From: Candidatus Heimdallarchaeota archaeon
GTDB taxonomy: Archaea > Asgardarchaeota > Heimdallarchaeia > Heimdallarchaeales > Kariarchaeaceae
Assembly: GCA_030149205.1 (NCBI GenBank)
Contig: JASBSB010000005.1
Coordinates: forward strand, 1 to 64,000
Reading direction: 5' to 3'
DNA length: 64,000 nucleotides
Shown here piece after piece: positions 1 through 64,000 of this stretch (position 1 is its first letter; every line of letters starts with the position of its first letter). The position numbers were made by a program, and so were the translations under genes. Under the pieces are notes generated by a model, which worked only from the letters and a program-made list of their open reading frames with translations, made no database searches and was not told the DNA's origin.

Positions 1-115
1 CTGAAGCAGCGAGCTCCGCTCCTGCGGGATCATAAGCCTCAGAACAAGCGGAAGAGTCTGCTGTGCTCTGTGGTCTGGTACAACCACAGAATCCGAGCTC
101 AGGGGGTGATTCCAG
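1..115. other. GC-rich segment, unidentified; possible structured RNA 3' part or sequence junction
   Basis: This stretch is clearly richer in G and C than the AT-rich sequence that follows. It contains a hairpin, CTGTGGT paired with ACCACAG, and two copies of the self-complementary GAGCTC. Several frames on both strands are open, as expected for GC-rich DNA, and none is recognisable as protein. A fragment ACAGAATCCG faintly resembles the 3' conserved region of RNase P RNA, but the expected GGCTTA does not follow. The neighbouring minus-strand gene ends inside this segment and seems to lose its last part there. The segment could be the end of a non-coding RNA, an inserted piece or an assembly junction. 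Confidence 0.3.
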
Positions 116-1529
116 TGTAAACGAATTTTGGGACAAGCTTATTTTTAAATTCATTTACTATTTTAATTAACTGTTCTTTTGAAAATGATATTAACTCTTT
201 TTTATTAAATATCATTTTTTCTAATTTCCCGCTTGATATGTTAAGTGCTTTCTCTTGATAAATCTCTTTCTTATTGATAATGTTAAAATCTAAATCTAAG
301 AAATAAGAAGAAGTATTGATTATGCCCTTAGCTAAAAAATGACCTTTGGCAATTTCAATTAAATAACAATTGTTGATTTTTTTGATTATACCCGAAAAAT
401 CAGCATCCCAAAATTCTTGTATTATAGCGATTGAGATCCAAGTATAATTTTGAACAAGCTTCATCAATTTAAACAAACTCGCATTAACACTTTTCTTATT
501 GTCTAATGCTCTAATTCCATACCTATAGCAAAATGAAATAAAATTTTTATCTTCTATCTGATTATTTGCGAAAAGCCTCTGTACTTTTCCGTTAATAGAT
601 GATGGGTGTATAAGAACCGTACTATATCCCATACAATACTTTGATGGAGAGATATCTATTTTATTAGGTATCTTAGGAATCCGGGATAAATTGTTTGAAA
701 TAAAGATATGTGCTTTCGATATATTGACACCAAACTCTTGTGCAATAAGTCTAATCTTAATTTTATCATTTGAGATTATAATCTTAGGTATAATTGATCT
801 GTTTTGCAATGAAACTTCAATTAATTTGTTGGTCTTAAAAAAAAGCCCTGTTATTGGTCTCGTTTGTATAATATATATTTCTCTGTTGTCACTAACCCAT
901 TCAACATCAACCGGAAAATTAATTTTTTTCTCTATACTCTTAATAATTTTCCCCAATTCAATAATTTCAGCATCCAACTCTCCGGTTTTATTAAATTCAA
1001 TCCCATTTTTCGTATAATTTAATTTAATTTCTGTTCCCCTAACATCCCCAGCCATTAGTTTTTGGCCATATCCTCTTACATAAGAAATCTGCCCAATTAA
1101 TTTATTTCCAGTTAGAGGGGATGAAGAAAAAGCAACCCCTGAAAAATTTGCTTCAATTTTCTTTTGAATAATCACTCCAATTTTTTGTTTACCAGAATTT
1201 TGAACTTTTTTACAATTGTTTAACAATTCGTTTTCATCAAATTCACCTAATATTGAAAGAAAATGACCTGCTTTGCTTTCTTCTTCAGAGTCTTCAGTTG
1301 AAGATGAGCTTCTAATAGCTACACTAAATTTTCCTTTCCGAGAAAATTTTTGAGTGTTTTTAAGAATATTTTTAACAACCAACTCATCATCTAAATTGAT
1401 GTTTTTTGATAGAAAAACGCAAGGCGGGACTTTGAATCCATTTTTATTAAGCCAGTTTAACCAATCTGCTTTATTTCCAAATTCCAACTTATCAATTTTT
1501 TCACTAAAATTTTTAATTAATTTAATCAT
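99..1529 (-). CDS. PEP synthase-type ATP-grasp (PPDK N-terminal domain) protein, probably truncated
   Basis: The first ~230 residues look like the ATP-grasp domain of phosphoenolpyruvate synthase and pyruvate phosphate dikinase. They include RSSSSTEDSEEESKAGHF, the NFSGVAFSSSPLTG segment and VEWVSDNREIYIIQTRP. No phospho-histidine or PEP/pyruvate barrel domain follows, so this is not a full PEP synthase. The C-terminal half repeats part of the pattern (QEFWDADFSGIIKK), suggesting a second, diverged ATP-grasp half. That half stops before the expected final (I)EW...RP block, right where the sequence turns GC-rich. The ATG overlaps the stop of the upstream nucleotidyltransferase gene (ATGA), so the two are probably translationally coupled. 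Substrate unknown; a phosphotransferase or ligase role on a small molecule is an inference. Confidence 0.6.
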   Translation of the reverse strand: MIKLIKNFSEKIDKLEFGNKADWLNWLNKNGFKVPPCVFLSKNINLDDELVVKNILKNTQKFSRKGKFSVAIRSSSSTEDSEEESKAGHFLSILGEFDENELLNNCKKVQNSGKQKIGVIIQKKIEANFSGVAFSSSPLTGNKLIGQISYVRGYGQKLMAGDVRGTEIKLNYTKNGIEFNKTGELDAEIIELGKIIKSIEKKINFPVDVEWVSDNREIYIIQTRPITGLFFKTNKLIEVSLQNRSIIPKIIISNDKIKIRLIAQEFGVNISKAHIFISNNLSRIPKIPNKIDISPSKYCMGYSTVLIHPSSINGKVQRLFANNQIEDKNFISFCYRYGIRALDNKKSVNASLFKLMKLVQNYTWISIAIIQEFWDADFSGIIKKINNCYLIEIAKGHFLAKGIINTSSYFLDLDFNIINKKEIYQEKALNISSGKLEKMIFNKKELISFSKEQLIKIVNEFKNKLVPKFVYTGITP

Positions 1530-2071
1530 CTCCCTATAAGTAATTTCTCCCTCTTAATATAATTAGATACTGCATTAGGTACGAATTTTTCCCATTGTTG
1601 ATTGTTTTTCATCATATCTCTTATTGAAGTTGCTGAAATTATTCGTTTACTCTGAACTGTTTTAACCTCTAGTTTTAAAGATTTTAATATTTCAATTTTC
1701 TCATAATTCCATTTATTATCAGATTCTGAATTTAAAAGTGTAGTATAATATGTTGCATTTTGTGGAGCATAATTGAGTATCAAATCTGGGTAATTTATAG
1801 GAAAAGGGAGTATTGAGAAAGATTCCAAAGGCCTTTTTAAGTCAGTTAAAACCTCACGTATCATTTGTTGTCTATGAAAATAGCTGAAGGGATTGGATTC
1901 AGGTAGTGATCTTGAGGGGTCATTTCTAGTAAATTTATTTTTTGTAGGATCTGGGTTGGTAATTCCGATATAAACAAAGTCACACTCTTTAAAGGCTGTG
2001 CTGATATGATCGATATGACCATTATGAAACGGTTGAAATCTTCCAAAAACCAATCCCTTCCTCTTTTTCAT
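1526..2071 (-). CDS. Nicotinamide-nucleotide adenylyltransferase-like nucleotidyltransferase
   Basis: The protein has the GRFQPFHNGH motif near the N terminus and ISATSIRDMM near the C terminus. These are the two nucleotide-binding signatures of archaeal NMN adenylyltransferase, and the tail (WEKFVPNAVSNYIKR) also fits that family. It would transfer an adenylyl group from ATP to a phosphate, giving NAD from NMN. The ORF track starts at 2131, but family alignment favours the ATG at 2071 (MKKRKGLVFGRF) or the one at 2083. A segment of about 20 residues after the first motif (TRNDPSRSLPESNPF) is longer than I expect for NadM, and the coupled partner is an ATP-grasp protein. It may therefore activate another substrate in a small-molecule pathway. 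Confidence 0.65.
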   Translation of the reverse strand: MKKRKGLVFGRFQPFHNGHIDHISTAFKECDFVYIGITNPDPTKNKFTRNDPSRSLPESNPFSYFHRQQMIREVLTDLKRPLESFSILPFPINYPDLILNYAPQNATYYTTLLNSESDNKWNYEKIEILKSLKLEVKTVQSKRIISATSIRDMMKNNQQWEKFVPNAVSNYIKREKLLIGR

Positions 2072-2187
2072 TGAAATATACATTTTTAGTGAGACTTCCA
2101 AATATTTTAAGGTACCGTACAGCCAACTCAAAATATTAGATATTTTTTAATTCTATCATAAATTTGTGAAACGAGTCTATTAATTAG

Positions 2188-2316
2188 ACCTCTATAAATT
2201 CGAATTATCAAATTTGCATTGAACAATATTCCAATTATGATAAACCTCAATGGTACTTAGTTTTTTGCAATCACCATTACCCCGAAAAATATAAAATTGA
2301 TCAAAATATATTTTAA
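2188..2316 (+). pseudogene. Fragment of a decayed gene (C-terminal remnant)
   Basis: There is an open stretch of 42 codons with no start codon; it follows an in-frame TAG and ends at TAA. The translation looks protein-like (for example YDKPQWYLVFCNHHYPEKYK). The stop lies three bases before the ATG of the next remnant, which is operon-like spacing. I do not recognise the family. It is best read as the tail of a broken upstream gene in a decayed two-gene unit. Confidence 0.3.
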
Positions 2317-2319
2317 CCA

Positions 2320-2999
2320 ATGAAGGTGAAAAACAAGCCTATTGCTTCGAACAAATTGAAGGCGAATATTGATCTGTACTAAATATATGCTTTAATTCTA
2401 ATGCTTATGGGGGTTTTGATTTTTTTTTTCAGTAGATCCCATTTATCAATTTGCACCTGAAGTCACAAATCTATTTGGGTTGTCAAAACCTTTTTTCTCA
2501 TTAGTTGTTAGTTTAATTGGTCTAACTTTTATATTATTGTCAATAACATGTTCGGTTTATAGATTGAATAAAGCAACAACTCAACCCTGGTGATAAAGGC
2601 AAAAATAACAAAAATGCAAATTACAAATACTGCCAACTGACTGTCATAATTTTGACTGTTTTGATTCTATTGACTAACAAGTTACCACTTGCTGAATTGC
2701 AAAACCCACTATTATGGGGATTTCGATCTCTGGAATATTACACTTTTTTTATTTGTATATTTTCTATACTTTCTTTGAAATTCAGAGCTGTGGTTGGAGG
2801 CACAACAGTTGTTTCTTACAGAGTGGTGCATTTTTTAATTTCAGTGCTTAATCTGACCAATTTTTTGATCTCTAACTTTTTTATCTATGTTAACCTAATT
2901 TTGTATCTCAGAACTCTAACAGATAAATATAATATTGTTTTTTGTAAATTCACCTTAAAGAATCTAGTAATCTCCAGCATTAATCCTTGTTTCTTGTAG
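2320..2999 (+). pseudogene. Frameshifted multi-pass membrane protein remnant
   Basis: Reading from the ATG at 2320 gives a lysine-rich start, then an in-frame TAA at 2380, then a hydrophobic segment (IYALILMLMGVL). The frame is lost in a run of ten T at about 2420; removing one T restores VDPIYQFAPEVTNLFGLS. It is lost again near 2583 in CAACCCTGG, where shifting frame joins NPGDKGKNNKNANYKYCQ to the 115-aa ORF of the track. The joined product would be about 220 residues with four or more membrane segments. At least one nonsense and two frameshift changes argue for a pseudogene, although indel errors in the assembly could mimic two of them. Family not recognised. Confidence 0.4.
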
Positions 3000-3057
3000 T
3001 GTTAAGTCAAATAGGATTCCCTTCTTGATTTTCAACTTTAGGGATTCAATTGTGTTT

Positions 3058-3091
3058 TTGCGTATAGCTACGGCTAAACGCAATTTTTTTT
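3058..3091 (+). terminator. Hairpin with UACG tetraloop followed by T8
   Basis: The sequence TTGCGT-A-TAGC-TACG-GCTA-A-ACGCAA folds into ten base pairs interrupted by one A-A mismatch and is followed by eight T. The loop has the form C(UACG)G, an exceptionally stable UNCG tetraloop. This matches a bacterial-style intrinsic terminator on the plus strand, just downstream of the decayed membrane gene. Archaeal termination normally needs only a T-run, so the hairpin is notable. Confidence 0.6.
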
Positions 3092-3550
3092 GAAGCTTGA
3101 ATTTGAAAATGTGATAATCTCAAAATTTAGGGTTAAAATTAATGTTTGTTATTAACATACACTCATAAACCTAATTGATCCAAAAAACAGACTGAGGGAC
3201 TTCATATGGAATCTCTTGTGAAAGCATTTCTTTTGCGTTGCAACAGAACTTTATATCTTGTAGGGATTGAGAGCGTAATATCTGACTTGGTCGTCATTAA
3301 AGACTTAGATGGTTGGATTTTACATCTAAATTGGATTTAGACTGTCCATTAATAAATTCAAACAAACTAACTTAAGCTGCATAGGGAAATACAAGGTTAA
3401 GAAACCATGCGTGAGATTATAACCATAGGATTAATCCAGTTGCTTACTTTACAACGTTTGTCTTATCTCCATGAACGAAGAAGTTTTGATATCAAAACTC
3501 AAAATTGATTGCTAAAATTATATGTTATTGTTAATATTCTAAATAAGGGA
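3092..3550. other. Intergenic region without a convincing gene
   Basis: The only ORF worth noting is a 44-codon plus-strand frame at 3206-3340 (starting MESLVKAFLLRCNRTLYL). It has no clear promoter or Shine-Dalgarno sequence and no recognisable family. I see no repeats, tRNA or transposon ends here. Confidence 0.4.
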
Positions 3551-3745
3551 TTAATATCTGTTGTTTCTACGTGGGGGCCTCTTTGCTCTGTAGCAATCTT
3601 GACAGTAGACAGGTCTCACACCGTCTGGTTTGAAGGGAACTTGGGTTTCCTTACCACATTCTGAACAGACAACTGTATGCATTTCTCTGGGTTCTCTATG
3701 ACCTCTTTCGGGTCTTCTTTCTGATTCGTCATTGGAATAGCTCAT
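3551..3745 (-). CDS. CxxC-x17-CxxC zinc-ribbon small protein, copy 1
   Basis: This 64-aa protein has a charged N-terminal tail, a CSEC pair, exactly 17 residues, then a CQDC pair, and a basic tail (KRPPRRNN). The CxxC-x17-CxxC spacing defines a known family of small zinc ribbons found in archaea and candidate-phyla bacteria. Function is unknown; RNA or DNA binding is inferred from the zinc ribbon and basic ends. The ATG is preceded by GGTGATAGA, a good Shine-Dalgarno match. A second copy at 4739-4915 shares the zinc core and leader but lacks about six N-terminal residues (around PERGHREP). Confidence 0.8.
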   Translation of the reverse strand: MSYSNDESERRPERGHREPREMHTVVCSECGKETQVPFKPDGVRPVYCQDCYRAKRPPRRNNRY

Positions 3746-3760
3746 TCTATCACCATTTGT

Positions 3761-3850
3761 GTAATATTACGGAACTATTTTGATTTACAGTGAAAGGAAA
3801 GATAATTACGTAATCTACGATACAATATACTGTGTTGAAGTTTATAAAGG
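3761..3850 (-). promoter_or_regulatory. Promoter and long leader of zinc-ribbon copy 1 with two palindromes
   Basis: A TATA box (CCTTTATAAA on the minus strand, 3841-3850) lies about 95 nt upstream of the ATG, so the mRNA should have a leader of about 70 nt. Two palindromes, ATTACGTAAT (3805-3814) and GTAATATTAC (3761-3770), lie between TATA box and start. All three elements recur with identical spacing upstream of copy 2. Confidence 0.6.
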
Positions 3851-4199
3851 GTTGTTTATGAATGAATTATTCTATCATTTGAATTAATTTTTTATTGATT
3901 CTCAATAAATTCATTTTAATTTTTAATATGGGATCCCACCTCTTTCTTCTAATCCTAAGAACCATATCTGTATTAATTTGGATGTACCATATACACATTT
4001 CAATCTCTACCAGGGTTAACATTCTATAGCAACCGAGGTCATTTTTCTAAGGGGAAATAACTATGCATTTTGATTTTCAAAATCTTGGAACTATCGGAGT
4101 GGACAATTTGATTTTTTGTTAGATTCGGCCTCGAATAACCAAAAAAGATTTGTACAAATTTCTTCATAATAGTTTCTATCTTTTGGAATGATTGAATTT
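3851..4199. other. Intergenic AT-rich region, nothing recognised
   Basis: No ORF, RNA gene or repeat stands out. Short T-runs just after the YciI-like gene end could terminate transcription. Much of this stretch separates the zinc-ribbon promoter from the neighbouring gene. Confidence 0.3.
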
Positions 4200-4511
4200 T
4201 CATAAATTAGTTTCTGGATGTAATGAGAGTTTCACCTCTCTTAAAGTCTCAATTGTCTGTACGCCACCTTTTATGGATGGATCATTTTCCATTATATTAC
4301 GAGCCTCGTTAAGGCTGTCTGCTTTGAAGATGTAAATTCCGAATGGGCTACCCTCATCGATTATTGGACCTGCAAGATAGAGCTTGCCCTCTTTCTGTAA
4401 TTTTTGAAGATATTGAAAATGTTCACTCATCAGTTTCTCATCTTTTTCTGTAAAATTAGTCATGAAGTCTTCTTTATATGGTTTAGCTGTTGCAAAAAAT
4501 GTTTTGACCAT
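4200..4511 (-). CDS. YciI-like domain protein
   Basis: This 103-aa single-domain protein fits the YCII family (ferredoxin-like alpha/beta fold). Typical features are the helix KLMSEHFQYLQKLQKEGKL, the strand LAGPIIDEGSPFGIYIFKA and the following EARNIMENDPSIKGG segment. Family members are dimeric small enzymes or accessory proteins of largely unknown function. The ATG at 4511 fits the family start. The gene stands alone between the two zinc-ribbon paralogues, which suggests that the zinc-ribbon duplication spans or flanks it. Confidence 0.8.
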   Translation of the reverse strand: MVKTFFATAKPYKEDFMTNFTEKDEKLMSEHFQYLQKLQKEGKLYLAGPIIDEGSPFGIYIFKADSLNEARNIMENDPSIKGGVQTIETLREVKLSLHPETNL

Positions 4512-4738
4512 AAAAAATAACGTTCAGTTAATAATTTAAATTGATTGTTACGCTAGTGTTGGTTAGATTAAGAAATTAAAGTTTTGGAGATACCCGATAG
4601 TTGATTTTTTTTGGGTTTACAAGTTCTACTTAGTCTCAGTTGCAAGCATTGCTAATAGTTCAAAATGTTCGAATTTTAAATTTGAAACAAATTTTTTTGT
4701 TGTTTAAATTATATATTTTTTAATATTTTATTATTGAA

Positions 4739-4915
4739 TTAATATCTGTTGTTTCTACGTGGGGGTCTCTTTGCTTTGTAGCAATCTTGACAGTAGACAG
4801 GTCTCACACCGTCTGGTTTGAAGGGAACCTGGGTTTCCTTTCCACATTCTGCACATGTAACTGTGTGCATTTCTCTTTCGGATCTTCTATCTGAATCGTT
4901 GTTGGTATAGCTCAT
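4739..4915 (-). CDS. CxxC-x17-CxxC zinc-ribbon small protein, copy 2 (not in ORF track)
   Basis: This 58-aa gene falls below the length cut of the ORF track. It starts MSYTNNDSDRRSEREMHT and has CAEC, 17 residues, then CQDC, followed by the same RRNNRY end as copy 1. The nucleotide sequence of the zinc core is nearly identical to copy 1, so the duplication is recent or kept similar by gene conversion. The start has AGGTGATAG upstream as a Shine-Dalgarno sequence. The charged N-terminal linker is shorter than in copy 1. Function unknown; nucleic-acid binding is an inference. Confidence 0.8.
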   Translation of the reverse strand: MSYTNNDSDRRSEREMHTVTCAECGKETQVPFKPDGVRPVYCQDCYKAKRPPRRNNRY

Positions 4916-4936
4916 TCTATCACCTGTTTTTATTTT

Positions 4937-5026
4937 GTAATATTACGAAACTATTTTAGTTTTCTGAGAAAGGAAAGATAATTACGTAATCTACTAATTA
5001 ATGGTAAACATGATGGTTTATAAAGG
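4937..5026 (-). promoter_or_regulatory. Promoter and leader of zinc-ribbon copy 2
   Basis: GTAATATTAC (4937-4946), ATTACGTAAT (4981-4990) and the TATA box CCTTTATAAA (5017-5026) occur in the same order and at the same spacing (44 and 36 bases between starts) as in copy 1. A 20-base stretch between the palindromes, GAAAGGAAAGATAATTACGT on the plus strand, is also identical. Conservation only at these elements suggests protein- or RNA-level control. Confidence 0.6.
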
Positions 5027-5250
5027 ATTGTTTAGAATTAACTTTTCCAGCAGAAGAATAATCCAATCTCTACATCAGTCTCAGAAAATAAAGAAATTAT
5101 AAAGAATTCAGGGTGATTTAGGCTCTGCATCCTTTGAAAAGTTAGTACTATCCATAAAATTTTTAGAGAATAACTTGTTTGAGTTGATGGATCAATAATT
5201 CAAAGTGAAGAAATAATATTTTACAAAATCATCATGTGAATTCTCGTATT

Positions 5251-6060
5251 CTAATACTCCAGAAGTGTTCCACTTCTTCTGGCGTCCCTTTCTTTTTTGA
5301 GGTAATATTTTACACCAATATAGGGAAAAGCCACTGCTGAAATTAAGCTTATTATAATTTCATACTCAATGGGAATAATTGTCTGAATTACTCCATTTGT
5401 CGAAAAAGCAACTCCTCTCAGGGCATCCACATTGTAGGTGAAGGGAATCATTAATGCGATATAATACCCTGTCTCTGGTAAAGAAGAAACTGGAATAAAG
5501 ACTCCAGATAGAATTATCACAAAAAACGGTAGAAAAAAGGCAGCTCTTAAGCCAGTTTCTTTAGCTGTTATTGTAAATCCGGACATAAATATTCCAAACC
5601 CAAAAGACTGGGCAATTATACCTAAAAATAAAAGAGTAGACCATATTGGGTTATGTAAGGCTGGATTTCCAAATGAGATGAGAACAATAAAGTAATACAA
5701 CACAATAATTCCAACTAAAAATCCAGCCCTGACAAAGAGTACTCCCAATACTGAGGAAAATCTAGGTGCAGGCGATAAAAGTATTGATTCAAGTGTTCCC
5801 TGTTGTTGCTCCTCTGTTATTCTCATCGGGGCATCAGAAGAGATGCTCACAATCATAAAAATGACCATTCCCAGAAATACCTCAGGAGCAAAAGTTCTAG
5901 AATTAATGCCTCCTGTTGGTTGGTATAATATCGCAGTAAAAGCAAATATCAGTGTTAAGAAGAGAGGAAATACAATGGCCCCTAGAATTCGAGCTGGATA
6001 GCGAAGAAATATTATCCTCTCTTTATCTATCATGGCCAAAATAAGTTTGATGTATTTCAT
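5251..6060 (-). CDS. ABC-2 type transporter permease (second permease)
   Basis: This 269-aa protein has about six membrane segments. It carries the ABC-2 permease pattern: a cytoplasmic N terminus, a conserved EEQQQGTLESILLSPAPR loop, and FFLPFFVIILSGVFIPVSSLP near the C-terminal part. It should pair with the preceding permease and the ATPase to form an exporter of a drug, lipid or polysaccharide. Its ATG overlaps the stop of the upstream gene by one base (TAATG). The substrate cannot be read from the sequence. Confidence 0.85.
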   Translation of the reverse strand: MKYIKLILAMIDKERIIFLRYPARILGAIVFPLFLTLIFAFTAILYQPTGGINSRTFAPEVFLGMVIFMIVSISSDAPMRITEEQQQGTLESILLSPAPRFSSVLGVLFVRAGFLVGIIVLYYFIVLISFGNPALHNPIWSTLLFLGIIAQSFGFGIFMSGFTITAKETGLRAAFFLPFFVIILSGVFIPVSSLPETGYYIALMIPFTYNVDALRGVAFSTNGVIQTIIPIEYEIIISLISAVAFPYIGVKYYLKKERDARRSGTLLEY

Positions 6061-6950
6061 TAGAAAACCCCCAATCCCTGTGTCTTTCTCATAGATCTGT
6101 CGGTCATTGAATAAACCTTAGCTCCAACCAGAGGATAAAAGAGTGATAGGGCTAGAATCACCATGAGGTCCCCATACCAACTTCCTAATATCCATTGAGT
6201 TCCAATCAATGAAGAACGTATCCCATTATTTTGCCAGGTTGGCGGGAGAAGATAGGAGAAAACCTGAAAATATATCGGAAGCAATGTGATTGGGAAGAAG
6301 ATTCCCATTGCCACACCCATGAAATTTGAAATGATTCCCTGTAGGCTCTGCATATCCTTGTACTTCACTACAAGAGCACCAAATCCAAAAGCAAGTCCAT
6401 AGAGGGGAAGCATTCCCACTAAAAGAAAAAGCAGTGCGAACATCACCCCCGAAAATGAAGTGAATGGGTTCACCCTAAAAATCAATCCAGCAAGTATCAA
6501 AGAAACAAAAAAGTTGATAAGAGCTCGCACTATGGCATAAAATCCAGTTCCAAGTAAAACATATATCTGGCTGATTGGTGCTAGATATAATGATTCTAAG
6601 GTTCCGGTAACCTGTTCTCTTCTCAAAAAAAAGCCAAAATTGAACAGGGCACCATTTATGATTTGAAAGACATTAGCCCCTAAAATAGAATAAATGACAA
6701 AATTCGCAGTTGTAGAACCCACTGAGCTTTGAAAGTTTTTCACAGCGTTTCCATATCCTCCTGCGACCGAAATCCCTATAAAAATTGGAAAGACTGAAAA
6801 GAGAAGTGGTGTTATAATGTCAAAGAACAGTGCAGCTTTGTATCTTGATATCTGGGTTGTCCTCTGAACGAATACCCCCCAAGTTATAGACCAATTCGCC
6901 CTCCAAGAGAATTTAGTGTGGTGAGGTTTTGAAATGAACTCTTTATTCAT
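6060..6950 (-). CDS. ABC-2 type transporter permease (first permease)
   Basis: This 296-aa protein has six predicted membrane segments and the diagnostic loop RREQVTGTLESLYLAPIS. The end of the protein (TDRSMRKTQGLGVF) is basic and probably cytoplasmic. It overlaps the ATPase stop by four bases (ATGA) and the next permease by one, so the three genes are one translationally coupled operon. Two different permeases imply a heterodimeric membrane channel. Substrate unknown. Confidence 0.85.
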   Translation of the reverse strand: MNKEFISKPHHTKFSWRANWSITWGVFVQRTTQISRYKAALFFDIITPLLFSVFPIFIGISVAGGYGNAVKNFQSSVGSTTANFVIYSILGANVFQIINGALFNFGFFLRREQVTGTLESLYLAPISQIYVLLGTGFYAIVRALINFFVSLILAGLIFRVNPFTSFSGVMFALLFLLVGMLPLYGLAFGFGALVVKYKDMQSLQGIISNFMGVAMGIFFPITLLPIYFQVFSYLLPPTWQNNGIRSSLIGTQWILGSWYGDLMVILALSLFYPLVGAKVYSMTDRSMRKTQGLGVF

Positions 6951-7954
6951 TTTCTGGTGTCCTCCGATAATGATCTCCCTGTTAATTCAATGAAAACATC
7001 TTCTAGGCTAGGTTCTGATCGACTGAGCGCATCTATTATTCCACCATTATTAATGATTACCTCCATGATTTTATGGAGACTTGAATCACCAGAAACCTCA
7101 ATTTGAAGTGATGTTAATCCATCATTGGTTTGTGAGGTTCCCACTCCTTTGACAAACTCCAATGAATTAAGTTTTGCAACAATATCCTCTGAAATTACAC
7201 CTGTGACTTTAACACTTCTTTCCATTTTAGAAAGCTTTTTGATGTTATCTGGCGTATCCTTTGCTATAATTCTTCCCTCATCAATTATGGCAACCTCATC
7301 ACAGAGTTCTGTTATCTCAGACATAATATGTGAGGTATACACAACAGTTTTACCCTCACTTGGAAGCTTTTTCACTATTTGTCTGAGCTTTCGAGCTCCT
7401 TGAACATCCATCGCAATGGTTGGTTCATCAAGAAATATGACCGGAGCATCATTAAGCAAAGCTTTTGCAAATGCCACTTTCATACGTTGTCCCGATGAAT
7501 AACTCTCCACAGTCCTATCAATAAATTCCTCCAATTCGAGAAGCTTAATCAAATATTGAATCCTATCCAAAATGAAATCTGGATCAAGTGAATACAACCT
7601 CCCAAAAAAAGTCAAATTCTCTCGACCAGTAAGTTTCCAATAAAGCCCCCGTTCTCCCATCAACATACATCCTATACTGGCTCTTACCTGTTTTTCATCA
7701 TTTATAACGTCATAGCCGTTGATCTTCAAGATTCCAGAGGTAGGGATTAAAAGGGTGGTCAAACATTTGATTAATGTGGTTTTTCCAGCACCGTTTGGAC
7801 CTAGCAGACCAAAAATAACTCCCTCTGGAATATCTAGGTCAATAGATTTTAATGCATGAACTTGTTTGGTTTCTGCACCAGAGAATAAGCCCTTTCTAAT
7901 TTTGGAACTGTAAGTCATTTTCAGATCTTTTATAGATATTATGGCACTCAACAA
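6947..7954 (-). CDS. ABC-2 exporter ATP-binding protein
   Basis: Walker A (GPNGAGKTT, near residue 55), signature (YSSGQRMKVAFAKAL, near 152) and Walker B (VIFLDEPTIAMD) are intact. The C-terminal extension ending SLEDVFIELTG is the domain usually found on DrrA-type exporter ATPases. It energises the two downstream permeases. The start is TTG at 7954 (or the next TTG at 7951). A TATA box, CTTATTAAAC on the minus strand, lies about 20-28 nt upstream, which points to a leaderless transcript. Confidence 0.88.
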   Translation of the reverse strand: MLSAIISIKDLKMTYSSKIRKGLFSGAETKQVHALKSIDLDIPEGVIFGLLGPNGAGKTTLIKCLTTLLIPTSGILKINGYDVINDEKQVRASIGCMLMGERGLYWKLTGRENLTFFGRLYSLDPDFILDRIQYLIKLLELEEFIDRTVESYSSGQRMKVAFAKALLNDAPVIFLDEPTIAMDVQGARKLRQIVKKLPSEGKTVVYTSHIMSEITELCDEVAIIDEGRIIAKDTPDNIKKLSKMERSVKVTGVISEDIVAKLNSLEFVKGVGTSQTNDGLTSLQIEVSGDSSLHKIMEVIINNGGIIDALSRSEPSLEDVFIELTGRSLSEDTRK

Positions 7955-8265
7955 AGCTTTATGTGGATATAGTTTAATAAGCCTTTTCTTTCAAATAAAA
8001 TTATTGGCATGAGAATATCCCCTCAATCTTAATTCTACTATGTTAATTTAAAGCAATAATGTATGTGATTAATAATTACCATGAAGATTGGATGAAATGT
8101 TATGGTAAATAAAAACCTTAGAATTTAAATGGGAGATTATCTGAAATCTATCTTTAGAAGTTACCATTAATTAATAATTCTCTTTCTAATTGAAATCATG
8201 AAACAAATCATAGGCTACAGGAAGTGAATTGATTTATTGATGAACTGCCTATGCTATACCTATTT
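7955..8265. other. Intergenic region between ABC operon and nhaA
   Basis: It holds the ABC operon promoter (TATA-like GGCTTATTAAAC on the minus strand, about 7972-7983) and then AT-rich sequence with no ORF or repeat that I can support. The end of nhaA lies at its right edge. Confidence 0.4.
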
Positions 8266-9621
8266 CTACTTTTTCTTTGCACCATTTGTTCTCCTTAGGA
8301 GTATGTAACCAGAAATCCCAGCAATGAATGAAGCAATTAAGATTGCTATTTTTGACACTGATAACACAATCGGGTTCAATTCAAATGCTAATGTTGCGAT
8401 AAACGTCGACATGGTAAATCCTATCCCTGCCAGAAACCCGAGCCCTAGTATATGATTCCACGTTAACCCCGTTGGTAATTTTGCAAAGCCTGACTGTAAA
8501 GCTATATATGATGCAAGAAATATCCCCAATGGTTTTCCAATAGCCAACCCAAGAATTATCCCAAGAGAAACAGGGTGGGAAATAGCATCTATCGAGTTAG
8601 CTGAAAATTTAACCCCTGCATTTGCTAAGGCAAAAATGGGCATAACCGTAAATGTTACCCAAGGAGCAAGTGAATGTTCCAACCTTTGAAGGGGAGATTC
8701 AACTTCTTGACAATTGTGTTCAAGTTTGGCTATTGTATCCATATAGATGGATAACTCCTTCGCTGAAAATTCCTTATCAATTGTTGCATCTGTAAGGTTT
8801 TGAATTAATAATTTTGATTTGTCCCTAAATTCTACAAAATCAATTTTTACGGTTGCAGGGATTGTCATAGCTAATATGACTCCAGCGATAGTAGCATGTA
8901 TTCCAGACCCAAAAAAACCGTACCACATAACAGCTCCAATCAACATATAAGGGAGGATTCTCCTCACATTTAGCAGGTTTAGACCGACAAGCAAAAGAAA
9001 CATCACCAGTGCCAAAACCAAATAATTGAACTTGATGCTACCTGAATAAAATACTGCAATAATCAATATGGCAGCAATATCGTCAATAATCGCAAGTGAA
9101 GCTAAAAATACTCGAGCTGTCATTGGAACCCTGTTTCCGAGTAGATAGAGCACACCAAGTGCAAATGCAATATCTGTGGCTGCTGGAATAGCCCAGCCCT
9201 TTGTGTTTAGTGGGTTTGACATATTAAAGGCAAGATACAACCCTGCTGGGACTAATATCCCACCTATAGCTGCAGTGATGGGTAGCATGGCTGCTTTCAA
9301 GTTTCTAAGTTCCCCGATAAGAATCTCTCGCTTAACTTCTAAACCAACCAAGAGAAAGAAAATTGCCATAAGAAGATCATTAATCCAAAGTGTAAGAGGT
9401 TTTGAAAGTATGAAACTCCCTGAAGAAACAGTAAAATAAATGTGCCAAAAATCATAATATCCTTTATTGTCAACATTTGCCCATATCAGGGCTACAATTA
9501 CTGTGGCAATCAAAATTATTCCACTGGTTGCTTCATATTTTAAGAATTTTCTAAAGGGTGTTGCTATTTTTTCAGCTGGGGTATCACGCCTCATTCTCAT
9601 GATGTTTGTACTATGAACCAT
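8266..9621 (-). CDS. nhaA: Na+/H+ antiporter NhaA
   Basis: This is a 451-aa multi-pass antiporter. It keeps the NhaA transport residues: ATDIAFALG, the double aspartate in LAIIDDIAAI, FALANAGV, and the lysine in AIGKPLG. It exchanges sodium for protons at the cell membrane. A hydrophilic insert of roughly 60 residues in the middle (around DKEFSAKELSIYMDTIAKLEHN) is longer than in E. coli NhaA and resembles the cytoplasmic loop of longer NhaA forms. It is a monocistronic minus-strand gene with an ATG start. NhaA is mainly bacterial, so horizontal origin is plausible but untested. Confidence 0.93.
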   Translation of the reverse strand: MVHSTNIMRMRRDTPAEKIATPFRKFLKYEATSGIILIATVIVALIWANVDNKGYYDFWHIYFTVSSGSFILSKPLTLWINDLLMAIFFLLVGLEVKREILIGELRNLKAAMLPITAAIGGILVPAGLYLAFNMSNPLNTKGWAIPAATDIAFALGVLYLLGNRVPMTARVFLASLAIIDDIAAILIIAVFYSGSIKFNYLVLALVMFLLLVGLNLLNVRRILPYMLIGAVMWYGFFGSGIHATIAGVILAMTIPATVKIDFVEFRDKSKLLIQNLTDATIDKEFSAKELSIYMDTIAKLEHNCQEVESPLQRLEHSLAPWVTFTVMPIFALANAGVKFSANSIDAISHPVSLGIILGLAIGKPLGIFLASYIALQSGFAKLPTGLTWNHILGLGFLAGIGFTMSTFIATLAFELNPIVLSVSKIAILIASFIAGISGYILLRRTNGAKKK

Positions 9622-9794
9622 AAATTAGGTGAAGTGTCTTAAATTATAAATTAATTCGTTAAAACCCATGAAAAATAATTGAATTACTAAAAAATCCTAA
9701 AATTCTCATTTAAAATTAAAATATCCTTATAGTATTAGAGTATCTCATATTTTATAGTATTATTTAGTTTATTTATCGCTAGATTCTATTACAA

Positions 9795-11243
9795 TTAAGG
9801 CTCAAGTTTTGATGGGGGATAAAGCTTGTTCGATCTTAATTTGATTCTCTTCCTAACTCTAAAAATATGTGTCATGACACCAATTATAATTCCACCAAAG
9901 ATAAATATTGACAGTACCGCTGGTGGTGGTGGAAATAGAAGGAAAATTAATTCCTCATAGAAAGGCCTTCGTTGGTAATAACCATTATCGGGAATAATTC
10001 CAGCGTTAGTAAACAGGAGGGTGCTAATATTTATGGTTATCTCTGTGAAATTATATCCGAGATTCCCTGCACGATCCCTTGTTTCAATAAAAAATGTAAG
10101 CTTTTTTTGTTCTTTAGTTCGCTCAGAATACGATAAATTTGATATCCAAGTTTTATTCCATGTAACTTGAATATATGTTTTGTTGTAACCAGTCTTCAGT
10201 ATTTCATCTGCAACCATATCACCTGAGAAATCCAGAGAAATATTGTAAATAAACCCATTATCTGGTGGGTTAGAATCATTGGCCTTCCAATTCAAGGTTA
10301 TGTTTGTATAATCTAGGGTTTTGTGGTTTGGCTTAATAATCACCATTGGAGAGAGCCTATCAAGAATGATCTTCACTGGAACTATAAGCTCTTGCATATT
10401 ATTTTCAATGTCAAATGCTCTTAGAAGAAGCAGACCAGAGCCAACAAATCTAAAAAGTTTTGCAAAAGAAATGTTATATCCAACGTATTGAATTGTGGTT
10501 CTGTTCATGAGGACCCTATACTTGTTACTGTTTAGATAAAATGGTTGATTCTCACCTAAGTTATCGCCCCCAGTCAGAAATGTCATGTTATAGGAAGAGT
10601 CATTTGTTAAAAAATAAATGTAAAGACTTCTTGGAAACCTGTTATCTGTCACGATTATGTTAAAGTTGGTCTGTAACCTTGGGTTAGAAGAGAAATCTAA
10701 TACAGAAGGAAGAGTCCCTTTAGACCCATTAAACCTATTAGTAAAATCATTTGAAGAAATCTCTATTTTTGGCTTTGTCGTGTCATTGTTATAGTTAACC
10801 TGAAGGTAATACTTAACTGATGCAATTTCCATATCATAGTTTAACCCAGTTATTTTTAGGGTGTAGTTCCCAGAACCATACCCTCTGCGGTCCTTTGGCA
10901 AGAAAGTGATGTTCCAATTTGTGGAATTTATCTGTATCACCCTCGCTGGCACCTTTAAATATTTGTAATAACTTGGTCCACCAATTAAAGACACGTTTAT
11001 TGAAGGTTTCGGAACCAAGGAACCATTGGAATATTTGAACAGAACCGTCTCAGTTAGATTATCAAAATCTAGATGAACTGTTCCTGATTTATGGGATAAA
11101 TTTAACATGGCATTTGATTCAACTGCAAATTCGGAGTTAGATTTATCCTGGCTAATTAAGTCCAACTCAGAAGGTATATCCATGTTTCCAGTTGGTAGCA
11201 TTAACCAGATAAGAAGTATGAAGATACATGAACTGAATTTCAC
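9795..11243 (-). CDS. Secreted, membrane-anchored surface protein with Ig-like repeats
   Basis: The 482-aa protein has an N-terminal signal sequence (FILLIWLMLPTG), a long beta-rich extracellular part full of N-x-S/T sites, and a single C-terminal membrane helix (AVLSIFIFGGIIIGVMTHIF) followed by a short basic tail. Motifs such as DRAGNLGYNFTEI resemble bacterial and archaeal Ig-like surface repeats. The gene begins with GTG. It lies in the same envelope region as the 1740-aa surface protein and shares its style. Function unknown; likely part of the glycosylated cell surface. Confidence 0.65.
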   Translation of the reverse strand: MKFSSCIFILLIWLMLPTGNMDIPSELDLISQDKSNSEFAVESNAMLNLSHKSGTVHLDFDNLTETVLFKYSNGSLVPKPSINVSLIGGPSYYKYLKVPARVIQINSTNWNITFLPKDRRGYGSGNYTLKITGLNYDMEIASVKYYLQVNYNNDTTKPKIEISSNDFTNRFNGSKGTLPSVLDFSSNPRLQTNFNIIVTDNRFPRSLYIYFLTNDSSYNMTFLTGGDNLGENQPFYLNSNKYRVLMNRTTIQYVGYNISFAKLFRFVGSGLLLLRAFDIENNMQELIVPVKIILDRLSPMVIIKPNHKTLDYTNITLNWKANDSNPPDNGFIYNISLDFSGDMVADEILKTGYNKTYIQVTWNKTWISNLSYSERTKEQKKLTFFIETRDRAGNLGYNFTEITINISTLLFTNAGIIPDNGYYQRRPFYEELIFLLFPPPPAVLSIFIFGGIIIGVMTHIFRVRKRIKLRSNKLYPPSKLEP

Positions 11244-11385
11244 ACATATTGATACCTTTGCACAGTAAAAAGTCTTACCACCTAAAATTTATTACAAGGA
11301 GAAAATGTTTGATTAAATCAATTTTTAGTCTGAACAATCTACAAATTATCCTTATCCTACAAATTATCTTATTCTAGATATTGCA

Positions 11386-11763
11386 CTAAACTGTATTTAC
11401 CTGTTGAACAGGTCTCAAAGATCCCTGTTCTTGTTTGGTAATTTTGTGATAAACCCAGAAACTTGCCACAGCAATGGCTATCTGCAACCAAACACCAAAC
11501 CATTTAATCAAAGGATGAATAGTATCAGTTAAAATTGGTAGCCCCAACCAAGGAATCACATAATTCAATGCTATTAGATAAAAGATTACGAAAGTGTTTA
11601 CATATCTGCTTCCTCCAAAGTTATGACTAAACGAGCAGTAATTTGCTATCCAAAGTGGCTTGGTAGGGGAGTCTTTGTTTAATAGAGATGAGACAACCCC
11701 CATATTCCATTTGGATGCAGGTTTTTGACAGATGAAGCAGTGTTTGTCTTTAATATGTATCAA
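11386..11763 (-). CDS. Small membrane protein with N-terminal CxxC
   Basis: The 125-aa product begins with a CFIC pair, a possible half zinc site, then has two hydrophobic segments (TFVIFYLIALNYVIPWLGL and IKWFGVWLQIAIAVASFWVY). The start codon is TTG; an out-of-frame ATG lies just upstream. A TATA-like ACTATAAAG lies roughly 20-28 nt upstream, so a leaderless mRNA is likely. I do not recognise the family. It sits just downstream of the flavin-reductase-like gene on the same strand, with about 140 bp between. Confidence 0.5.
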   Translation of the reverse strand: MIHIKDKHCFICQKPASKWNMGVVSSLLNKDSPTKPLWIANYCSFSHNFGGSRYVNTFVIFYLIALNYVIPWLGLPILTDTIHPLIKWFGVWLQIAIAVASFWVYHKITKQEQGSLRPVQQVNTV

Positions 11764-11905
11764 TCATTTTTAAAATTTAAAACTTTATAGTTAAGTTAAG
11801 TCCAATAGATTACGGAAATGACCTCTCAAGTGTTTTTTAAGACTTAACTCAAGAATTATCATACCACAATCAAGGTAGTTGTTCCTAGAATGAACCATTT
11901 TATGT

Positions 11906-12601
11906 CTAGCCAAAAAACTCTCTTGTGATCTGGGTTTTGTCCACCCCAATTCCGATGAGTTTTGATCGTAAGGATTTCACGAACTCAGATTTACCAGCAA
12001 TGTAAAACTCATTGGTTAGATGTTCTGCAAATATTTGATCCAATTCTTTTTTCTTGGGTTTTCCCTGAGCCCATCCAGGGTTTTGGTCTGTAATTTGTAT
12101 CGGGACATATTGAATTTGAAGTAGATTAGAAAATTTCTCAACAAAGGGAGGGTAAAGAGAAGTGAATTCAGGAGTTAAGACATCTATAATGAGGTTCTCT
12201 TGTGTGTATAGATCTTTGTGATCAGCCATAAACTGTAGGTGAGCAATATTTGCAACAGAGCCTATGTTTAATGAGATAAACACTTTTTTTGTCTGAGTTT
12301 TTTGTAGAAGATATCGTCCCTTTGGACCGTTGAACTTGAAAGTCTCACCATTTTTCAACGAGTGCAAAAATTCACCAACGTGAGATCCTGGGTAATTTTC
12401 AACCATTATTTGGAAGATTTCTGGGTGTTCCACACTGGAGGTGATTGTGTAGTCTGCAACCCTTTCCTCACCTTCTATTCGATTTTTAGTCACAATAAAC
12501 TGTCCAGAATCCCAGATAAATGGAGTGGATGGATGAATCTCTATGAGCTTGACTGAATCTGTTAGGCTGATGCTCTTGGTTATCTCACCCTTTTGGTACA
12601 T
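11906..12601 (-). CDS. Ferredoxin-NAD(P)+ reductase-like FAD/NAD-binding protein
   Basis: The 231-aa protein has the two-domain layout of the ferredoxin reductase family: an FAD-binding beta barrel (GQFIVTK, YTITSS, GPKGRYLL) and a Rossmann domain ending in EFYIAGKSEFVKSLRSKL and REFFG. The usual RxYS flavin motif is altered (ADYTI) and the usual GTGIAP of the nucleotide site reads GSVANIA. Cofactor use may therefore differ from the family norm. It probably moves electrons between NAD(P)H and a soluble acceptor. It is a single gene with an ATG start. Confidence 0.7.
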   Translation of the reverse strand: MYQKGEITKSISLTDSVKLIEIHPSTPFIWDSGQFIVTKNRIEGEERVADYTITSSVEHPEIFQIMVENYPGSHVGEFLHSLKNGETFKFNGPKGRYLLQKTQTKKVFISLNIGSVANIAHLQFMADHKDLYTQENLIIDVLTPEFTSLYPPFVEKFSNLLQIQYVPIQITDQNPGWAQGKPKKKELDQIFAEHLTNEFYIAGKSEFVKSLRSKLIGIGVDKTQITREFFG

Positions 12602-12961
12602 ACATTGTTATTTTGTGTTAACTTAAAAAAATTGAGGAAACGGAAGACTCTGTTCTTTTTTATTTAATAGCTAAATGAAGAATATGAATATTTACAACTT
12701 ATGACCTCCCTATTAAAAGATCTAGTCTTGCTAAATTAAGTTCTAGTAACTTAAATTCTTTCATTGATAAAGCTGAGATATAGACCTGAATTATCCTCTT
12801 CACGATAATCCTTTTACATAGAATAGATTAATAAAATTATAATCAGTTAATTAACGACTTTGACTAAAAAATTAAAATTAGAAGAGGAATAATAGGAATG
12901 AAAGTTGTTAGGTTAAATCAATAAAAAACGAAATCCATCCTTCAATATTTCAATTGATATT
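12602..12961. other. Intergenic region, nothing recognised
   Basis: AT-rich sequence between the flavin reductase gene and the end of the giant surface protein gene. It should hold the promoter for the reductase at its left end. I see no ORF of note, hairpin terminator or repeat. Confidence 0.3.
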
Positions 12962-15900
12962 CTATTCTTCAGACAATTCCTCATTAAAGTTAAATTCTGG
13001 CAGATCATCAAATAGAGACTCTGTGGTTGAACCATTGGTGATGGTATCAATGACATTATAGTTCCAACCCTCTTTGATAGTTTTGTAGATTGTTTCTAAG
13101 ATGAGATCTTTGGACCTCAGATACTCCACCAGTACCTCCAACGTTAAGGGAAGTTCTGCCTCTTTCAAAGAATTTGCTAGTGGAATGAATAGATCAAAGT
13201 TCATTCTTATATTTCTGCTGATTGAGTTGTTATTTTGAACCTTTGGTATTTGAGAAACATCTATCTTAAGAAAATCCTTTAGCTGTAGGTTAAGATTAGA
13301 ATCAATCAACATTTGCTTCACAACCTCAGGGTCAATGTCATGGATCTTGATGGCATCGTTAATGAAACCCTTAAATTTGTCCTCAATTCTTTGATGAGCT
13401 ATTGTGATCTTTTTCAGGTATGACTCAGGTAGTGGTTTTTCTGCAACTATGATAAATGTTGAGCGTTTGTTTTTGTGGGAGATAATTGAGAGCCCAGATC
13501 GTTGCATAACCTCAACACCTAACTCTTCATCCTTTAACTCACTGAGGACAGAGGAGATTGCTGTGGTTAACCCAGAAAGTAACGCTGGATCGACAGTAGA
13601 ACTTTCAGACCAAATTTGATCATAGAAGGGGATACCTGTACTGTTGCTCTTTATCAAAATTGTGGAGATCGAACGTAAGGCATCAATTTCTTCGACAATA
13701 TTGAGGTTCTCCGCTTCAATCATTTTCTTTTGTATTTTAGTCTTTCTTCGTCTGATCAAGAGTAAGAACAAGAATAGAGCTAAGAAGGCAAGTATACCAA
13801 CAAAAACTAAAAGATTCTTCTCAATGAGTTTCCTTGCTTCTTGGACATAATCTAGCCATGTCTTGTTGGGACTAAGTATTTTTGGTAGGACACTTGAATT
13901 AATAATTCCTGGTGAAGTCAAGTTCTGGTCAACAACGCTTGCCTGGATTGAGGTGATAGATTTAAAGGTACTTGTTACACTTCCTGGGATTGTATAGATT
14001 GCATACCCCTGTTTGTTTGTCTTTACTGTTGTTAATATCTCTGACTGAGTATTTGTGACACCAGTATAAACAATCTTGAAAGTAATATTAACCCCAGCAA
14101 CTGGACCATTATCGTATCCTATTAATGATTGAAGATTTAACATTGAGCTAGTCTGTTTTCTTGGTGCGTAAGTTACCAGAGCAGAAACAGTGTAATTTTC
14201 TCCCTGTCGCAAGGTATTGGACGCCTCTAGTGAAAGTAATACCTGTGGGTTTTCTACAACAACAATCTTTCCAAAGTTGAGTGTCTCATAGCTGAATCTG
14301 TTTGTTCTAAACTTCCATTCATAGGTTCCCTTAGCTAAGCCTGTGTAATTCAACAAGAGATTAAAGTATCCACTGGAATTTGTTTGTGCTGGTGCAAAGC
14401 TCTTGATTACCTGTCCCTTTGTATAACCAGTCACATTTAGAGCAGTCAGGTTCATGTAAAGCTCACCCTTAGGTACAAATTCACCGGTCAGATTTGTCCA
14501 TCTTAGTGTAATTAGCTCTAAGTCTCCTCTAAAGACCTTTGGAGTAACCTGGGAGATCATATTAATTTTTGTCTCAATGATAACTGGATTCTTTATGGTT
14601 AATGTCACTGATTGAGAGACTGAGTTTCCATAGTTGTCCTGGAATTTCACGGTTATATTGTGGACACCTAGACTAAGGTTAGTTACATTAAATGAGATTG
14701 TCTGGTTATTTGCAAAAGATCCACTCTGCACAGTTTTTCCATCTAATATTATAGAATAATCTTTAGGGTTAATTTCCTGCACTCTCCACATCAGTAAATT
14801 TGTCTTCTCTGGATTCTTAAAGATTCGAAGAGAAGTTGGGGGAGAAGAAAGGAGTTTGGGTGGTGTGGTGTCTTTAACTGTAATAATCACAACATCCCTT
14901 GACATCAGATTGCTGGTGTCATAGGCAACAATGGTGAAATTATAAATCCCCACATTAAATGAATCTAACAACACAGAGACATTTTGTCCACTAACCCAAG
15001 AACCAGACCTATAAACGCTATTGTTCAACAGAATCTGATATTGATAGGGATGCACATCTGTGAGTACCCAGGAGATGATTGTGCCATTGATTCCTGCTTC
15101 TTTTATCACGTTTGTCTGAGGAGTTATGTTCGGAGGGGTGACATCTGATACTGTTATCGGTTGAGATATTTCTGCATAGTTTCCTGCGAGGTCATAAGTC
15201 CTTAACTTAAAGATGTAAACACCTTTTGGAAGTCCATCTACATTAATTGATACCTCTGCTCCGCTTGTCCATGTATTTGTGTACGTAAGAGTGTTGTTGA
15301 TGAACACATCATAGTAAGAGGCATGAAGATCTGTTGATATGAATTTAAACTGGTTCCCTGTTGTTCCCTCAGCATATCCTGAGAGGCTTGTAAATGTTAT
15401 AACTGGCTTAGTTACATCTCTTACAGTCACAGTTACATTACTCACTGCCTTGTTTCCTGCACTGTCTAATACCTGAAGTGAGTAATAATATACACCATAA
15501 ACCATTGAGTTTAGATTGTATGATATAGAGGTACCACTCCAAGGTTGATTCGTGACAGTTATTGAGTTATTTAGATAAATCGAATACGTGGCAGGGTAAG
15601 TGTCGTAGACCGTCCATGATAACACCGAGCTTTGTCCTTCATCCATGGTCACATTTGAATGAGGTACTATGGTTGGACTTTTGTTGTCTGTTACTTGGAA
15701 CTCATATAACACTGTTGTGTTTGCTAAAGATGCACTAGTTCGAAATCCTGGGTATACCCAGTTGAATTGGATTGCATTCCACCCAAGTCTGAACACAGAA
15801 GACCAAGGGATGGTAAAGTTAAATTGTGCTAATCTGTAATCATACACAAATGAAGAGCTGATGTTGTTAGACACAAGGATCTTAGATGAATTAACGGGAA

Positions 15901-18184
15901 CAGATCCCCCTGTAACATTCAACAACGAGAAGTATAGTTTGTATGTGTTGTTTGCCTGCAGAACGCTTTGCGTGGTTGCTTTACCTTGTTGATCAACGAT
16001 TTTGGCAAGACCACGATAATAAACATTAAGGGTAAAACTGACAGATTTTATGATTTGAAAATCATTAAATGTTATGGCCACAGAATACGTTGTGTTCTTT
16101 ACAGGGTTTGCAGGATATGCTAACACAGAAAGGTCAATGATGTAAGAATACATGTATCTTGCATCATTTGGAACCTTACCCAGTAAAGTCATCGCACCAG
16201 TTGAGATCTGCCAATCAAGTAAATTTGATGAGCTGCTCCAACTGGAGTTATGTGTTCGATCCAATACCAAAACCGTCACATTGACCTTGTCACCTTCTAA
16301 TGCATTATAACTCCCAATTGGGCTGTTTAACTCCAGAGAAACGTTTGCTTTAACCAAAAACTCTTCAAACACCCCTCCAATTGCAGTTCCATTGTTGAAA
16401 ATATATTGGAAACTGTAATAACCTGTGGTGATGTTTGGATCAAGATTTGTGATAAAAGACCCATTTGTGACTAATCCTAAATTTGCAGAACTTAGATATC
16501 CATCCTTGTATGTTAAATATGATTGATTTGTATAAATCTGACCGGTCTGAGACCGTAAGGATGCGTTCAGTACCCCATTTTCTAATTTGTAACTTGCAAG
16601 GTTGACTACCTCACCCCTCACAAGACTTCCCTGTTTTACACTTGGATAAAGGGTTCCAGCGGTTCCGATCTTCTTTGGAATCCAAGTAGAATTCAATACA
16701 TAGGTTTTCACCGTTGAGTAAAACAGTAGGTTTGGAGTGGTTGCATTGATTTCTAGTGTTCCTGAGGTTGTGTAGAACTGAAGTGTGTCATTTGCTGAGC
16801 TAAATACCTTTCTTGTATAATCCGAAGGTGTTGTTAATGTCAATCCACTCCGTCTTAATGTTGTTAAGGTAAAGTTATGTGGAATGTACATGAATTTCTT
16901 TAGTGTTGCATTAGATGTGGGTAATGTATCTAAGTAAGTTACAGACCAGTTAACAGATGCGATCTTGGGGGAGAACTCATAATAGACTGATGCAAGTGAA
17001 TTAGTAACCTTGGTTTGATAATAGGTGATATTAAATTGAACAGGGTATCCATATGCTAAAGTGGCATTATGACTAAAAATATAGGTTTGTGTGGTAGTAT
17101 ATGATTTATATTGATTATAGGTATTACTGGGACTCAACGGAGTTATAACAGCGTTATTTTCAACTGTCACATTGAGATTGCTCGGGTTAAAGTTAACAGT
17201 ATAGTTAAAATCTGACCTAATATCAAAGTTAGGTCTATAGGTCCAATTGTTAGGAAGAATGTTTGCAGTATCAATTTTTGAAGCTGAAGTAAAATTATAA
17301 TTTAGCCCTGAATCAACTCCAGTGGTATTGTAATCTAAAAACAATTGCTTTGTTGGATCTGGAACTTTTATATAAAACAGAAAGAAAAAATATCCAGCTG
17401 TGATATTTGAATAAGTGGTACTCTTACTTATAATTGTATTGGAAGGAAAATTTAAAGATAATTTTGGATTAGTTCCTGGACTAGTTACATTTACTTCTGA
17501 AATTTTAAAGGAAGGAGTTAACCGTTGATCCAAAGATCGATTTATTGCACTCCACAATTCAACCGTTAACAATCCAGGATTTGAGAAGGGATTAAAAACG
17601 TAAATATTCATAGAATTAAAATTTACTGATTTGACCGAACTTGAAATATTATTCAATACTGGTAATTGGAAACCTTGTGCTTGTACTATATAATTGGAAG
17701 CTTGACCAGAACCAGCCTTAGTACTCCCTGACTCTATTATTGCTTGAGTTTCTTGTGATTTTGCAGAAACAGTTGCATTAAATGCATCATACCTTCCGTT
17801 TTGCACTGGGACACTCATAGAATATGGTGAGGGTTGATTTATAGCAGTTCCAGCCTTTGAGTTATTGACCTGAAACCTGAAACCTTTAACAGATGTCTTC
17901 TTTACAGTATCAATCTTTGCAATAGAGGTTGTATTTCCATTTGATTTAGATGAAACATCGTTCTGAGGTAAATTAACAGTGGGTGAATTAACAGGTAAAT
18001 TTGGTGTATTTGTGGGTTGTTTCGGATGATTAATCTGAAACGTGGGGTTATTTTCCCTGGGGATGACAAGTGAAGTCTGAAAATAAATTGTGGAGAAAAC
18101 AAGAAGAACAATTATTGAAATTGTAAAAATTTTTATTTTACTGTTATTTACCTGAGGGAATCTAAGATGCATCAATTTCAGCAT
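12962..18184 (-). CDS. Giant Ig-like surface protein with cytoplasmic longin/roadblock-like domain
   Basis: This 1740-aa protein starts with a membrane/signal segment (IFTISIIVLLVFSTIYF). It has a huge Thr/Ser/Asn-rich extracellular region, four tandem Ig-like units near its C-terminal third, one membrane helix at about residues 1455-1477, and a cytoplasmic domain of about 263 residues. Within that domain the stretch GIPFYDQIW ... DPALLSGLTTAISSVLSEL ... FIIVAEKPLPESYLKKI has the alpha/beta pattern of longin or roadblock domains common in Asgard archaea. These usually act with small GTPases. The extracellular part carries many N-glycosylation sequons. A role as a surface receptor, adhesin or cell-shape sensor is inferred. 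Extracellular or gliding-type adhesion alone would not explain the inner domain. Confidence 0.7.
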   Translation of the reverse strand: MLKLMHLRFPQVNNSKIKIFTISIIVLLVFSTIYFQTSLVIPRENNPTFQINHPKQPTNTPNLPVNSPTVNLPQNDVSSKSNGNTTSIAKIDTVKKTSVKGFRFQVNNSKAGTAINQPSPYSMSVPVQNGRYDAFNATVSAKSQETQAIIESGSTKAGSGQASNYIVQAQGFQLPVLNNISSSVKSVNFNSMNIYVFNPFSNPGLLTVELWSAINRSLDQRLTPSFKISEVNVTSPGTNPKLSLNFPSNTIISKSTTYSNITAGYFFFLFYIKVPDPTKQLFLDYNTTGVDSGLNYNFTSASKIDTANILPNNWTYRPNFDIRSDFNYTVNFNPSNLNVTVENNAVITPLSPSNTYNQYKSYTTTQTYIFSHNATLAYGYPVQFNITYYQTKVTNSLASVYYEFSPKIASVNWSVTYLDTLPTSNATLKKFMYIPHNFTLTTLRRSGLTLTTPSDYTRKVFSSANDTLQFYTTSGTLEINATTPNLLFYSTVKTYVLNSTWIPKKIGTAGTLYPSVKQGSLVRGEVVNLASYKLENGVLNASLRSQTGQIYTNQSYLTYKDGYLSSANLGLVTNGSFITNLDPNITTGYYSFQYIFNNGTAIGGVFEEFLVKANVSLELNSPIGSYNALEGDKVNVTVLVLDRTHNSSWSSSSNLLDWQISTGAMTLLGKVPNDARYMYSYIIDLSVLAYPANPVKNTTYSVAITFNDFQIIKSVSFTLNVYYRGLAKIVDQQGKATTQSVLQANNTYKLYFSLLNVTGGSVPVNSSKILVSNNISSSFVYDYRLAQFNFTIPWSSVFRLGWNAIQFNWVYPGFRTSASLANTTVLYEFQVTDNKSPTIVPHSNVTMDEGQSSVLSWTVYDTYPATYSIYLNNSITVTNQPWSGTSISYNLNSMVYGVYYYSLQVLDSAGNKAVSNVTVTVRDVTKPVITFTSLSGYAEGTTGNQFKFISTDLHASYYDVFINNTLTYTNTWTSGAEVSINVDGLPKGVYIFKLRTYDLAGNYAEISQPITVSDVTPPNITPQTNVIKEAGINGTIISWVLTDVHPYQYQILLNNSVYRSGSWVSGQNVSVLLDSFNVGIYNFTIVAYDTSNLMSRDVVIITVKDTTPPKLLSSPPTSLRIFKNPEKTNLLMWRVQEINPKDYSIILDGKTVQSGSFANNQTISFNVTNLSLGVHNITVKFQDNYGNSVSQSVTLTIKNPVIIETKINMISQVTPKVFRGDLELITLRWTNLTGEFVPKGELYMNLTALNVTGYTKGQVIKSFAPAQTNSSGYFNLLLNYTGLAKGTYEWKFRTNRFSYETLNFGKIVVVENPQVLLSLEASNTLRQGENYTVSALVTYAPRKQTSSMLNLQSLIGYDNGPVAGVNITFKIVYTGVTNTQSEILTTVKTNKQGYAIYTIPGSVTSTFKSITSIQASVVDQNLTSPGIINSSVLPKILSPNKTWLDYVQEARKLIEKNLLVFVGILAFLALFLFLLLIRRRKTKIQKKMIEAENLNIVEEIDALRSISTILIKSNSTGIPFYDQIWSESSTVDPALLSGLTTAISSVLSELKDEELGVEVMQRSGLSIISHKNKRSTFIIVAEKPLPESYLKKITIAHQRIEDKFKGFINDAIKIHDIDPEVVKQMLIDSNLNLQLKDFLKIDVSQIPKVQNNNSISRNIRMNFDLFIPLANSLKEAELPLTLEVLVEYLRSKDLILETIYKTIKEGWNYNVIDTITNGSTTESLFDDLPEFNFNEELSEE
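14585..15690 (-). repeat. Four tandem Ig-like domain repeats inside the giant surface protein
   Basis: Four units of about 90 residues each begin near an SPTI/TKPVI/TPPNI/TPPKL motif and end with a short V-x-D linker (for example TVRDVTKPVI and TVSDVTPPNI). Each has the pattern yxixLNNs ... W.sG ... l..GvY.f.v...D..gN. This is protein-level repetition; the DNA copies have diverged. Confidence 0.7.
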
Positions 18185-18380
18185 GTTTATGGTTATTAAG
18201 ATTAATAACTTTTATAGATTATCACCAAAGTATACTATAATTATGTTAATTAAAGAAATAATATCAAGTTTTAGTATAACCACTATTTTTGTTTAACAAT
18301 TCGTGAACCAAAATTAACTAAGAAATAAGGAAGAAATCACCCGTTAGAGATAAGATATTTAATTAGGGTAATATTACCTC

Positions 18381-19436
18381 TTGCTTGTGAAAGGTTTTTC
18401 ATACCTTGTTGAAGATGAAAAGGACTCTAAACAACTGGTACTGAAAACTTCTAAAATTCCGGTTTCGTTAATTATCGATCTGATCAAGAAAGATAAGACC
18501 TTTCATCAGATAAAAGAGCAATATTCCTCATTAACAGAGGTAGAGTTTCAGGAAACTTTGGATTTCATTAAATTCGAAAATGAAAGGTTGCTATTTGCCT
18601 TTGACAGTGTTCAAAAAACCTATAGAAATGTTGTGGCGTTGAAAAAACTCACATATAAGACTTCTGCCAGGTCAATTGGATTGTTTGGAAGGAATGGAAG
18701 TGGAAAATCAACACTGATCAAGCTCTTACTTGGACTGATAAAACCAGAGTCTGGAAGTGTGACCTTTAACTACTCAACTCAAGACCTAAGAGTTGTACCA
18801 GATTTCCCAAAGCTTCCAAGCCATTACTCTGTTAACAAATGGATGGAAACACTCGAGAATCTCTATGGACTTCCTGATATCAACGTTGATTTTGAGGGAT
18901 TATTTGATCTTAAGGGAGATGAGTTACTTGGTGAACTATCTGCTGGGCGATATCGTGTTGCTGCCCTACTGCCAATATTTTATGGCAAACCAAAGATCAT
19001 TATATTGGATGAACCCACCACCTTCTTAGATGCCGTGATGAAGGATTTGGTTCTCACTTTGATAAAAAGGCAGGTTGAGAAATATCAATCCAAGGTAATT
19101 ATCGCATCACATCAAATTGATGAGATCAATCTTTTTTCAGATGCTGTTCTTTTGTTGGATGATGGGTTGTTACTTGCTGAGATTCCCATGACTGATGATA
19201 TTGAGACCAAATATAGTATACGTGTGAGTGACACGATGGAATTTGAGGGGGTTCTAAAGAAGAACAAGATTAAGTATGAATTGAAGGAGACACGTTTTGG
19301 GTTCATGTTTGTGACCCCTTTGAATACAAAGCTTTGGACTGCCACAAGACAGTATCTCTCAAATGAGAAAATGATTTACTCAATAAAGAAAATTGACAAA
19401 CTACAGGAAAAACTGGGAGGGATTATAACTGAGTAA
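18381..19436 (+). CDS. ABC transporter ATPase with N-terminal DUF433-like domain
   Basis: The ABC part has Walker A (GRNGSGKST, about residue 112), a degenerate signature (GELSAGRYRVAALLP) and Walker B (IIILDEPTTFLD). About 80 residues precede it. They contain SKIPVSLIIDLIKKDKTFHQ and SLTEVEFQETLDFI, which resemble the DUF433 winged-helix domain normally found in small antitoxin-like proteins. The start is TTG at 18381 or GTG at 18387; a TATA-like ATATTTAATTA lies about 20-30 nt upstream. It is the first gene of a three-gene plus-strand operon with a permease and a small membrane protein. The extra domain may regulate the pump; that is an inference. Confidence 0.8.
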   Translation: MLVKGFSYLVEDEKDSKQLVLKTSKIPVSLIIDLIKKDKTFHQIKEQYSSLTEVEFQETLDFIKFENERLLFAFDSVQKTYRNVVALKKLTYKTSARSIGLFGRNGSGKSTLIKLLLGLIKPESGSVTFNYSTQDLRVVPDFPKLPSHYSVNKWMETLENLYGLPDINVDFEGLFDLKGDELLGELSAGRYRVAALLPIFYGKPKIIILDEPTTFLDAVMKDLVLTLIKRQVEKYQSKVIIASHQIDEINLFSDAVLLLDDGLLLAEIPMTDDIETKYSIRVSDTMEFEGVLKKNKIKYELKETRFGFMFVTPLNTKLWTATRQYLSNEKMIYSIKKIDKLQEKLGGIITE

Positions 19437-19452
19437 AGGAGTATCAACAAAT

Positions 19453-20211
19453 ATGTTCACAGGTCTTCATAATTATATTCAGAATTATTCAGAATCTGAT
19501 AAATTTGAGAAGGAAGCAGTTAAGGCCCTCTTTTTTAAGTCTTACCTCAAAGAAATACTGATTCTTGTGCCCATGAGTCTTGGTTTCCTATTTTTTCTCT
19601 TTACTTCCTCCGACACGTACACCTCAGGGACATCCATTGTCACACAATTCGAATTGATGCGCAGTCGCTTGATATTTAGTTTTCTTGAGGGTGTTTTTGT
19701 TGGGATTACGGTTATTATAGCCATGGTACAGTTGATCCGTTGGATAAGCTCACAAAGTGATGGAAGCTTTGGATACTGGGTGGGTATCGGAGCTAAGAGA
19801 GAGAAAATTTTACGACATACCTTGATCTCGACGATCTATTTTTCAACTCTTGGTGTAATAATCGGGTTTATACTAGTATTCTCAATTGGTGGAATCTCAT
19901 TTGGTTCAATTGAAATTTTAGCTCTGTTGATAGCTACAGTGTCGAATATAATCACATGGCTATTAATTGGTTTAATTCTATCTCAGTTTATACAAAATCA
20001 GGTCTTGACACCAATACTCTTTCTTTTCTTGGCAGCAACAAATCTATATGCTCTAAGACCACTAAGTGAGGTATATAGGTACTTCCTCGCACCTCAATTT
20101 AACACAACCATTAACTCCCTCATGGTTGGTATATTACTAAGCTTACTGCTTAACATCCTTCTCTTTATGAGTACTTTGTGGGTACACAAAAGGAGTGAAC
20201 TTGTTCTATAG
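19453..20211 (+). CDS. ABC transporter permease-like membrane protein
   Basis: The 252-aa protein has six hydrophobic segments, for example EILILVPMSLGFLFFLF, ISTIYFSTLGVIIGFILVF and LMVGILLSLLLNILLFM, in the spacing of ABC-2 or NosY-like permeases. It has an ATG start with AAAGGAG upstream and follows the ATPase gene by 16 bases. It probably forms the membrane channel for the upstream ATPase. Sequence conservation with known permeases is weak, so the substrate is unknown. Confidence 0.65.
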   Translation: MFTGLHNYIQNYSESDKFEKEAVKALFFKSYLKEILILVPMSLGFLFFLFTSSDTYTSGTSIVTQFELMRSRLIFSFLEGVFVGITVIIAMVQLIRWISSQSDGSFGYWVGIGAKREKILRHTLISTIYFSTLGVIIGFILVFSIGGISFGSIEILALLIATVSNIITWLLIGLILSQFIQNQVLTPILFLFLAATNLYALRPLSEVYRYFLAPQFNTTINSLMVGILLSLLLNILLFMSTLWVHKRSELVL

Positions 20212-20637
20212 GTGAATGTTATGAGGTACAAAAATATTGTTTTGGTATTGTTTATAATTTCTATCATTACCTTTCTCCCTGGATTCAAACCTAGTCAGAC
20301 CTATTCACTTGTTCCGAGCACTCCCAGATCTATAATTTTTGATGTGACATCACCAACTCTTGAGCTAACGCTGAGTCAAAATTCAGGTGTGTCGATAAAT
20401 CTATCCTATTATTTTGGTGGAAATGTGGTGCAGATCAAGCAGAATCTTAACTTTACAAACTCATTGGTTTTGGACAATCTGTCTCCAGGATTATATTATC
20501 TTCAGATTTTATCAAGTAACCTAAATGAAATTACTATTGGAAATTCTGGTATATATATTGCTCAAATTGGTGTCTTTGTTTTTCTTGGTTTGCTCAACCT
20601 CTATGTCTTTAATAAGGAGCTAAAGATACGATCCTGA
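20212..20637 (+). CDS. Small secreted or membrane protein of the ABC operon
   Basis: The 141-aa protein has an N-terminal hydrophobic segment (IVLVLFIISIITFLPG), a short extracellular beta-rich domain, and a C-terminal membrane helix (IYIAQIGVFVFLGLLNLYVF). The start is GTG at 20212 directly after the permease stop, or ATG at 20221. It completes the three-gene ABC operon and could be an extracytoplasmic partner of the pump. Family not recognised. Confidence 0.55.
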   Translation: MNVMRYKNIVLVLFIISIITFLPGFKPSQTYSLVPSTPRSIIFDVTSPTLELTLSQNSGVSINLSYYFGGNVVQIKQNLNFTNSLVLDNLSPGLYYLQILSSNLNEITIGNSGIYIAQIGVFVFLGLLNLYVFNKELKIRS

Positions 20638-20789
20638 ATCAATTACAAATTTCCAGATCTTAAGACTGCTTTAATTGAGATTCCTCAACAAATAACAAAA
20701 AGGCTCTAAATTTACAGATGATTTAATTTTGAAGGCAAAATTTCTTTTTTGCCCTGAATTAGAGATTATTATTTGATGGTTGGGAATGC

Positions 20790-21644
20790 TTATCCACGAT
20801 ACTTATAGAACCCTTCTCCAGTCTTTATTCCTAGTTTTCCCTCTTCAACGAGCTTTACAAGTATGTTTGCTGGTTTGTAAGCTTCTCCAAGCTCTCTTTC
20901 CATGGTTCGTTGGCTTGCTAAGGCAACATCCAACCCTACCATATCTGCAAGTGTCAGTGGGCCAGCTGGAAAGTTAGCCCCTAACATAAGTGCCTGATCT
21001 ATATCTTCCTTAGTTGCGACTTCTTCGTCTAAGAGTTTAGCAGCTTCGTTTAGTGAGGGTAATAAGACCCTGTTCACAATAAATCCGGGTGAGTCTTTTG
21101 CAACAATTGGAACTTTTTTGAGTGTTGTCACAAATCCTTTGGCTGACTCTACAACCATATCACTGGTCTCTTTACCCTTGATAACTTCAACTAATCTCAT
21201 AGCAGCTGGTGGATTGAAAAAATGTAACCCTAAAACTCTCTGTGGATTTTTCACAACTTCAGCAATCTTAGAGATAGATAAGGTGCTTGTGTTACTAGCG
21301 AGTATAGTGTTTTCATCTGCAAATTTTGATAGCTCTGAAAACACCTCATGCTTTACATTCATGTCTTCAAAAACTGCCTCAATAACCAGATTAGCCCCTT
21401 TGACAGCCTCTTCTACTGACAATGTAGATTTAATTCTTGAAAATACTTTTTCACCCTCTGCAGGTGTGAGCTTTTTCCTTTCAATTCCGTCCATCAATGC
21501 TTTTCTGATCTTGTCCAACCCAGCATCAAGGAATCTCTGTTCCTTATCCAGAATGGTCACATTAATTCCTGCAACAGCAGACACATAGGCAATTCCAGAT
21601 CCCATTGCACCGGTACCAATAACAACTAGATTTTTGATTTCCAT
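20790..21644 (-). CDS. hbd: 3-hydroxybutyryl-CoA (3-hydroxyacyl-CoA) dehydrogenase
   Basis: The 284-aa protein has the length and motifs of single-domain 3-hydroxyacyl-CoA dehydrogenases: the NAD fingerprint VIGTGAMGSGIA, ASNTSTLSISKIA, the catalytic histidine in LHFFNPPAAMRLVEV, and KDSPGFIVNRVL. It oxidises 3-hydroxyacyl-CoA to 3-oxoacyl-CoA, or the reverse, in fatty-acid degradation or butyryl-CoA metabolism. It is a single minus-strand gene with an ATG start. EtfBA, which accepts electrons from acyl-CoA dehydrogenases, lies 7 kb away. Confidence 0.93.
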   Translation of the reverse strand: MEIKNLVVIGTGAMGSGIAYVSAVAGINVTILDKEQRFLDAGLDKIRKALMDGIERKKLTPAEGEKVFSRIKSTLSVEEAVKGANLVIEAVFEDMNVKHEVFSELSKFADENTILASNTSTLSISKIAEVVKNPQRVLGLHFFNPPAAMRLVEVIKGKETSDMVVESAKGFVTTLKKVPIVAKDSPGFIVNRVLLPSLNEAAKLLDEEVATKEDIDQALMLGANFPAGPLTLADMVGLDVALASQRTMERELGEAYKPANILVKLVEEGKLGIKTGEGFYKYRG

Positions 21645-21897
21645 GAGGTATGATGTTATCTTCTATTTATTTAACTTAAGAAAACAATCAAAACAAGATT
21701 CTTAAATTCTTATATTTTTTTATCAATTTTAGGGTGTCTATCATACATGGAATCCTGCTATAATACCTTAGATACTAAATAAATAGGCTAATTAAACAGA
21801 ATTTTCTCTCAAATTATCAATACTTTACTCTGATCAAAACTGGTCAGAACACTGTTCTACTCCCTATCTTAATAAACTATCAAGAGGAATAACGAGT

Positions 21898-23562
21898 ATG
21901 CAATCAATAAGAAAGTTCTTTCTCTTTGGAGTCCCCATCAAGCAGATTTCAGTAGTTTTTTTACTGTCTGGATTGTTGATGACTGGAGTAGTTTTCTTAA
22001 CAGATAATAATTTGATTCCTAAATATGCATCACATTATTATCCCGCTCCATATTTTTCAAATGTGATACAGGTCAACAGTGCTTTATACTGGATAGAATT
22101 GAACAGTTCTGGTTCTTTCAATTTGTCGTTTGATCTTCATTCAAGAAATCTACAAAGCAACATTAGCACAGTTTCTAAACTCGTGGGACTGAATACAGGG
22201 ATGATCCTTGCAAATACAACATCAATTAATTTTCAATTCAAATTACTACCGTATGGTGTCAATGCTTTCCTTATTCTAATGCAACAATATCATAATTATG
22301 ACTCATTTCGTAGTTTTGTTTATCCAACAGAGACTCCATATTCAATGGATATTCTGCCAGTTCATATACTAAGTTCTGGAGATTTAAATTTTGGAACGCT
22401 GACCTTAATCAACAAAACACGGTCCCTTCAATTTAATCTATTTTCAAACTTCAATAATTATTTGAATAAAGAGATACTTCTGACCTTTAGTAATGGTTCT
22501 GAACCAAGAACTCATTATATGTTCACGTCATCATTATTTCAAAAAATATTAAGTACCTCAACTGAAGGGTCTGTGTATTTACCACCTTTTGAAATCGCCA
22601 CAAAGCTATCAACACAGTTTATTCAATTAGATTCTTTTATTCAAAAAGAGGCACATGTTTCAAATATCTCAAAAATTTCATCAATCAATCTTATAGATGC
22701 TAGAGTAAAATTAATCGATAGCTACGGAAGAATCCATTTCTTCGGGCAAGGAATAATTAAAGATGAAACTGAGGGAACTTTGGCAGCATTAAATGTGCCA
22801 GATTATGCTGTATTAATTCCCAGTACAAATAATGTTCAGTATTGGCAATTGCTACCAAATTTTTTCAAGTCTGTAAATTATAACAATTTCTATCCTAGAA
22901 CAGTCTCACTTTTTCAGCTAAATTCAAGTATAATGGTATCTTTTATATCTCCAGATGTAAATGGTTTTTACAACAATTTGAGGTTCTGGGAGAAATCCTC
23001 TACTTACAATTACACTCAATACATGGATTATTCGAAGTCAAATAGTTTCCAAATTTCCTTCTTTGATCCTCTAAATATTACACACTCAATGAATATTTCA
23101 TTTACAGGGAATCGGACAACTTTTCCTCGGTTAAGTTCTTCTCATGTGATTCTAAGGGATATTTATAATACCCAAACCTTTCATTCTTTTGCGTATTCTT
23201 ACTATTTACTATCATCAATCCCTGGAAATTCAGAGACTCAATTCTACTTAACCATTAAATTAAACAAGGAAAACAGCTCATACGTCCCGATAACTGATTC
23301 TGTTACCCAGAACAAGGTTTTAACACTTGTTCGATTCAATGTATCTAAAAATTATCAAACAGGTCCCATAGTAACGAGAGACATATTGTATACACCTAAA
23401 ACAACTAATTCTTCATCTCAGCTCCGTCATTCCGGTGGAATAAACATTGGTAGTTTATTTCTAATTGCAAAAAATAATAAATCTCTCATTTTAATATACT
23501 TTGATTATTCCTCTGAGGGAAGTTCCATGGCTATGATAGTAATTTGGGGGATTAAAACCTGA
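21898..23562 (+). CDS. Large extracellular protein with N-terminal membrane anchor
   Basis: The 554-aa product begins with a membrane segment (QISVVFLLSGLLMTGVVFL) followed by a long Asn/Ser/Phe/Tyr-rich extracellular part with many N-glycosylation sequons. A hydrophobic end (SMAMIVIWGI) may be a strand rather than a helix. It is followed 74 bases later by a membrane-bound winged-helix protein on the same strand, so the two probably form a unit. I do not recognise the family. Confidence 0.5.
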   Translation: MQSIRKFFLFGVPIKQISVVFLLSGLLMTGVVFLTDNNLIPKYASHYYPAPYFSNVIQVNSALYWIELNSSGSFNLSFDLHSRNLQSNISTVSKLVGLNTGMILANTTSINFQFKLLPYGVNAFLILMQQYHNYDSFRSFVYPTETPYSMDILPVHILSSGDLNFGTLTLINKTRSLQFNLFSNFNNYLNKEILLTFSNGSEPRTHYMFTSSLFQKILSTSTEGSVYLPPFEIATKLSTQFIQLDSFIQKEAHVSNISKISSINLIDARVKLIDSYGRIHFFGQGIIKDETEGTLAALNVPDYAVLIPSTNNVQYWQLLPNFFKSVNYNNFYPRTVSLFQLNSSIMVSFISPDVNGFYNNLRFWEKSSTYNYTQYMDYSKSNSFQISFFDPLNITHSMNISFTGNRTTFPRLSSSHVILRDIYNTQTFHSFAYSYYLLSSIPGNSETQFYLTIKLNKENSSYVPITDSVTQNKVLTLVRFNVSKNYQTGPIVTRDILYTPKTTNSSSQLRHSGGINIGSLFLIAKNNKSLILIYFDYSSEGSSMAMIVIWGIKT

Positions 23563-23636
23563 AAATAGATAAACCTAAAGTACAGAATATAGCTACTTCT
23601 AAGGACGACCTATATCCTGATGAGCAAAACTTACCT

Positions 23637-24074
23637 GTGATTCAAAAGGATGTGAGAGGTAAAACGCTTGAGGTTTATTATTTCTTAACATCACATCCTG
23701 ATACAGAATTTGGTGTTAGAGAAATCCAACGGGAATTGAACTACTCCTCACCATCTGTGGCATCTTACCATCTGTCAAGATTGTATAACTTCCATTTAGT
23801 TGAAAAAAATGAGAACGGGAGATACTTTGTCAAGAAGAAGGATCCATTGGTTCTCGGTGAGCTTGCAGATCATATCCGGGTTGCAGAATGGTCTATTCCT
23901 ACTTTGGTTGTGTATGTGTTTTTTGGCGTTTTTGCTATTTTAATAGCAATAGCGTTTTTTGTGGTTAAGATGCCCAATGAATCCTGGTTCGTATTTGTGT
24001 TATTCTACAACCTGATTTTCATTTTTTGGGTTATTCGTGACGTAATGAGGTACTACAAGAAAATAGAACAGTGA
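23637..24074 (+). CDS. Membrane-anchored winged-helix regulator
   Basis: Residues 1-75 form a winged helix: LEVYYFLTSHPDTEFGVREIQRELNYSS is the helix-turn-helix and RYFVKKKDPL the wing. Two membrane segments follow (PTLVVYVFFGVFAILIAIAFFVV and WFVFVLFYNLIFIFWVI). The start is GTG; the same frame is open for about 75 bases upstream without a better start. It probably binds DNA from the membrane and may sense a signal linked to the upstream surface protein. Such membrane-bound HTH proteins occur in many archaea, and the exact target is unknown. Confidence 0.65.
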   Translation: MIQKDVRGKTLEVYYFLTSHPDTEFGVREIQRELNYSSPSVASYHLSRLYNFHLVEKNENGRYFVKKKDPLVLGELADHIRVAEWSIPTLVVYVFFGVFAILIAIAFFVVKMPNESWFVFVLFYNLIFIFWVIRDVMRYYKKIEQ

Positions 24075-24171
24075 AAATGTAGGGGTTATCTTTTATTCTA
24101 TTACAAAATTAGATACATTATCATCTTATAATCTGAAAACGATTTTATATCAGTAATACTTTACAAATGTA

Positions 24172-25269
24172 GTGGAATGGCAGGAATTTAATCTGGGAGT
24201 CTATAATCTTATAAATGGAGAAATTGCCCCAAATTCTCTGCTCCAGAAACTAATAGAGTCATTCTCTAAGACATATTCAATTAAAGATGTCTTGATTGTT
24301 AAGGATAACAAGAACTCCATCACTGTGTTCAGTGGAAAGTATCCTCATTGGCAGGATATTTACAATTTTGGTGTAACCTACAAGGATATTTATTCAACCC
24401 TATCAGAGTTCTCCTTACTTACCAATGAATCTCATGAGGGTATCAAATTTTATACTGAGAGAAGAGTGTTTAAGCTGGTAAACAGATATTATCAACCTCT
24501 TCTAAAAACCGAGAAAACGACCTTATCTGAGGAGTACATTATTCTTGCAGTTTTAGGGTCTCAAGATTCAGTCATTCAACTTCTTCCCACCTCAGAAAAA
24601 TCCCTTGGACTGATAACCATACTTCAGATAATTTCTGTGTACCAACAAAATTTAATCCTAAAAGACCTGTTAAATTATTTTGCTAACGAGTTAATTGATG
24701 CCTATAAAGTTATTCCGTTTCATCTTCGCGAGGTTGACAAATCAAGAATTACACCCGAACAGATGGATGAGATTATTCCTGTCGCATATACAGCCTATTT
24801 TAATGAACAACTTGGCCCCACTGCCTTTGTTTCCTCTCCCAGAAATTACAATATGGTCAATCTTTCGCGTCAGCTTGTCTCAAGTTACACAGTTATAGAT
24901 TTTGATTTTGTCATTGAGGCGGAGTTCATATTAAACACCAGTCAGCAGGTTGTTCCAGAGAAAGGAGAGTTTCTCTCCTTGTTCTTTGTAAGGGATACAT
25001 CTGAGGCTAGGGCAGGAAAAGAACTTCATTCAATGAACGTGATTATCAATGAAAAATACAACTTTCAACTGTTACAGACAATGCCCCTGATAAAAGCAAA
25101 CCTTATGGTTTTTGGGAAGCATTATAAGCAGATGATATCTGAATTACCCACATTAATAGATAAACTTGACAAAGGTGAGAAAGAAACACTAAAGTCTCGG
25201 ATTTCAGATTTATTGTTTGAGCTACGAAGGGACCTTGCAACACATATAATTAAAATAATTGAAGGTTAA
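24172..25269 (+). CDS. Unknown alpha/beta cytoplasmic protein
   Basis: The 365-aa protein has no signal or membrane helix. The N-terminal half looks GAF- or sensor-like, with alternating strands and helices. The C-terminal half contains AYFNEQLGPTAFVSSPRN and SLFFVRDTSEARAGKELHS, a pattern reminiscent of longin/roadblock-type folds, but I cannot assign it. The GTG start lies about 22-29 nt downstream of a TTTTATATC box, indicating a leaderless mRNA. Its stop overlaps the end of the convergent gene by four bases. Confidence 0.5.
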   Translation: MEWQEFNLGVYNLINGEIAPNSLLQKLIESFSKTYSIKDVLIVKDNKNSITVFSGKYPHWQDIYNFGVTYKDIYSTLSEFSLLTNESHEGIKFYTERRVFKLVNRYYQPLLKTEKTTLSEEYIILAVLGSQDSVIQLLPTSEKSLGLITILQIISVYQQNLILKDLLNYFANELIDAYKVIPFHLREVDKSRITPEQMDEIIPVAYTAYFNEQLGPTAFVSSPRNYNMVNLSRQLVSSYTVIDFDFVIEAEFILNTSQQVVPEKGEFLSLFFVRDTSEARAGKELHSMNVIINEKYNFQLLQTMPLIKANLMVFGKHYKQMISELPTLIDKLDKGEKETLKSRISDLLFELRRDLATHIIKIIEG

Positions 25270-25817
25270 AACTCTAAATCATCCCAAAGGTCTTTATTTT
25301 TTTGTCTGCGCTTTTTGCGGTCTTCAAGAACAGTTTCAACCTTTTCTTTTGGAACCTCATTAAACTCAAGATCACCCAGATCGAGTGCTTCCTCTAAAGT
25401 GAGATTCTCTGTAGACCCTTTCTGTTCTTTTCTCTTCTTTCGCCTCTTAAAAACTCCTCTTATCCCGCTTGGTTCTTCCTTTGTGTCTCTTTTACTCTTC
25501 TCTTTCGGTTTTTTAAAGGTGCCAGTTAGTTCTGCCTGTGGTGTTGATGGTAAATCTGTCTGTTCATCACCATCTCTAAATATATCTGCTGTGGCACCTG
25601 GTGCATACATGTCAAGGGAGTTAATAATTTCTTTTGCTAACAGCTTTAAAGTTGGATTAAGGCTTGTTTGGTTTTGGGCAAAGTGGGTTTTAACCTCATT
25701 CAAAAAATGGATACCTGTATCAAAATCTCTAGATACAAAGCCAGATATTGCCTGTATTATGAAAAGCCTCATCATTTTATCAACAATCGATCTGTCTCCA
25801 GCTTTCTGATTATACAT
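25266..25817 (-). CDS. Unknown protein with helical N-terminus and charged tail
   Basis: The 183-aa protein has a helical N-terminal domain of about 75 residues (MRLFIIQAISGFVSRDFDTG, then LLAKEIINSLDMYAPG). It then becomes highly charged and probably disordered (FKRRKKRKEQKGS), ending in an acidic/basic tail with DLWDDLEF. The short acidic end could be a docking peptide, but that is a guess. The gene starts with ATG. It converges on the preceding unknown gene with a four-base overlap of the stops. Confidence 0.5.
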   Translation of the reverse strand: MYNQKAGDRSIVDKMMRLFIIQAISGFVSRDFDTGIHFLNEVKTHFAQNQTSLNPTLKLLAKEIINSLDMYAPGATADIFRDGDEQTDLPSTPQAELTGTFKKPKEKSKRDTKEEPSGIRGVFKRRKKRKEQKGSTENLTLEEALDLGDLEFNEVPKEKVETVLEDRKKRRQKNKDLWDDLEF

Positions 25818-25924
25818 TTAGTCACTTCCTTGTTTAGGTATATAGTGGACTTATTTAAATCTTCCATTAGAAAGTTTTGAAGATTCAGTTAAAAATTAAA
25901 TAATTCTTGACCTTGAGAATACGA

Positions 25925-25933
25925 TTTATAATT
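25925..25933 (+). promoter_or_regulatory. TATA box of carbamate kinase gene
   Basis: TTTATAATT ends about 21 nt upstream of the ATG at 25955. This places the transcription start at or next to the start codon and supports the shorter start over the TTG at 25907. Confidence 0.6.
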
Positions 25934-25954
25934 ATTGATTTTTGGACTATCTTC

Positions 25955-26905
25955 ATGAGAATCGTTATTGCACTGGGAGGAAATATGATTGTCGAGGGCA
26001 AAAGTACTGGTACGTATCAAGAGCAGAAAGCTAAGTTAGAAAAGAGTGCAAAAGTTATAGTTGATCTTCTCAAGATGGGACATGATCTGATCTTAACTCA
26101 TGGAAATGGCCCACAGGTGGGTAATTTGCTTCTACAACAGGCAAGCATTTCTACTGTTCCAGCATTACCCCTTAGAATTTTAGGAGCAATGACGCAGGCA
26201 CAAATTGGAGTTATGCTTGAATTGGCTCTCAAAAATGAGCTATTAAACTCAAAGGATGCGAATTTATCAGAAAAAGAGGTAATTGTGGTACCAACTTCAG
26301 TCCTGGTCAATTCTGACGACCCTAGCTTTCAGGATCCCACCAAACCTATTGGACCTTTCTTTGATGAGAATCAATTCACAAAAATCAAGATCGGTGAGGA
26401 TGAGATATATAAGACCTTTAATTTAGGATACAGACGTGTTGTTCCCTCTCCAGACCCAGTTGATATTATTGAGAGGCAGTTGATCGAAAGTTTATCTAAA
26501 GCAGGAAATCTGGTAATTGCTGTTGGAGGTGGGGGAACCCCTGTAGTTAGCAAAAAAGGAAAACTTGAACCTGTAGATGCAGTAATTGATAAGGATAGAG
26601 CCTCAAGCCTTCTGGCAAGAGAGATCCATGCTGATGGTTTATTGATATTGACGAATGTTGATGGGGTTTACAAAAGATTTGGGTCTGCTGAACAAAAACT
26701 GATCTCAAAACTAGATAGAATGATTGTTGATGACTTAGAAAAGGATGGGGAGCTGCAATCTGGAACAATTAAACCTAAAGTTTATGCCTGCCAAACCTTT
26801 GTTGAAAATGGGGGGAAATTTGCAATTATCACATCTCCTGACAAAGCTCTAAAAGCCTTAACCGGTAAAGCTGGGACGATTTATGGTACACCAATAGAAA
26901 TTTGA
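25955..26905 (+). CDS. arcC: Carbamate kinase
   Basis: The protein (316 aa from the supported start) has the family motifs VIALGGN, LTHGNGPQVGNLLLQ, AVGGGGTPV and DAVIDKDRASSLLA. It makes ATP from carbamoyl phosphate and ADP, or the reverse. It can serve arginine or purine/agmatine breakdown, or carbamoyl phosphate supply. The ORF track adds 16 residues through a TTG; the TATA spacing and family N terminus (MRIVIALGGN) favour 25955. No deiminase or carbamoyltransferase is next to it here. Confidence 0.93.
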   Translation: MRIVIALGGNMIVEGKSTGTYQEQKAKLEKSAKVIVDLLKMGHDLILTHGNGPQVGNLLLQQASISTVPALPLRILGAMTQAQIGVMLELALKNELLNSKDANLSEKEVIVVPTSVLVNSDDPSFQDPTKPIGPFFDENQFTKIKIGEDEIYKTFNLGYRRVVPSPDPVDIIERQLIESLSKAGNLVIAVGGGGTPVVSKKGKLEPVDAVIDKDRASSLLAREIHADGLLILTNVDGVYKRFGSAEQKLISKLDRMIVDDLEKDGELQSGTIKPKVYACQTFVENGGKFAIITSPDKALKALTGKAGTIYGTPIEI

Positions 26906-27063
26906 GATCAGAGTACTCATCTTACAATTAGGGTAATTCTATTGAATTAAAATTAAAGATTATGGGTTTTTGCAAAACCCTTCAACAATACCTCAGGTAT
27001 AATCTACAACTAGAACAGTCTAAAATCCGAACAATTTTAAAATATGACAATATATCTCTATTT

Positions 27064-27480
27064 ATGCTTTTGAATGACTCAGAAATCAAAAAATTATTAG
27101 AAGAAGCCGAAGTTGTTGCTGTTTACGGTTGCTCTACTAATCCATCAAAACCATCTCACGAGGTTCCAGAATTCCTACAAAACAAGGGGTATAAAATAAT
27201 TCCAATGAATCCTAAGGCTGAAAATATACTAGGAGAAAAAGTAATACGACAACTTAAGGATCTTCCTAAGGATGTTGATATTATTGATGTCTTTAGACCA
27301 AGTGAAGAAGCTAAAGAAGTTGTACGAGAGATAGTGAGCCTTGGTTTAAAACCAAAAGCTATTTGGTTGCAGCTTGGTATAAAGCATCCTGAAGCTGAAA
27401 AACTGGCCAATGATGCTAACATCCCAATTATTATGGATAAATGTATGAAAATTGAGTATAACAAACATTTCACCAAGTAA
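27064..27480 (+). CDS. CoA-binding domain protein (YccU-like)
   Basis: The 138-aa protein is a lone CoA-binding Rossmann domain: VVAVYGCSTNPSKPSHEV, the strand YKIIPMNPKA, and DVDIIDVFRPSEEAKEVV, with a CMKIEY end. Related domains sit in acyl-CoA synthetase (ADP-forming) and succinyl-CoA synthetase, but the stand-alone form has an unclear role and may sense CoA or acyl-CoA. The ATG at 27064 is preceded by TTTTAAAATA at 27035-27044, so a leaderless start is preferred over the track start at 26962. Confidence 0.85.
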   Translation: MLLNDSEIKKLLEEAEVVAVYGCSTNPSKPSHEVPEFLQNKGYKIIPMNPKAENILGEKVIRQLKDLPKDVDIIDVFRPSEEAKEVVREIVSLGLKPKAIWLQLGIKHPEAEKLANDANIPIIMDKCMKIEYNKHFTK

Positions 27481-27526
27481 TTCACACAGACAAAGTATTT
27501 ATTAAAATTCAAATCTACCGTTTCAT

Positions 27527-28258
27527 GTGTTCAATCTCTTTCGACCAAATCTTCCAGAAAGAAAATACAAAAAATACACCAAAGAAGAACTAGAATTAAG
27601 AAAAAGTTGGATTGAAAGACGGGGAAATCAGAAACTTATTGTGTTACATACCTACCATTCCATCGTAGATTCTTTGGTACCAATCCTGATTACTGGATTC
27701 TTAATGAGTTCAGTGGTAGGAGTGATCGTCGCATATTTCGCAAGAAATCTTACAGCAGTCTTTATTTCAATGCTTATTGTCTTTATCATCATAACTTCAC
27801 TAAGAAACAAAGAATTTTCACTTATTGAATTTGACTTAAATGATAATATCTTTTATTACAAGGGGATTATTGAAATTGGTGGTGAACCACGCTTTACGGA
27901 TTATCTGGGACCATTAGAAGCAGTCGAAGGGGTCGAAATTATTCGTACTGGAAAAATCCGCAAGAATTGGGAAACAAGATTTATTACGTCCTCTGGCTAT
28001 TTGAGGCTTCCTTGGCCACTACCCACAGAAGTTGTCACATATTTAAACAATAAAAAAATTCTAACTGAAGCTTTCACAATACCTGATGAGCCCATTGAAA
28101 AAAAATATGGACGTGAAATTTTCTACAGAAACATTATAGATAGAACTGAGTTCTACAAAGAATTGAGAGCTTTAAAGGAAAAGGAAAAGGGACTCCGAAT
28201 GCAAGAAAGAATAGAGAAAGGAAAGATAGATGATAATTCACCATCTCCAGAAGAATAG
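27527..28258 (+). CDS. Unknown two-pass membrane protein
   Basis: The 243-aa protein has a basic N terminus, two membrane helices (LVPILITGFLMSSVVGVIVAYF and AVFISMLIVFIIITSL) and a cytoplasmic C-terminal domain that ends in a charged helix (KEKEKGLRMQERIEKGK). The start is GTG, about 22-28 nt after a TATTTATTA box. An ATG two bases earlier is in another frame. Family not recognised; the topology resembles PH-like or bPH-type membrane proteins but I see no firm motif. Confidence 0.5.
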   Translation: MFNLFRPNLPERKYKKYTKEELELRKSWIERRGNQKLIVLHTYHSIVDSLVPILITGFLMSSVVGVIVAYFARNLTAVFISMLIVFIIITSLRNKEFSLIEFDLNDNIFYYKGIIEIGGEPRFTDYLGPLEAVEGVEIIRTGKIRKNWETRFITSSGYLRLPWPLPTEVVTYLNNKKILTEAFTIPDEPIEKKYGREIFYRNIIDRTEFYKELRALKEKEKGLRMQERIEKGKIDDNSPSPEE

Positions 28259-28396
28259 GTCATAAATCAGAATCCCTTTCAATAAAATTCTATTTCTTGT
28301 GCGTTTCAGACTTTTGAATCGAATAATTTTAGTCTAACGCGTAGTATCATGGTTTTTATGATAAATCTAAAAAAGAATATTTTATGAAGATAGAAT

Positions 28397-29182
28397 ATGA
28401 AGATTGTTGTACTTCTAAAAGCAGTGCCAGACACAGAAACGAGATTCAAAATTCGTGAGGATGAGACTGACGTAGTATATGATGATTCTATAGAATGGAT
28501 TGCATCCCCATACGATGAATATGGGTTGGAAGCAGGCATTCAGTTCAAGGAGAAACTAGATGGCACTGAACTGACCATATTGACTCTGGGCAAAGGTAAT
28601 GAGAGTCAAGTGATTAGAAAAGCATTGGCAATGGGAGCTGACAAGGCTTCCTTGATAAACAACGAGGATCTTGCTAGCAGCGACCCACTGGGAGTTGCAA
28701 AGGTACTAGCAAAGGAGCTTGAAGAGCTGAAACCAGATCTGATAATAGCAGGTAGGTTAGCCACTGATTCATCAGATAGCTTTGTAGGACCAGCACTCGC
28801 TGAAATAATGAAATACAGTTTGGTTTCAGAAGTATCAACTATCGAAAATTTTGATGAATCTCATCTTGTTGTACTGAGGGACGCGACAGGCAGAAAAGAG
28901 AAGTTTGAAGTCAAGCTCCCCGCATTAATTACCACAGATAAGGGTTTAAACGAGCCTAGATATCCCAAACTTCCAGATATTATGAAAGCAAAAAGAAAAC
29001 CACTTGATGAGAAAGACTTAGCTGAGTTGAGTGCAATTTCAGGAGTTGCAAATCGCAAAGTAAAACAAGTAAAGGTAGCATTTCCACCGAAGAAACAGGG
29101 TGGAGAGATATTTACTGGAGACCTCGATGAAGCTGTTGATAAACTTGTAAAGGCGTTACATGATAAGGAGAAGGTGTTTTAA
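28397..29182 (+). CDS. etfB: Electron transfer flavoprotein beta subunit
   Basis: The 261-aa protein matches EtfB/FixA: VVLLKAVPDTETRFKI, GLEAGIQF, the DLIIAGRLATDSSDSFVGPALAE loop, and LPALITTDKGLNEPRYPKLPDIMKAKRK. It accepts electrons from acyl-CoA or other dehydrogenases and passes them to a membrane quinone reductase. The stop overlaps the ATG of etfA (TAATG), as is usual. With the 3-hydroxyacyl-CoA dehydrogenase nearby it suggests beta-oxidation. Whether it belongs to a bifurcating type cannot be told from this alone. Confidence 0.94.
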   Translation: MKIVVLLKAVPDTETRFKIREDETDVVYDDSIEWIASPYDEYGLEAGIQFKEKLDGTELTILTLGKGNESQVIRKALAMGADKASLINNEDLASSDPLGVAKVLAKELEELKPDLIIAGRLATDSSDSFVGPALAEIMKYSLVSEVSTIENFDESHLVVLRDATGRKEKFEVKLPALITTDKGLNEPRYPKLPDIMKAKRKPLDEKDLAELSAISGVANRKVKQVKVAFPPKKQGGEIFTGDLDEAVDKLVKALHDKEKVF

Positions 29183-30129
29183 TGAAAATCGTCATATTTT
29201 TAGAAAGTTATAACGGAAAGCTGGTCAAGGCAGCCAAAGAAGCAATTTCAGTTGCAGATAAAATTGATTCAGGTGCTGAGAAGATAGGGGTACTTTTGGG
29301 TACTGATTTAGATTCTATAGCAAATGATCTTAAGAATTATGGTCTGAAGGAAGTTTACAAAGGTGAGGGTGGTGAATATGCAACTTATCATTCCAGTATC
29401 TATGCCAAAGCCATTAAATCAGTAGATGCTGATTATTATGTAATTCCTGGAACTGTCTGGGGTAGAGAAATCGGTCCAAGATTAACTGTCATGCTAGATT
29501 CATCATTTGCTGGAGATGTCACCGAAGTATTAGACAGTACCAAATTTGTAAGATCAATACACGGAAACAAAGTTCTTTCAACCGTAGAGGTTTCTGGTCA
29601 AACTGTTGTAACAGTCAGACCTGGAGTCTTTGACTTACCATCAGAAACACCCTCTGAATATGAGCTAAAAACACTTGAAGGACATAAGGAAGACCATGAT
29701 GAAAATGTTTCACTTGTTGAAGTTTTAGCCGCTGAGAGTGGTAAAATTGAGCTTACTGAGGCAGACATCATAGTCTCTGGGGGTAGAGGTGTTAAAGGCC
29801 CCGAAAACTTTCATTTGATTGAAGAATTAGCTGGTCTGTTAGGTGCCGCAGTGGGTGCATCTCGAGCTGTTGTTGATGCAGGGTGGAGACCACACTCAGA
29901 GCAAGTTGGTCAAACTGGTAAGTTTGTCAGTCCAAAACTTTACATGGCTGTGGGAATCTCAGGTGCAATTCAACATTTAGCAGGAATGTCAACCTCTGAT
30001 ATTATTGTAGCAATTAACAAAGACGAAGAGGCACCTATTTTCAAGGTTTCAGATTATGGCATTGTAGGTGACCTCTTTGTGGTAGTTCCTAAACTTATGG
30101 AAAAAATAAAGGAAGTCAAAAATCAATAA
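29182..30129 (+). CDS. etfA: Electron transfer flavoprotein alpha subunit
   Basis: The 315-aa protein has the EtfA FAD-binding C-terminal domain: IVSGGRGVKGPENFHLIEEL, RAVVDAGWRPHSEQVGQTG, LYMAVGISGAIQHLAGM and IFKVSDYGIVGD. The gene is preceded by AAGGAGAAGGTG, a strong Shine-Dalgarno sequence, and overlaps etfB. It forms a heterodimer with EtfB carrying FAD. Confidence 0.94.
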   Translation: MKIVIFLESYNGKLVKAAKEAISVADKIDSGAEKIGVLLGTDLDSIANDLKNYGLKEVYKGEGGEYATYHSSIYAKAIKSVDADYYVIPGTVWGREIGPRLTVMLDSSFAGDVTEVLDSTKFVRSIHGNKVLSTVEVSGQTVVTVRPGVFDLPSETPSEYELKTLEGHKEDHDENVSLVEVLAAESGKIELTEADIIVSGGRGVKGPENFHLIEELAGLLGAAVGASRAVVDAGWRPHSEQVGQTGKFVSPKLYMAVGISGAIQHLAGMSTSDIIVAINKDEEAPIFKVSDYGIVGDLFVVVPKLMEKIKEVKNQ

Positions 30130-30245
30130 ATAATCTCTAAGAAACTAAAGTCTTCATCTGATATTTTACGGAATATATAAAAATTAGAAATTAATCTTAG
30201 AATTATAGAGGTAGTAGCTCAGCTTGGAAGAGCGCTGCCCTTCTA

Positions 30246-30273
30246 AAAATGTGGTTAAACCTCATTTGTAGCA
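30246..30273 (+). other. tRNA-Arg intron 1, anticodon loop (position 37/38)
   Basis: This 28-base segment lies at the canonical archaeal intron site. It contains a small internal hairpin (AATG ... CATT and GGT ... ACC). Splicing would be by the archaeal endonuclease at a bulge-helix-bulge motif; exact ends could shift by a base. Confidence 0.75.
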
Positions 30274-30295
30274 AGGCAGATGTCGCGGGTTCGAA

Positions 30296-30312
30296 ATCCA
30301 ATAAGACGAAAT
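30296..30312 (+). other. tRNA-Arg intron 2, T loop
   Basis: About 17 bases too many lie in the T loop between TTCGAA and the CCCGT strand. Removing them restores a seven-base loop with TTCGAAT. Exact boundaries are uncertain because A and T flank both sides. Confidence 0.65.
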
Positions 30313-30361
30313 TCCCGTCTACCTCGTAATTTATTATCAATTTTATTTTTATGTTTTAATT

Positions 30362-31588
30362 TCACCAAAGAGTTTTGACATTTACTGATGGTGCATCTTG
30401 ATCCCAAGATGAACTAGTATTTCCAACCTCTTCACCCAAATCCAAAGCATATGGAGAATCCACCCCAGATAATATAACTGTTACTTCAAGCTTGTTCCCT
30501 AAACTTTCGTCCTTGTCAGTTCCCCAAATAATTTCAGCACCCCTACCAATTTCTTGAGTAATCATTCTAACACTTCTCTTAATCTCATCCAAGCTTAGTG
30601 ATTCTCCTCCTGTTATCTGAATCAAAGCAGCCTTAGCATCCGAGATTTGAATATCCAAAAGGTTTGAAGCAAGTGCCTCTGCTATGGCTTCTTCCACTCG
30701 ATGTTCTCCTTCTCCTTCTCCTACTCCAATTACAGAACTACCACCCCTGGTAAGAATTTGTCTGATGTCTGCGAAATCTACATTCACATAAGCTTTGCTT
30801 TTGATTAGGTTAACAATTCCTCTAACAGCTTTGATTAAGATCTCGTCAGCGACCTTAAATGCCAAATCTAAGGGGAGGTCTGAACTTAATTGTAATAATT
30901 TCTCATTTGGAATTACTATAACTGTATCACATGATTTGTATAGCTCTCTTAACCCTTCCAATGCATTTTTGATCTTGTACTCTCCTTCCATCTCAAATGG
31001 TAATGTACAAACTCCAACAACCAAGGCACCTTGTTCTTTTGCTACACTTGCTATAACTGGAGCAGCACCAGTTCCTGTTCCACCTCCCATTCCTGCTTGC
31101 ACGAAAACTAGATCTGCACCAGACACCAATTCTTCAATCTCTGGGATTGATTCCTCTGCAGCTGCTCTGCCTATCACGGGGTCATTTCCTGCTCCAAGCC
31201 CCTCAGTTAGGTTTTTTCCAAGTATCAATTTCTTGTTACTATTGGTACTGTAGAGATGAAAAGCGTCAGTGTTCGCTGCAACTGACACCGCCCCCTTCAA
31301 GCCCTTTAGGTGCAATCTGTTAACAGCATTTGAACCTGCTCCACCCACCCCAAACACCAGTATCTTGTTTAGATTGTTGGTAATCAAGACTTTTATAATA
31401 TTGTCAACCTGGTCAGAGTTGTATTTGCTCTTTTTATCATTCAGCGGAATTTCATTAGATGATTTCTCTTGATGTTTCCTCTTTATACTGGAAATAAAGG
31501 ATGGTTCTTTGATTTTGGGTTCTTGTGACTGATAAACAGTCTCCAACTCATCCCACATATCAAGATGATCTTTAATGGGAGAACTCAT
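30362..31588 (-). CDS. ftsZ: Cell division GTPase FtsZ
   Basis: The tubulin-type signature GGGTGTGAAPVI, the N-terminal VFGVGGAGSNAVNRL and the T7-loop region NVDFADIRQILTRGG are intact, so this is a polymerising GTPase of the division ring. A low-complexity N-terminal extension of about 70 residues precedes the GTPase core. The C terminus ends soon after the core (VNVKTLW). The ATG at 31588 lies about 23 nt from a CTTTATTAAT box on the minus strand, so it is favoured over the longer track start at 31627. Asgard archaea often carry FtsZ, but a second copy is not in this window. Confidence 0.93.
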   Translation of the reverse strand: MSSPIKDHLDMWDELETVYQSQEPKIKEPSFISSIKRKHQEKSSNEIPLNDKKSKYNSDQVDNIIKVLITNNLNKILVFGVGGAGSNAVNRLHLKGLKGAVSVAANTDAFHLYSTNSNKKLILGKNLTEGLGAGNDPVIGRAAAEESIPEIEELVSGADLVFVQAGMGGGTGTGAAPVIASVAKEQGALVVGVCTLPFEMEGEYKIKNALEGLRELYKSCDTVIVIPNEKLLQLSSDLPLDLAFKVADEILIKAVRGIVNLIKSKAYVNVDFADIRQILTRGGSSVIGVGEGEGEHRVEEAIAEALASNLLDIQISDAKAALIQITGGESLSLDEIKRSVRMITQEIGRGAEIIWGTDKDESLGNKLEVTVILSGVDSPYALDLGEEVGNTSSSWDQDAPSVNVKTLW

Positions 31589-31768
31589 AGAAAAAAATCT
31601 AGTACTTAGAATTAATAAAGAAGTCAATATAGATGTGTTATGTCAGTAGTATCGAACCAAGGAGTATACTGAATTATTACAAATAAAAAGTATATTTTAG
31701 TAAGCTAATGGAATAGGGAGAAGCCTTTAATCAATATATTAAAATATGTTACTTACAGTATATCTACA

Positions 31769-32158
31769 TTGATAGATTTCAATATCGAAGATGCTGAAAG
31801 TGCCGAGAAGGATTTTACCCAAAATTTCTCTAGACTTCATCTTACAGATTTTCAAATGACAATTGTGGATAATATCACAGAGTTTCTTGATGATAAATTA
31901 GTTCTAAGTGTATTTGCTTTAAAGGGGTTCATTTATAGAGCAGTCAAGGTTTGGCAACAAACCATGGAAAAACCCGGTAACAGTATTGAGTCTTTTACTC
32001 CTAAGGAACGAATAGAGGCAGTTAGATCTATGTTCAAAACTTTGGAAACTCTCTTAAAACCAGCTTTAAAAAACTCAACAGATGATGAAGAATTAACAAG
32101 AATCATGACTGATGGCTTGAAATTTTACACTGATAAATTTGCATACCGTGAAGACTAG
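31769..32158 (+). CDS. Unknown small helical protein
   Basis: The 129-aa product looks all-helical, with acidic and basic faces (TDFQMTIVDNITEFLDDKLVL, then KERIEAVRSMFKTLETLLKPAL). It has no signal or membrane helix. The start is TTG about 24 nt after a TATTAAAATA box, so a leaderless mRNA is likely. It is divergent from ftsZ and converges with the acyltransferase gene (four-base overlap of ends). Family not recognised. Confidence 0.5.
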   Translation: MIDFNIEDAESAEKDFTQNFSRLHLTDFQMTIVDNITEFLDDKLVLSVFALKGFIYRAVKVWQQTMEKPGNSIESFTPKERIEAVRSMFKTLETLLKPALKNSTDDEELTRIMTDGLKFYTDKFAYRED

Positions 32159-32898
32159 ATTCCTAACTGAGTATAATGGTTATATAAATCAATAATCTGT
32201 TCGTTGGGTACTTGATACCATCCAGTTAATAGTCTGATCTTCTTCATTATTTTATCTGTAACCAACCGTATAATTTCGAAATTCTCTTTGTCTGAATAAT
32301 ACTCTTCAAATGAGATAGGGGTTCCTATCTTCATAATCACCGGACGTCCTAATCTTGGCATCTTTGCACCATAAGGCCAGAGTCCATCAGTTCCAAATAA
32401 GCCTACAGGTACCACAGGGACCTCTGCATTAAGGGCCATTCGTGCGATCCCAGTTTTACCATCGAATCGTTTTCGACGGTTAAGAATTGCACCTTCAGGG
32501 AAGATGCCAACACATGCACCCTCCTTCAAAGCAGTGACTGCTGTATTTATGACACTATTTTTGTTCTTTTCCTTACGCTCAGGAACTGGAATTGTGCCAA
32601 TAAAATCATTGATCTTGCCAAATATAGGGTTAGACCATAAGGTTCTTTGTCTCCCAACAAATCGAACCCTGTGTGAATTAATCTCTAAACCCATAACAAA
32701 AGCATCCACAATTGATCCGTGATTTGCAGCGAGAATAAACCCTTGGTTCTTATCAATATTTGAAAGATTTTCAGTTCCATAGGTTTTAACGTTATAAGTA
32801 AGATGCAACAAAAATTTGAAAATACCCTTTACAGATTGATAGGCCCATTCTGCTGGTACATCATATCCTTTAGGTTTGGTTGTTATTTGGTTGTGCAT
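32155..32898 (-). CDS. plsC: 1-acyl-glycerol-3-phosphate acyltransferase-like protein (PlsC family)
   Basis: The 247-aa protein has the acyltransferase motif NHGSIVD (NHx4D), the second block FVGRQRTLWSNPIFG, and FPEGAI (the FPEG block). It would transfer an acyl group to a glycerol phosphate or related acceptor. Archaeal lipids are ether-linked, so this enzyme in an archaeon is unusual; it may acylate another acceptor or reflect transfer from bacteria. It overlaps the upstream two-pass membrane gene by 29 bases, so the two are probably coupled. Confidence 0.85.
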   Translation of the reverse strand: MHNQITTKPKGYDVPAEWAYQSVKGIFKFLLHLTYNVKTYGTENLSNIDKNQGFILAANHGSIVDAFVMGLEINSHRVRFVGRQRTLWSNPIFGKINDFIGTIPVPERKEKNKNSVINTAVTALKEGACVGIFPEGAILNRRKRFDGKTGIARMALNAEVPVVPVGLFGTDGLWPYGAKMPRLGRPVIMKIGTPISFEEYYSDKENFEIIRLVTDKIMKKIRLLTGWYQVPNEQIIDLYNHYTQLGI

Positions 32899-33148
32899 TA
32901 ATTGCCTCCTCGTAAGCTTCTTCGTATGATAACAGAATAGGTTCCTTGGTCACAATCATAGTATAACCAACCCAAGCAATAACTCCGCCTACAGTTAATG
33001 AGAGAATAAGTAGCGGTACTATCAATCCTACATACTGAATTGTAAAGCCACTCTGATCCATGATTTTGGTTGCAATTAGAGCATAAATCTCAAATCCAAT
33101 TATTAAAATCCCTGAGATAAATATTAGTGACCCCTTGAATTTACTCAT
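32870..33148 (-). CDS. Small two-pass membrane protein
   Basis: The 92-aa protein has two membrane helices (GSLIFISGILIIGFEIYALI and VGLIVPLLILSLTVGGVIAWVGYTMIV) and a short Asn/Gln-rich tail. It is the upstream partner of the PlsC-like gene and may recruit it to the membrane. Family not recognised. Confidence 0.6.
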   Translation of the reverse strand: MSKFKGSLIFISGILIIGFEIYALIATKIMDQSGFTIQYVGLIVPLLILSLTVGGVIAWVGYTMIVTKEPILLSYEEAYEEAINAQPNNNQT

Positions 33149-33326
33149 ATTATCACAAAAATTATAGTATTATTTAAGAACATTTTTTGTTAAGGTTAGT
33201 AAATTGTAACCATTGACTTTATGGAAGAATTTAATCAGTTGTTCGGATTTTTATTTTTAGATGGTTTTTCGTATTCTACTTAATGCTTGAATGAAATGTT
33301 TAAGAAAATCTGAATGATAATTAATT

Positions 33327-33842
33327 ATGGCAGTTATCCATGAGGTCATTATTTGTCCAAATTGTGAGAAAGAGATAAACCCCAGTGAGGCGACACATGT
33401 TGTAAAAAGAGGTCAATCAAGATTTAATTGGTGGGTCACCCCAGTGAATCTATTTCTGATTTCTATTATGTTTCTGCTACTTGAACTAGGGACGAATTCC
33501 GGTTCTTTTACATCTTTCAAATGGAGCCCGTGGGTGGTTGCGGGTATTTGGATAATTTACTTTGGAGCACTCTTTCTTACACTCAGGATTGAAGATTCTT
33601 GGTTTTACGCTTCCTTAATCTTCGTGGGATTTTGTGTCTATCTTGCTCTTTTGGATCTTGAATTCCCATCCAAGCAACCTACTGTATTAGGTTTAACTTG
33701 GAGTTTTTACCCTATCGTAATCATTCTATTTCTGCTTGTACTTCTACCAGTCAATTCATATTTCGGACAAAAACGAAAACAATCAGTAGAGTTACTAAAA
33801 GAAGTTATAAAACTAGAGGAAGAACATGTCAAGGGGGCATAA
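33327..33842 (+). CDS. Zinc-ribbon membrane protein
   Basis: The 171-aa protein starts with a CPNC pair (a half zinc ribbon, IICPNCEKEINPSEA). Four membrane helices follow (VNLFLISIMFLLLEL, VVAGIWIIYFGALFL, ASLIFVGFCVYLALL, YPIVIILFLLVLLPV) and a charged C-terminal helix. It overlaps or abuts the downstream hydrolase gene on the same strand, so both are probably one unit. Family not recognised. Confidence 0.55.
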   Translation: MAVIHEVIICPNCEKEINPSEATHVVKRGQSRFNWWVTPVNLFLISIMFLLLELGTNSGSFTSFKWSPWVVAGIWIIYFGALFLTLRIEDSWFYASLIFVGFCVYLALLDLEFPSKQPTVLGLTWSFYPIVIILFLLVLLPVNSYFGQKRKQSVELLKEVIKLEEEHVKGA

Positions 33843-33843
33843 T

Positions 33844-34776
33844 ATGAAAGAATTTAATTTTATAGATATTGTTTCTGATCCCTCTCCAACTCTGCTTTCC
33901 ACTTTTTTTCACTCTTTAAGAAATTCGGTTTATGTAATTATTAGTGTTCTTCATTTTTTATTGTTGCCTCTCATGGCTACATATCAATCAATATGGCCTA
34001 AAGGTTATGATCGTACAGTCAAACCAGAGGCAGAGGAATTTTATTGGCACCCTGGTGGAGACCCAAAATCTGGTGTTTTAATGATACACGGTTTTGGGTC
34101 AACACCACAGATATTTAGAGAATATGGGAAACAATTTTTAGAGGATGGGTATATAGTTTATGGTATCAGAATTATCGGACACGGATCGAGCGAGGCACAT
34201 CTAGCAGACACATTACCAATCGATTGGTATCTTTCGGTTAGAGATAAATATAGAGAGTTACAGGCTCAGTGTGAAGAGGTTCACATCGTAGGACATTCAC
34301 TTGGCTCATTGAATGCATTGATACTTGCATCAATTTACCCTATAAAGTCACTGGTGTTACTTTCATGTCCTATAAAAATTCGAAGAACTCCATTATTTAG
34401 GGCACATTTTCTATTGAGACCATTATCTGTGGTGATTAAGTACTGGCCAGTTGGTCGAGAAAAACGCCGTAAACTTAAGGAGTTTGGAATTCATCAATAT
34501 CAAAAAAATCCACTTAAGGCTGTTGAAGGTTTGTTTGAAATTGCAGAAGTCACAAGAGAGAGACTCCCGAAAGTAACTTGCCCTGTTCTTGCTATGGTGG
34601 GTGATGATGATGAATATGTGGAGCTATCTACTCTAGATTTACTTGAGAGCAATTTAAGTGTATCCGAATTCTCAACTTGGGTTGCACCAAACGCAGGTCA
34701 TCTGATCATAGAAACTTCAGAGAAGACGATATTGGACAAAAAAATACATGATTGGGTTATAGATCATGATCAATAA
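33844..34776 (+). CDS. Alpha/beta hydrolase (monoacylglycerol lipase/carboxylesterase type)
   Basis: The catalytic serine sits in VGHSLGSLNAL, with aspartate in MVGDDDEYV and histidine in NAGHLI. The fold starts with MIHGFGSTPQIF, and GHGSSEAHLADT is a typical lid loop. About 40 residues at the N terminus contain a hydrophobic segment (SVYVIISVLHFLLLPLM), so the enzyme is probably anchored in the membrane. It would cleave an ester or lipid. The track start (33826) overlaps the preceding gene by 17 bases; the ATG at 33844 directly after that gene's stop is more likely. Confidence 0.8.
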   Translation: MKEFNFIDIVSDPSPTLLSTFFHSLRNSVYVIISVLHFLLLPLMATYQSIWPKGYDRTVKPEAEEFYWHPGGDPKSGVLMIHGFGSTPQIFREYGKQFLEDGYIVYGIRIIGHGSSEAHLADTLPIDWYLSVRDKYRELQAQCEEVHIVGHSLGSLNALILASIYPIKSLVLLSCPIKIRRTPLFRAHFLLRPLSVVIKYWPVGREKRRKLKEFGIHQYQKNPLKAVEGLFEIAEVTRERLPKVTCPVLAMVGDDDEYVELSTLDLLESNLSVSEFSTWVAPNAGHLIIETSEKTILDKKIHDWVIDHDQ

Positions 34777-34797
34777 AAATAAAATATCCTCCTAATG

Positions 34798-35676
34798 TTA
34801 GATAAGAAATTGTTCTATTTCTTTTGAAACTTGGTCTACCTTCTCATAATAAGGTAAATGTTTTGCCTCAGGAATTAATATACCTTTAGCGTTCAATTTA
34901 TTGACAACAAAATCGAAATATTCAGCTGGAACTATATCATCAAGCTCTCCCCAAAGAACTAATACAGGAATGTTCGCTTCATTTATATTGGTGCAAAGTG
35001 AATCAATAATCTCTAAGATCCAGTCAGGGACTCCAGACAATGATATGAATTTATCCAAGATGTATTGATATGTCCTTCTTGAATGTTTACTTTTTCTAAA
35101 ACTTAAGGCATCAGTGATTAGCTCTTGGTTTATCACTGAGCTATCGTGGAATAGATATTTGTAAGACCTTTGAATGCTATTTTCATCCACAAAAGAATTT
35201 ATTGTTAGATAAGCAAAAAACCTATTAACTATTGGAAATGATGCAACTCTATAAGCCCACCAAACTTTTTTCCCAAATCCAGCTGGTGCCGAAAGAATAA
35301 TTTTATCAAAAGAGTTTGGTATTAATTCAAACAAACCAAATGTCACTCCAGCACCAAATGAGGTCGCAAAAACATCAAACTTATCAAATGAATTGAGTTT
35401 CACCCACTCTGCCAAAGCCAGAGAAAAAATTTGGAATGAAAATTTAGGGGTATCGATGAACCTTGAACCACCAAATCCAAGCAAATCAACTGATATGAAT
35501 CTGTATTCTAAATTTTTCAATTTCCTCATTAATGGCTTGTAAATGTCCGCAAAACTGCCTAACCCTGGGATAAAGATTAAAATTTTCTTAAATTTTCTCT
35601 CCGTGGCTTCAATATGTCGTATTTTGGCCTTACGATTTTCAATTGAGATTTCAGTAAATCTCTCCTCAAATTCCAC
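34798..35676 (-). CDS. Alpha/beta hydrolase
   Basis: The 292-aa protein is an alpha/beta hydrolase: FIPGLGSFADIY (oxyanion region), DLLGFGGS, the nucleophile serine in FATSFGAGVTFG, aspartate in WGELDDIVP and histidine in EAKHLPYYE. Substrate unknown. It converges with the preceding hydrolase, from which it differs clearly, so they are not a recent duplication. Confidence 0.8.
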   Translation of the reverse strand: MEFEERFTEISIENRKAKIRHIEATERKFKKILIFIPGLGSFADIYKPLMRKLKNLEYRFISVDLLGFGGSRFIDTPKFSFQIFSLALAEWVKLNSFDKFDVFATSFGAGVTFGLFELIPNSFDKIILSAPAGFGKKVWWAYRVASFPIVNRFFAYLTINSFVDENSIQRSYKYLFHDSSVINQELITDALSFRKSKHSRRTYQYILDKFISLSGVPDWILEIIDSLCTNINEANIPVLVLWGELDDIVPAEYFDFVVNKLNAKGILIPEAKHLPYYEKVDQVSKEIEQFLI

Positions 35677-35806
35677 ATCTGTCTTTTGTTGAAGAATTAA
35701 TAATCATTATTGGTAACTACTGTATTTTCGAGCTTGGTTAGATTTTTTTTTCAATTGTACAATTAAGAATGATAATCTTATTATTAGTCAATTAGTATTT
35801 TGAGGC

Positions 35807-36508
35807 ATGACAGTTAAACTGACTTGGTTAGGACACGCAACTTGTCAATTGGAATATGAAGATAAAGTAATACTTATTGATCCATGGTTGGATAACCCTA
35901 AATTTCCAGGAGATGAGTATAAACCAAAAAAAATAGATGTATTATGTATAACTCATGGACACAATGACCATTTTGGTAACGCAATTGAACTTGCTAAGAA
36001 ATTTAAACCAAAAATCCCAGTCATTCATGAAATGAGTGTCTATTTAAATTCCAAAGGCGTTGAGGCCATTGGAATGAATTTTGGTGGCACTTTTGAATAT
36101 GAAGGGATCAAATTTAGCTTGGTTCCGGCGAGTCATTCTGGTGGATATCAGGATGGAGAAAAAATGGTTAATATGGGTAACCCTGGGGGTTATGTTATAA
36201 CATTTCCGGATGGAAACTCTTTCTATCATGCAGGAGACACAGGAGTTACGAAAGAAATGAAAATTACAAGTGCTTTATTTTCTCCAAAAATAGGCTTATT
36301 TCCTATTGGAGGACATTACACCATGGATCCCCGTGGTGCAGCATATGCGGCAAAAATGATGGGGTTGACTCATGTTATTCCGATTCATTGGGGAACTTTT
36401 GTCCCACCTTTAAATGGAACCCCAGATGAGTTAAAAAGTTATATAAAAGAATTTGAATGCAATACTGATGTAATTGAGTTGAAACCAGGGCAATTTCATA
36501 CCTTTTAA
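35807..36508 (+). CDS. UPF0173-type metal-dependent hydrolase
   Basis: The 233-aa protein has the metallo-beta-lactamase fold with THGHNDHFGN, PASHSGG, HAGDTG and PIHWGTFVP, plus the early LTWLGHATCQLE typical of the UPF0173/YtkL group. It should bind two metal ions and hydrolyse a small ester or lactone; the natural substrate is unknown. Single gene with an ATG start. Confidence 0.88.
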   Translation: MTVKLTWLGHATCQLEYEDKVILIDPWLDNPKFPGDEYKPKKIDVLCITHGHNDHFGNAIELAKKFKPKIPVIHEMSVYLNSKGVEAIGMNFGGTFEYEGIKFSLVPASHSGGYQDGEKMVNMGNPGGYVITFPDGNSFYHAGDTGVTKEMKITSALFSPKIGLFPIGGHYTMDPRGAAYAAKMMGLTHVIPIHWGTFVPPLNGTPDELKSYIKEFECNTDVIELKPGQFHTF

Positions 36509-36662
36509 AGTTCTATTATTACTTGTTTTAGTTTCAAATTATTGATTTGAACTAAAGTGGATCTAAGAATATTGCAACTAATTCTTATTTTATGTTGGAT
36601 TAGGATTACAATACTAAGAAGTCAAAGAATAAGTTAATTACCCATATTAGGTCTCTAATTTT

Positions 36663-37451
36663 GTGGAAGACTTAAAGGAATACAAGCTTGATATAGAGGC
36701 AGCATTAAATTCTTGGACTAAGATACTCAGAGACCTTTCGGTTAATCTTGCCTATGCAAAAGGTTCTGCTATTAAGCCATGGGATAGTCCCATAGATTAC
36801 GTTCCTATACTCTCAGACATTGATATTCATATCAATTTATCTCCAATGAATAAGCTAGACATTGGTGATGCACTTAGAATTTCTGAATTATATGAAGAAA
36901 CCTTTAAACTGATTCGTCCCAATTACTCACATATTCCTCGACCACAAATAATGCTGTTATCTAGGCTACATCAAATAGAAACCTATGTACCTCCTGATTA
37001 CTCTTCTGTTAAGTTCCTTATAGGCACTTGCAATGATATAGAAGAGGAAAGGGTCTTGAGTGTTGAAAATTTAAGAGAAATAGATAAAAACACTTTACTG
37101 GCTGAAAAGAACTTTATTCAAGAGATTCCCATCAAACTGTTTGATAGAATTGGGTTGGATTATTGGCAATTCTTGAGACAAATTGTTTGGAGAATCGGAC
37201 CAACTCCGACAAGAGTGCTTTCACAATTTATGGACGATCCTTTTAAGCTTTGGTCACTAAATAGGTCAAGTATTCATAAACTTTTGTTGGATTATGATTT
37301 GGAACAGGTTGCAGATCCTTTTTATGATTTCTATTCTTTAGGTTGGGAGTTGTTTAATACCAATTTCACTGATAATTCAATCTATAGAAAAATCCTAAAA
37401 CAAGGTTATTTAGTTCTCAAAGAATCTTTTAGTTTGGTCGAATCGTTGTGA
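36663..37451 (+). CDS. Nucleotidyltransferase-fold protein
   Basis: The 262-aa protein has AYAKGSAIKPW, a spacer and LSDIDIHINL, which matches the GS...DxD metal site of the DNA polymerase beta-like nucleotidyltransferase fold. The rest is mainly helical. It could add a nucleotide to an RNA, protein or small molecule, or be an inactive regulator. The GTG start lies about 20-30 nt after a TAAGTTAATTAC box. It is a single gene between the hydrolase and a coiled-coil gene; no toxin-antitoxin partner is visible next to it. Confidence 0.6.
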   Translation: MEDLKEYKLDIEAALNSWTKILRDLSVNLAYAKGSAIKPWDSPIDYVPILSDIDIHINLSPMNKLDIGDALRISELYEETFKLIRPNYSHIPRPQIMLLSRLHQIETYVPPDYSSVKFLIGTCNDIEEERVLSVENLREIDKNTLLAEKNFIQEIPIKLFDRIGLDYWQFLRQIVWRIGPTPTRVLSQFMDDPFKLWSLNRSSIHKLLLDYDLEQVADPFYDFYSLGWELFNTNFTDNSIYRKILKQGYLVLKESFSLVESL

Positions 37452-37530
37452 ATATAAGATTTAAAACTAATTGAATATTTGATTTTTAGATTTATTGAAA
37501 AGGATTATATTGACTGAATTATTGACATTT

Positions 37531-39147
37531 CTATCTTGGTACACCTTCATTAGACCATTTCTTCAATAAATTAATTAACTCCTTCTTTTTATCCAAAGGC
37601 TTCCCAACAAATGCGTAAACTTGACTCAATCCCAGGCTACCCAAGACCTCATACGCTTCATCCATATCACAAATTGAGCTTATTCTATTATGGAAATTTT
37701 TGTTTGTTGTTGATTCATTAATAAATTCAATGAATAAGGATAAGACCTTTTTTGTGTTATCATCAACAGTTGGCTTTGGTTTTGAAGTTTCTTTCGGTTT
37801 AGCTTTTTTAGCTTCTTCTTGTTTTTCTTCTTTCTTCTTTTCATTGATAGTTGATGAAGTTTCATTAGGAACAGCTTTTGCTTTTGTTACTGTCTCTTTT
37901 TCCATTTCTTTGGCATCTTTAGCTACATCTGTTTCAGAATTCACCATGGGTTCTGGGCTGTCATCTTTATTTTTTGCCTCCTGTCGCTTTCTTCTGTGTG
38001 CTAAATATTCTGAGGGTTTAATCCAACCCTCTGTTGAAACCTCTACTGTCTTTGTAGGTTCAGGATCCTGTGTAGGTGTGGATTGTTGTTCCTCAATTGA
38101 AGTTTCTTGCTGCTTTTCTTCTACCTTCTCTTCGATTTGTTTTTCTGATTCAGGTTTTGTTTTTTCAGGAATACCAGCAGAAGGAACCTTTTGAGGCGTT
38201 GGAGCAGAGGGTGATTCATCAAACGTTTTAACAGGTTTTTTGACCTTCTCTTTATCAGGTTCTACAGGTGTTGGTTGTGGACTTTCCTTGACCGTTTCTG
38301 TTGGTTTAGATTCAGGGATTTTCTGAGGGATTGGAGCAGAGGGTGATTCATCATACGTTCTAACCGGTTCTTTTACAATTTCTTTCACTGATACTTCTTT
38401 TTCTGTTTGTACCATTTGAGCAGATGGCTTGGTTTCGTGCTCTTTCTCCTGAACATTTGTTACATTAGATGTTTGAGTTAAAGGAGTTGTTTTTGTCCCC
38501 CTTAATTCCTCCTGTTCTGTGTTAAACTGGTTAACAAATTCATTGACAAGAGTTTCAAAATCTTCCACATTAAACTCATAGTTCTCTGGATCAGAAACAG
38601 CTAGAGATAACTCATCAATCAGAGGAAGAAATAGTGTCATAAACTCTTCATATTCAACAGAAATCAACTTTAACCCATTAATTATTGTCGAGATAGCATC
38701 GCTAACTGTATTATGAATCTCGACAATCTGTTCCTCCGAGGGAAAGCCACCCTCTTGAACCATCATCATCAGTTGCTGTCTTAATGTTTCTACCTCGCTA
38801 TCTAAGACCTCTGATTTGCTGGCAAGAAACACCTTCTCCTCATCAATCTTCTTTACTTCCTGACCCAGCTCTGCTAGCCGACTGTTAGCCTCATTGAACT
38901 TCTCTTTTAAAGCCTCATTTTCACTTATGCGAAGATTTAGCTCTTTTGTGAGGTGTTCATTTTTCTTTTTTTCAGTCTCTACTTTTTCCTCAGTTTTTTC
39001 TTTGATCTTATCAAAGGCTTTTATTCTTCGCATGACAAGTTGGGGACTCATGTTTTCTTGCTTAATGAAATTAACTATGAAGATGATGTCTGCAGGATCA
39101 ATATTGTTCTCTCTGAATACTTCTTCCAGATTCGAAGAGTTGCTCAT
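37531..39147 (-). CDS. Long coiled-coil, Pro/Glu/Lys-rich protein
   Basis: The 538-aa protein has four parts: a short helical N-terminal domain, a coiled coil at about residues 40-125, a helical middle (about 130-210), and a disordered low-complexity region. That region carries two copies of DESPSAP-PQK. A compact helical C-terminal domain of about 75 residues (NRISSICDMDEAYEVLGS) follows. No enzymatic motif is seen. A scaffold or cytoskeletal adaptor role is inferred only from architecture. Confidence 0.5.
   Translation of the reverse strand: MSNSSNLEEVFRENNIDPADIIFIVNFIKQENMSPQLVMRRIKAFDKIKEKTEEKVETEKKKNEHLTKELNLRISENEALKEKFNEANSRLAELGQEVKKIDEEKVFLASKSEVLDSEVETLRQQLMMMVQEGGFPSEEQIVEIHNTVSDAISTIINGLKLISVEYEEFMTLFLPLIDELSLAVSDPENYEFNVEDFETLVNEFVNQFNTEQEELRGTKTTPLTQTSNVTNVQEKEHETKPSAQMVQTEKEVSVKEIVKEPVRTYDESPSAPIPQKIPESKPTETVKESPQPTPVEPDKEKVKKPVKTFDESPSAPTPQKVPSAGIPEKTKPESEKQIEEKVEEKQQETSIEEQQSTPTQDPEPTKTVEVSTEGWIKPSEYLAHRRKRQEAKNKDDSPEPMVNSETDVAKDAKEMEKETVTKAKAVPNETSSTINEKKKEEKQEEAKKAKPKETSKPKPTVDDNTKKVLSLFIEFINESTTNKNFHNRISSICDMDEAYEVLGSLGLSQVYAFVGKPLDKKKELINLLKKWSNEGVPR
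38189..38372 (-). repeat. Two imperfect ~50-base direct repeats in the coiled-coil gene
   Basis: The blocks near 38189-38240 and 38321-38372 share GGAGCAGAGGGTGATTCATC (plus strand) and encode the two DESPSAP peptides. They are about 130 bases apart and the flanks differ, pointing to an old internal duplication. Confidence 0.5.
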
Positions 39148-39255
39148 TAGTATACCGATTAAGAATAATTAATTTTAGTATTCTGTTAGATAATGATAAA
39201 AAGCAAAAAAATTCACTTTTCTTTGTTTATAAAACTACATCTCATTAAAAATTTC

Positions 39256-39579
39256 ATGTTGTTTGAGCAACAAGGTTCGCTAACAATTTTTGAACTTTGG
39301 AAGAGAATATTGAGTATCAACGAAATTTATTTTCGATTTTCAAGTGGAACCAAGGTTCATATTGAAACTCCAAAAAAGAAGGTGTTAGCAACCCACATGA
39401 CTCATCGCATTCCCCTTGAATTACTAAATAGTTATTTATTTGAAGCTCTGGTTTTCAGCTTCAGAGACTATAACCCGAAAAAATTTTATAAAGTAAATTT
39501 ACATCCATATCAATATCTTTTACATTCCAAGATACAAAATAAGATATTCTCTTTAGAATATGTAAAATTAACACACTAA
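39256..39579 (+). CDS. Unknown small protein
   Basis: The ORF track starts at 39193, but the ATG at 39256 lies about 22-30 nt after TTTATAAAA (39226-39234), so a leaderless 107-aa product is favoured. It starts MLFEQQGSLTIFELWKR and is mostly strand/helix without membrane segments. It precedes rfcL by 55 bases on the same strand. Family not recognised. Confidence 0.5.
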   Translation: MLFEQQGSLTIFELWKRILSINEIYFRFSSGTKVHIETPKKKVLATHMTHRIPLELLNSYLFEALVFSFRDYNPKKFYKVNLHPYQYLLHSKIQNKIFSLEYVKLTH

Positions 39580-39634
39580 ACTTAATTTTTTCCTTTTCAA
39601 ATATCTTGATGATTTTATATTAGACGAAATAACT

Positions 39635-41083
39635 ATGGTTGTGCAGGTTCAGGTCTTTAAAGAACAACTCGTTGAAAAATACAGACCGAAATCAAAGTCA
39701 GACCTAATCGGTAATGAAGAGGCGGTGAAGAAAGTTTTTGATTTTCTATCAAATTGGAAACCTGGTGACAAATTAAAGTCCCTGCTACTTGTGGGTCCAC
39801 CAGGGACTGGAAAGACATCATCAGTTTACGCAATAGCAAATGATCTTGGATATGATGTTGTAGAGTTCAATGCTTCAGACACACGTAGAAAAAATGAAAT
39901 TAATGAAACCGTTTTACCCATATCAAAGTTTGGTTCTATTGATGGTGAGGTTAAGAGGGTCATCTTACTAGATGAAATAGATGGGCTATCAGGACAGAAA
40001 GATAGGGGGGCAGTCCCAGCGATCAAAAAATTAATTTCTGATTCTAATTATCCAGTCTTATTATGTGCTAATGATCCAGAAAGCAGATATGTTGAAGCTT
40101 TAGCTAAATCAGCTCCTTTGGTCGTATTCACCCGTCCAGATGAATTCACAATCTTTGATTTATTAGAATCTATAGTTGAAAAAGAAAAATTGAAGGTTGA
40201 TGAAATTACCTTACAAATTATTTCGGAAATGTCAGCGGGCGATATTCGTGCTGCATTGAATGAATTAGAAGCTGCAGCAGTTGGTAAAGATAGAGGATAT
40301 ATACCAGCCAAAAGGGATAAAATGAGGATATTACTGGATTACTTTAACAATTTCTTCCAGTCAAAAACTCCTGAAGAAGCAAAAAAAGCCTGGGAAGGAG
40401 CTCCGAGTGATTATGCGCTTATTTTGAACTTTCTGGTAGACCTGACATCATCTCAATGTAAAAATAAACATGAAATTGCTAACGCTTATAGAGTTCTCGC
40501 CTACGCAGATTTGATCTTTACGCGAATAATTTGGACTCAAAATTGGGGACTCCTACGATTCTTTTTTGATATGATTGGTCCCGAATTAAGAAGATCAATA
40601 GAGGTAAGAAGAACCCCCAGAATCAAAAGATTAAATAATCTTCCGAATTCATATTTTGCCAGAGGAAGGAGTAAAACTGTAAACAAGCTTGCCTGGGAAT
40701 TATCAGAAGAGGTTGCCCATAAATTACACCTTGGAAAAAACACCTTTGTTTTTCGTGAATTTCCATATTTCTTGAAAATTATGAAAGGAAAAACTGGAGC
40801 TAATGTGTTAGCTTCATTAGATGTAAGCGAAGAGTTAGTTCAGAAGATTGTCAGAACAACTGGCTCAAATGAAATTCTAAAATTCATTGAGGAATCTCGG
40901 AGAGATATTGGTCTTACAAGGGTAAAAGACCAAAACGAAAGTATTAAGCCTGAAGAAGATGTGGTTCAAGGTTTATTGGATCGTTTTTTAATAGATGAAA
41001 CAAAACCCTCAGAAATTGAATCGACCTCAAAGAAAAAACAGGAAGATGTAAAAGACCAACAAACCCTTGACAGCTTTTTCTGA
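39635..41083 (+). CDS. rfcL: Replication factor C large subunit
   Basis: The 482-aa protein is the archaeal clamp-loader large subunit: YRPKSKSDLIGNEEAV, Walker A GPPGTGKTS, FNASDTRRKNEI and the Walker B line VILLDEIDGLSG. The C-terminal region is charged and ends in QQTLDSFF, a PIP box for binding PCNA. With the small subunit (not in this window) it loads PCNA on primed DNA. The ATG start is preceded by a TTTTATATT box. Confidence 0.95.
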   Translation: MVVQVQVFKEQLVEKYRPKSKSDLIGNEEAVKKVFDFLSNWKPGDKLKSLLLVGPPGTGKTSSVYAIANDLGYDVVEFNASDTRRKNEINETVLPISKFGSIDGEVKRVILLDEIDGLSGQKDRGAVPAIKKLISDSNYPVLLCANDPESRYVEALAKSAPLVVFTRPDEFTIFDLLESIVEKEKLKVDEITLQIISEMSAGDIRAALNELEAAAVGKDRGYIPAKRDKMRILLDYFNNFFQSKTPEEAKKAWEGAPSDYALILNFLVDLTSSQCKNKHEIANAYRVLAYADLIFTRIIWTQNWGLLRFFFDMIGPELRRSIEVRRTPRIKRLNNLPNSYFARGRSKTVNKLAWELSEEVAHKLHLGKNTFVFREFPYFLKIMKGKTGANVLASLDVSEELVQKIVRTTGSNEILKFIEESRRDIGLTRVKDQNESIKPEEDVVQGLLDRFLIDETKPSEIESTSKKKQEDVKDQQTLDSFF

Positions 41084-41090
41084 TGCAATT

Positions 41091-41900
41091 ATGACAATTC
41101 TAAAACTAATGACATTAAATCAGACAATTTCAAAAGGTCAATCAATCCTTGACTTTATGATTTATCAATCACAGCTTGTATACGATAAAACAAAAGAATT
41201 AAACCCGGACATGATTGTTTTTCCTGAATACTCATTTGGTAGAGATTTATTAAAAAGCAGTGATCTGGAAAATCTGATAAACCTGTATGTGGAACCTCAT
41301 CCAACATTGGTTCTAGGTACAGGAGTTCATCAAGCTAAAGACAAGTATAGAAATACTGCAATTGTTCTCTCGAAATCAAATGAAATTCATCTTATTCAAA
41401 AATCACATTTGATGTCGCATGAAAGGGATAAAGGTCTAATTGCAAAGGATTGGAATAATCTAAGCCAGAATATTGTTGAATTTTCAAATGGGTTAAAAGC
41501 TGGAATCGTTATCTGTGCAGACCTTTGGAATTCTGAATTTATAGGTATGTTGGTTGCAAAGGGTATAGATATTCTCTTGGTTCCAACTATGTCTGTTACA
41601 CTTGACAACCATGATATGTATGCTAGATATCAATGGTATTCATTAGCTTTAGTTAGGTCTAGAGAATTTGTAATTCCTATCGTAGTATCAGATCAGCTAT
41701 CCAGACCCAGGGTAACAACAGGGTTTGCCAGCTGTATCGTAGATCCTTCAGTTAAAAATTCCAAAATTAAATCTCTTGAGGATTTTTTGATTCTTCCTGA
41801 CAAAGCTGGAGTTGCTTATGGTGAGATTGATTTAAGTAAAATAAATGAGTACAGAAAGTACCGACAGAATGAGGGTTTGTACAAGGAGCGATTAGACTAA
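41091..41900 (+). CDS. Carbon-nitrogen hydrolase (nitrilase superfamily)
   Basis: The catalytic triad of the nitrilase fold is visible: glutamate in VFPEYSFG, lysine in IQKSHLM and cysteine in VICADLWN. The enzyme hydrolyses an amide or nitrile; the substrate cannot be inferred. The track starts at a TTG inside the rfcL end; the ATG at 41091, eight bases after the rfcL stop, is preferred. It is probably cotranscribed with rfcL. Confidence 0.8.
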   Translation: MTILKLMTLNQTISKGQSILDFMIYQSQLVYDKTKELNPDMIVFPEYSFGRDLLKSSDLENLINLYVEPHPTLVLGTGVHQAKDKYRNTAIVLSKSNEIHLIQKSHLMSHERDKGLIAKDWNNLSQNIVEFSNGLKAGIVICADLWNSEFIGMLVAKGIDILLVPTMSVTLDNHDMYARYQWYSLALVRSREFVIPIVVSDQLSRPRVTTGFASCIVDPSVKNSKIKSLEDFLILPDKAGVAYGEIDLSKINEYRKYRQNEGLYKERLD

Positions 41901-42047
41901 AGACCTTCAAAATTAAATTACAGTGCAAATTTCCAATTATCACTATGTATAATTAAATTAAATTAAATTTTAAATTTAAAAATTTGACATGGAGTATACT
42001 TTAAATTTATAAAAATAACTATATTGGTATTCATAGAAGGCTTCATC

Positions 42048-42860
42048 ATGATTGAATTAGAAGTAGTCAATAACTTTGAAAATCAGAGAAGAGATAATTG
42101 GTGGTTTGCCCCTGCCTTAATGGCAAGCTATCTTATCATCTTTGGGATATATACCTTTTGGGTGATTTTATTTCTTCCTCGAGACCAAGCATTTTTGCAT
42201 TGGAATACTAGTGCTTCGGGAACAAATTATCTGAGCCCCTTTTATTCTCCAGATATTGAGGTGTTTGGGATAAAACCCCCAACAATCAATATTTTTGGAT
42301 TTTTGTGGGCAGTCTCCCCAGCAATTTTTGTGATCTGGGGACCCGTTGGATTTAGAGCCACCTGTTATTATGGTAGAAAAGTTTACTACAGGAGTTTCTT
42401 TATGTCTCCTCCTGCATGTGCAGTTGATGGTTTGAAAACAAGAAAAGGAAAATATCACGGAGAGGAATGGTCTGTCTTTAAGGTAGTACATTTTCACAGG
42501 TACTTCTTCTATTTAGCTGTTATCTTAGTAATTTTCCATTGGATTGAAACATTTCAAGCATTCCAATTTAGAAATTCTGGAGGTGGATTGAGCTATGGAA
42601 TTGGTTTAGGGACATTGTTGAGCTTAACTGATGCCATACTTCTTACGCTTTATACTATGACTTGCCACTCATTCAGAAATCTGCTTGGTGGTACAAACAC
42701 ACCAGGCTCTTTCAGATATTGGCTCTGGAATAAAATATCTAAAATCAATAAGTACCATGGAAACTTCTTCTGGTATTCCATTGTTACAATACTGGTTGTT
42801 GATGTGTATTTTAGATTTGTTGCATGGGGAACAATTGTTGATCCAAGGTGGTTATTCTAA
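42048..42860 (+). CDS. Succinate dehydrogenase membrane-anchor subunit (actinobacterial Sdh1-like)
   Basis: The 270-aa protein has about five membrane helices. Its conserved loop, SPFYSPDIE ... GFRATCYYGRKVYYRSFF ... PPACAV, followed by HFHRYFFYLAV, matches the single large membrane subunit encoded next to the Sdh1-type flavoprotein in actinobacteria. It would anchor SdhAB and carry heme and quinone. The ATG at 42048 is preferred; a TTTATAAAAA box lies about 35-45 nt upstream. It overlaps sdhA by one base (TAATG). Confidence 0.75.
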   Translation: MIELEVVNNFENQRRDNWWFAPALMASYLIIFGIYTFWVILFLPRDQAFLHWNTSASGTNYLSPFYSPDIEVFGIKPPTINIFGFLWAVSPAIFVIWGPVGFRATCYYGRKVYYRSFFMSPPACAVDGLKTRKGKYHGEEWSVFKVVHFHRYFFYLAVILVIFHWIETFQAFQFRNSGGGLSYGIGLGTLLSLTDAILLTLYTMTCHSFRNLLGGTNTPGSFRYWLWNKISKINKYHGNFFWYSIVTILVVDVYFRFVAWGTIVDPRWLF

Positions 42861-44692
42861 TGAAAATAGATGTAAATGAAGAATTTAAAAACATTAAGAG
42901 GTATGAAACTGACGTACTAGTTATAGGAGCTGGAGGTGCCGGATTAAGGGCTGCAATCTCTGTTGCTGAGGCAGGATTGCATGGAATTATTGTCTCAAAA
43001 TCTCTATTAGGAAAGGCCCACACAGTCATGGCAGAAGGTGGTGCTGCGGCTTCTTTGGGGAACGTAGATCCAAGAGACAATTGGATGGTACATTTCAGAG
43101 ACACAATGAAAGGTGGAAAATACCATAACAATTGGAAAATGGCTGAAGTTTTTGCAAAGGATGCTCCTGAGAGAATCAGAGAATTAGAGCTTTATGGAGC
43201 TGTATTTGATAGAACCGAACAAGGGAAAATCAAACAAAGAAACTTTGGAGGACACAAATTCCCACGTCTTGCCCATGTTGGAGACAGGACTGGATTAGAA
43301 TTGATAAGGACATTACAAGATAAAGTTGTCCATTTTGAAAATATTGATATCCATATGGAAACTGCAATTTCTAAACTACTTGTCGAGAATGGAGAGGTCA
43401 CAGGAGCTTTTGGATACGACAGACAATCTGGAGACCTTCTTTTATTTGAGGCAAAATCAGTAATTTTAGCAACAGGGGGTTTTGGAAAGACCTTTAGGAT
43501 AACCTCTAACAGCTGGGAGCTGACTGGTGATGGTGAAGCTATGTTGTATAATGAAGGTGGAGAGCTTACAGACATGGAATTTATTCAATTCCATCCTACT
43601 GGGATGGTTTATCCCAACTCTGTTAAAGGAACTCTTGTTACAGAAGGTGTAAGAGGAGAAGGTGGTATCCTGAGAAACTCAGAAGGTAAAAGATTTATGT
43701 TTAACTATGTACCAGAGATGTTTAAGGATGATTATGCCACCACTGAAGAGGAGGCGGATAAATGGATTACTGGTGACCCTAATGCCCGCAGGCCACCTGA
43801 ACTTCTCACTCGTGATGTAGTCTCAAAGGCCATCCGCTCAGAAGTTAAAGCAGGGAGAGGTTCTCCCCATGGTGGTGCGTTTCTTGATATTGCATCAAGA
43901 AGGACCCCTGAAGAAATTAAAAAAGCTCTTCCAAGTATGTATCACCAGTTCAAAAAGCTTGCAAAATTAGATATCACAAAAGAACCCATGGAAGTGGGGC
44001 CAACAGCACATTATGCTATGGGAGGCATAAAGGTTGATGGTGTTACTCAAGAAACAAATATTAAAGGTATTTTTGCAGCAGGAGAGGTTGGTGCTGGTCT
44101 TCATGGTGCAAACAGATTAGGAGGTAACTCATTAACTGATTTGCTTGTATTTGGGAAAATCGCCGGTGACTATGCCGCGAAACGAGCAAAAGAAACAACA
44201 CTGAAAAAACCATCAGAACAAAAGATTAAAGAAGCAATAGAAGTGACTTTAGAGCCGTTTAAGGATGGTAATGACATCAATCCTTATGAAATTCATGCTG
44301 AATTAAGAGAGAAGATGGAGGAATATGCAGGGATTGTTCGAGATGAACAAGGAATGAAAAAAGGGTTAGACGTTCTCTATGAGTTTCTTGAAAGGTCAAA
44401 ACACGTAAAAGCCTCAGGAGACTCCAGAATGTACAACTCCTCATGGCATCAGTCATTAGATGTCAAACACATGGTTATTACCGGAATTATTCTAACTACT
44501 GCTGCCTTACAAAGAAAAGAAAGTAGAGGAGCACATACAAGAGAAGATTTTCCGAAACCTGTAGATGACCTAATAAAGGTACTATATGTCATTTCAAAGG
44601 GACCTGATGGTAAACCTATTGTGAAAGAAGAACTTTATGATGACCTTCCAGCTGACCTTCAAAAAGCAATGGAAGAAGGAGAGGATGCATAA
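42860..44692 (+). CDS. sdhA: Succinate dehydrogenase/fumarate reductase flavoprotein subunit
   Basis: The protein (610 aa) has the FAD fingerprint VLVIGAGGAGLRAAISVAEAG, the FAD-linked histidine segment KAHTVMAEGG, QFHPTGM, the active-site LVTEGVRGEGG, and HGANRLGGNSLTDL. It oxidises succinate or reduces fumarate. The start is the ATG at 42860 overlapping the anchor gene, with AAGGTGGT upstream as a Shine-Dalgarno sequence. Together with the anchor and SdhB it forms one operon. Confidence 0.94.
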   Translation: MKIDVNEEFKNIKRYETDVLVIGAGGAGLRAAISVAEAGLHGIIVSKSLLGKAHTVMAEGGAAASLGNVDPRDNWMVHFRDTMKGGKYHNNWKMAEVFAKDAPERIRELELYGAVFDRTEQGKIKQRNFGGHKFPRLAHVGDRTGLELIRTLQDKVVHFENIDIHMETAISKLLVENGEVTGAFGYDRQSGDLLLFEAKSVILATGGFGKTFRITSNSWELTGDGEAMLYNEGGELTDMEFIQFHPTGMVYPNSVKGTLVTEGVRGEGGILRNSEGKRFMFNYVPEMFKDDYATTEEEADKWITGDPNARRPPELLTRDVVSKAIRSEVKAGRGSPHGGAFLDIASRRTPEEIKKALPSMYHQFKKLAKLDITKEPMEVGPTAHYAMGGIKVDGVTQETNIKGIFAAGEVGAGLHGANRLGGNSLTDLLVFGKIAGDYAAKRAKETTLKKPSEQKIKEAIEVTLEPFKDGNDINPYEIHAELREKMEEYAGIVRDEQGMKKGLDVLYEFLERSKHVKASGDSRMYNSSWHQSLDVKHMVITGIILTTAALQRKESRGAHTREDFPKPVDDLIKVLYVISKGPDGKPIVKEELYDDLPADLQKAMEEGEDA

Positions 44693-45471
44693 TGCCTGAG
44701 AAAATAGATATTTATTCTGGTGCTACACTTGATAGCAAAATTGATCTTAGCATCCAAAGGGGAAGCAAGAATTCAGAAGTTAAAATGGAGAAGTATACAG
44801 TTGAATATGATAAAACTGAGGTAGTATTAGACCTCGTTCATCGTGTTCAAGCAGAATTTGCCCCTGATTTAGCAGTTCGATGGAACTGTAAAGCCGGGAA
44901 ATGTGGTTCTTGTTCAGCAGAAGTTAATGGTAGTCCCAAATTAATGTGCATGACAAAAATGTCAGATTATACTAATGCTAAATCCATGGAAATAAGACCT
45001 ATGAGAACATTTCCATTAATTAAAGACCTTGTAACTGATGTTTCATGGAACTTTGAGAAAAATAAGCAAATCAAACCATTCAAACCCCCTACTGGTGTAA
45101 AAGAGCTGACTATGTATCAACAGCATGTAGACCGAATCCAAGAGTATAGGAAGTGTATCGAATGTTTCCTTTGCCAGGATACCTGTCATGTATTGAGAAC
45201 ACATGAAGAGTTTAATCAGTATGCAGGCCCAAGGTTTATGATTCGATTGGCAACTCTAGAATTTCATCCTGAAGATCAGGAAGATAGAATTGGAGAAATA
45301 AAGAACACATTTGGTGTCAATATGTGTAATATAACTAAATGTTGCCAAGAGGTATGTCCTGAAGAAATTCACATCACAGACAATGGTATAATTCCATTAA
45401 AAGAACGAGTTGCAGATAACTTCTATGATCCTCTGATGATGGCAGTCTCATGGATTAAAAGACTCCTATAG
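44692..45471 (+). CDS. sdhB: Succinate dehydrogenase iron-sulfur subunit
   Basis: The 259-aa protein has the 2Fe-2S site WNCKAGKCGSCSAEVNG with a later cysteine, then CIECFLCQDTCHVL and CNITKCCQEVCPEEI for two further clusters. It passes electrons from the flavoprotein to the membrane subunit. The ATG overlaps the sdhA stop (TAATG). The order anchor-A-B with only one membrane gene is that of trimeric Sdh1-like enzymes. Confidence 0.93.
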   Translation: MPEKIDIYSGATLDSKIDLSIQRGSKNSEVKMEKYTVEYDKTEVVLDLVHRVQAEFAPDLAVRWNCKAGKCGSCSAEVNGSPKLMCMTKMSDYTNAKSMEIRPMRTFPLIKDLVTDVSWNFEKNKQIKPFKPPTGVKELTMYQQHVDRIQEYRKCIECFLCQDTCHVLRTHEEFNQYAGPRFMIRLATLEFHPEDQEDRIGEIKNTFGVNMCNITKCCQEVCPEEIHITDNGIIPLKERVADNFYDPLMMAVSWIKRLL

Positions 45472-45503
45472 ATTAATAACAGAATAATTTAATTAATAAC
45501 ACA

Positions 45504-46010
45504 TTACATTTCTTGATTATTTGAAGACATTTCTTTAGCTTTAGACCGATCAAAATAATAAATTTTTGGATCTCCTTCTTCATTTATAAGACCATTTTTT
45601 TCAACCTCTTTTTCAAAGATTTGTGCTCTATGAAAAATCTCATCTTCTATAGTAAGTCTGTTGTTTATCGTTTCAACCAAAATATAATTTTCATTATTAT
45701 AGGTTCTTGGTCTTCCCATTACCTCTATAATTTCTCCCTCATTTACTTTCTCTATTTCCTCTAATTCTCCCCATGCCTTTAACCTAATCACAGCAGTCCC
45801 ATCATCAAGATCTAAACTTGCGTATCTCTTCTCCTTATTTCCCTCTGAAACAAATTTACTTTTCACAACTCCTAAACAATTGATTCTCGAAATTTGTGTG
45901 TTATTAACATAAAATCTTACCTCACCATCAGGTAATTCTGTTGGGGTCATGGATTTAAATTGTGCCAATGAAAGCTGTAAAGCTGGCTTCCTTTTAAATT
46001 TATTAGTCAA
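45504..46010 (-). CDS. OB-fold nucleic-acid-binding protein (RPA-like)
   Basis: The 168-aa protein has a single OB fold: strand-rich segment RINCLGVVKSKF, DLDDGTAVIRLKAWG, and GEIIEVMGRPRTYNNENYILVE, then a helical tail. This fits single-stranded DNA-binding proteins related to the RPA32/Stn1 class, or an RPA-associated factor. The start is TTG. It could act in replication or repair, and several such genes lie nearby. Confidence 0.7.
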   Translation of the reverse strand: MTNKFKRKPALQLSLAQFKSMTPTELPDGEVRFYVNNTQISRINCLGVVKSKFVSEGNKEKRYASLDLDDGTAVIRLKAWGELEEIEKVNEGEIIEVMGRPRTYNNENYILVETINNRLTIEDEIFHRAQIFEKEVEKNGLINEEGDPKIYYFDRSKAKEMSSNNQEM

Positions 46011-46094
46011 TATAACTCAATTATGATAATTAAGAAAACCTTTGTGATTATTAAATAGATGAATTAAATAAAATTTTCAATTTATTGTGGTCAT

Positions 46095-48140
46095 TTATAC
46101 TGTTAAGAGTAGGTTCATCTCAGCCATATTCTTTGAGATCACTTTTTCTAACTTATCGATATCTTCAGTGTACTGAGAATTTAACCTCATATAAACTGTT
46201 TTTGGAATTTCCTTTTTGAGATACTTTGCCTCGTTTTTCTCCATAGAAGTTCTTACATCTAGCTGGTTGAAATGTGCGTCCATAACCTTGTTTACCAGAT
46301 TCTTATACTTTGGACCTATAGGTTGAGATGCTCTAACCGCAGCATTTAGTTGCTCGTTTAAGTTCTTTAATTTCTTATTCAATGATTTCATCGTGGCATT
46401 GTATTCTCGCTTTTTCATTTTGCCCTTTTTAACAGACTGTTTAATAAAATCAATTCTATCAGTGGTAGCTTTAACCTCTATAAAGACATTGTAGAAATTC
46501 TCAAGTTCTTTAACTGGAATTTTCTCACGAGAGACGTCAATAACTGTTTCTTCAACTAACCCTTCGGTTTGACTAAATTCATTCCATTTCTTATTTAATT
46601 GATATAATCCAATATATGCTAAAATTAGCACTAAAAATATAAAGAATAAATTAAGTATTGGTAGTAACAATGCCACTCTATTGTATCCAAATGTGATTTG
46701 AAAATCTCGGTTGTCAAATTGAGAGACATTGTATCCACGAATAACAAAATCAACATTTCTGAAAAGACTTAAAGGTGGACGAGCAGTCTTCACATCTACT
46801 TGGAAAACAGCTTGCTGTGAGACTGGATCAAATGTTGTGGAGAACAAGGTCGCAGATGTGGGGAGCTTATAGGTGGAAGTAAATCTTTCAACTGTGGCAT
46901 TAAACAATGATGATAGGCTGGTGTTTAACGTTAATCCAGAAGAACTGGTTGTTATTACTTTATTTGAGTCGAATTGATAGAAGACTGAAAAGGTGTAAGA
47001 ATCTCCTCCGAATAATTGATCTCTAAAAACGACTGATAATGAATTAAACCCAGATATAGCCGAAGCTTTCAGGTCAGGGTATCCTGTACTGGCATTTCTT
47101 GCACCAAGATTTAAACTTCCCAATTTATCACTGACTTGAGTTACTACAGCATTGTTGGGGATAAAAAGTGTGGTACCCTTAACACCATAAAGCTTCTTAT
47201 AACCACCTGTTCTATTTGGATCTAAAGGAGCCCCAATATGTTTTATCGTAATTAACTCAGCTACATACACCTTTCCAAAAGGGTCAATTCTTACGGTTCT
47301 ATCAATACTTGGGTAAGTGATAGGTGTCGTCGTTCCCTGCTTAGGTTGTGTTGGGCTTGTGCTATCAAAAATCACAAGAGCATAATCAATCCCAGAAACT
47401 AATTTATGTGTGGCATTAATCTTAACATAGTCTAAATTACGCCATACTAGATTTGATGCTGTATACTGGTATTGACCAACCGAATCTGAAGAGAATTTAT
47501 CATTTTGACCTTCTAACCTAATTCCTGCTTCTGCACTGACATTTAAATTGAAAAAGAGTGGTCTAACTGGTAATTTAATAGTCCCTCTCTGTTCACCATT
47601 ATAGGCTGACCAAGTAAAGAAATCTGGGGTTCCCAATGTTGCATGAATATAAACTTTTGAGTTATTAATATCTGCTGGCTTAGTTCCATTCATTACTGGA
47701 ATGAAATAAGTGGTAAGCTCAGAGCCCTGAAGAACATATGGGGTTCTTGTGTTGTTTGCATTAAGGATGCCTACATCACTTCCATATTGTACATAGAACT
47801 TTGCTAGATCTACATGCTTTTGATAGAATGTAGGAATGGTATAGTTAAAGTAACTGATTTTTGTCTTATTATCGTGAATGGTTAAAGACATCGCGTCTTC
47901 AACTAGTGTTCGAGCGGAAACTTTGATTGTTATGGTTCTGTTCACAAATGCAGAAGCATTAAGATTTGGATTTGCAGGAGGTTGGGTTATGAACCCGTTT
48001 GTTTTTACCTCAGTTGAATTTACAGCATTTGTAGTACTGTTTGATGGCAATGTATTATCATGTCCAAATATCCCTGGAGCGGGAGCAACAACTGTAGTTG
48101 CAAAGATTAGCAATATAAGCCAAAACTTAAGTGATTTCAA
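46095..48140 (-). CDS. Ribophorin I-like protein (oligosaccharyltransferase subunit OST1)
   Basis: The 681-aa protein has a signal sequence (LILLIFATTVVAPAPG), a lumenal/extracellular part of about 480 residues, one membrane helix (ILNLFFIFLVLILAYIGLY) and a cytoplasmic coiled-coil tail of about 160 residues. That is the topology of eukaryotic ribophorin I. The segment IDRTVRIDPFGKVYVAEL plus IKHIGAPL matches the conserved ribophorin pattern I-RT-R...G...V-E....KH-GA-L, and the tail ends with a similar Lys/Glu coiled coil. It would be a non-catalytic subunit of the N-glycosylation enzyme; no STT3 is in this window. The TTG start has GAGGA about 12 nt upstream. Confidence 0.7.
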   Translation of the reverse strand: MKSLKFWLILLIFATTVVAPAPGIFGHDNTLPSNSTTNAVNSTEVKTNGFITQPPANPNLNASAFVNRTITIKVSARTLVEDAMSLTIHDNKTKISYFNYTIPTFYQKHVDLAKFYVQYGSDVGILNANNTRTPYVLQGSELTTYFIPVMNGTKPADINNSKVYIHATLGTPDFFTWSAYNGEQRGTIKLPVRPLFFNLNVSAEAGIRLEGQNDKFSSDSVGQYQYTASNLVWRNLDYVKINATHKLVSGIDYALVIFDSTSPTQPKQGTTTPITYPSIDRTVRIDPFGKVYVAELITIKHIGAPLDPNRTGGYKKLYGVKGTTLFIPNNAVVTQVSDKLGSLNLGARNASTGYPDLKASAISGFNSLSVVFRDQLFGGDSYTFSVFYQFDSNKVITTSSSGLTLNTSLSSLFNATVERFTSTYKLPTSATLFSTTFDPVSQQAVFQVDVKTARPPLSLFRNVDFVIRGYNVSQFDNRDFQITFGYNRVALLLPILNLFFIFLVLILAYIGLYQLNKKWNEFSQTEGLVEETVIDVSREKIPVKELENFYNVFIEVKATTDRIDFIKQSVKKGKMKKREYNATMKSLNKKLKNLNEQLNAAVRASQPIGPKYKNLVNKVMDAHFNQLDVRTSMEKNEAKYLKKEIPKTVYMRLNSQYTEDIDKLEKVISKNMAEMNLLLTV

Positions 48141-48250
48141 TCAAAATTCCTCGCTTGATAAGTTGTTTCATATTTAGGGAATTAAATAGTTTGTGAGATT
48201 GACAATGAAAACGCGTTGTCTGATTTGAATTGAAAATGAAAATGACCAGA

Positions 48251-48814
48251 TTAAGAAACATGAATGGAATTGATCCGTTCACAATATTCACATTGGATTT
48301 CATGTGTTCCAACTGGTAAATCAGAGTCTGCAATTTTTCTCGCACAGAAACAAACCCATCCCTTCAATCTTGCTGGATTTCCTGCAACCAGAGCATGAGG
48401 TTGAACATCCCGAGTAACCACAGAACCAGCTGCAATGAGACAATTTTCTTTTAAGATAGTTCCACATATTATAGTCGCATTTGCCCCTATACTTACCCCA
48501 TCTTCAACTGTGGTTGAAACTATCTGCCAATCTCCAACCGCTCTTGGGTACAGATCGTTTGTAAAGGCAACATGTGGGCCTATAAACACATCATTTCCAA
48601 CAGTAACCCCATGATATACTGAAACTAGGTTCTGGATCTTTACATTGTTTCCTATCCTGACTCCTTCGTCTATATAGGAGCTTTTACCAACGATCACATT
48701 TTTACCAAGAATTGCCTTTGATCGTACATGTGCATAGTGCCAGACCTTGGTTCCTTGTCCAAGTTCTGCTCCATCATCAACAGTAGCTGTAGGATGAACA
48801 TAAATCTCATTCAT
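48251..48814 (-). CDS. Hexapeptide-repeat acetyltransferase (WbpD/WlbB-like)
   Basis: The 187-aa protein has left-handed beta-helix repeats (VDDGAELGQGTKVWHYAHV, VGNDVFIGPHVAFTNDLYPRA) and GNPARLKGWV, as in N-acetyltransferases that make diacetamido-uronic acid sugars for glycans. A cysteine-rich tail (CFCARKI ... IQCEYC) may bind zinc; such tails occur in some family members. It lies upstream of the ribophorin-like gene on the same strand, 110 bases away, supporting a role in glycan building. Confidence 0.8.
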   Translation of the reverse strand: MNEIYVHPTATVDDGAELGQGTKVWHYAHVRSKAILGKNVIVGKSSYIDEGVRIGNNVKIQNLVSVYHGVTVGNDVFIGPHVAFTNDLYPRAVGDWQIVSTTVEDGVSIGANATIICGTILKENCLIAAGSVVTRDVQPHALVAGNPARLKGWVCFCARKIADSDLPVGTHEIQCEYCERINSIHVS

Positions 48815-48953
48815 AGAATACCTGCAAATATCTAACTTTAATTAGTTAATTGTTTTGTATGGACAAATATCATTTCTGACACAAATTTCAGTATTATCTA
48901 CCTCTGTGCGCTATAAGAATTAAATATGGTGAAAATTTATTGAGCAAGGGAGA

Positions 48954-50045
48954 ATGACAACAGAAAAAATCATACGATTGGGTGAACTGGCAGAAAGAAT
49001 CGCACTCAAGGTACAATCGCTTGGAGAAAATCTATCTGAAAGTCTAAATTCAATTAATGTTGAATGGAATAAATTACCTGAACCAGATAAGGAAAACATC
49101 GTTTTTTGTCCTGTGGATGGGGGTTCTCGAACCAAACAACTTAGTGGAAGCACCATTATCTATGCTCAAGCTGCAGGTCGACCCATGGGAACAGAAAAAA
49201 CAAAGGGGATCGATTGGCAGATTGAACAGGACGCAGAAATATTAACATCAGGGACTAAGCTTGCTGAAGATTTGGCAGGACAGGTAAGATTAAGGTTGGA
49301 GGTGACAGTGGCTGCGAATCTTATTGAGAAACACAGTCCAGATATTCTTTTGTTAGATGGTACATTGAATTCCTTATTTTTAATAGGAATGCCTTCGAGA
49401 CTTAACACTTTTATCCAAGAAGATTCGGATGATGAAAATTTAGAAAGTGATTTATCCGTCTACAGACGTGAACTTATAGCGTATGGTGATGTTCTCCGAG
49501 AATTCATGGATTTAGTGAATGAAAATTCAACCACTGTATTATCACTCTCAAAGGATAGTTACTCCAAACTTTATATTCCGGATCTGTATTCAGATGAAGC
49601 ATTGACAGATACAGTTTTGTTAAGGCTAAAAAGTCAAGGTGAACCAGGATACACAAATTCCAAGATCAGTACACCTTCAGACCTTCTCAAAGGAAACAAG
49701 CAATTGCTGAGACTTTGGCAAAAATCCAATCCAAAGTTGAAATTCTCACCTAAAGAAATTGAATATTCGTCATTTTATACAAATTTTATTAAAAATGGGA
49801 TTCCCTTTAGGACTGATATTTTTAATTCTCAATTCCAAGCTGAAGAATCAATAATATCCAAACTTTTACAAATTACAAATGGACAGGATTGGTTAATACC
49901 CCCAAGATTAGCACATGAGGCAGCAGTGGTTAGAAATGAAATCTTAGATCACTTTTATCATCAAGTGTTTGTAAGGGCGGAAAAACAAAATCCAAAAATT
50001 GCGCACTATGTTTTAACACCCTCAAGGAGAGAGAGAACACAATAG
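48954..50045 (+). CDS. nurA: NurA 5'-3' nuclease
   Basis: The 363-aa protein has the NurA pattern: CPVDGGSRTKQLSG, DILLLDGTLNSLF, the TTVLSLSKDS strand and PPRLAHEAAV near the C terminus, with acidic residues for two metal ions. NurA works with the HerA ATPase to resect DNA ends; herA, mre11 and rad50 start 3.7 kb downstream, separated by the copper module. ATG start on the plus strand. Confidence 0.85.
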   Translation: MTTEKIIRLGELAERIALKVQSLGENLSESLNSINVEWNKLPEPDKENIVFCPVDGGSRTKQLSGSTIIYAQAAGRPMGTEKTKGIDWQIEQDAEILTSGTKLAEDLAGQVRLRLEVTVAANLIEKHSPDILLLDGTLNSLFLIGMPSRLNTFIQEDSDDENLESDLSVYRRELIAYGDVLREFMDLVNENSTTVLSLSKDSYSKLYIPDLYSDEALTDTVLLRLKSQGEPGYTNSKISTPSDLLKGNKQLLRLWQKSNPKLKFSPKEIEYSSFYTNFIKNGIPFRTDIFNSQFQAEESIISKLLQITNGQDWLIPPRLAHEAAVVRNEILDHFYHQVFVRAEKQNPKIAHYVLTPSRRERTQ

Positions 50046-50135
50046 ATAATATTGGCAAATCCAATGTGGTAATACATAAAATTACATAAAGTATAAGGTT
50101 TTATTAAAAGTATTAGTCAAGTAAATTTAAATTCC

Positions 50136-50537
50136 CTGTTTCGTGTACAATGTCTGCTGCTTCTAAGGGAAGGGCCAAAAAGCGGATATGACCTCGCAAA
50201 ACTCTTAAAGGAAATGACAGGCGATAAACCAAGCACAGGGAAGATTTATCCCTTTCTTCATGAACTTAAGGAAAAAGGATATGCTATTGAGATAGATGAG
50301 GTCGAGGATAACAGAGGAACAACTAAATATCATTTGTCCAAAGAAGGTATAGAACTTATTGATGATGTCCTTTCCAGAATGGGTAATCTAATCGAAGCAA
50401 GATTGGAGCAGCTCCTTGAATCTTGTTACCATTGTGGGATCAAATTATATGGACCAAAAGTTTATGGAAAGGGTAAGGAAGGCAAAAAACAGGCTTTCTG
50501 CTGTACTCATTGTCGAGACTCGTATTTGGAACATTAA
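50136..50537 (+). CDS. PadR-like regulator with C-terminal TRASH-like metal-binding domain
   Basis: The ORF track starts at 50214, but the same frame is open further upstream and encodes the missing part of a PadR winged helix (CLLLLREGPKSGYDLAKLLK). No ATG, GTG or TTG occurs there. A CTG at 50136 lies about 25 nt after a TTTTATTAAAAG box and is a plausible leaderless start. The C terminus, CYHCGIKLYGPK plus CCTHCRDSY, looks like a TRASH metal-sensor domain. It ends 64 bases from the convergent copA gene, so it is probably the copper-responsive regulator of that module. Confidence 0.7.
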   Translation: MFRVQCLLLLREGPKSGYDLAKLLKEMTGDKPSTGKIYPFLHELKEKGYAIEIDEVEDNRGTTKYHLSKEGIELIDDVLSRMGNLIEARLEQLLESCYHCGIKLYGPKVYGKGKEGKKQAFCCTHCRDSYLEH

Positions 50538-50601
50538 GGGTTTATTTTTTATTTAAAAAAAATTTCTCACAATTCATTTAACTTGAAAAAGTATAACTAT
50601 T

Positions 50602-53211
50602 TTAGGCGGTGATAGGAGTAGCAGACAAATTAAGGTCTATTTTAGGGACTTTGTAGCGCTTTAGAAGTAAACTGCTGGTAACGACAGAAACTGATGAAAA
50701 TGCCATTGCGAGTCCCGCGAATTCAGGAGGTAAGGTAAATACAATATTTGAAGCTGCATAGATTATAGGTACAAACACACCAGCTGCAAGTGGAATTCCA
50801 AGTACATTGTAAATAAAAGCCCATCCAAAATTTATTTTTATACGTCTGAATGTTGTTTTTGAGAGGTCTATTGCCTTAACCACATCTCTGAGATCGTTTT
50901 TAATCAAAACCAAATCTGCAGTTTCAATTGCTACATCAGTTCCCGCTCCAATTGCGATTCCTATGTCTGCTTGTGCAAGAGCAGGGGCATCATTTATGCC
51001 ATCACCAACCATTCCAACTTTCTTACCCTTCACTTGTAGCTCTTTTACCTTCTCTGCCTTCTCTTGCGGTAATACAGAAGCTAAAACGTTTGTAATGCCC
51101 ACTTGTTTGGCTATATAATTTGCAGTTCTTTGGTTGTCTCCTGTTATCATCCAAACCTCAATACCCATTTCTTGAAGTTTTTGAACTGCAACTTTTGAGG
51201 TTGGTTTTATTGTATCGGCAACGGCGAACAATCCAACTACTTCATCATTGACAACTCCTAACATAACTGTTTTACCCTGTCCTTCTAACTCCTGAACTTT
51301 TGAACGAGTGTTTTCAGGTATTGCTTTACCTTCTTCCTTAAGCAAGTCTGGTTTACCCAAGAGAACTTTATTGCCGTTTACAGTCCCTGTAACTCCTTTA
51401 CCAAGAACAGCCTGAAAATCTGTAGGTTCACTCAAATTAGCATTAGATTCTTTGGCATAATTCACAATAGCTTTACCAAGAGGATGTTCAGAACCTAACT
51501 CAACAGATGCCAATAATGACAAAGTGTTTTCGTCATTCTTGAAATTTACAAATTCAGTTACCTTGGGTTTTCCCTCTGTGATTGTCCCGGTCTTATCTAG
51601 AACTACTGCATTTAAAGAATGTGCACCTTCTAATGCTTCTCCACCTTTGATTAATATCCCATTTTTAGCCCCTAAACCTGTCCCAACCATTATTGCAGTA
51701 GGTGTGGCTAATCCTAATGCACAAGGGCATGAAATAACAACCACTGAGATTGCAAGAAGGAATGAGAAAAGAAATGGAGAAGAACCTGGAGGCACCCATG
51801 AAAGTGGTACTACGTTAAGCTGAAATAAGCTAAACCAAACGAAAAAGGTTAGGATTGCAATACTCACAACAACCGGCACAAAAACAGAGGATATTTTATC
51901 TGCTAGTGCTTGAACAGGTGCTTTTGACAATTGGGCGTCCTCAATAAGCTTTACAATCTGTGAGAGTGTGGTGTCTTTTCCAACCTTTTCTGCTTTTACA
52001 TAAATAACTCCAGATTGATTTATTGTGGAACCAGTAACAACTTCACCTTTAGTCTTAATAACTGGGATTGGTTCTCCAGTTATCATAGATTCATCTACAG
52101 AGGAACTTCCATCAACAACACTTCCATCAACAGGTATCTTTTCACCAGGATAAACTTTTAAGATATCACCAACTTCCACAAGTTCTGCTTCAATCTTTTT
52201 CTCTTCAATGATCTCACCATTTTCATTATAGGTCAATAGGTTTGCTGTGGTTGCTTGTTGATCCAATAAATCTTTAATGGCTGTTGAAGTCTTACCCTTA
52301 GCATTAGCTTCAAGATACTTTCCAAAAATGATGAATGTTATCAGATAAGCAGCTGTGTCAAAAAACACATCACTGTAAAATTGAGGGACGAAAAAGTGAT
52401 AGATCATCACAAACAGACTGTAGAAATAAGCAGCGGATGTACCAATCATCACTAATACATCCATTGTTGCACTTCTATGCCTGAGAACAGCAAAGGATTT
52501 CGTGTAGAAACTTTTACCAACCCAAAATTGAACTGGCGTTACGAATAGAAATAATAAGAAATCTTTAAGGAAAACATTTGGAAATATTTCAATGTGGTAA
52601 AATTGTGTGATTGCTGAAATCTGAAACATAAATGGTATCATATAAAGGAAAAAAATTGGGAGCGTGAATACTAGACTTGCTATTAATTTATGTCTCCAGT
52701 ATTGTATTTCTTCCTTTTTAGACAGTTTATCCAGTGTTACCCCACCTTGGGATAACTTGGCTTTGTAACCTACATCCTCAACTAAATTAATAAGATCTCT
52801 GGCTCCTAGTTTTAAGGGGTCATACTCAATTAAGCCTTTTTCGGTACTCAAATTCACCCTAATTGACTTTACACCATCCTGAGAACCCACGTAATTCTCT
52901 ATAGTGTTAACACAGCTAGCACAGGTCATCCCACTGATATCTAACTCCGCAACACCATCTTCATTGAACTTTTTCTCGATCTCTGCACCAAATCCCACAT
53001 CTTTGATTAATTCCGCAATCTGGTCTTCAGTGTACTTGGATCTATCAAATTCTACTTGCGCTTGTTCTGTTGTTAAATTAACTTTAACAGACTTCACACC
53101 TTCCTGAGATCCTACATAGTTCTCTATAGTGTTGACACAGCTTGCACAGGTCATTCCAGAGACGTTGATCATCAGAGGTGGTTCTTTGACTTTTTGCACA
53201 TCTTCTGACAT
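50602..53211 (-). CDS. copA: Copper-exporting P-type ATPase
   Basis: The 869-aa pump has two N-terminal metal-binding domains (GMTCASC twice, within residues 12-150), eight membrane helices, the metal site [12 protein letters not shown] and the phosphorylation site [22 protein letters not shown] is intact. It exports Cu(I) from the cytoplasm. The ATG at 53211 lies about 27 nt from a GAATTTATATATC TATA box on the minus strand. The CopZ-like gene lies just upstream and the PadR-TRASH gene is convergent. Confidence 0.95.
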
Positions 53212-53227
53212 TTGTATCTAAGTAATG

Positions 53228-53242
53228 TATCAACAATTGATA
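53228..53242. promoter_or_regulatory. Candidate copper operator next to copA TATA box
   Basis: TATCAA-CAA-TTGATA is a 6-3-6 inverted repeat touching the copA TATA box. The 10-mer ATTGATATAT overlaps it (53236-53245) and recurs at 53535-53544 in front of copZ. Either could be bound by the PadR-TRASH regulator. This is an inference. Confidence 0.35.
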
Positions 53243-53293
53243 TATAAATTCTTTTGTTATGAACCTTTCCAAAATTTTGATGTTTAAGTATAC

Positions 53294-53509
53294 CTAGTTT
53301 AAAACTTTGTATCCGAGTTGAGAGATTGCTTCCTTTAGTTTTTCTACATTCCCTTTTGATGCATCTGTGAGTGTGAAGTCACCTTTTGCAGCTTCCCATT
53401 CTACATCCGCTTTTTCAACAAAATCAAATTTTGATGTCCTTGCTTTAATTCCATTGGAACACCCATTGCAGGTCATTCCCTCTATTTCTAATGTTATTGT
53501 TTTAGACAT
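53294..53509 (-). CDS. copZ: CopZ-like copper chaperone
   Basis: This 71-aa single HMA domain has EIEGMTCNGCSNGIKA, carrying the CxxC copper site, and ends YKVLN. It would carry Cu(I) to CopA. It lies upstream of copA on the same strand, with its own promoter (TATAAT-like, near 53553-53562 on the minus strand) and AGGTGATATT as Shine-Dalgarno sequence. ATG start. Confidence 0.88.
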   Translation of the reverse strand: MSKTITLEIEGMTCNGCSNGIKARTSKFDFVEKADVEWEAAKGDFTLTDASKGNVEKLKEAISQLGYKVLN

Positions 53510-53750
53510 AATATCACCTGATGATATGTTAAATATTGATATATTAGAAATATTATAAAGGTATAGATAATAGTACTATTCCGCCTATTAATGAATGAGA
53601 GATTAGTTTCAATACACTGACTCTCCTAAATGTTTTTAGCAATATGAAACTTTCATAGGTTAGTCTTACAATGATTTTATCTGTGAATATTTGGAGTGGT
53701 AAATCTTTAAATAGAAAAACAAGATTGAGTCATTATGGAGGGAACACATA

Positions 53751-55364
53751 TTGAGTTCTAATTTAACTATTAATAATAATCAGTCAATCGGTGCAGTCAT
53801 TGGAGAAACAACCTCTCATGACTTAGAATTTATTGTTGATGTTGATCAAAATGAGATTCGACCTGTTGAGGTCGGTGAATATGTTGGAATATCATATGGA
53901 AACAATCGATATGCCATCGGATTGGTTACAGAAATTACTCGTGTAAACAATGAAATCATCAGTAGTTTCGCAAATTCTCCTTCATCAGTTTCTCGTATGA
54001 ATGAGCTATCCATGTACCCTGGTTCACAAAGAATTGTTGCCTCTGTCTCAGTTCAGGGAATCTTAAATGAAAATGGTCAGTTGATAAGACCGAGATACCC
54101 ACCAGCCCCGGGAGCGGAGGTCATTCGAGATCCAACTGAGATACTGGATGTTGTATTTGCAGGTGGTGGAGTTAAAGTCGGAAACTTAGTTGCAAATCCT
54201 GAAGTAGAAGTTAGCCTTGATATAAACAAGTTAATTTCAAGACATTTTTCGGTTCTTGCTGTTACAGGTGCAGGAAAGAGTTATACGGTAAGTGTCATAC
54301 TTGATGAAATTATGAAGAATATGCCTTTTGCTAGTATAGTTATTCTAGACCCACACCAAGATTACTTTTATTTAAGAGAAAACACAGAATATGGAAACAA
54401 AGTTCAGATATTTACACCTAGTGGAGACGGTAATAGCAGTAGAATCAAATTTAAAATCTCAAATTTCGATAATACTAAAATTATGGATATAATTGGATTG
54501 AGAGAAAATGCCAGCCGACAAAGAAGTTTCCTTTCAAATGTTTTGACAGAAATGAGAAATGCAAATGAAAACTGGGATCTTAGTGATGTCAGAGAAGAGA
54601 TAAACACTCAGCTAAACAACCCAGAAATCAGTGCCCAAACTAAGAGTCTTGGATATTCTGTTTTAAATTACCTCAACTGGGTTGTAGGGGAAGACTTTTT
54701 GGATGCATTGGTTGAGACACCACTGACAAGCCCAAATGAACCTTGCCTTACCAAGAAGGGTCAAATGACAATAATAGGTACAGGTCTACTTGATAATCGA
54801 GCAAAAGGTTTCTTGGTTGAAGAAGTATTGAAAAAAATCTTTACTGGGGCAGTAAATTATCGAAGAGGGACAAACCCTGAAAATGCCTTGGAGGGACCAA
54901 TATTAGTAATTCTAGAAGAGGCACATCAGTTTATTCCTGGGTTCAATGAAAAATCGTCCTGTAGAGGTATTATTAAACAGATAGCAGGTGAAGGTAGAAA
55001 ATTTGGGGTTGGTTTAGGAATCATTAGTCAGAGACCTGGGAAGGTCGATGAAAATGTGCTTTCACAATGTAACACACAAATTACCCTGAAAATTACGAAC
55101 CCCAAGGATCAAAATGCAATAGGATCTGCAAGTGAAAGCATTACACAGGACCTTCTTAACGATCTTCCCGGTCTTAACACTGGAGAGGCAATTATCAATG
55201 GTTCAGCTATTACATCTCCTGCTTTTGTTAAAATAAGGCAACTTGACCTTACCCCTGGGGGAGATGACATTGATATAGAATCAGAATGGGTAACCCCAAA
55301 TGAAAATGAAGATGTTGTTACAAGCTCTGTGGATCCAGAGCCTGATTACGAGGGAATGGTATGA
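53751..55364 (+). CDS. herA: HerA DNA-translocating ATPase
   Basis: The 537-aa protein has the HerA HAS-barrel N terminus, Walker A (VTGAGKSYTVS, near residue 172) and Walker B (LVILEEAHQFIPG), then SQRPGKVDENVLSQCNTQI. It forms a hexameric ring that pumps DNA in end resection with NurA and Mre11-Rad50. The start is TTG; GGAGGG lies 10 nt upstream, and a nine-codon mini-ORF (ATG at 53735) sits in the leader. It overlaps mre11 by four bases. Confidence 0.93.
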   Translation: MSSNLTINNNQSIGAVIGETTSHDLEFIVDVDQNEIRPVEVGEYVGISYGNNRYAIGLVTEITRVNNEIISSFANSPSSVSRMNELSMYPGSQRIVASVSVQGILNENGQLIRPRYPPAPGAEVIRDPTEILDVVFAGGGVKVGNLVANPEVEVSLDINKLISRHFSVLAVTGAGKSYTVSVILDEIMKNMPFASIVILDPHQDYFYLRENTEYGNKVQIFTPSGDGNSSRIKFKISNFDNTKIMDIIGLRENASRQRSFLSNVLTEMRNANENWDLSDVREEINTQLNNPEISAQTKSLGYSVLNYLNWVVGEDFLDALVETPLTSPNEPCLTKKGQMTIIGTGLLDNRAKGFLVEEVLKKIFTGAVNYRRGTNPENALEGPILVILEEAHQFIPGFNEKSSCRGIIKQIAGEGRKFGVGLGIISQRPGKVDENVLSQCNTQITLKITNPKDQNAIGSASESITQDLLNDLPGLNTGEAIINGSAITSPAFVKIRQLDLTPGGDDIDIESEWVTPNENEDVVTSSVDPEPDYEGMV

Positions 55365-56788
55365 CAACTTTTGTTCATACATCTGATTGGCACCTTGGCT
55401 TTTTTCAATATAACAAAAATCTTAGACATGATGACTTCTTTGCAGCAGCAAATAGAATCGTTGATAAAATAATAAAAATTGAGCCAGATTTTGTGCTTCA
55501 CACAGGGGATCTTTTTCATCATAAATCTCCTACACCTGGGAGTGTTCTACAGGCATTAAAGTTGCTTAACAAACTAACAAAGAAAAAAATACCAGTATTC
55601 ATCATCCGGGGTAACCATGATGCGTACACGACAAGGAACCTTCAGTACGGTGGAACTGCTTTACAGCTACTTAATGAGGCAACTGGATTGAACTATATCA
55701 ATGATGATGTAATGAACTTCAATGATGTGGATATCATTGGAGTCGGTCATTACTTCTCCGGAAGGGCTAATGAAACATTACAACGTATAAATCAAGAAAA
55801 GAGACCCTTTGATGATCGTTCAAACTTTAAAATATTAGCGATTCATAATTTTATAGAAGGACAAATTTCAGACACTTCAGAGGTAAGTTTGAGTCTGATT
55901 CAGGATCTAGCACCTGATTACGTTGCAGCTGGTCATTTTCATATCCCTTGGAAGCGAGAAAAATTAAATATATTTGTCCCAGGAAGCTCTGAATCTACAT
56001 CCGCTAATGATTGGAACAGAGAGGATAACCTGAATGGAAATATTACACTATATTCTTCATTTTACGAGGTAAAATTGGAAAATCATAATGGTTGGAGTAA
56101 GGAGGTGATTCAACATAGGATACCGGTTAGGCCAAAATTCAAGTTAGAGATTTCATCAGAGTCAATTGATCATCTGGAAATTAAATCTCAAATTTCAGAA
56201 GAAATCAATCAAGTAAAAAAATTTGCATTTTCTACAATTGTTGAAGAATTTAACTACAACTCTGATAAGAAACCAGTACGAACCGCATTTGAACAACCAT
56301 TAGTTCGAATAAGGCTAGATGCAAAAAATCTTCCACAGACCAACCAACATTTAATTAGCACACAAGAGTTAGAGTCAGAGTTAGGTTTGCTTAACCTTGA
56401 AATTTCATTTGATGATTCATTCGAATCTGATTTTCCAATAACTCAAGGTGAACATGTTGTTGTTGAAGATTTACTTCAAGAGTTAATCGAGGAAAGCGAA
56501 ATAGATGACAAACCTCACCTAACCCAATTAGTCCATCAAACTATAGATTATTTTGGTCAAAAGGCAAAAAGTACGACTCTTGGTCTGGACGACCTCAACC
56601 ATTTTCTGAGAATACAAGATGAAAGCTGGAAATTAGGATCTACCCCGAAAATTATGAAATACACAGAAGATGAGCCTCCGAAAGAGAATCTAAATGCTTC
56701 GTCTTCAAATCCAAATAAAAAAGCTTCAGCAGAATCATCCAAATCATCTCGAAAAAGAAACCAGCAATGGGAGGATCTCTTTGAATGA
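55361..56788 (+). CDS. mre11: Mre11 nuclease
   Basis: The metallophosphoesterase motifs HTSDWHLGF, HTGDLFHHKSP, RGNHDAY and AAGHFHIP are all present, so this is an active Mre11-type nuclease. The C-terminal part is charged and Ser/Lys-rich (KKASAESSKSSRKRN), probably the Rad50-binding and disordered tail. It overlaps herA and rad50 by four bases each. It resects and processes DNA ends. Confidence 0.94.
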   Translation: MTTFVHTSDWHLGFFQYNKNLRHDDFFAAANRIVDKIIKIEPDFVLHTGDLFHHKSPTPGSVLQALKLLNKLTKKKIPVFIIRGNHDAYTTRNLQYGGTALQLLNEATGLNYINDDVMNFNDVDIIGVGHYFSGRANETLQRINQEKRPFDDRSNFKILAIHNFIEGQISDTSEVSLSLIQDLAPDYVAAGHFHIPWKREKLNIFVPGSSESTSANDWNREDNLNGNITLYSSFYEVKLENHNGWSKEVIQHRIPVRPKFKLEISSESIDHLEIKSQISEEINQVKKFAFSTIVEEFNYNSDKKPVRTAFEQPLVRIRLDAKNLPQTNQHLISTQELESELGLLNLEISFDDSFESDFPITQGEHVVVEDLLQELIEESEIDDKPHLTQLVHQTIDYFGQKAKSTTLGLDDLNHFLRIQDESWKLGSTPKIMKYTEDEPPKENLNASSSNPNKKASAESSKSSRKRNQQWEDLFE

Positions 56789-59613
56789 AAACATTAAAAA
56801 TCAACAGCTTACGCCTGAAGTCAATTCGATGCTATAATGATGATATTCTAAAATTTGATTCCGGTAAAAATATTATTACCGGGGCTAATGGGTCAGGAAA
56901 ATCAACCATCATTAACTCAATTGGTCTGGCTCTATTTGGTCAAAACTATCTCACAAACTTTGATTTGAACTATAATGATTTTATTACAAATGGAAAAGAT
57001 AAAGGTAGAATTATCTTAGATTTTTCTACAGATAAGGGGAATTTTCAATCAGAATTTTTGATTCAAAGAAAAGGGAGTAACAAATGGGTACTTTATGAAA
57101 TATTAGAGGACGAAAAGAGAAAGGAAGTCACAAAGTTGGTCTCAGAGACCAAAAACTATGTCCTAAACCTTTTTGACGGAATGCTTGATGCAACTACCTT
57201 TAAAAATGCAATATGCAGCCCACAAGGACAAATATCCAAGATAATGGATGCAACAGATTCTGAAAGGGCTGGAGAGATCTACAAAGTATTAAATGTTGAA
57301 AAATATAAAGACGTTGCAAACCTAACTAGAAAGTTGCTTAGGTTAATTGATGAAAAACAAGAGAAGACAACCAGTTATTTAGAAGGATTAGGGGATGTCG
57401 ATGCAGGTGTTTCACAATTTGAAAACAAACTAAAAGAAGAAGAGAAGAGTCTTAAGAGTTTAACAATAAACTTACAGGAGAATTTGAAAAATCATGAAGG
57501 ATTGGCAACCAATCTTATAGCTATACAATCAAAAATAACAAAGAAAAATGAGTTATCTACTCAAATTCGCAGTATTCAAGAGCAAATAGAAGACTCAAAA
57601 AAGGTAAAAACACAGGCTCAAAAATCCTTAAAAGATAAATTTGCAGGTCTTAATCAAACGAACTTGAATGAAATTGAGGTCAAACGAGATATTACCAAAT
57701 TGAACTCTGAAAAGAAGATTATTGATGCAGAATTAATTAATGTAATCGAGAAGGAGAAAGAATTCAAATTACTTACAGAAAACTCCAAGAGGTTAGAATC
57801 AAGGTTTAATGAGCTTAAGACTGATCAAAGAAGCGTTACAACAAAGTTAAATAAGTTGAAATCTGATATTTCCTCTCTTATTGATAGTAAAGATGTAACA
57901 TTAGAAAACTTGCAAAATTTCACTAAGGCTGAGTCTGATTTTTTGAATACTAAGATAAAAGAAGAAAAAGAGTATATTCAAAGCATTCAAAGCAAAAGCG
58001 AATCAAAAACAAAGAAACTGACTCAAAAGGAAGGATTAGAGAATAAAATTGCTAAATCAGAAAATGAATTTAAGAGAGAATTCGATTTAGATCCATCAAA
58101 CACAGATACAGAAATTCAAAACAAAGAAAAATTGCTTAAAGAAATCGACAAAAAAACAGAGGAAGTCAATTTATCATTAGAGGAGATATCAATTAAAAGA
58201 GGGGAGCTGAATAATAAGATAAAACAAACAAATGATGTTCTTAAACTACTAAAACACACTCATGAAACAGAAAAGACATGTCCAACCTGTAGACAAAGCT
58301 TACAGGGTGTTGACCTTAAGTCATTGACGAATATCCACCAAAAAGAGTTAGAAAGTGCAAATAAAGCAATTAAAGATATACTAACAAGTGAGAACAAACT
58401 GAAATTGGAATATAGAAAATTAGAGGAACAACAAAAGAAAATTTCAAAGGAACATCTGAAACTACAGAATTTCGCAAAGATATTCATGGAACTGAGAGAA
58501 GATAACACTCGGATCACTGAACTTACCGAATCTATCTCAATTATAGATGATGAACTATCTAAACTAAATAACGAGCATCAAAGCATTCAAACACTATTAG
58601 AAGACTCTATGAGGAAGGTTGATCTGGCTAAAGGCTATTCAAAGGATCTGCAGAATTCACTAAAAGAAGACAATAAGTTAACAAAAGATCTAAAAATGAT
58701 TGAGGAAGAGCTTTCTGAAAATTCTAAAAAAATTGCTCAAATTGATTTTAATAGACTTCAAAAAGAAAAAGCTCAACTTGAAACAAAACAAGAAAAGTTA
58801 ACTTCTAGTATTGACAAACTTCAGGAACTATTGCCATTATTTGTCAGAATACAAACTCTTACAGCGTCTATAGACTCCAATCAGGCAATCATTCTCAACA
58901 AAAGAATGAATTTAGATGAGATCTTAAAGGAACTCCCTTCAGATTCTGAGATTGAAAAACTAATTTTAGAGGAAAGGGAACTTGACAACACAATCAGTGG
59001 ATTAAAAGAGAGAATAAAAATATTGAGCAATGAGATTTTACCTGAGTTAAAGGCTAACTTGAACTCTTATCTAGAACTAAGAAAGGATAGGGATGATAAA
59101 GAAAGTCTTAGACAAAGATACATTCTTGCTCAAAAGGAATTTTCAGAGGTTTACAGGATAATGGACATTCTTCCTGAAAAGATAGTTTCAGCAGCTCTTG
59201 CGAGGGTATCAAACAATGCAACAAAAATTATCCAGAAACTTATGCCTGAAAAAGGCTTCAATCAAATTCAATTAAGCCCCAACGGTCAATTGATAGTGGT
59301 TAGACAAGGTGAAGAAATCAGGTACAATCAAATCTCAGGAGGTGAGAAAACAGCCCTCGCGATTGCCCTTCGAGCAGCACTCAGTCAGAGTGTAGTTCAG
59401 GTCAATTTTATGATACTCGATGAACCTACCCAACATTTGGATAAAAACCGGGTTGAAGAACTTATTGAAATAATGGACAAAGGAGATTTGCTGGGGAATA
59501 AAAACGGACAACTAATCCTTGTGACTCATGTTGATGAGTTCACAAGAATAGCTGATCAAAGCATAAAAATTGAGGTCGCAAACAGTGGCAAAAGAACCTT
59601 TGTGACCTCATGA
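56785..59613 (+). CDS. rad50: Rad50 ATPase
   Basis: The 942-aa SMC-like protein has Walker A (ITGANGSGKSTIINS), a long coiled coil interrupted by the zinc hook CPTCRQ near residue 500, and the signature (QISGGEKTALAIALR) with Walker B (FMILDEPTQHLD). It holds DNA ends together and controls Mre11. Shine-Dalgarno GGGAGG lies upstream of the ATG. It ends in a six-base overlap with the convergent MetRS gene. Confidence 0.95.
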   Translation: MKTLKINSLRLKSIRCYNDDILKFDSGKNIITGANGSGKSTIINSIGLALFGQNYLTNFDLNYNDFITNGKDKGRIILDFSTDKGNFQSEFLIQRKGSNKWVLYEILEDEKRKEVTKLVSETKNYVLNLFDGMLDATTFKNAICSPQGQISKIMDATDSERAGEIYKVLNVEKYKDVANLTRKLLRLIDEKQEKTTSYLEGLGDVDAGVSQFENKLKEEEKSLKSLTINLQENLKNHEGLATNLIAIQSKITKKNELSTQIRSIQEQIEDSKKVKTQAQKSLKDKFAGLNQTNLNEIEVKRDITKLNSEKKIIDAELINVIEKEKEFKLLTENSKRLESRFNELKTDQRSVTTKLNKLKSDISSLIDSKDVTLENLQNFTKAESDFLNTKIKEEKEYIQSIQSKSESKTKKLTQKEGLENKIAKSENEFKREFDLDPSNTDTEIQNKEKLLKEIDKKTEEVNLSLEEISIKRGELNNKIKQTNDVLKLLKHTHETEKTCPTCRQSLQGVDLKSLTNIHQKELESANKAIKDILTSENKLKLEYRKLEEQQKKISKEHLKLQNFAKIFMELREDNTRITELTESISIIDDELSKLNNEHQSIQTLLEDSMRKVDLAKGYSKDLQNSLKEDNKLTKDLKMIEEELSENSKKIAQIDFNRLQKEKAQLETKQEKLTSSIDKLQELLPLFVRIQTLTASIDSNQAIILNKRMNLDEILKELPSDSEIEKLILEERELDNTISGLKERIKILSNEILPELKANLNSYLELRKDRDDKESLRQRYILAQKEFSEVYRIMDILPEKIVSAALARVSNNATKIIQKLMPEKGFNQIQLSPNGQLIVVRQGEEIRYNQISGGEKTALAIALRAALSQSVVQVNFMILDEPTQHLDKNRVEELIEIMDKGDLLGNKNGQLILVTHVDEFTRIADQSIKIEVANSGKRTFVTS

Positions 59614-61686
59614 AGCTCTAAATCCACCAGCAAAATCTCTATCAGGGCTTAGTAATGAGACACCCTTCTCATCCTCAACAGCAAGAACCATTCCCTCAGA
59701 TTTAATTCCTCCAAGTTTTCGAGGTTTTAAATTGTCAACAATCATTACAGTCCTGTTTTTCAGGTCTTCTGGATTGTAATATTTTGCAATTCCTGCAACT
59801 ATTGTTCGGTCTTTTCTCTCACCATCATCAACAGTTAGTACAAGCAATTTATCTGACTTGGGATGTTTCACGCAGTCTAAGACTTTTGCAGATTTGATCT
59901 TGACCTTATCAAAATCCTCTATTGTTATGAATTTGGATTCTTTAGTAGGTTTTTTAGACTTCTTGGGTTTTTCGGGTTGTTTGGACTCTTCATCACTGAC
60001 TACGACAGCTCCAAATTCTATCTCGTACTTCTTAACCTCTTTATCAGTAATTTTTTTGAAGAGGTGCCCTTGAAATTTCACAGTATTCCCTCGAATAGCT
60101 GTTCTGTCAATAATTCTCTCCCATTTATCATCAGTAATTGGATGTGCAATTCCAAGTGATAAATAGATTTTTTCAGCTGAAGAAGGGATAAAGGGATGAC
60201 TTAGCAGAGCAATAGATCTGAGGACATGAGCTAGATTAGATAAAATTTCACCTGCTCGCTTTTTGTCTGTCTTAATTACTTCCCATGGTTTTGTTTCTGT
60301 GAAGTATTTATTGACTCGAGCAACAAAGGTCTTAAGTGCTTTTAATGGTTTTTGGAACTCCACCTGTTCAAACGTCTCTTCATACTCTTTGACAGTATGC
60401 TCAAGGTCTTGCCACAGCTCCTCATCCTCTTTTTTATATGAATCAACAGTTGGAACTTTTCCATCAAAATTCCGTTCAATGAAGGTTACTGTTCTGTTGA
60501 CTAAATTCCCAAACTGATTATTCAAATCATTGTTTACTGCATCCTGAAAAAGTTTCCAGTTAAATTCTGTATTCTGTCTCTCAGGAGCAATCAATAGAAG
60601 ATAATACCTCCAATAATCTGCAGGGTAAAGCTCGAGTGCCTGATCTATGAACACACCTCGTTTTTGCGATGTAGAAAATTTCCCACCTGGATAGGTTAAC
60701 CATTGAAACCCCTTTACAAAAGTTGGGAGAATATATCCATCATCAGCCCCTATTATTGTACTTGGAAAAGTCACAGTATGGAATGGAACATTATCAATTC
60801 CCATAAATTCATAGTACCTTGTTTTAGGATTTTTCCAATATTCTAACCATAGGTTTTCATCGCCCTCTAACTTTGCCCATTTTTTCGTCATGGAGATATA
60901 ACCAATTGGAGCATCAAACCAGACATAGAAAACCAAATCTTCATAGCCTTGAAGGGGTACAGGGATACCCCACTTTAGGTTTCTTGTAATTGATCTGGGT
61001 CTTAAGCCTTCTCTAAGCCATTTTTGTGCTATTGAGAGAGTTGTAAGTGGCCATTGTTCCTGCTTGTTTACCCACTCCTCAACCTTTGGTTGAATTTTTG
61101 GTAAATCTATGTAGAGATGTTTTGTCTGTTTGATCACAAGATTGTTTGAATCTGAAATAACACTCTTCGGGTTTATTAGTTGGGTAGGATTAAGGAGTGT
61201 TGAACAATCTTCACATTGATCACCCCGTGCTCTTTCATACCCACAATGAGGACAGGTTCCAATGACATATCTATCAGGTAAGAATCTGTCATCATCAACA
61301 CTAAAGAGTTGTTCGTCCTCTTTTTCAAAAATATACCCATTTTCATAGAGTTTCAAAAACAATGATTGAGTGATCTCATGATTTTCAATATCGGAAGTTC
61401 TCCCAAAGTAATCAAAAGAGAGGTTGAAATCCTCATAATTCTTCTTCTGAACCTTATACATCTTTGTACAATAATCCTCTACAGACAGGCCAGCCTCTAA
61501 TGCTGCTATCTCCGCTGGTGTTCCATGATCATCTGTTCCACAGATGGCAACAACATCCCTTCCTCTAAGCCTGAGGTATCTTGCAAATACATCTGCAGGA
61601 AGGAGAGAACCAATTAAATTTCCAATGTGTTTGACTCCATTAATGTATGGTAATGCACTGGTTACGATATATTTTTCATTAGACAT
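59608..61686 (-). CDS. metG: Methionyl-tRNA synthetase with C-terminal tRNA-binding domain
   Basis: The 692-aa protein has the HIGH-type motif (VKHIGNLIG), the zinc knuckle CPHCGYERARGDQCEDC, and KFSTSQ as the KMSKS equivalent. The C-terminal 110 residues (KSAKVLDCVKHPKSDKLLVL) form the EMAP/Arc1p-like tRNA-binding domain, joined by a Lys-rich linker. It charges tRNA-Met. The ATG has AAGGTGAT upstream, and a TTTTATAAAA box lies about 60 nt upstream, so it has a leader. Confidence 0.95.
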   Translation of the reverse strand: MSNEKYIVTSALPYINGVKHIGNLIGSLLPADVFARYLRLRGRDVVAICGTDDHGTPAEIAALEAGLSVEDYCTKMYKVQKKNYEDFNLSFDYFGRTSDIENHEITQSLFLKLYENGYIFEKEDEQLFSVDDDRFLPDRYVIGTCPHCGYERARGDQCEDCSTLLNPTQLINPKSVISDSNNLVIKQTKHLYIDLPKIQPKVEEWVNKQEQWPLTTLSIAQKWLREGLRPRSITRNLKWGIPVPLQGYEDLVFYVWFDAPIGYISMTKKWAKLEGDENLWLEYWKNPKTRYYEFMGIDNVPFHTVTFPSTIIGADDGYILPTFVKGFQWLTYPGGKFSTSQKRGVFIDQALELYPADYWRYYLLLIAPERQNTEFNWKLFQDAVNNDLNNQFGNLVNRTVTFIERNFDGKVPTVDSYKKEDEELWQDLEHTVKEYEETFEQVEFQKPLKALKTFVARVNKYFTETKPWEVIKTDKKRAGEILSNLAHVLRSIALLSHPFIPSSAEKIYLSLGIAHPITDDKWERIIDRTAIRGNTVKFQGHLFKKITDKEVKKYEIEFGAVVVSDEESKQPEKPKKSKKPTKESKFITIEDFDKVKIKSAKVLDCVKHPKSDKLLVLTVDDGERKDRTIVAGIAKYYNPEDLKNRTVMIVDNLKPRKLGGIKSEGMVLAVEDEKGVSLLSPDRDFAGGFRAS

Positions 61687-62012
61687 GCGAAATCACCTTT
61701 GATAAGTTCAGTACCCACTTATTTATTAAATATAGAATTTTATAAAAGACGGGATGTGGTGTTACACTTACGAGGTTTAAGCTAACAAGAAGATTTTGTT
61801 CGGAAATCCATTTCGCAATACCCCATGTAATTTACCACAATTTCAATTCAACAGGGTTTACAAAAAGGTTTCTCTACAACAATGCTCAATATCCTTAAAT
61901 GGTGTATAATTGTGGAAAAATTATAGAAAATACCTCTTTCCTACAAAAATTCACTTCGTTTTCTATTTATGGAAGTCAAAGAACTTATATAGCTAAATTA
62001 CTTCTTCACGAC
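61687..62012. other. Intergenic region between metG and the peptidase gene
   Basis: It contains the metG promoter near its left end (TTTTATAAAA on the minus strand, roughly 61739-61748) and the peptidase TATA box near its right end. The track ORF extends into it, but I see no separate gene. Confidence 0.4.
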
Positions 62013-63854
62013 ATGCAATCCATTGATTTAGCTCCAATCAAAGAGAAGGGTCATTTTGTACTTGAAGAGTTGGCATCTATGCCATCGTTTTATATGCCTA
62101 CTTTAAACCATAAAGAGGATAAACTTGCATTCTATTGGGACAAAACTGGAAGGATCGAACTTTTTGTTATGGATCTTAATACAAAAGAGATCAAACAAGT
62201 ATCCCATGGTGAGGTACCTAAGGCATTAAGGGCAGGTTTTATCTGGTCTAGAGATGATTCTACTGTATTATTTGCTCTGGATAATCAGGGTGACGAAAAA
62301 CATAACATCCATGAGATAGACGTTGAGACAGGTGAAGTTAGAATCCTTACAAACACACCTGAGCATCAAGAATATATTGTAGATTCATCACCAGATGGAA
62401 ACTGGTACACACTTGTGAGCACTAGAAACGGTCAGTTAAATCTCTTTAAGCTTTATAAGGATGGAAAGGTTGAGCAGCTTACAGCACATGAGAATCCTGC
62501 ATTTGGTGGTTCAATTTCACCAGATGGTAAACTTATAACATATTCAAGCAATGAGGAACAAAACTTAAAAAATTCAGATATTTATCTAGCTAAAAGTGAT
62601 GGTTCATCTGCTGAGAGACTTCTGCAAATCAAGGTCGGAAGCAGTGAATCTTTTGCAGACTGGGCAAAGAACAGTAAAATGTTTGCCTTCACTAGTGATG
62701 CAAATGGTGTGAGTCAACCTGGGATATATGACATTGAGAAAGGAGAATACAGGTTATTTGGAGATCAGAAACATGATGAGTATGCTGCCAAATTAACCAA
62801 GGATGGTAAATCCCTGATTGTATTAGAAAATGTGGATGGGTCTGTCTCTCCAGCTGTCTATAATATAGAAACTGGTGAAAAACGCTCACTCGATTTCCCC
62901 AAAGGTATTGCTGCTGGAAGTGAGCTTCGAGGAGACCGATATCTATATTTAACAGTTACCACACCAACTTCTCCCTCTCAGTTGGTTGAATATGATCTAC
63001 AGAATGATACAACCACCGTTATTCTTGAAACTGACACAGGAAATGTAGATTCAAGTTTCTTCGTTGATGGTGAGCATATTTGGTATAAGAGTTTAGATGG
63101 AACTGACATTCCTGCGATTGTCTACAAGCCCAATGATTATGACAAGAGTCTCAAATACCCAGCAATTGTTCTGCCACATGGTGGACCAACAGGGCAATAT
63201 TTCCTGAATTTCTCGATGATGGCACAATATTTAGCAGATCTCGGATATGTCGTACTTCTTCCAAATGTCAGAGGAAGCACAGGATACGGTGTGGAATTTA
63301 GAGACGCATGCTTAAAAGCATGGGGAGATAAAGATCATGAGGATTGGGTTGCAGGCAGACAATGGCTTGTTGATGAACTAAATGTTGATCCAAACCGTAT
63401 TGTGGTATTTGGAGGATCGTATGGAGGGTATGCAACCCTGGTCTGTATGACAAAATCCCCTGAACTCTGGGCAGCAGGATGTGCCTGGGTTCCTGTTTCA
63501 CACCTGAAGAATATGTATGAGCAATCCCAACCCCATTTTCAGTATTTCTTAAGAGAACAAATGGGAGACCCGGTGAAAGATGCTGATCTTTGGGAGGCTC
63601 ATTCACCTCTAAACTTTGTCGAAAACATCACAAAACCATTGCTTCTTGTTCATGGAAAAAATGACCCAAGATGTCCAGTTGATGAATCACGAAATGTTGT
63701 AAAGAGATTAAAAGAGCTGGGAAGAGTTGAAGGTCAGGACTTTGAGTATGTTGAATATCAAGACGAGGGTCATGGGGCAATGAGTGACATTCAATCTAGA
63801 ATTCGCTCCATTAAGCTATTCCAAGATTATTTCTACCGAAAGTTAGTAAATTAA
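62013..63854 (+). CDS. S9-family prolyl oligopeptidase/acylaminoacyl peptidase
   Basis: The protein (about 613 aa from the supported start) has an N-terminal beta-propeller (repeats such as PEHQEYIVDSSPDGNWY) and a C-terminal alpha/beta hydrolase domain. The nucleophile serine is in VFGGSYGGYATLV, aspartate in HGKNDPRCPVD and histidine in DEGHGAMSD. It cleaves short peptides in the cytoplasm. The track start (61899) adds 38 residues; the ATG at 62013 lies about 20-28 nt from CTTATATAG and fits the propeller start better. Confidence 0.88.
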   Translation: MQSIDLAPIKEKGHFVLEELASMPSFYMPTLNHKEDKLAFYWDKTGRIELFVMDLNTKEIKQVSHGEVPKALRAGFIWSRDDSTVLFALDNQGDEKHNIHEIDVETGEVRILTNTPEHQEYIVDSSPDGNWYTLVSTRNGQLNLFKLYKDGKVEQLTAHENPAFGGSISPDGKLITYSSNEEQNLKNSDIYLAKSDGSSAERLLQIKVGSSESFADWAKNSKMFAFTSDANGVSQPGIYDIEKGEYRLFGDQKHDEYAAKLTKDGKSLIVLENVDGSVSPAVYNIETGEKRSLDFPKGIAAGSELRGDRYLYLTVTTPTSPSQLVEYDLQNDTTTVILETDTGNVDSSFFVDGEHIWYKSLDGTDIPAIVYKPNDYDKSLKYPAIVLPHGGPTGQYFLNFSMMAQYLADLGYVVLLPNVRGSTGYGVEFRDACLKAWGDKDHEDWVAGRQWLVDELNVDPNRIVVFGGSYGGYATLVCMTKSPELWAAGCAWVPVSHLKNMYEQSQPHFQYFLREQMGDPVKDADLWEAHSPLNFVENITKPLLLVHGKNDPRCPVDESRNVVKRLKELGRVEGQDFEYVEYQDEGHGAMSDIQSRIRSIKLFQDYFYRKLVN

Positions 63855-63932
63855 ATTCAATTTTATCTAGGAATTTTTGAGAATTAAACTCTAAAAGAGT
63901 AACATTCTAATTATAGCGTTCAAAGAAGAGGT

Positions 63933-64000
63933 ATGAACCATAAATTTCGCGTACTACCCTCAGTGATACTTACTTTGTTGCTTCTATTGATTGTATTAAT
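63933..64000 (+). CDS. Start of a secreted or membrane protein (truncated by window end)
   Basis: An ATG at 63933 opens MNHKFRVLPSV, followed by a hydrophobic stretch (ILTLLLLLIVL) typical of a signal peptide or membrane helix, and runs to the window edge. AATTATAG lies about 20 nt upstream. The rest of the gene is outside the window. Confidence 0.55.
   Translation, partial: MNHKFRVLPSVILTLLLLLIVL

Follow-up and report, generated by a model that had tools for sequence, protein, structure and literature searches.

A giant single-pass surface protein with a longin tail in Candidatus Heimdallarchaeota: an Asgard-wide receptor-like family and putative docking platform for small GTPases

Asgard archaea encode many small GTPases together with longin and roadblock proteins, whose genes generally do not lie together in operons (PMC10933270). 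A longin domain and an Arf-like GTPase in one polypeptide chain are known from Lokiarchaeum (PMC4917890, PMC10933270), and multidomain longin proteins of Asgard archaea have been tied to ESCRT (PMC10936438). The longin-GTPase fusions belong by sequence to the same longin family as the domain described here and were the top matches of its HMM. These fusions are, however, soluble proteins in which GTPase and longin domain share one chain, whereas the present longin domain forms the cytoplasmic end of a giant surface protein with a single membrane pass. It is encoded in a 64,000-nucleotide stretch, hereafter the window, on contig C12 of a 3.31 Mb genome of Candidatus Heimdallarchaeota, a member of the Heimdallarchaeia among the Asgard archaea. 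The literature searched, outside of subscription papers, held no description of longin-tailed giant surface proteins.

Eukaryotic proteins of the MON1/CCZ1 type have three longin domains each and act as soluble Rab GEF complexes. The first longin domains of MON1, FUZ and HPS1 (PF19036) and of CCZ1, INTU and HPS4 (PF19031) are the nearest Pfam models for the relatives of the tail; in contrast to the tri-longin GEFs MON1-CCZ1 and HPS1-HPS4, the window protein has one longin domain, located in a membrane protein. The longin SNAREs VAMP7 and Sec22b are likewise single-pass proteins with a cytoplasmic longin domain and were structurally most similar, but they possess an N-terminal longin domain, a SNARE motif, a C-terminal anchor and no ectodomain, while the window protein has the reversed order of giant ectodomain, helix and longin domain. 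Roadblock proteins (MglB, LAMTOR, Asgard roadblocks) share the core fold of the superfamily and the role of a GTPase platform, which is predicted for the window tail, yet fit it less well (36 % profile probability, lower TM-scores). Plexin-type receptors consist of an Ig-like ectodomain, one helix and a cytoplasmic GAP-type domain handling small GTPases. This comparison concerns the mode of action only, with no homology expected, and the window protein has a longin domain instead of the GAP-type domain.

Gene, membrane topology and ectodomain

The gene is an uninterrupted open reading frame on the reverse strand (12962..18184) with an ATG start, coding for 1740 amino acids; the bounds were exactly those of the preliminary description, and homologues have the same layout. 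Hydropathy scanning of the protein revealed two strong hydrophobic stretches. Residues 17-35 (18080..18136, reverse strand; hydropathy 2.27), a signal peptide or signal anchor, are also present in complete homologues. Residues 1459-1477 (13754..13810, reverse strand), with a hydropathy (KD) of 3.27 the strongest stretch of the protein, represent the membrane helix. It is followed by the basic sequence RRRKTKIQKK, thus, by the positive-inside rule, the 263 residues after the helix should be cytoplasmic. Counts of N-glycosylation sequons lead to the same prediction: the ectodomain (residues about 45-1458, 13811..18052, reverse strand), a region of low charge between signal and membrane helix, has 59 sequons compared to 29.5 +/- 4.4 in shuffled sequences, and the tail has 3. 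Relatives repeat this pattern of many sequons in the ectodomain and few in the tail. These sequence statistics showed the predicted surface topology of the window protein. The earlier view of one polypeptide combining a surface part, a single membrane helix and an intracellular tail was therefore borne out by the uninterrupted frame, the hydropathy, the basic flank and the sequon counts; the extracellular part is large and rich in sequons as proposed, but comprises about 1,410 rather than about 1450 residues.

Tandem Ig-like units had also been proposed. Four Ig/PKD-like units of about 91 residues each were found at residues 833-1198 (14591..15688, reverse strand), namely 833-922, 923-1013, 1014-1104 and 1105-1198, with a pairwise identity of 21-31 % in the repeat alignment. 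Pfam matches were K319L-like_PKD (3.4e-6), ChitinaseA_N (1.9e-5) and Big_13 (2.4e-5), all consistent with tandem beta-sandwich repeats in this region; about 1,000 further residues of the ectodomain lie outside this assigned part. Matches to Ig-repeat proteins occurred across the phylum, in which many surface proteins contain Ig-like repeats akin to those of the window. Such repeats and numerous sequons are usual in the surface proteins of archaea and would fit an ordinary protein of the adhesin or S-layer type, with a longin tail that is only a handle for dimerisation and does not signal. A folded tail conserved across the phylum is, however, needless for plain anchoring, and the same longin module also occurs on TPR proteins and on polytopic proteins, MFS transporters among them; we consider the ordinary adhesin highly improbable. 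Near the receptor gene, the window codes for a smaller surface protein of 482 amino acids (9795-11243, reverse strand) with a hydrophobic N-terminus, a C-terminal membrane helix, a short basic tail and no longin domain.

The cytoplasmic tail

Profile coordinates, an AlphaFold2 model, fold matches and profile comparison located a longin domain at residues about 1498-1620 (13325..13693, reverse strand). The AlphaFold2 input was an alignment of five sequences only, because a contig scan with a tighter alignment gave only four named loci. The model of the whole tail was poor (pLDDT 69). The trimmed tail core was modelled with moderate confidence (pLDDT 77, pTM 0.70; residues 34-38 of the core poorly defined) and presented the order bb-a-bbb-a-a with the elements E12-19, E25-30, H39-55, E62-68, E71-77, E81-87, H93-109 and H125-134, i.e., the b-b-a-b-b-b-a(-a) topology of the longin superfamily on one sheet. 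Top matches of the core in a Foldseek comparison with the PDB were exclusively members of the longin/roadblock superfamily. The TM-scores (query/target) were 0.65/0.70 for Sec22b, 0.63/0.59 for VAMP7 and 0.60/0.68 for AP-1 sigma3, those of roadblocks were lower with 0.32-0.48 (query). CCZ1 and MON1-CCZ1 complexes were present among the fold matches; an SRX domain entry was absent from the best 50 listed.

When scanned directly, the window tail matched no model of Pfam or NCBIfam, neither Robl_LC7 (PF03259) nor, at the curated cut-off, Fuz_longin_1 (PF19036). The link to the latter runs through relatives only: three of the 23 core relatives of the tail matched Fuz_longin_1 (best 8.7e-4) and three of 23 Intu_longin_1 (best 1.5e-3). 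Of 97 Asgard genomes, 83 contained matches to Fuz_longin_1, a model of the MON1/HPS1 family, whereas all 14 controls were free of them. Asgard longins for comparison were gathered by this Pfam model, independently of the receptor tails. Profile-profile comparison related the tail to these longins with a probability of 98.2 % (E 3.7e-14) and to Asgard roadblocks with 35.8 %; column-shuffled control profiles reached at most 0.4 %. A strict HMM, built from the tails of membrane receptors only, recovered the independently found Asgard longins with values down to 7e-10, and roadblocks more weakly. In its top matches, L083, L082 and L077 (7e-10, 1e-9 and 4e-9), the longin domain shares its chain with an Arf-like GTPase. 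Together, profile comparison and tail HMM establish a sequence relation to recognised longins. In a sequence search of the PDB, the tail profiles yielded no significant match, the weak top matches of the core profile being roadblocks. Roadblocks as nearest family were ruled out by the profile probability of 35.8 % versus 98.2 % and by the lower TM-scores.

The preliminary description had seen a longin/roadblock pattern in the tail and proposed structure prediction as a check. Model, TM-scores and profiles upheld the longin half of this assignment and went against the roadblock half; the predicted core is confirmed as a longin domain. The subsequent C-terminal helical domain (residues about 1625-1716, 13037..13312, reverse strand), with helices of pLDDT 81-89 and no Pfam match, may be winged-helix-like, judged by topology only.

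A longin domain need not act on GTPases. The tail may be a tag for sorting, assembly or cytoskeletal anchoring, by which adaptor-like or scaffold proteins place the surface protein without GTPase action, as for the longin domain of VAMP7 and its adaptor-related partners. The highest TM-scores belong indeed to Sec22b, to VAMP7 (in an entry where it is bound to a fragment of AP-3 delta) and to sigma and zeta subunits of adaptors, and multidomain proteins with adaptin appendage and longin domain are reported for Asgard archaea (PMC10936438). In sequence, however, longins in fusion with Arf-like GTPases come closest, and we regard a sorting tag as unlikely.

Distribution across Asgard archaea

The search of Asgard genomes for the same fusion, suggested earlier, was positive: the tail profile had matches in 184 of the 393 genomes searched; all those listed fall in the Asgard phylum, and no genome numbered beyond G227 is among them. 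Throughout the phylum the layout is shared, consisting of signal, giant ectodomain, one helix and a longin tail 6-26 residues later. Twenty loci with good matches were sampled from many families. In 18 of them, a giant ectodomain with 2-5 sequons per 100 amino acids, one helix directly before the longin domain and a sequon-poor tail were observed, and in most of these an N-terminal hydrophobic segment where the start was present. The remaining two were L190, which is soluble, and L182, which was below the E-value cut, yet single-pass in a later classification. This classification assigned the single-pass receptor architecture to 43 of 88 distinct domain-bearing open reading frames, a set that favours receptors, because the collecting profile was built mainly from receptors. 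In a tree of the domains, which rests on 119 columns and is weak in its deep forks, most receptor tails cluster with one another (6 changes of label versus 29.6 after shuffling).

A protein unique to the genome of the window was rejected. The recurrence of the design across Asgard archaea thus indicates a real receptor-like family: of the new type of archaeal receptor originally envisaged, surface ectodomain, single helix and cytoplasmic longin tail remain, as features of a phylum-wide family instead of a one-of-a-kind protein.

Several variations on the theme were observed. In family f4, two or three genes for longin-tailed receptors, most of them coding for about 950-1,200 amino acids, lie in tandem (L066, L067, L068, L069), which suggests local expansion. 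In family f9 (L176, L186, L187), long acidic tails end in a recurring motif (FVEDVESLL, FVAEVERLL, FIEDVEILL), possibly for the binding of a partner. In other Asgard families, the same longin-like domain caps an MFS transporter, a protein of about 12 helices and TPR proteins (L074:5094-6668, L075:5651-7810, L065:7824-9908, L070:6770-8833). The genome of the window encodes paralogous polytopic membrane proteins of 360-423 amino acids with a C-terminal longin-like domain (L125, L127, L129, L136, L139, L142).

Neighbouring transporter genes and the link to small GTPases

Divergently from the receptor gene, three genes on the forward strand encode an ABC-2-like module: an ABC-transporter ATPase (18381..19436; ABC_tran 2.8e-16) with homologues beside longin-tailed receptors, a membrane subunit of 252 amino acids (19453..20211) with homologues of 4-6 predicted helices, and a protein of 141 amino acids (20212..20637) with hydrophobic N-terminus, short outside domain and C-terminal helix. 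The order ATPase-permease-small protein is conserved, and the module adjoins longin-tailed receptors in G003 (two loci), G005, G004 (C52) and G006 (C216). Nine copies of the module were found. Among the seven with enough flanking DNA, six adjoin a longin-tailed receptor and one a tail-less Ig/beta-helix surface protein. Module and receptor gene diverge in the window, run in the same direction in L053, L057 and L061, and converge in L167 and L168. In the window's family, the receptor gene is thus recurrently located beside an ABC-2-like module, a new gene link. The module, missed in the preliminary description, may be as important as the GTPase idea.

This linkage in six of seven copies and three orientations would fit a protein that acts mainly in ABC-2-like transport, as the sensor or surface component of the system: the transporter would export or remodel material held or sensed by the ectodomain, and the tail would report or gate transport. 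Bacterial ABC-linked sensor systems offer a loose likeness to such an arrangement. The module is, however, essentially confined to the window's family, whereas the receptor family spans the phylum, and the family members L052, L056, L059 and L060 have no module beside the receptor within the flanking DNA examined. We judge a role centred on transport to be quite unlikely.

In two genera, the module is headed by a gene for a Ras-like GTPase: GTPase, ABC ATPase, permease and small protein form one co-directional row in G006:C256 (L165:214-3244) and G004:C1 (L166:667-3879). Both GTPases are orthologous, with 47 % identity over the GTPase domain, and in a search of ten genomes the G006 GTPase had its best match outside its own genome in the G004 copy. 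Since these genomes hold many Ras-like GTPases, the synteny is suggestive, not conclusive. Both GTPase-headed modules are without an adjoining longin tail, one being next to a tail-less Ig/beta-helix protein and the other at a contig end. The protein in the receptor's place beside the G006 module (L165:3276-6041, reverse strand) combines a right-handed beta-helix (NosD-like) with Ig-like repeats and has no C-terminal helix or longin domain. Within the window, no GTPase genes were found near the receptor; its genome has 25 matches to the Arf model as possible partners. Another contig, G004:C201, encodes a GTPase that has an additional domain at its C-terminus (L200:1-1203), about 1.25 kb from a soluble stand-alone longin of the receptor-tail type (L200:2454-2885; 1.8e-26). 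A putative receptor-GTPase link is supported by the fusion of related longins, the closest in sequence outside membrane proteins, to Arf-like GTPases and by the gene neighbourhood in two relatives.

The reading we favour, with moderate confidence, is a single-pass, adhesin-like receptor of an Asgard-wide family, whose longin tail would serve small GTPases as a docking platform anchored in the membrane, with partial coupling to a transporter. The sequon-rich ectodomain with its Ig/PKD-like units would bind something outside the cell. One helix would cross the membrane and hold in the cytoplasm the longin tail, of a family elsewhere fused to Arf-like GTPases. This tail, probably as a dimer, would recruit or regulate a small GTPase of the Ras/Arf type at sites of surface contact. 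In the window's family, signal or cargo probably involves the ABC-2-like transporter, because the receptor gene is linked to a dedicated module. Against a docking platform speak the longins of SNAREs and adaptors, which do not regulate GTPases, and the C-terminal longins of polytopic proteins in the window's genome, which reveal a wide use of the domain. The lack of GTPase genes near the receptor in the window, and of longin tails next to both GTPase-headed modules, also counts against it. Only tentatively do we extend the proposal to phylum-wide receptors with a giant adhesive ectodomain that directly control small GTPases via the longin tail, possibly with a transporter, as a pre-eukaryotic route from the outside to the GTPase.

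A longin domain placed immediately below the membrane helix, in a large adhesive protein, is a concrete, testable input to the GTPase network of Asgard archaea, and the link to the ABC module names candidate partners of the receptor. The receptor family is a candidate for the control of protrusions, of contact with partners or of remodelling of the surface in the closest lineage to eukaryotes, and could reveal how contact at the cell surface was linked with the control of GTPases in eukaryotic ancestors.
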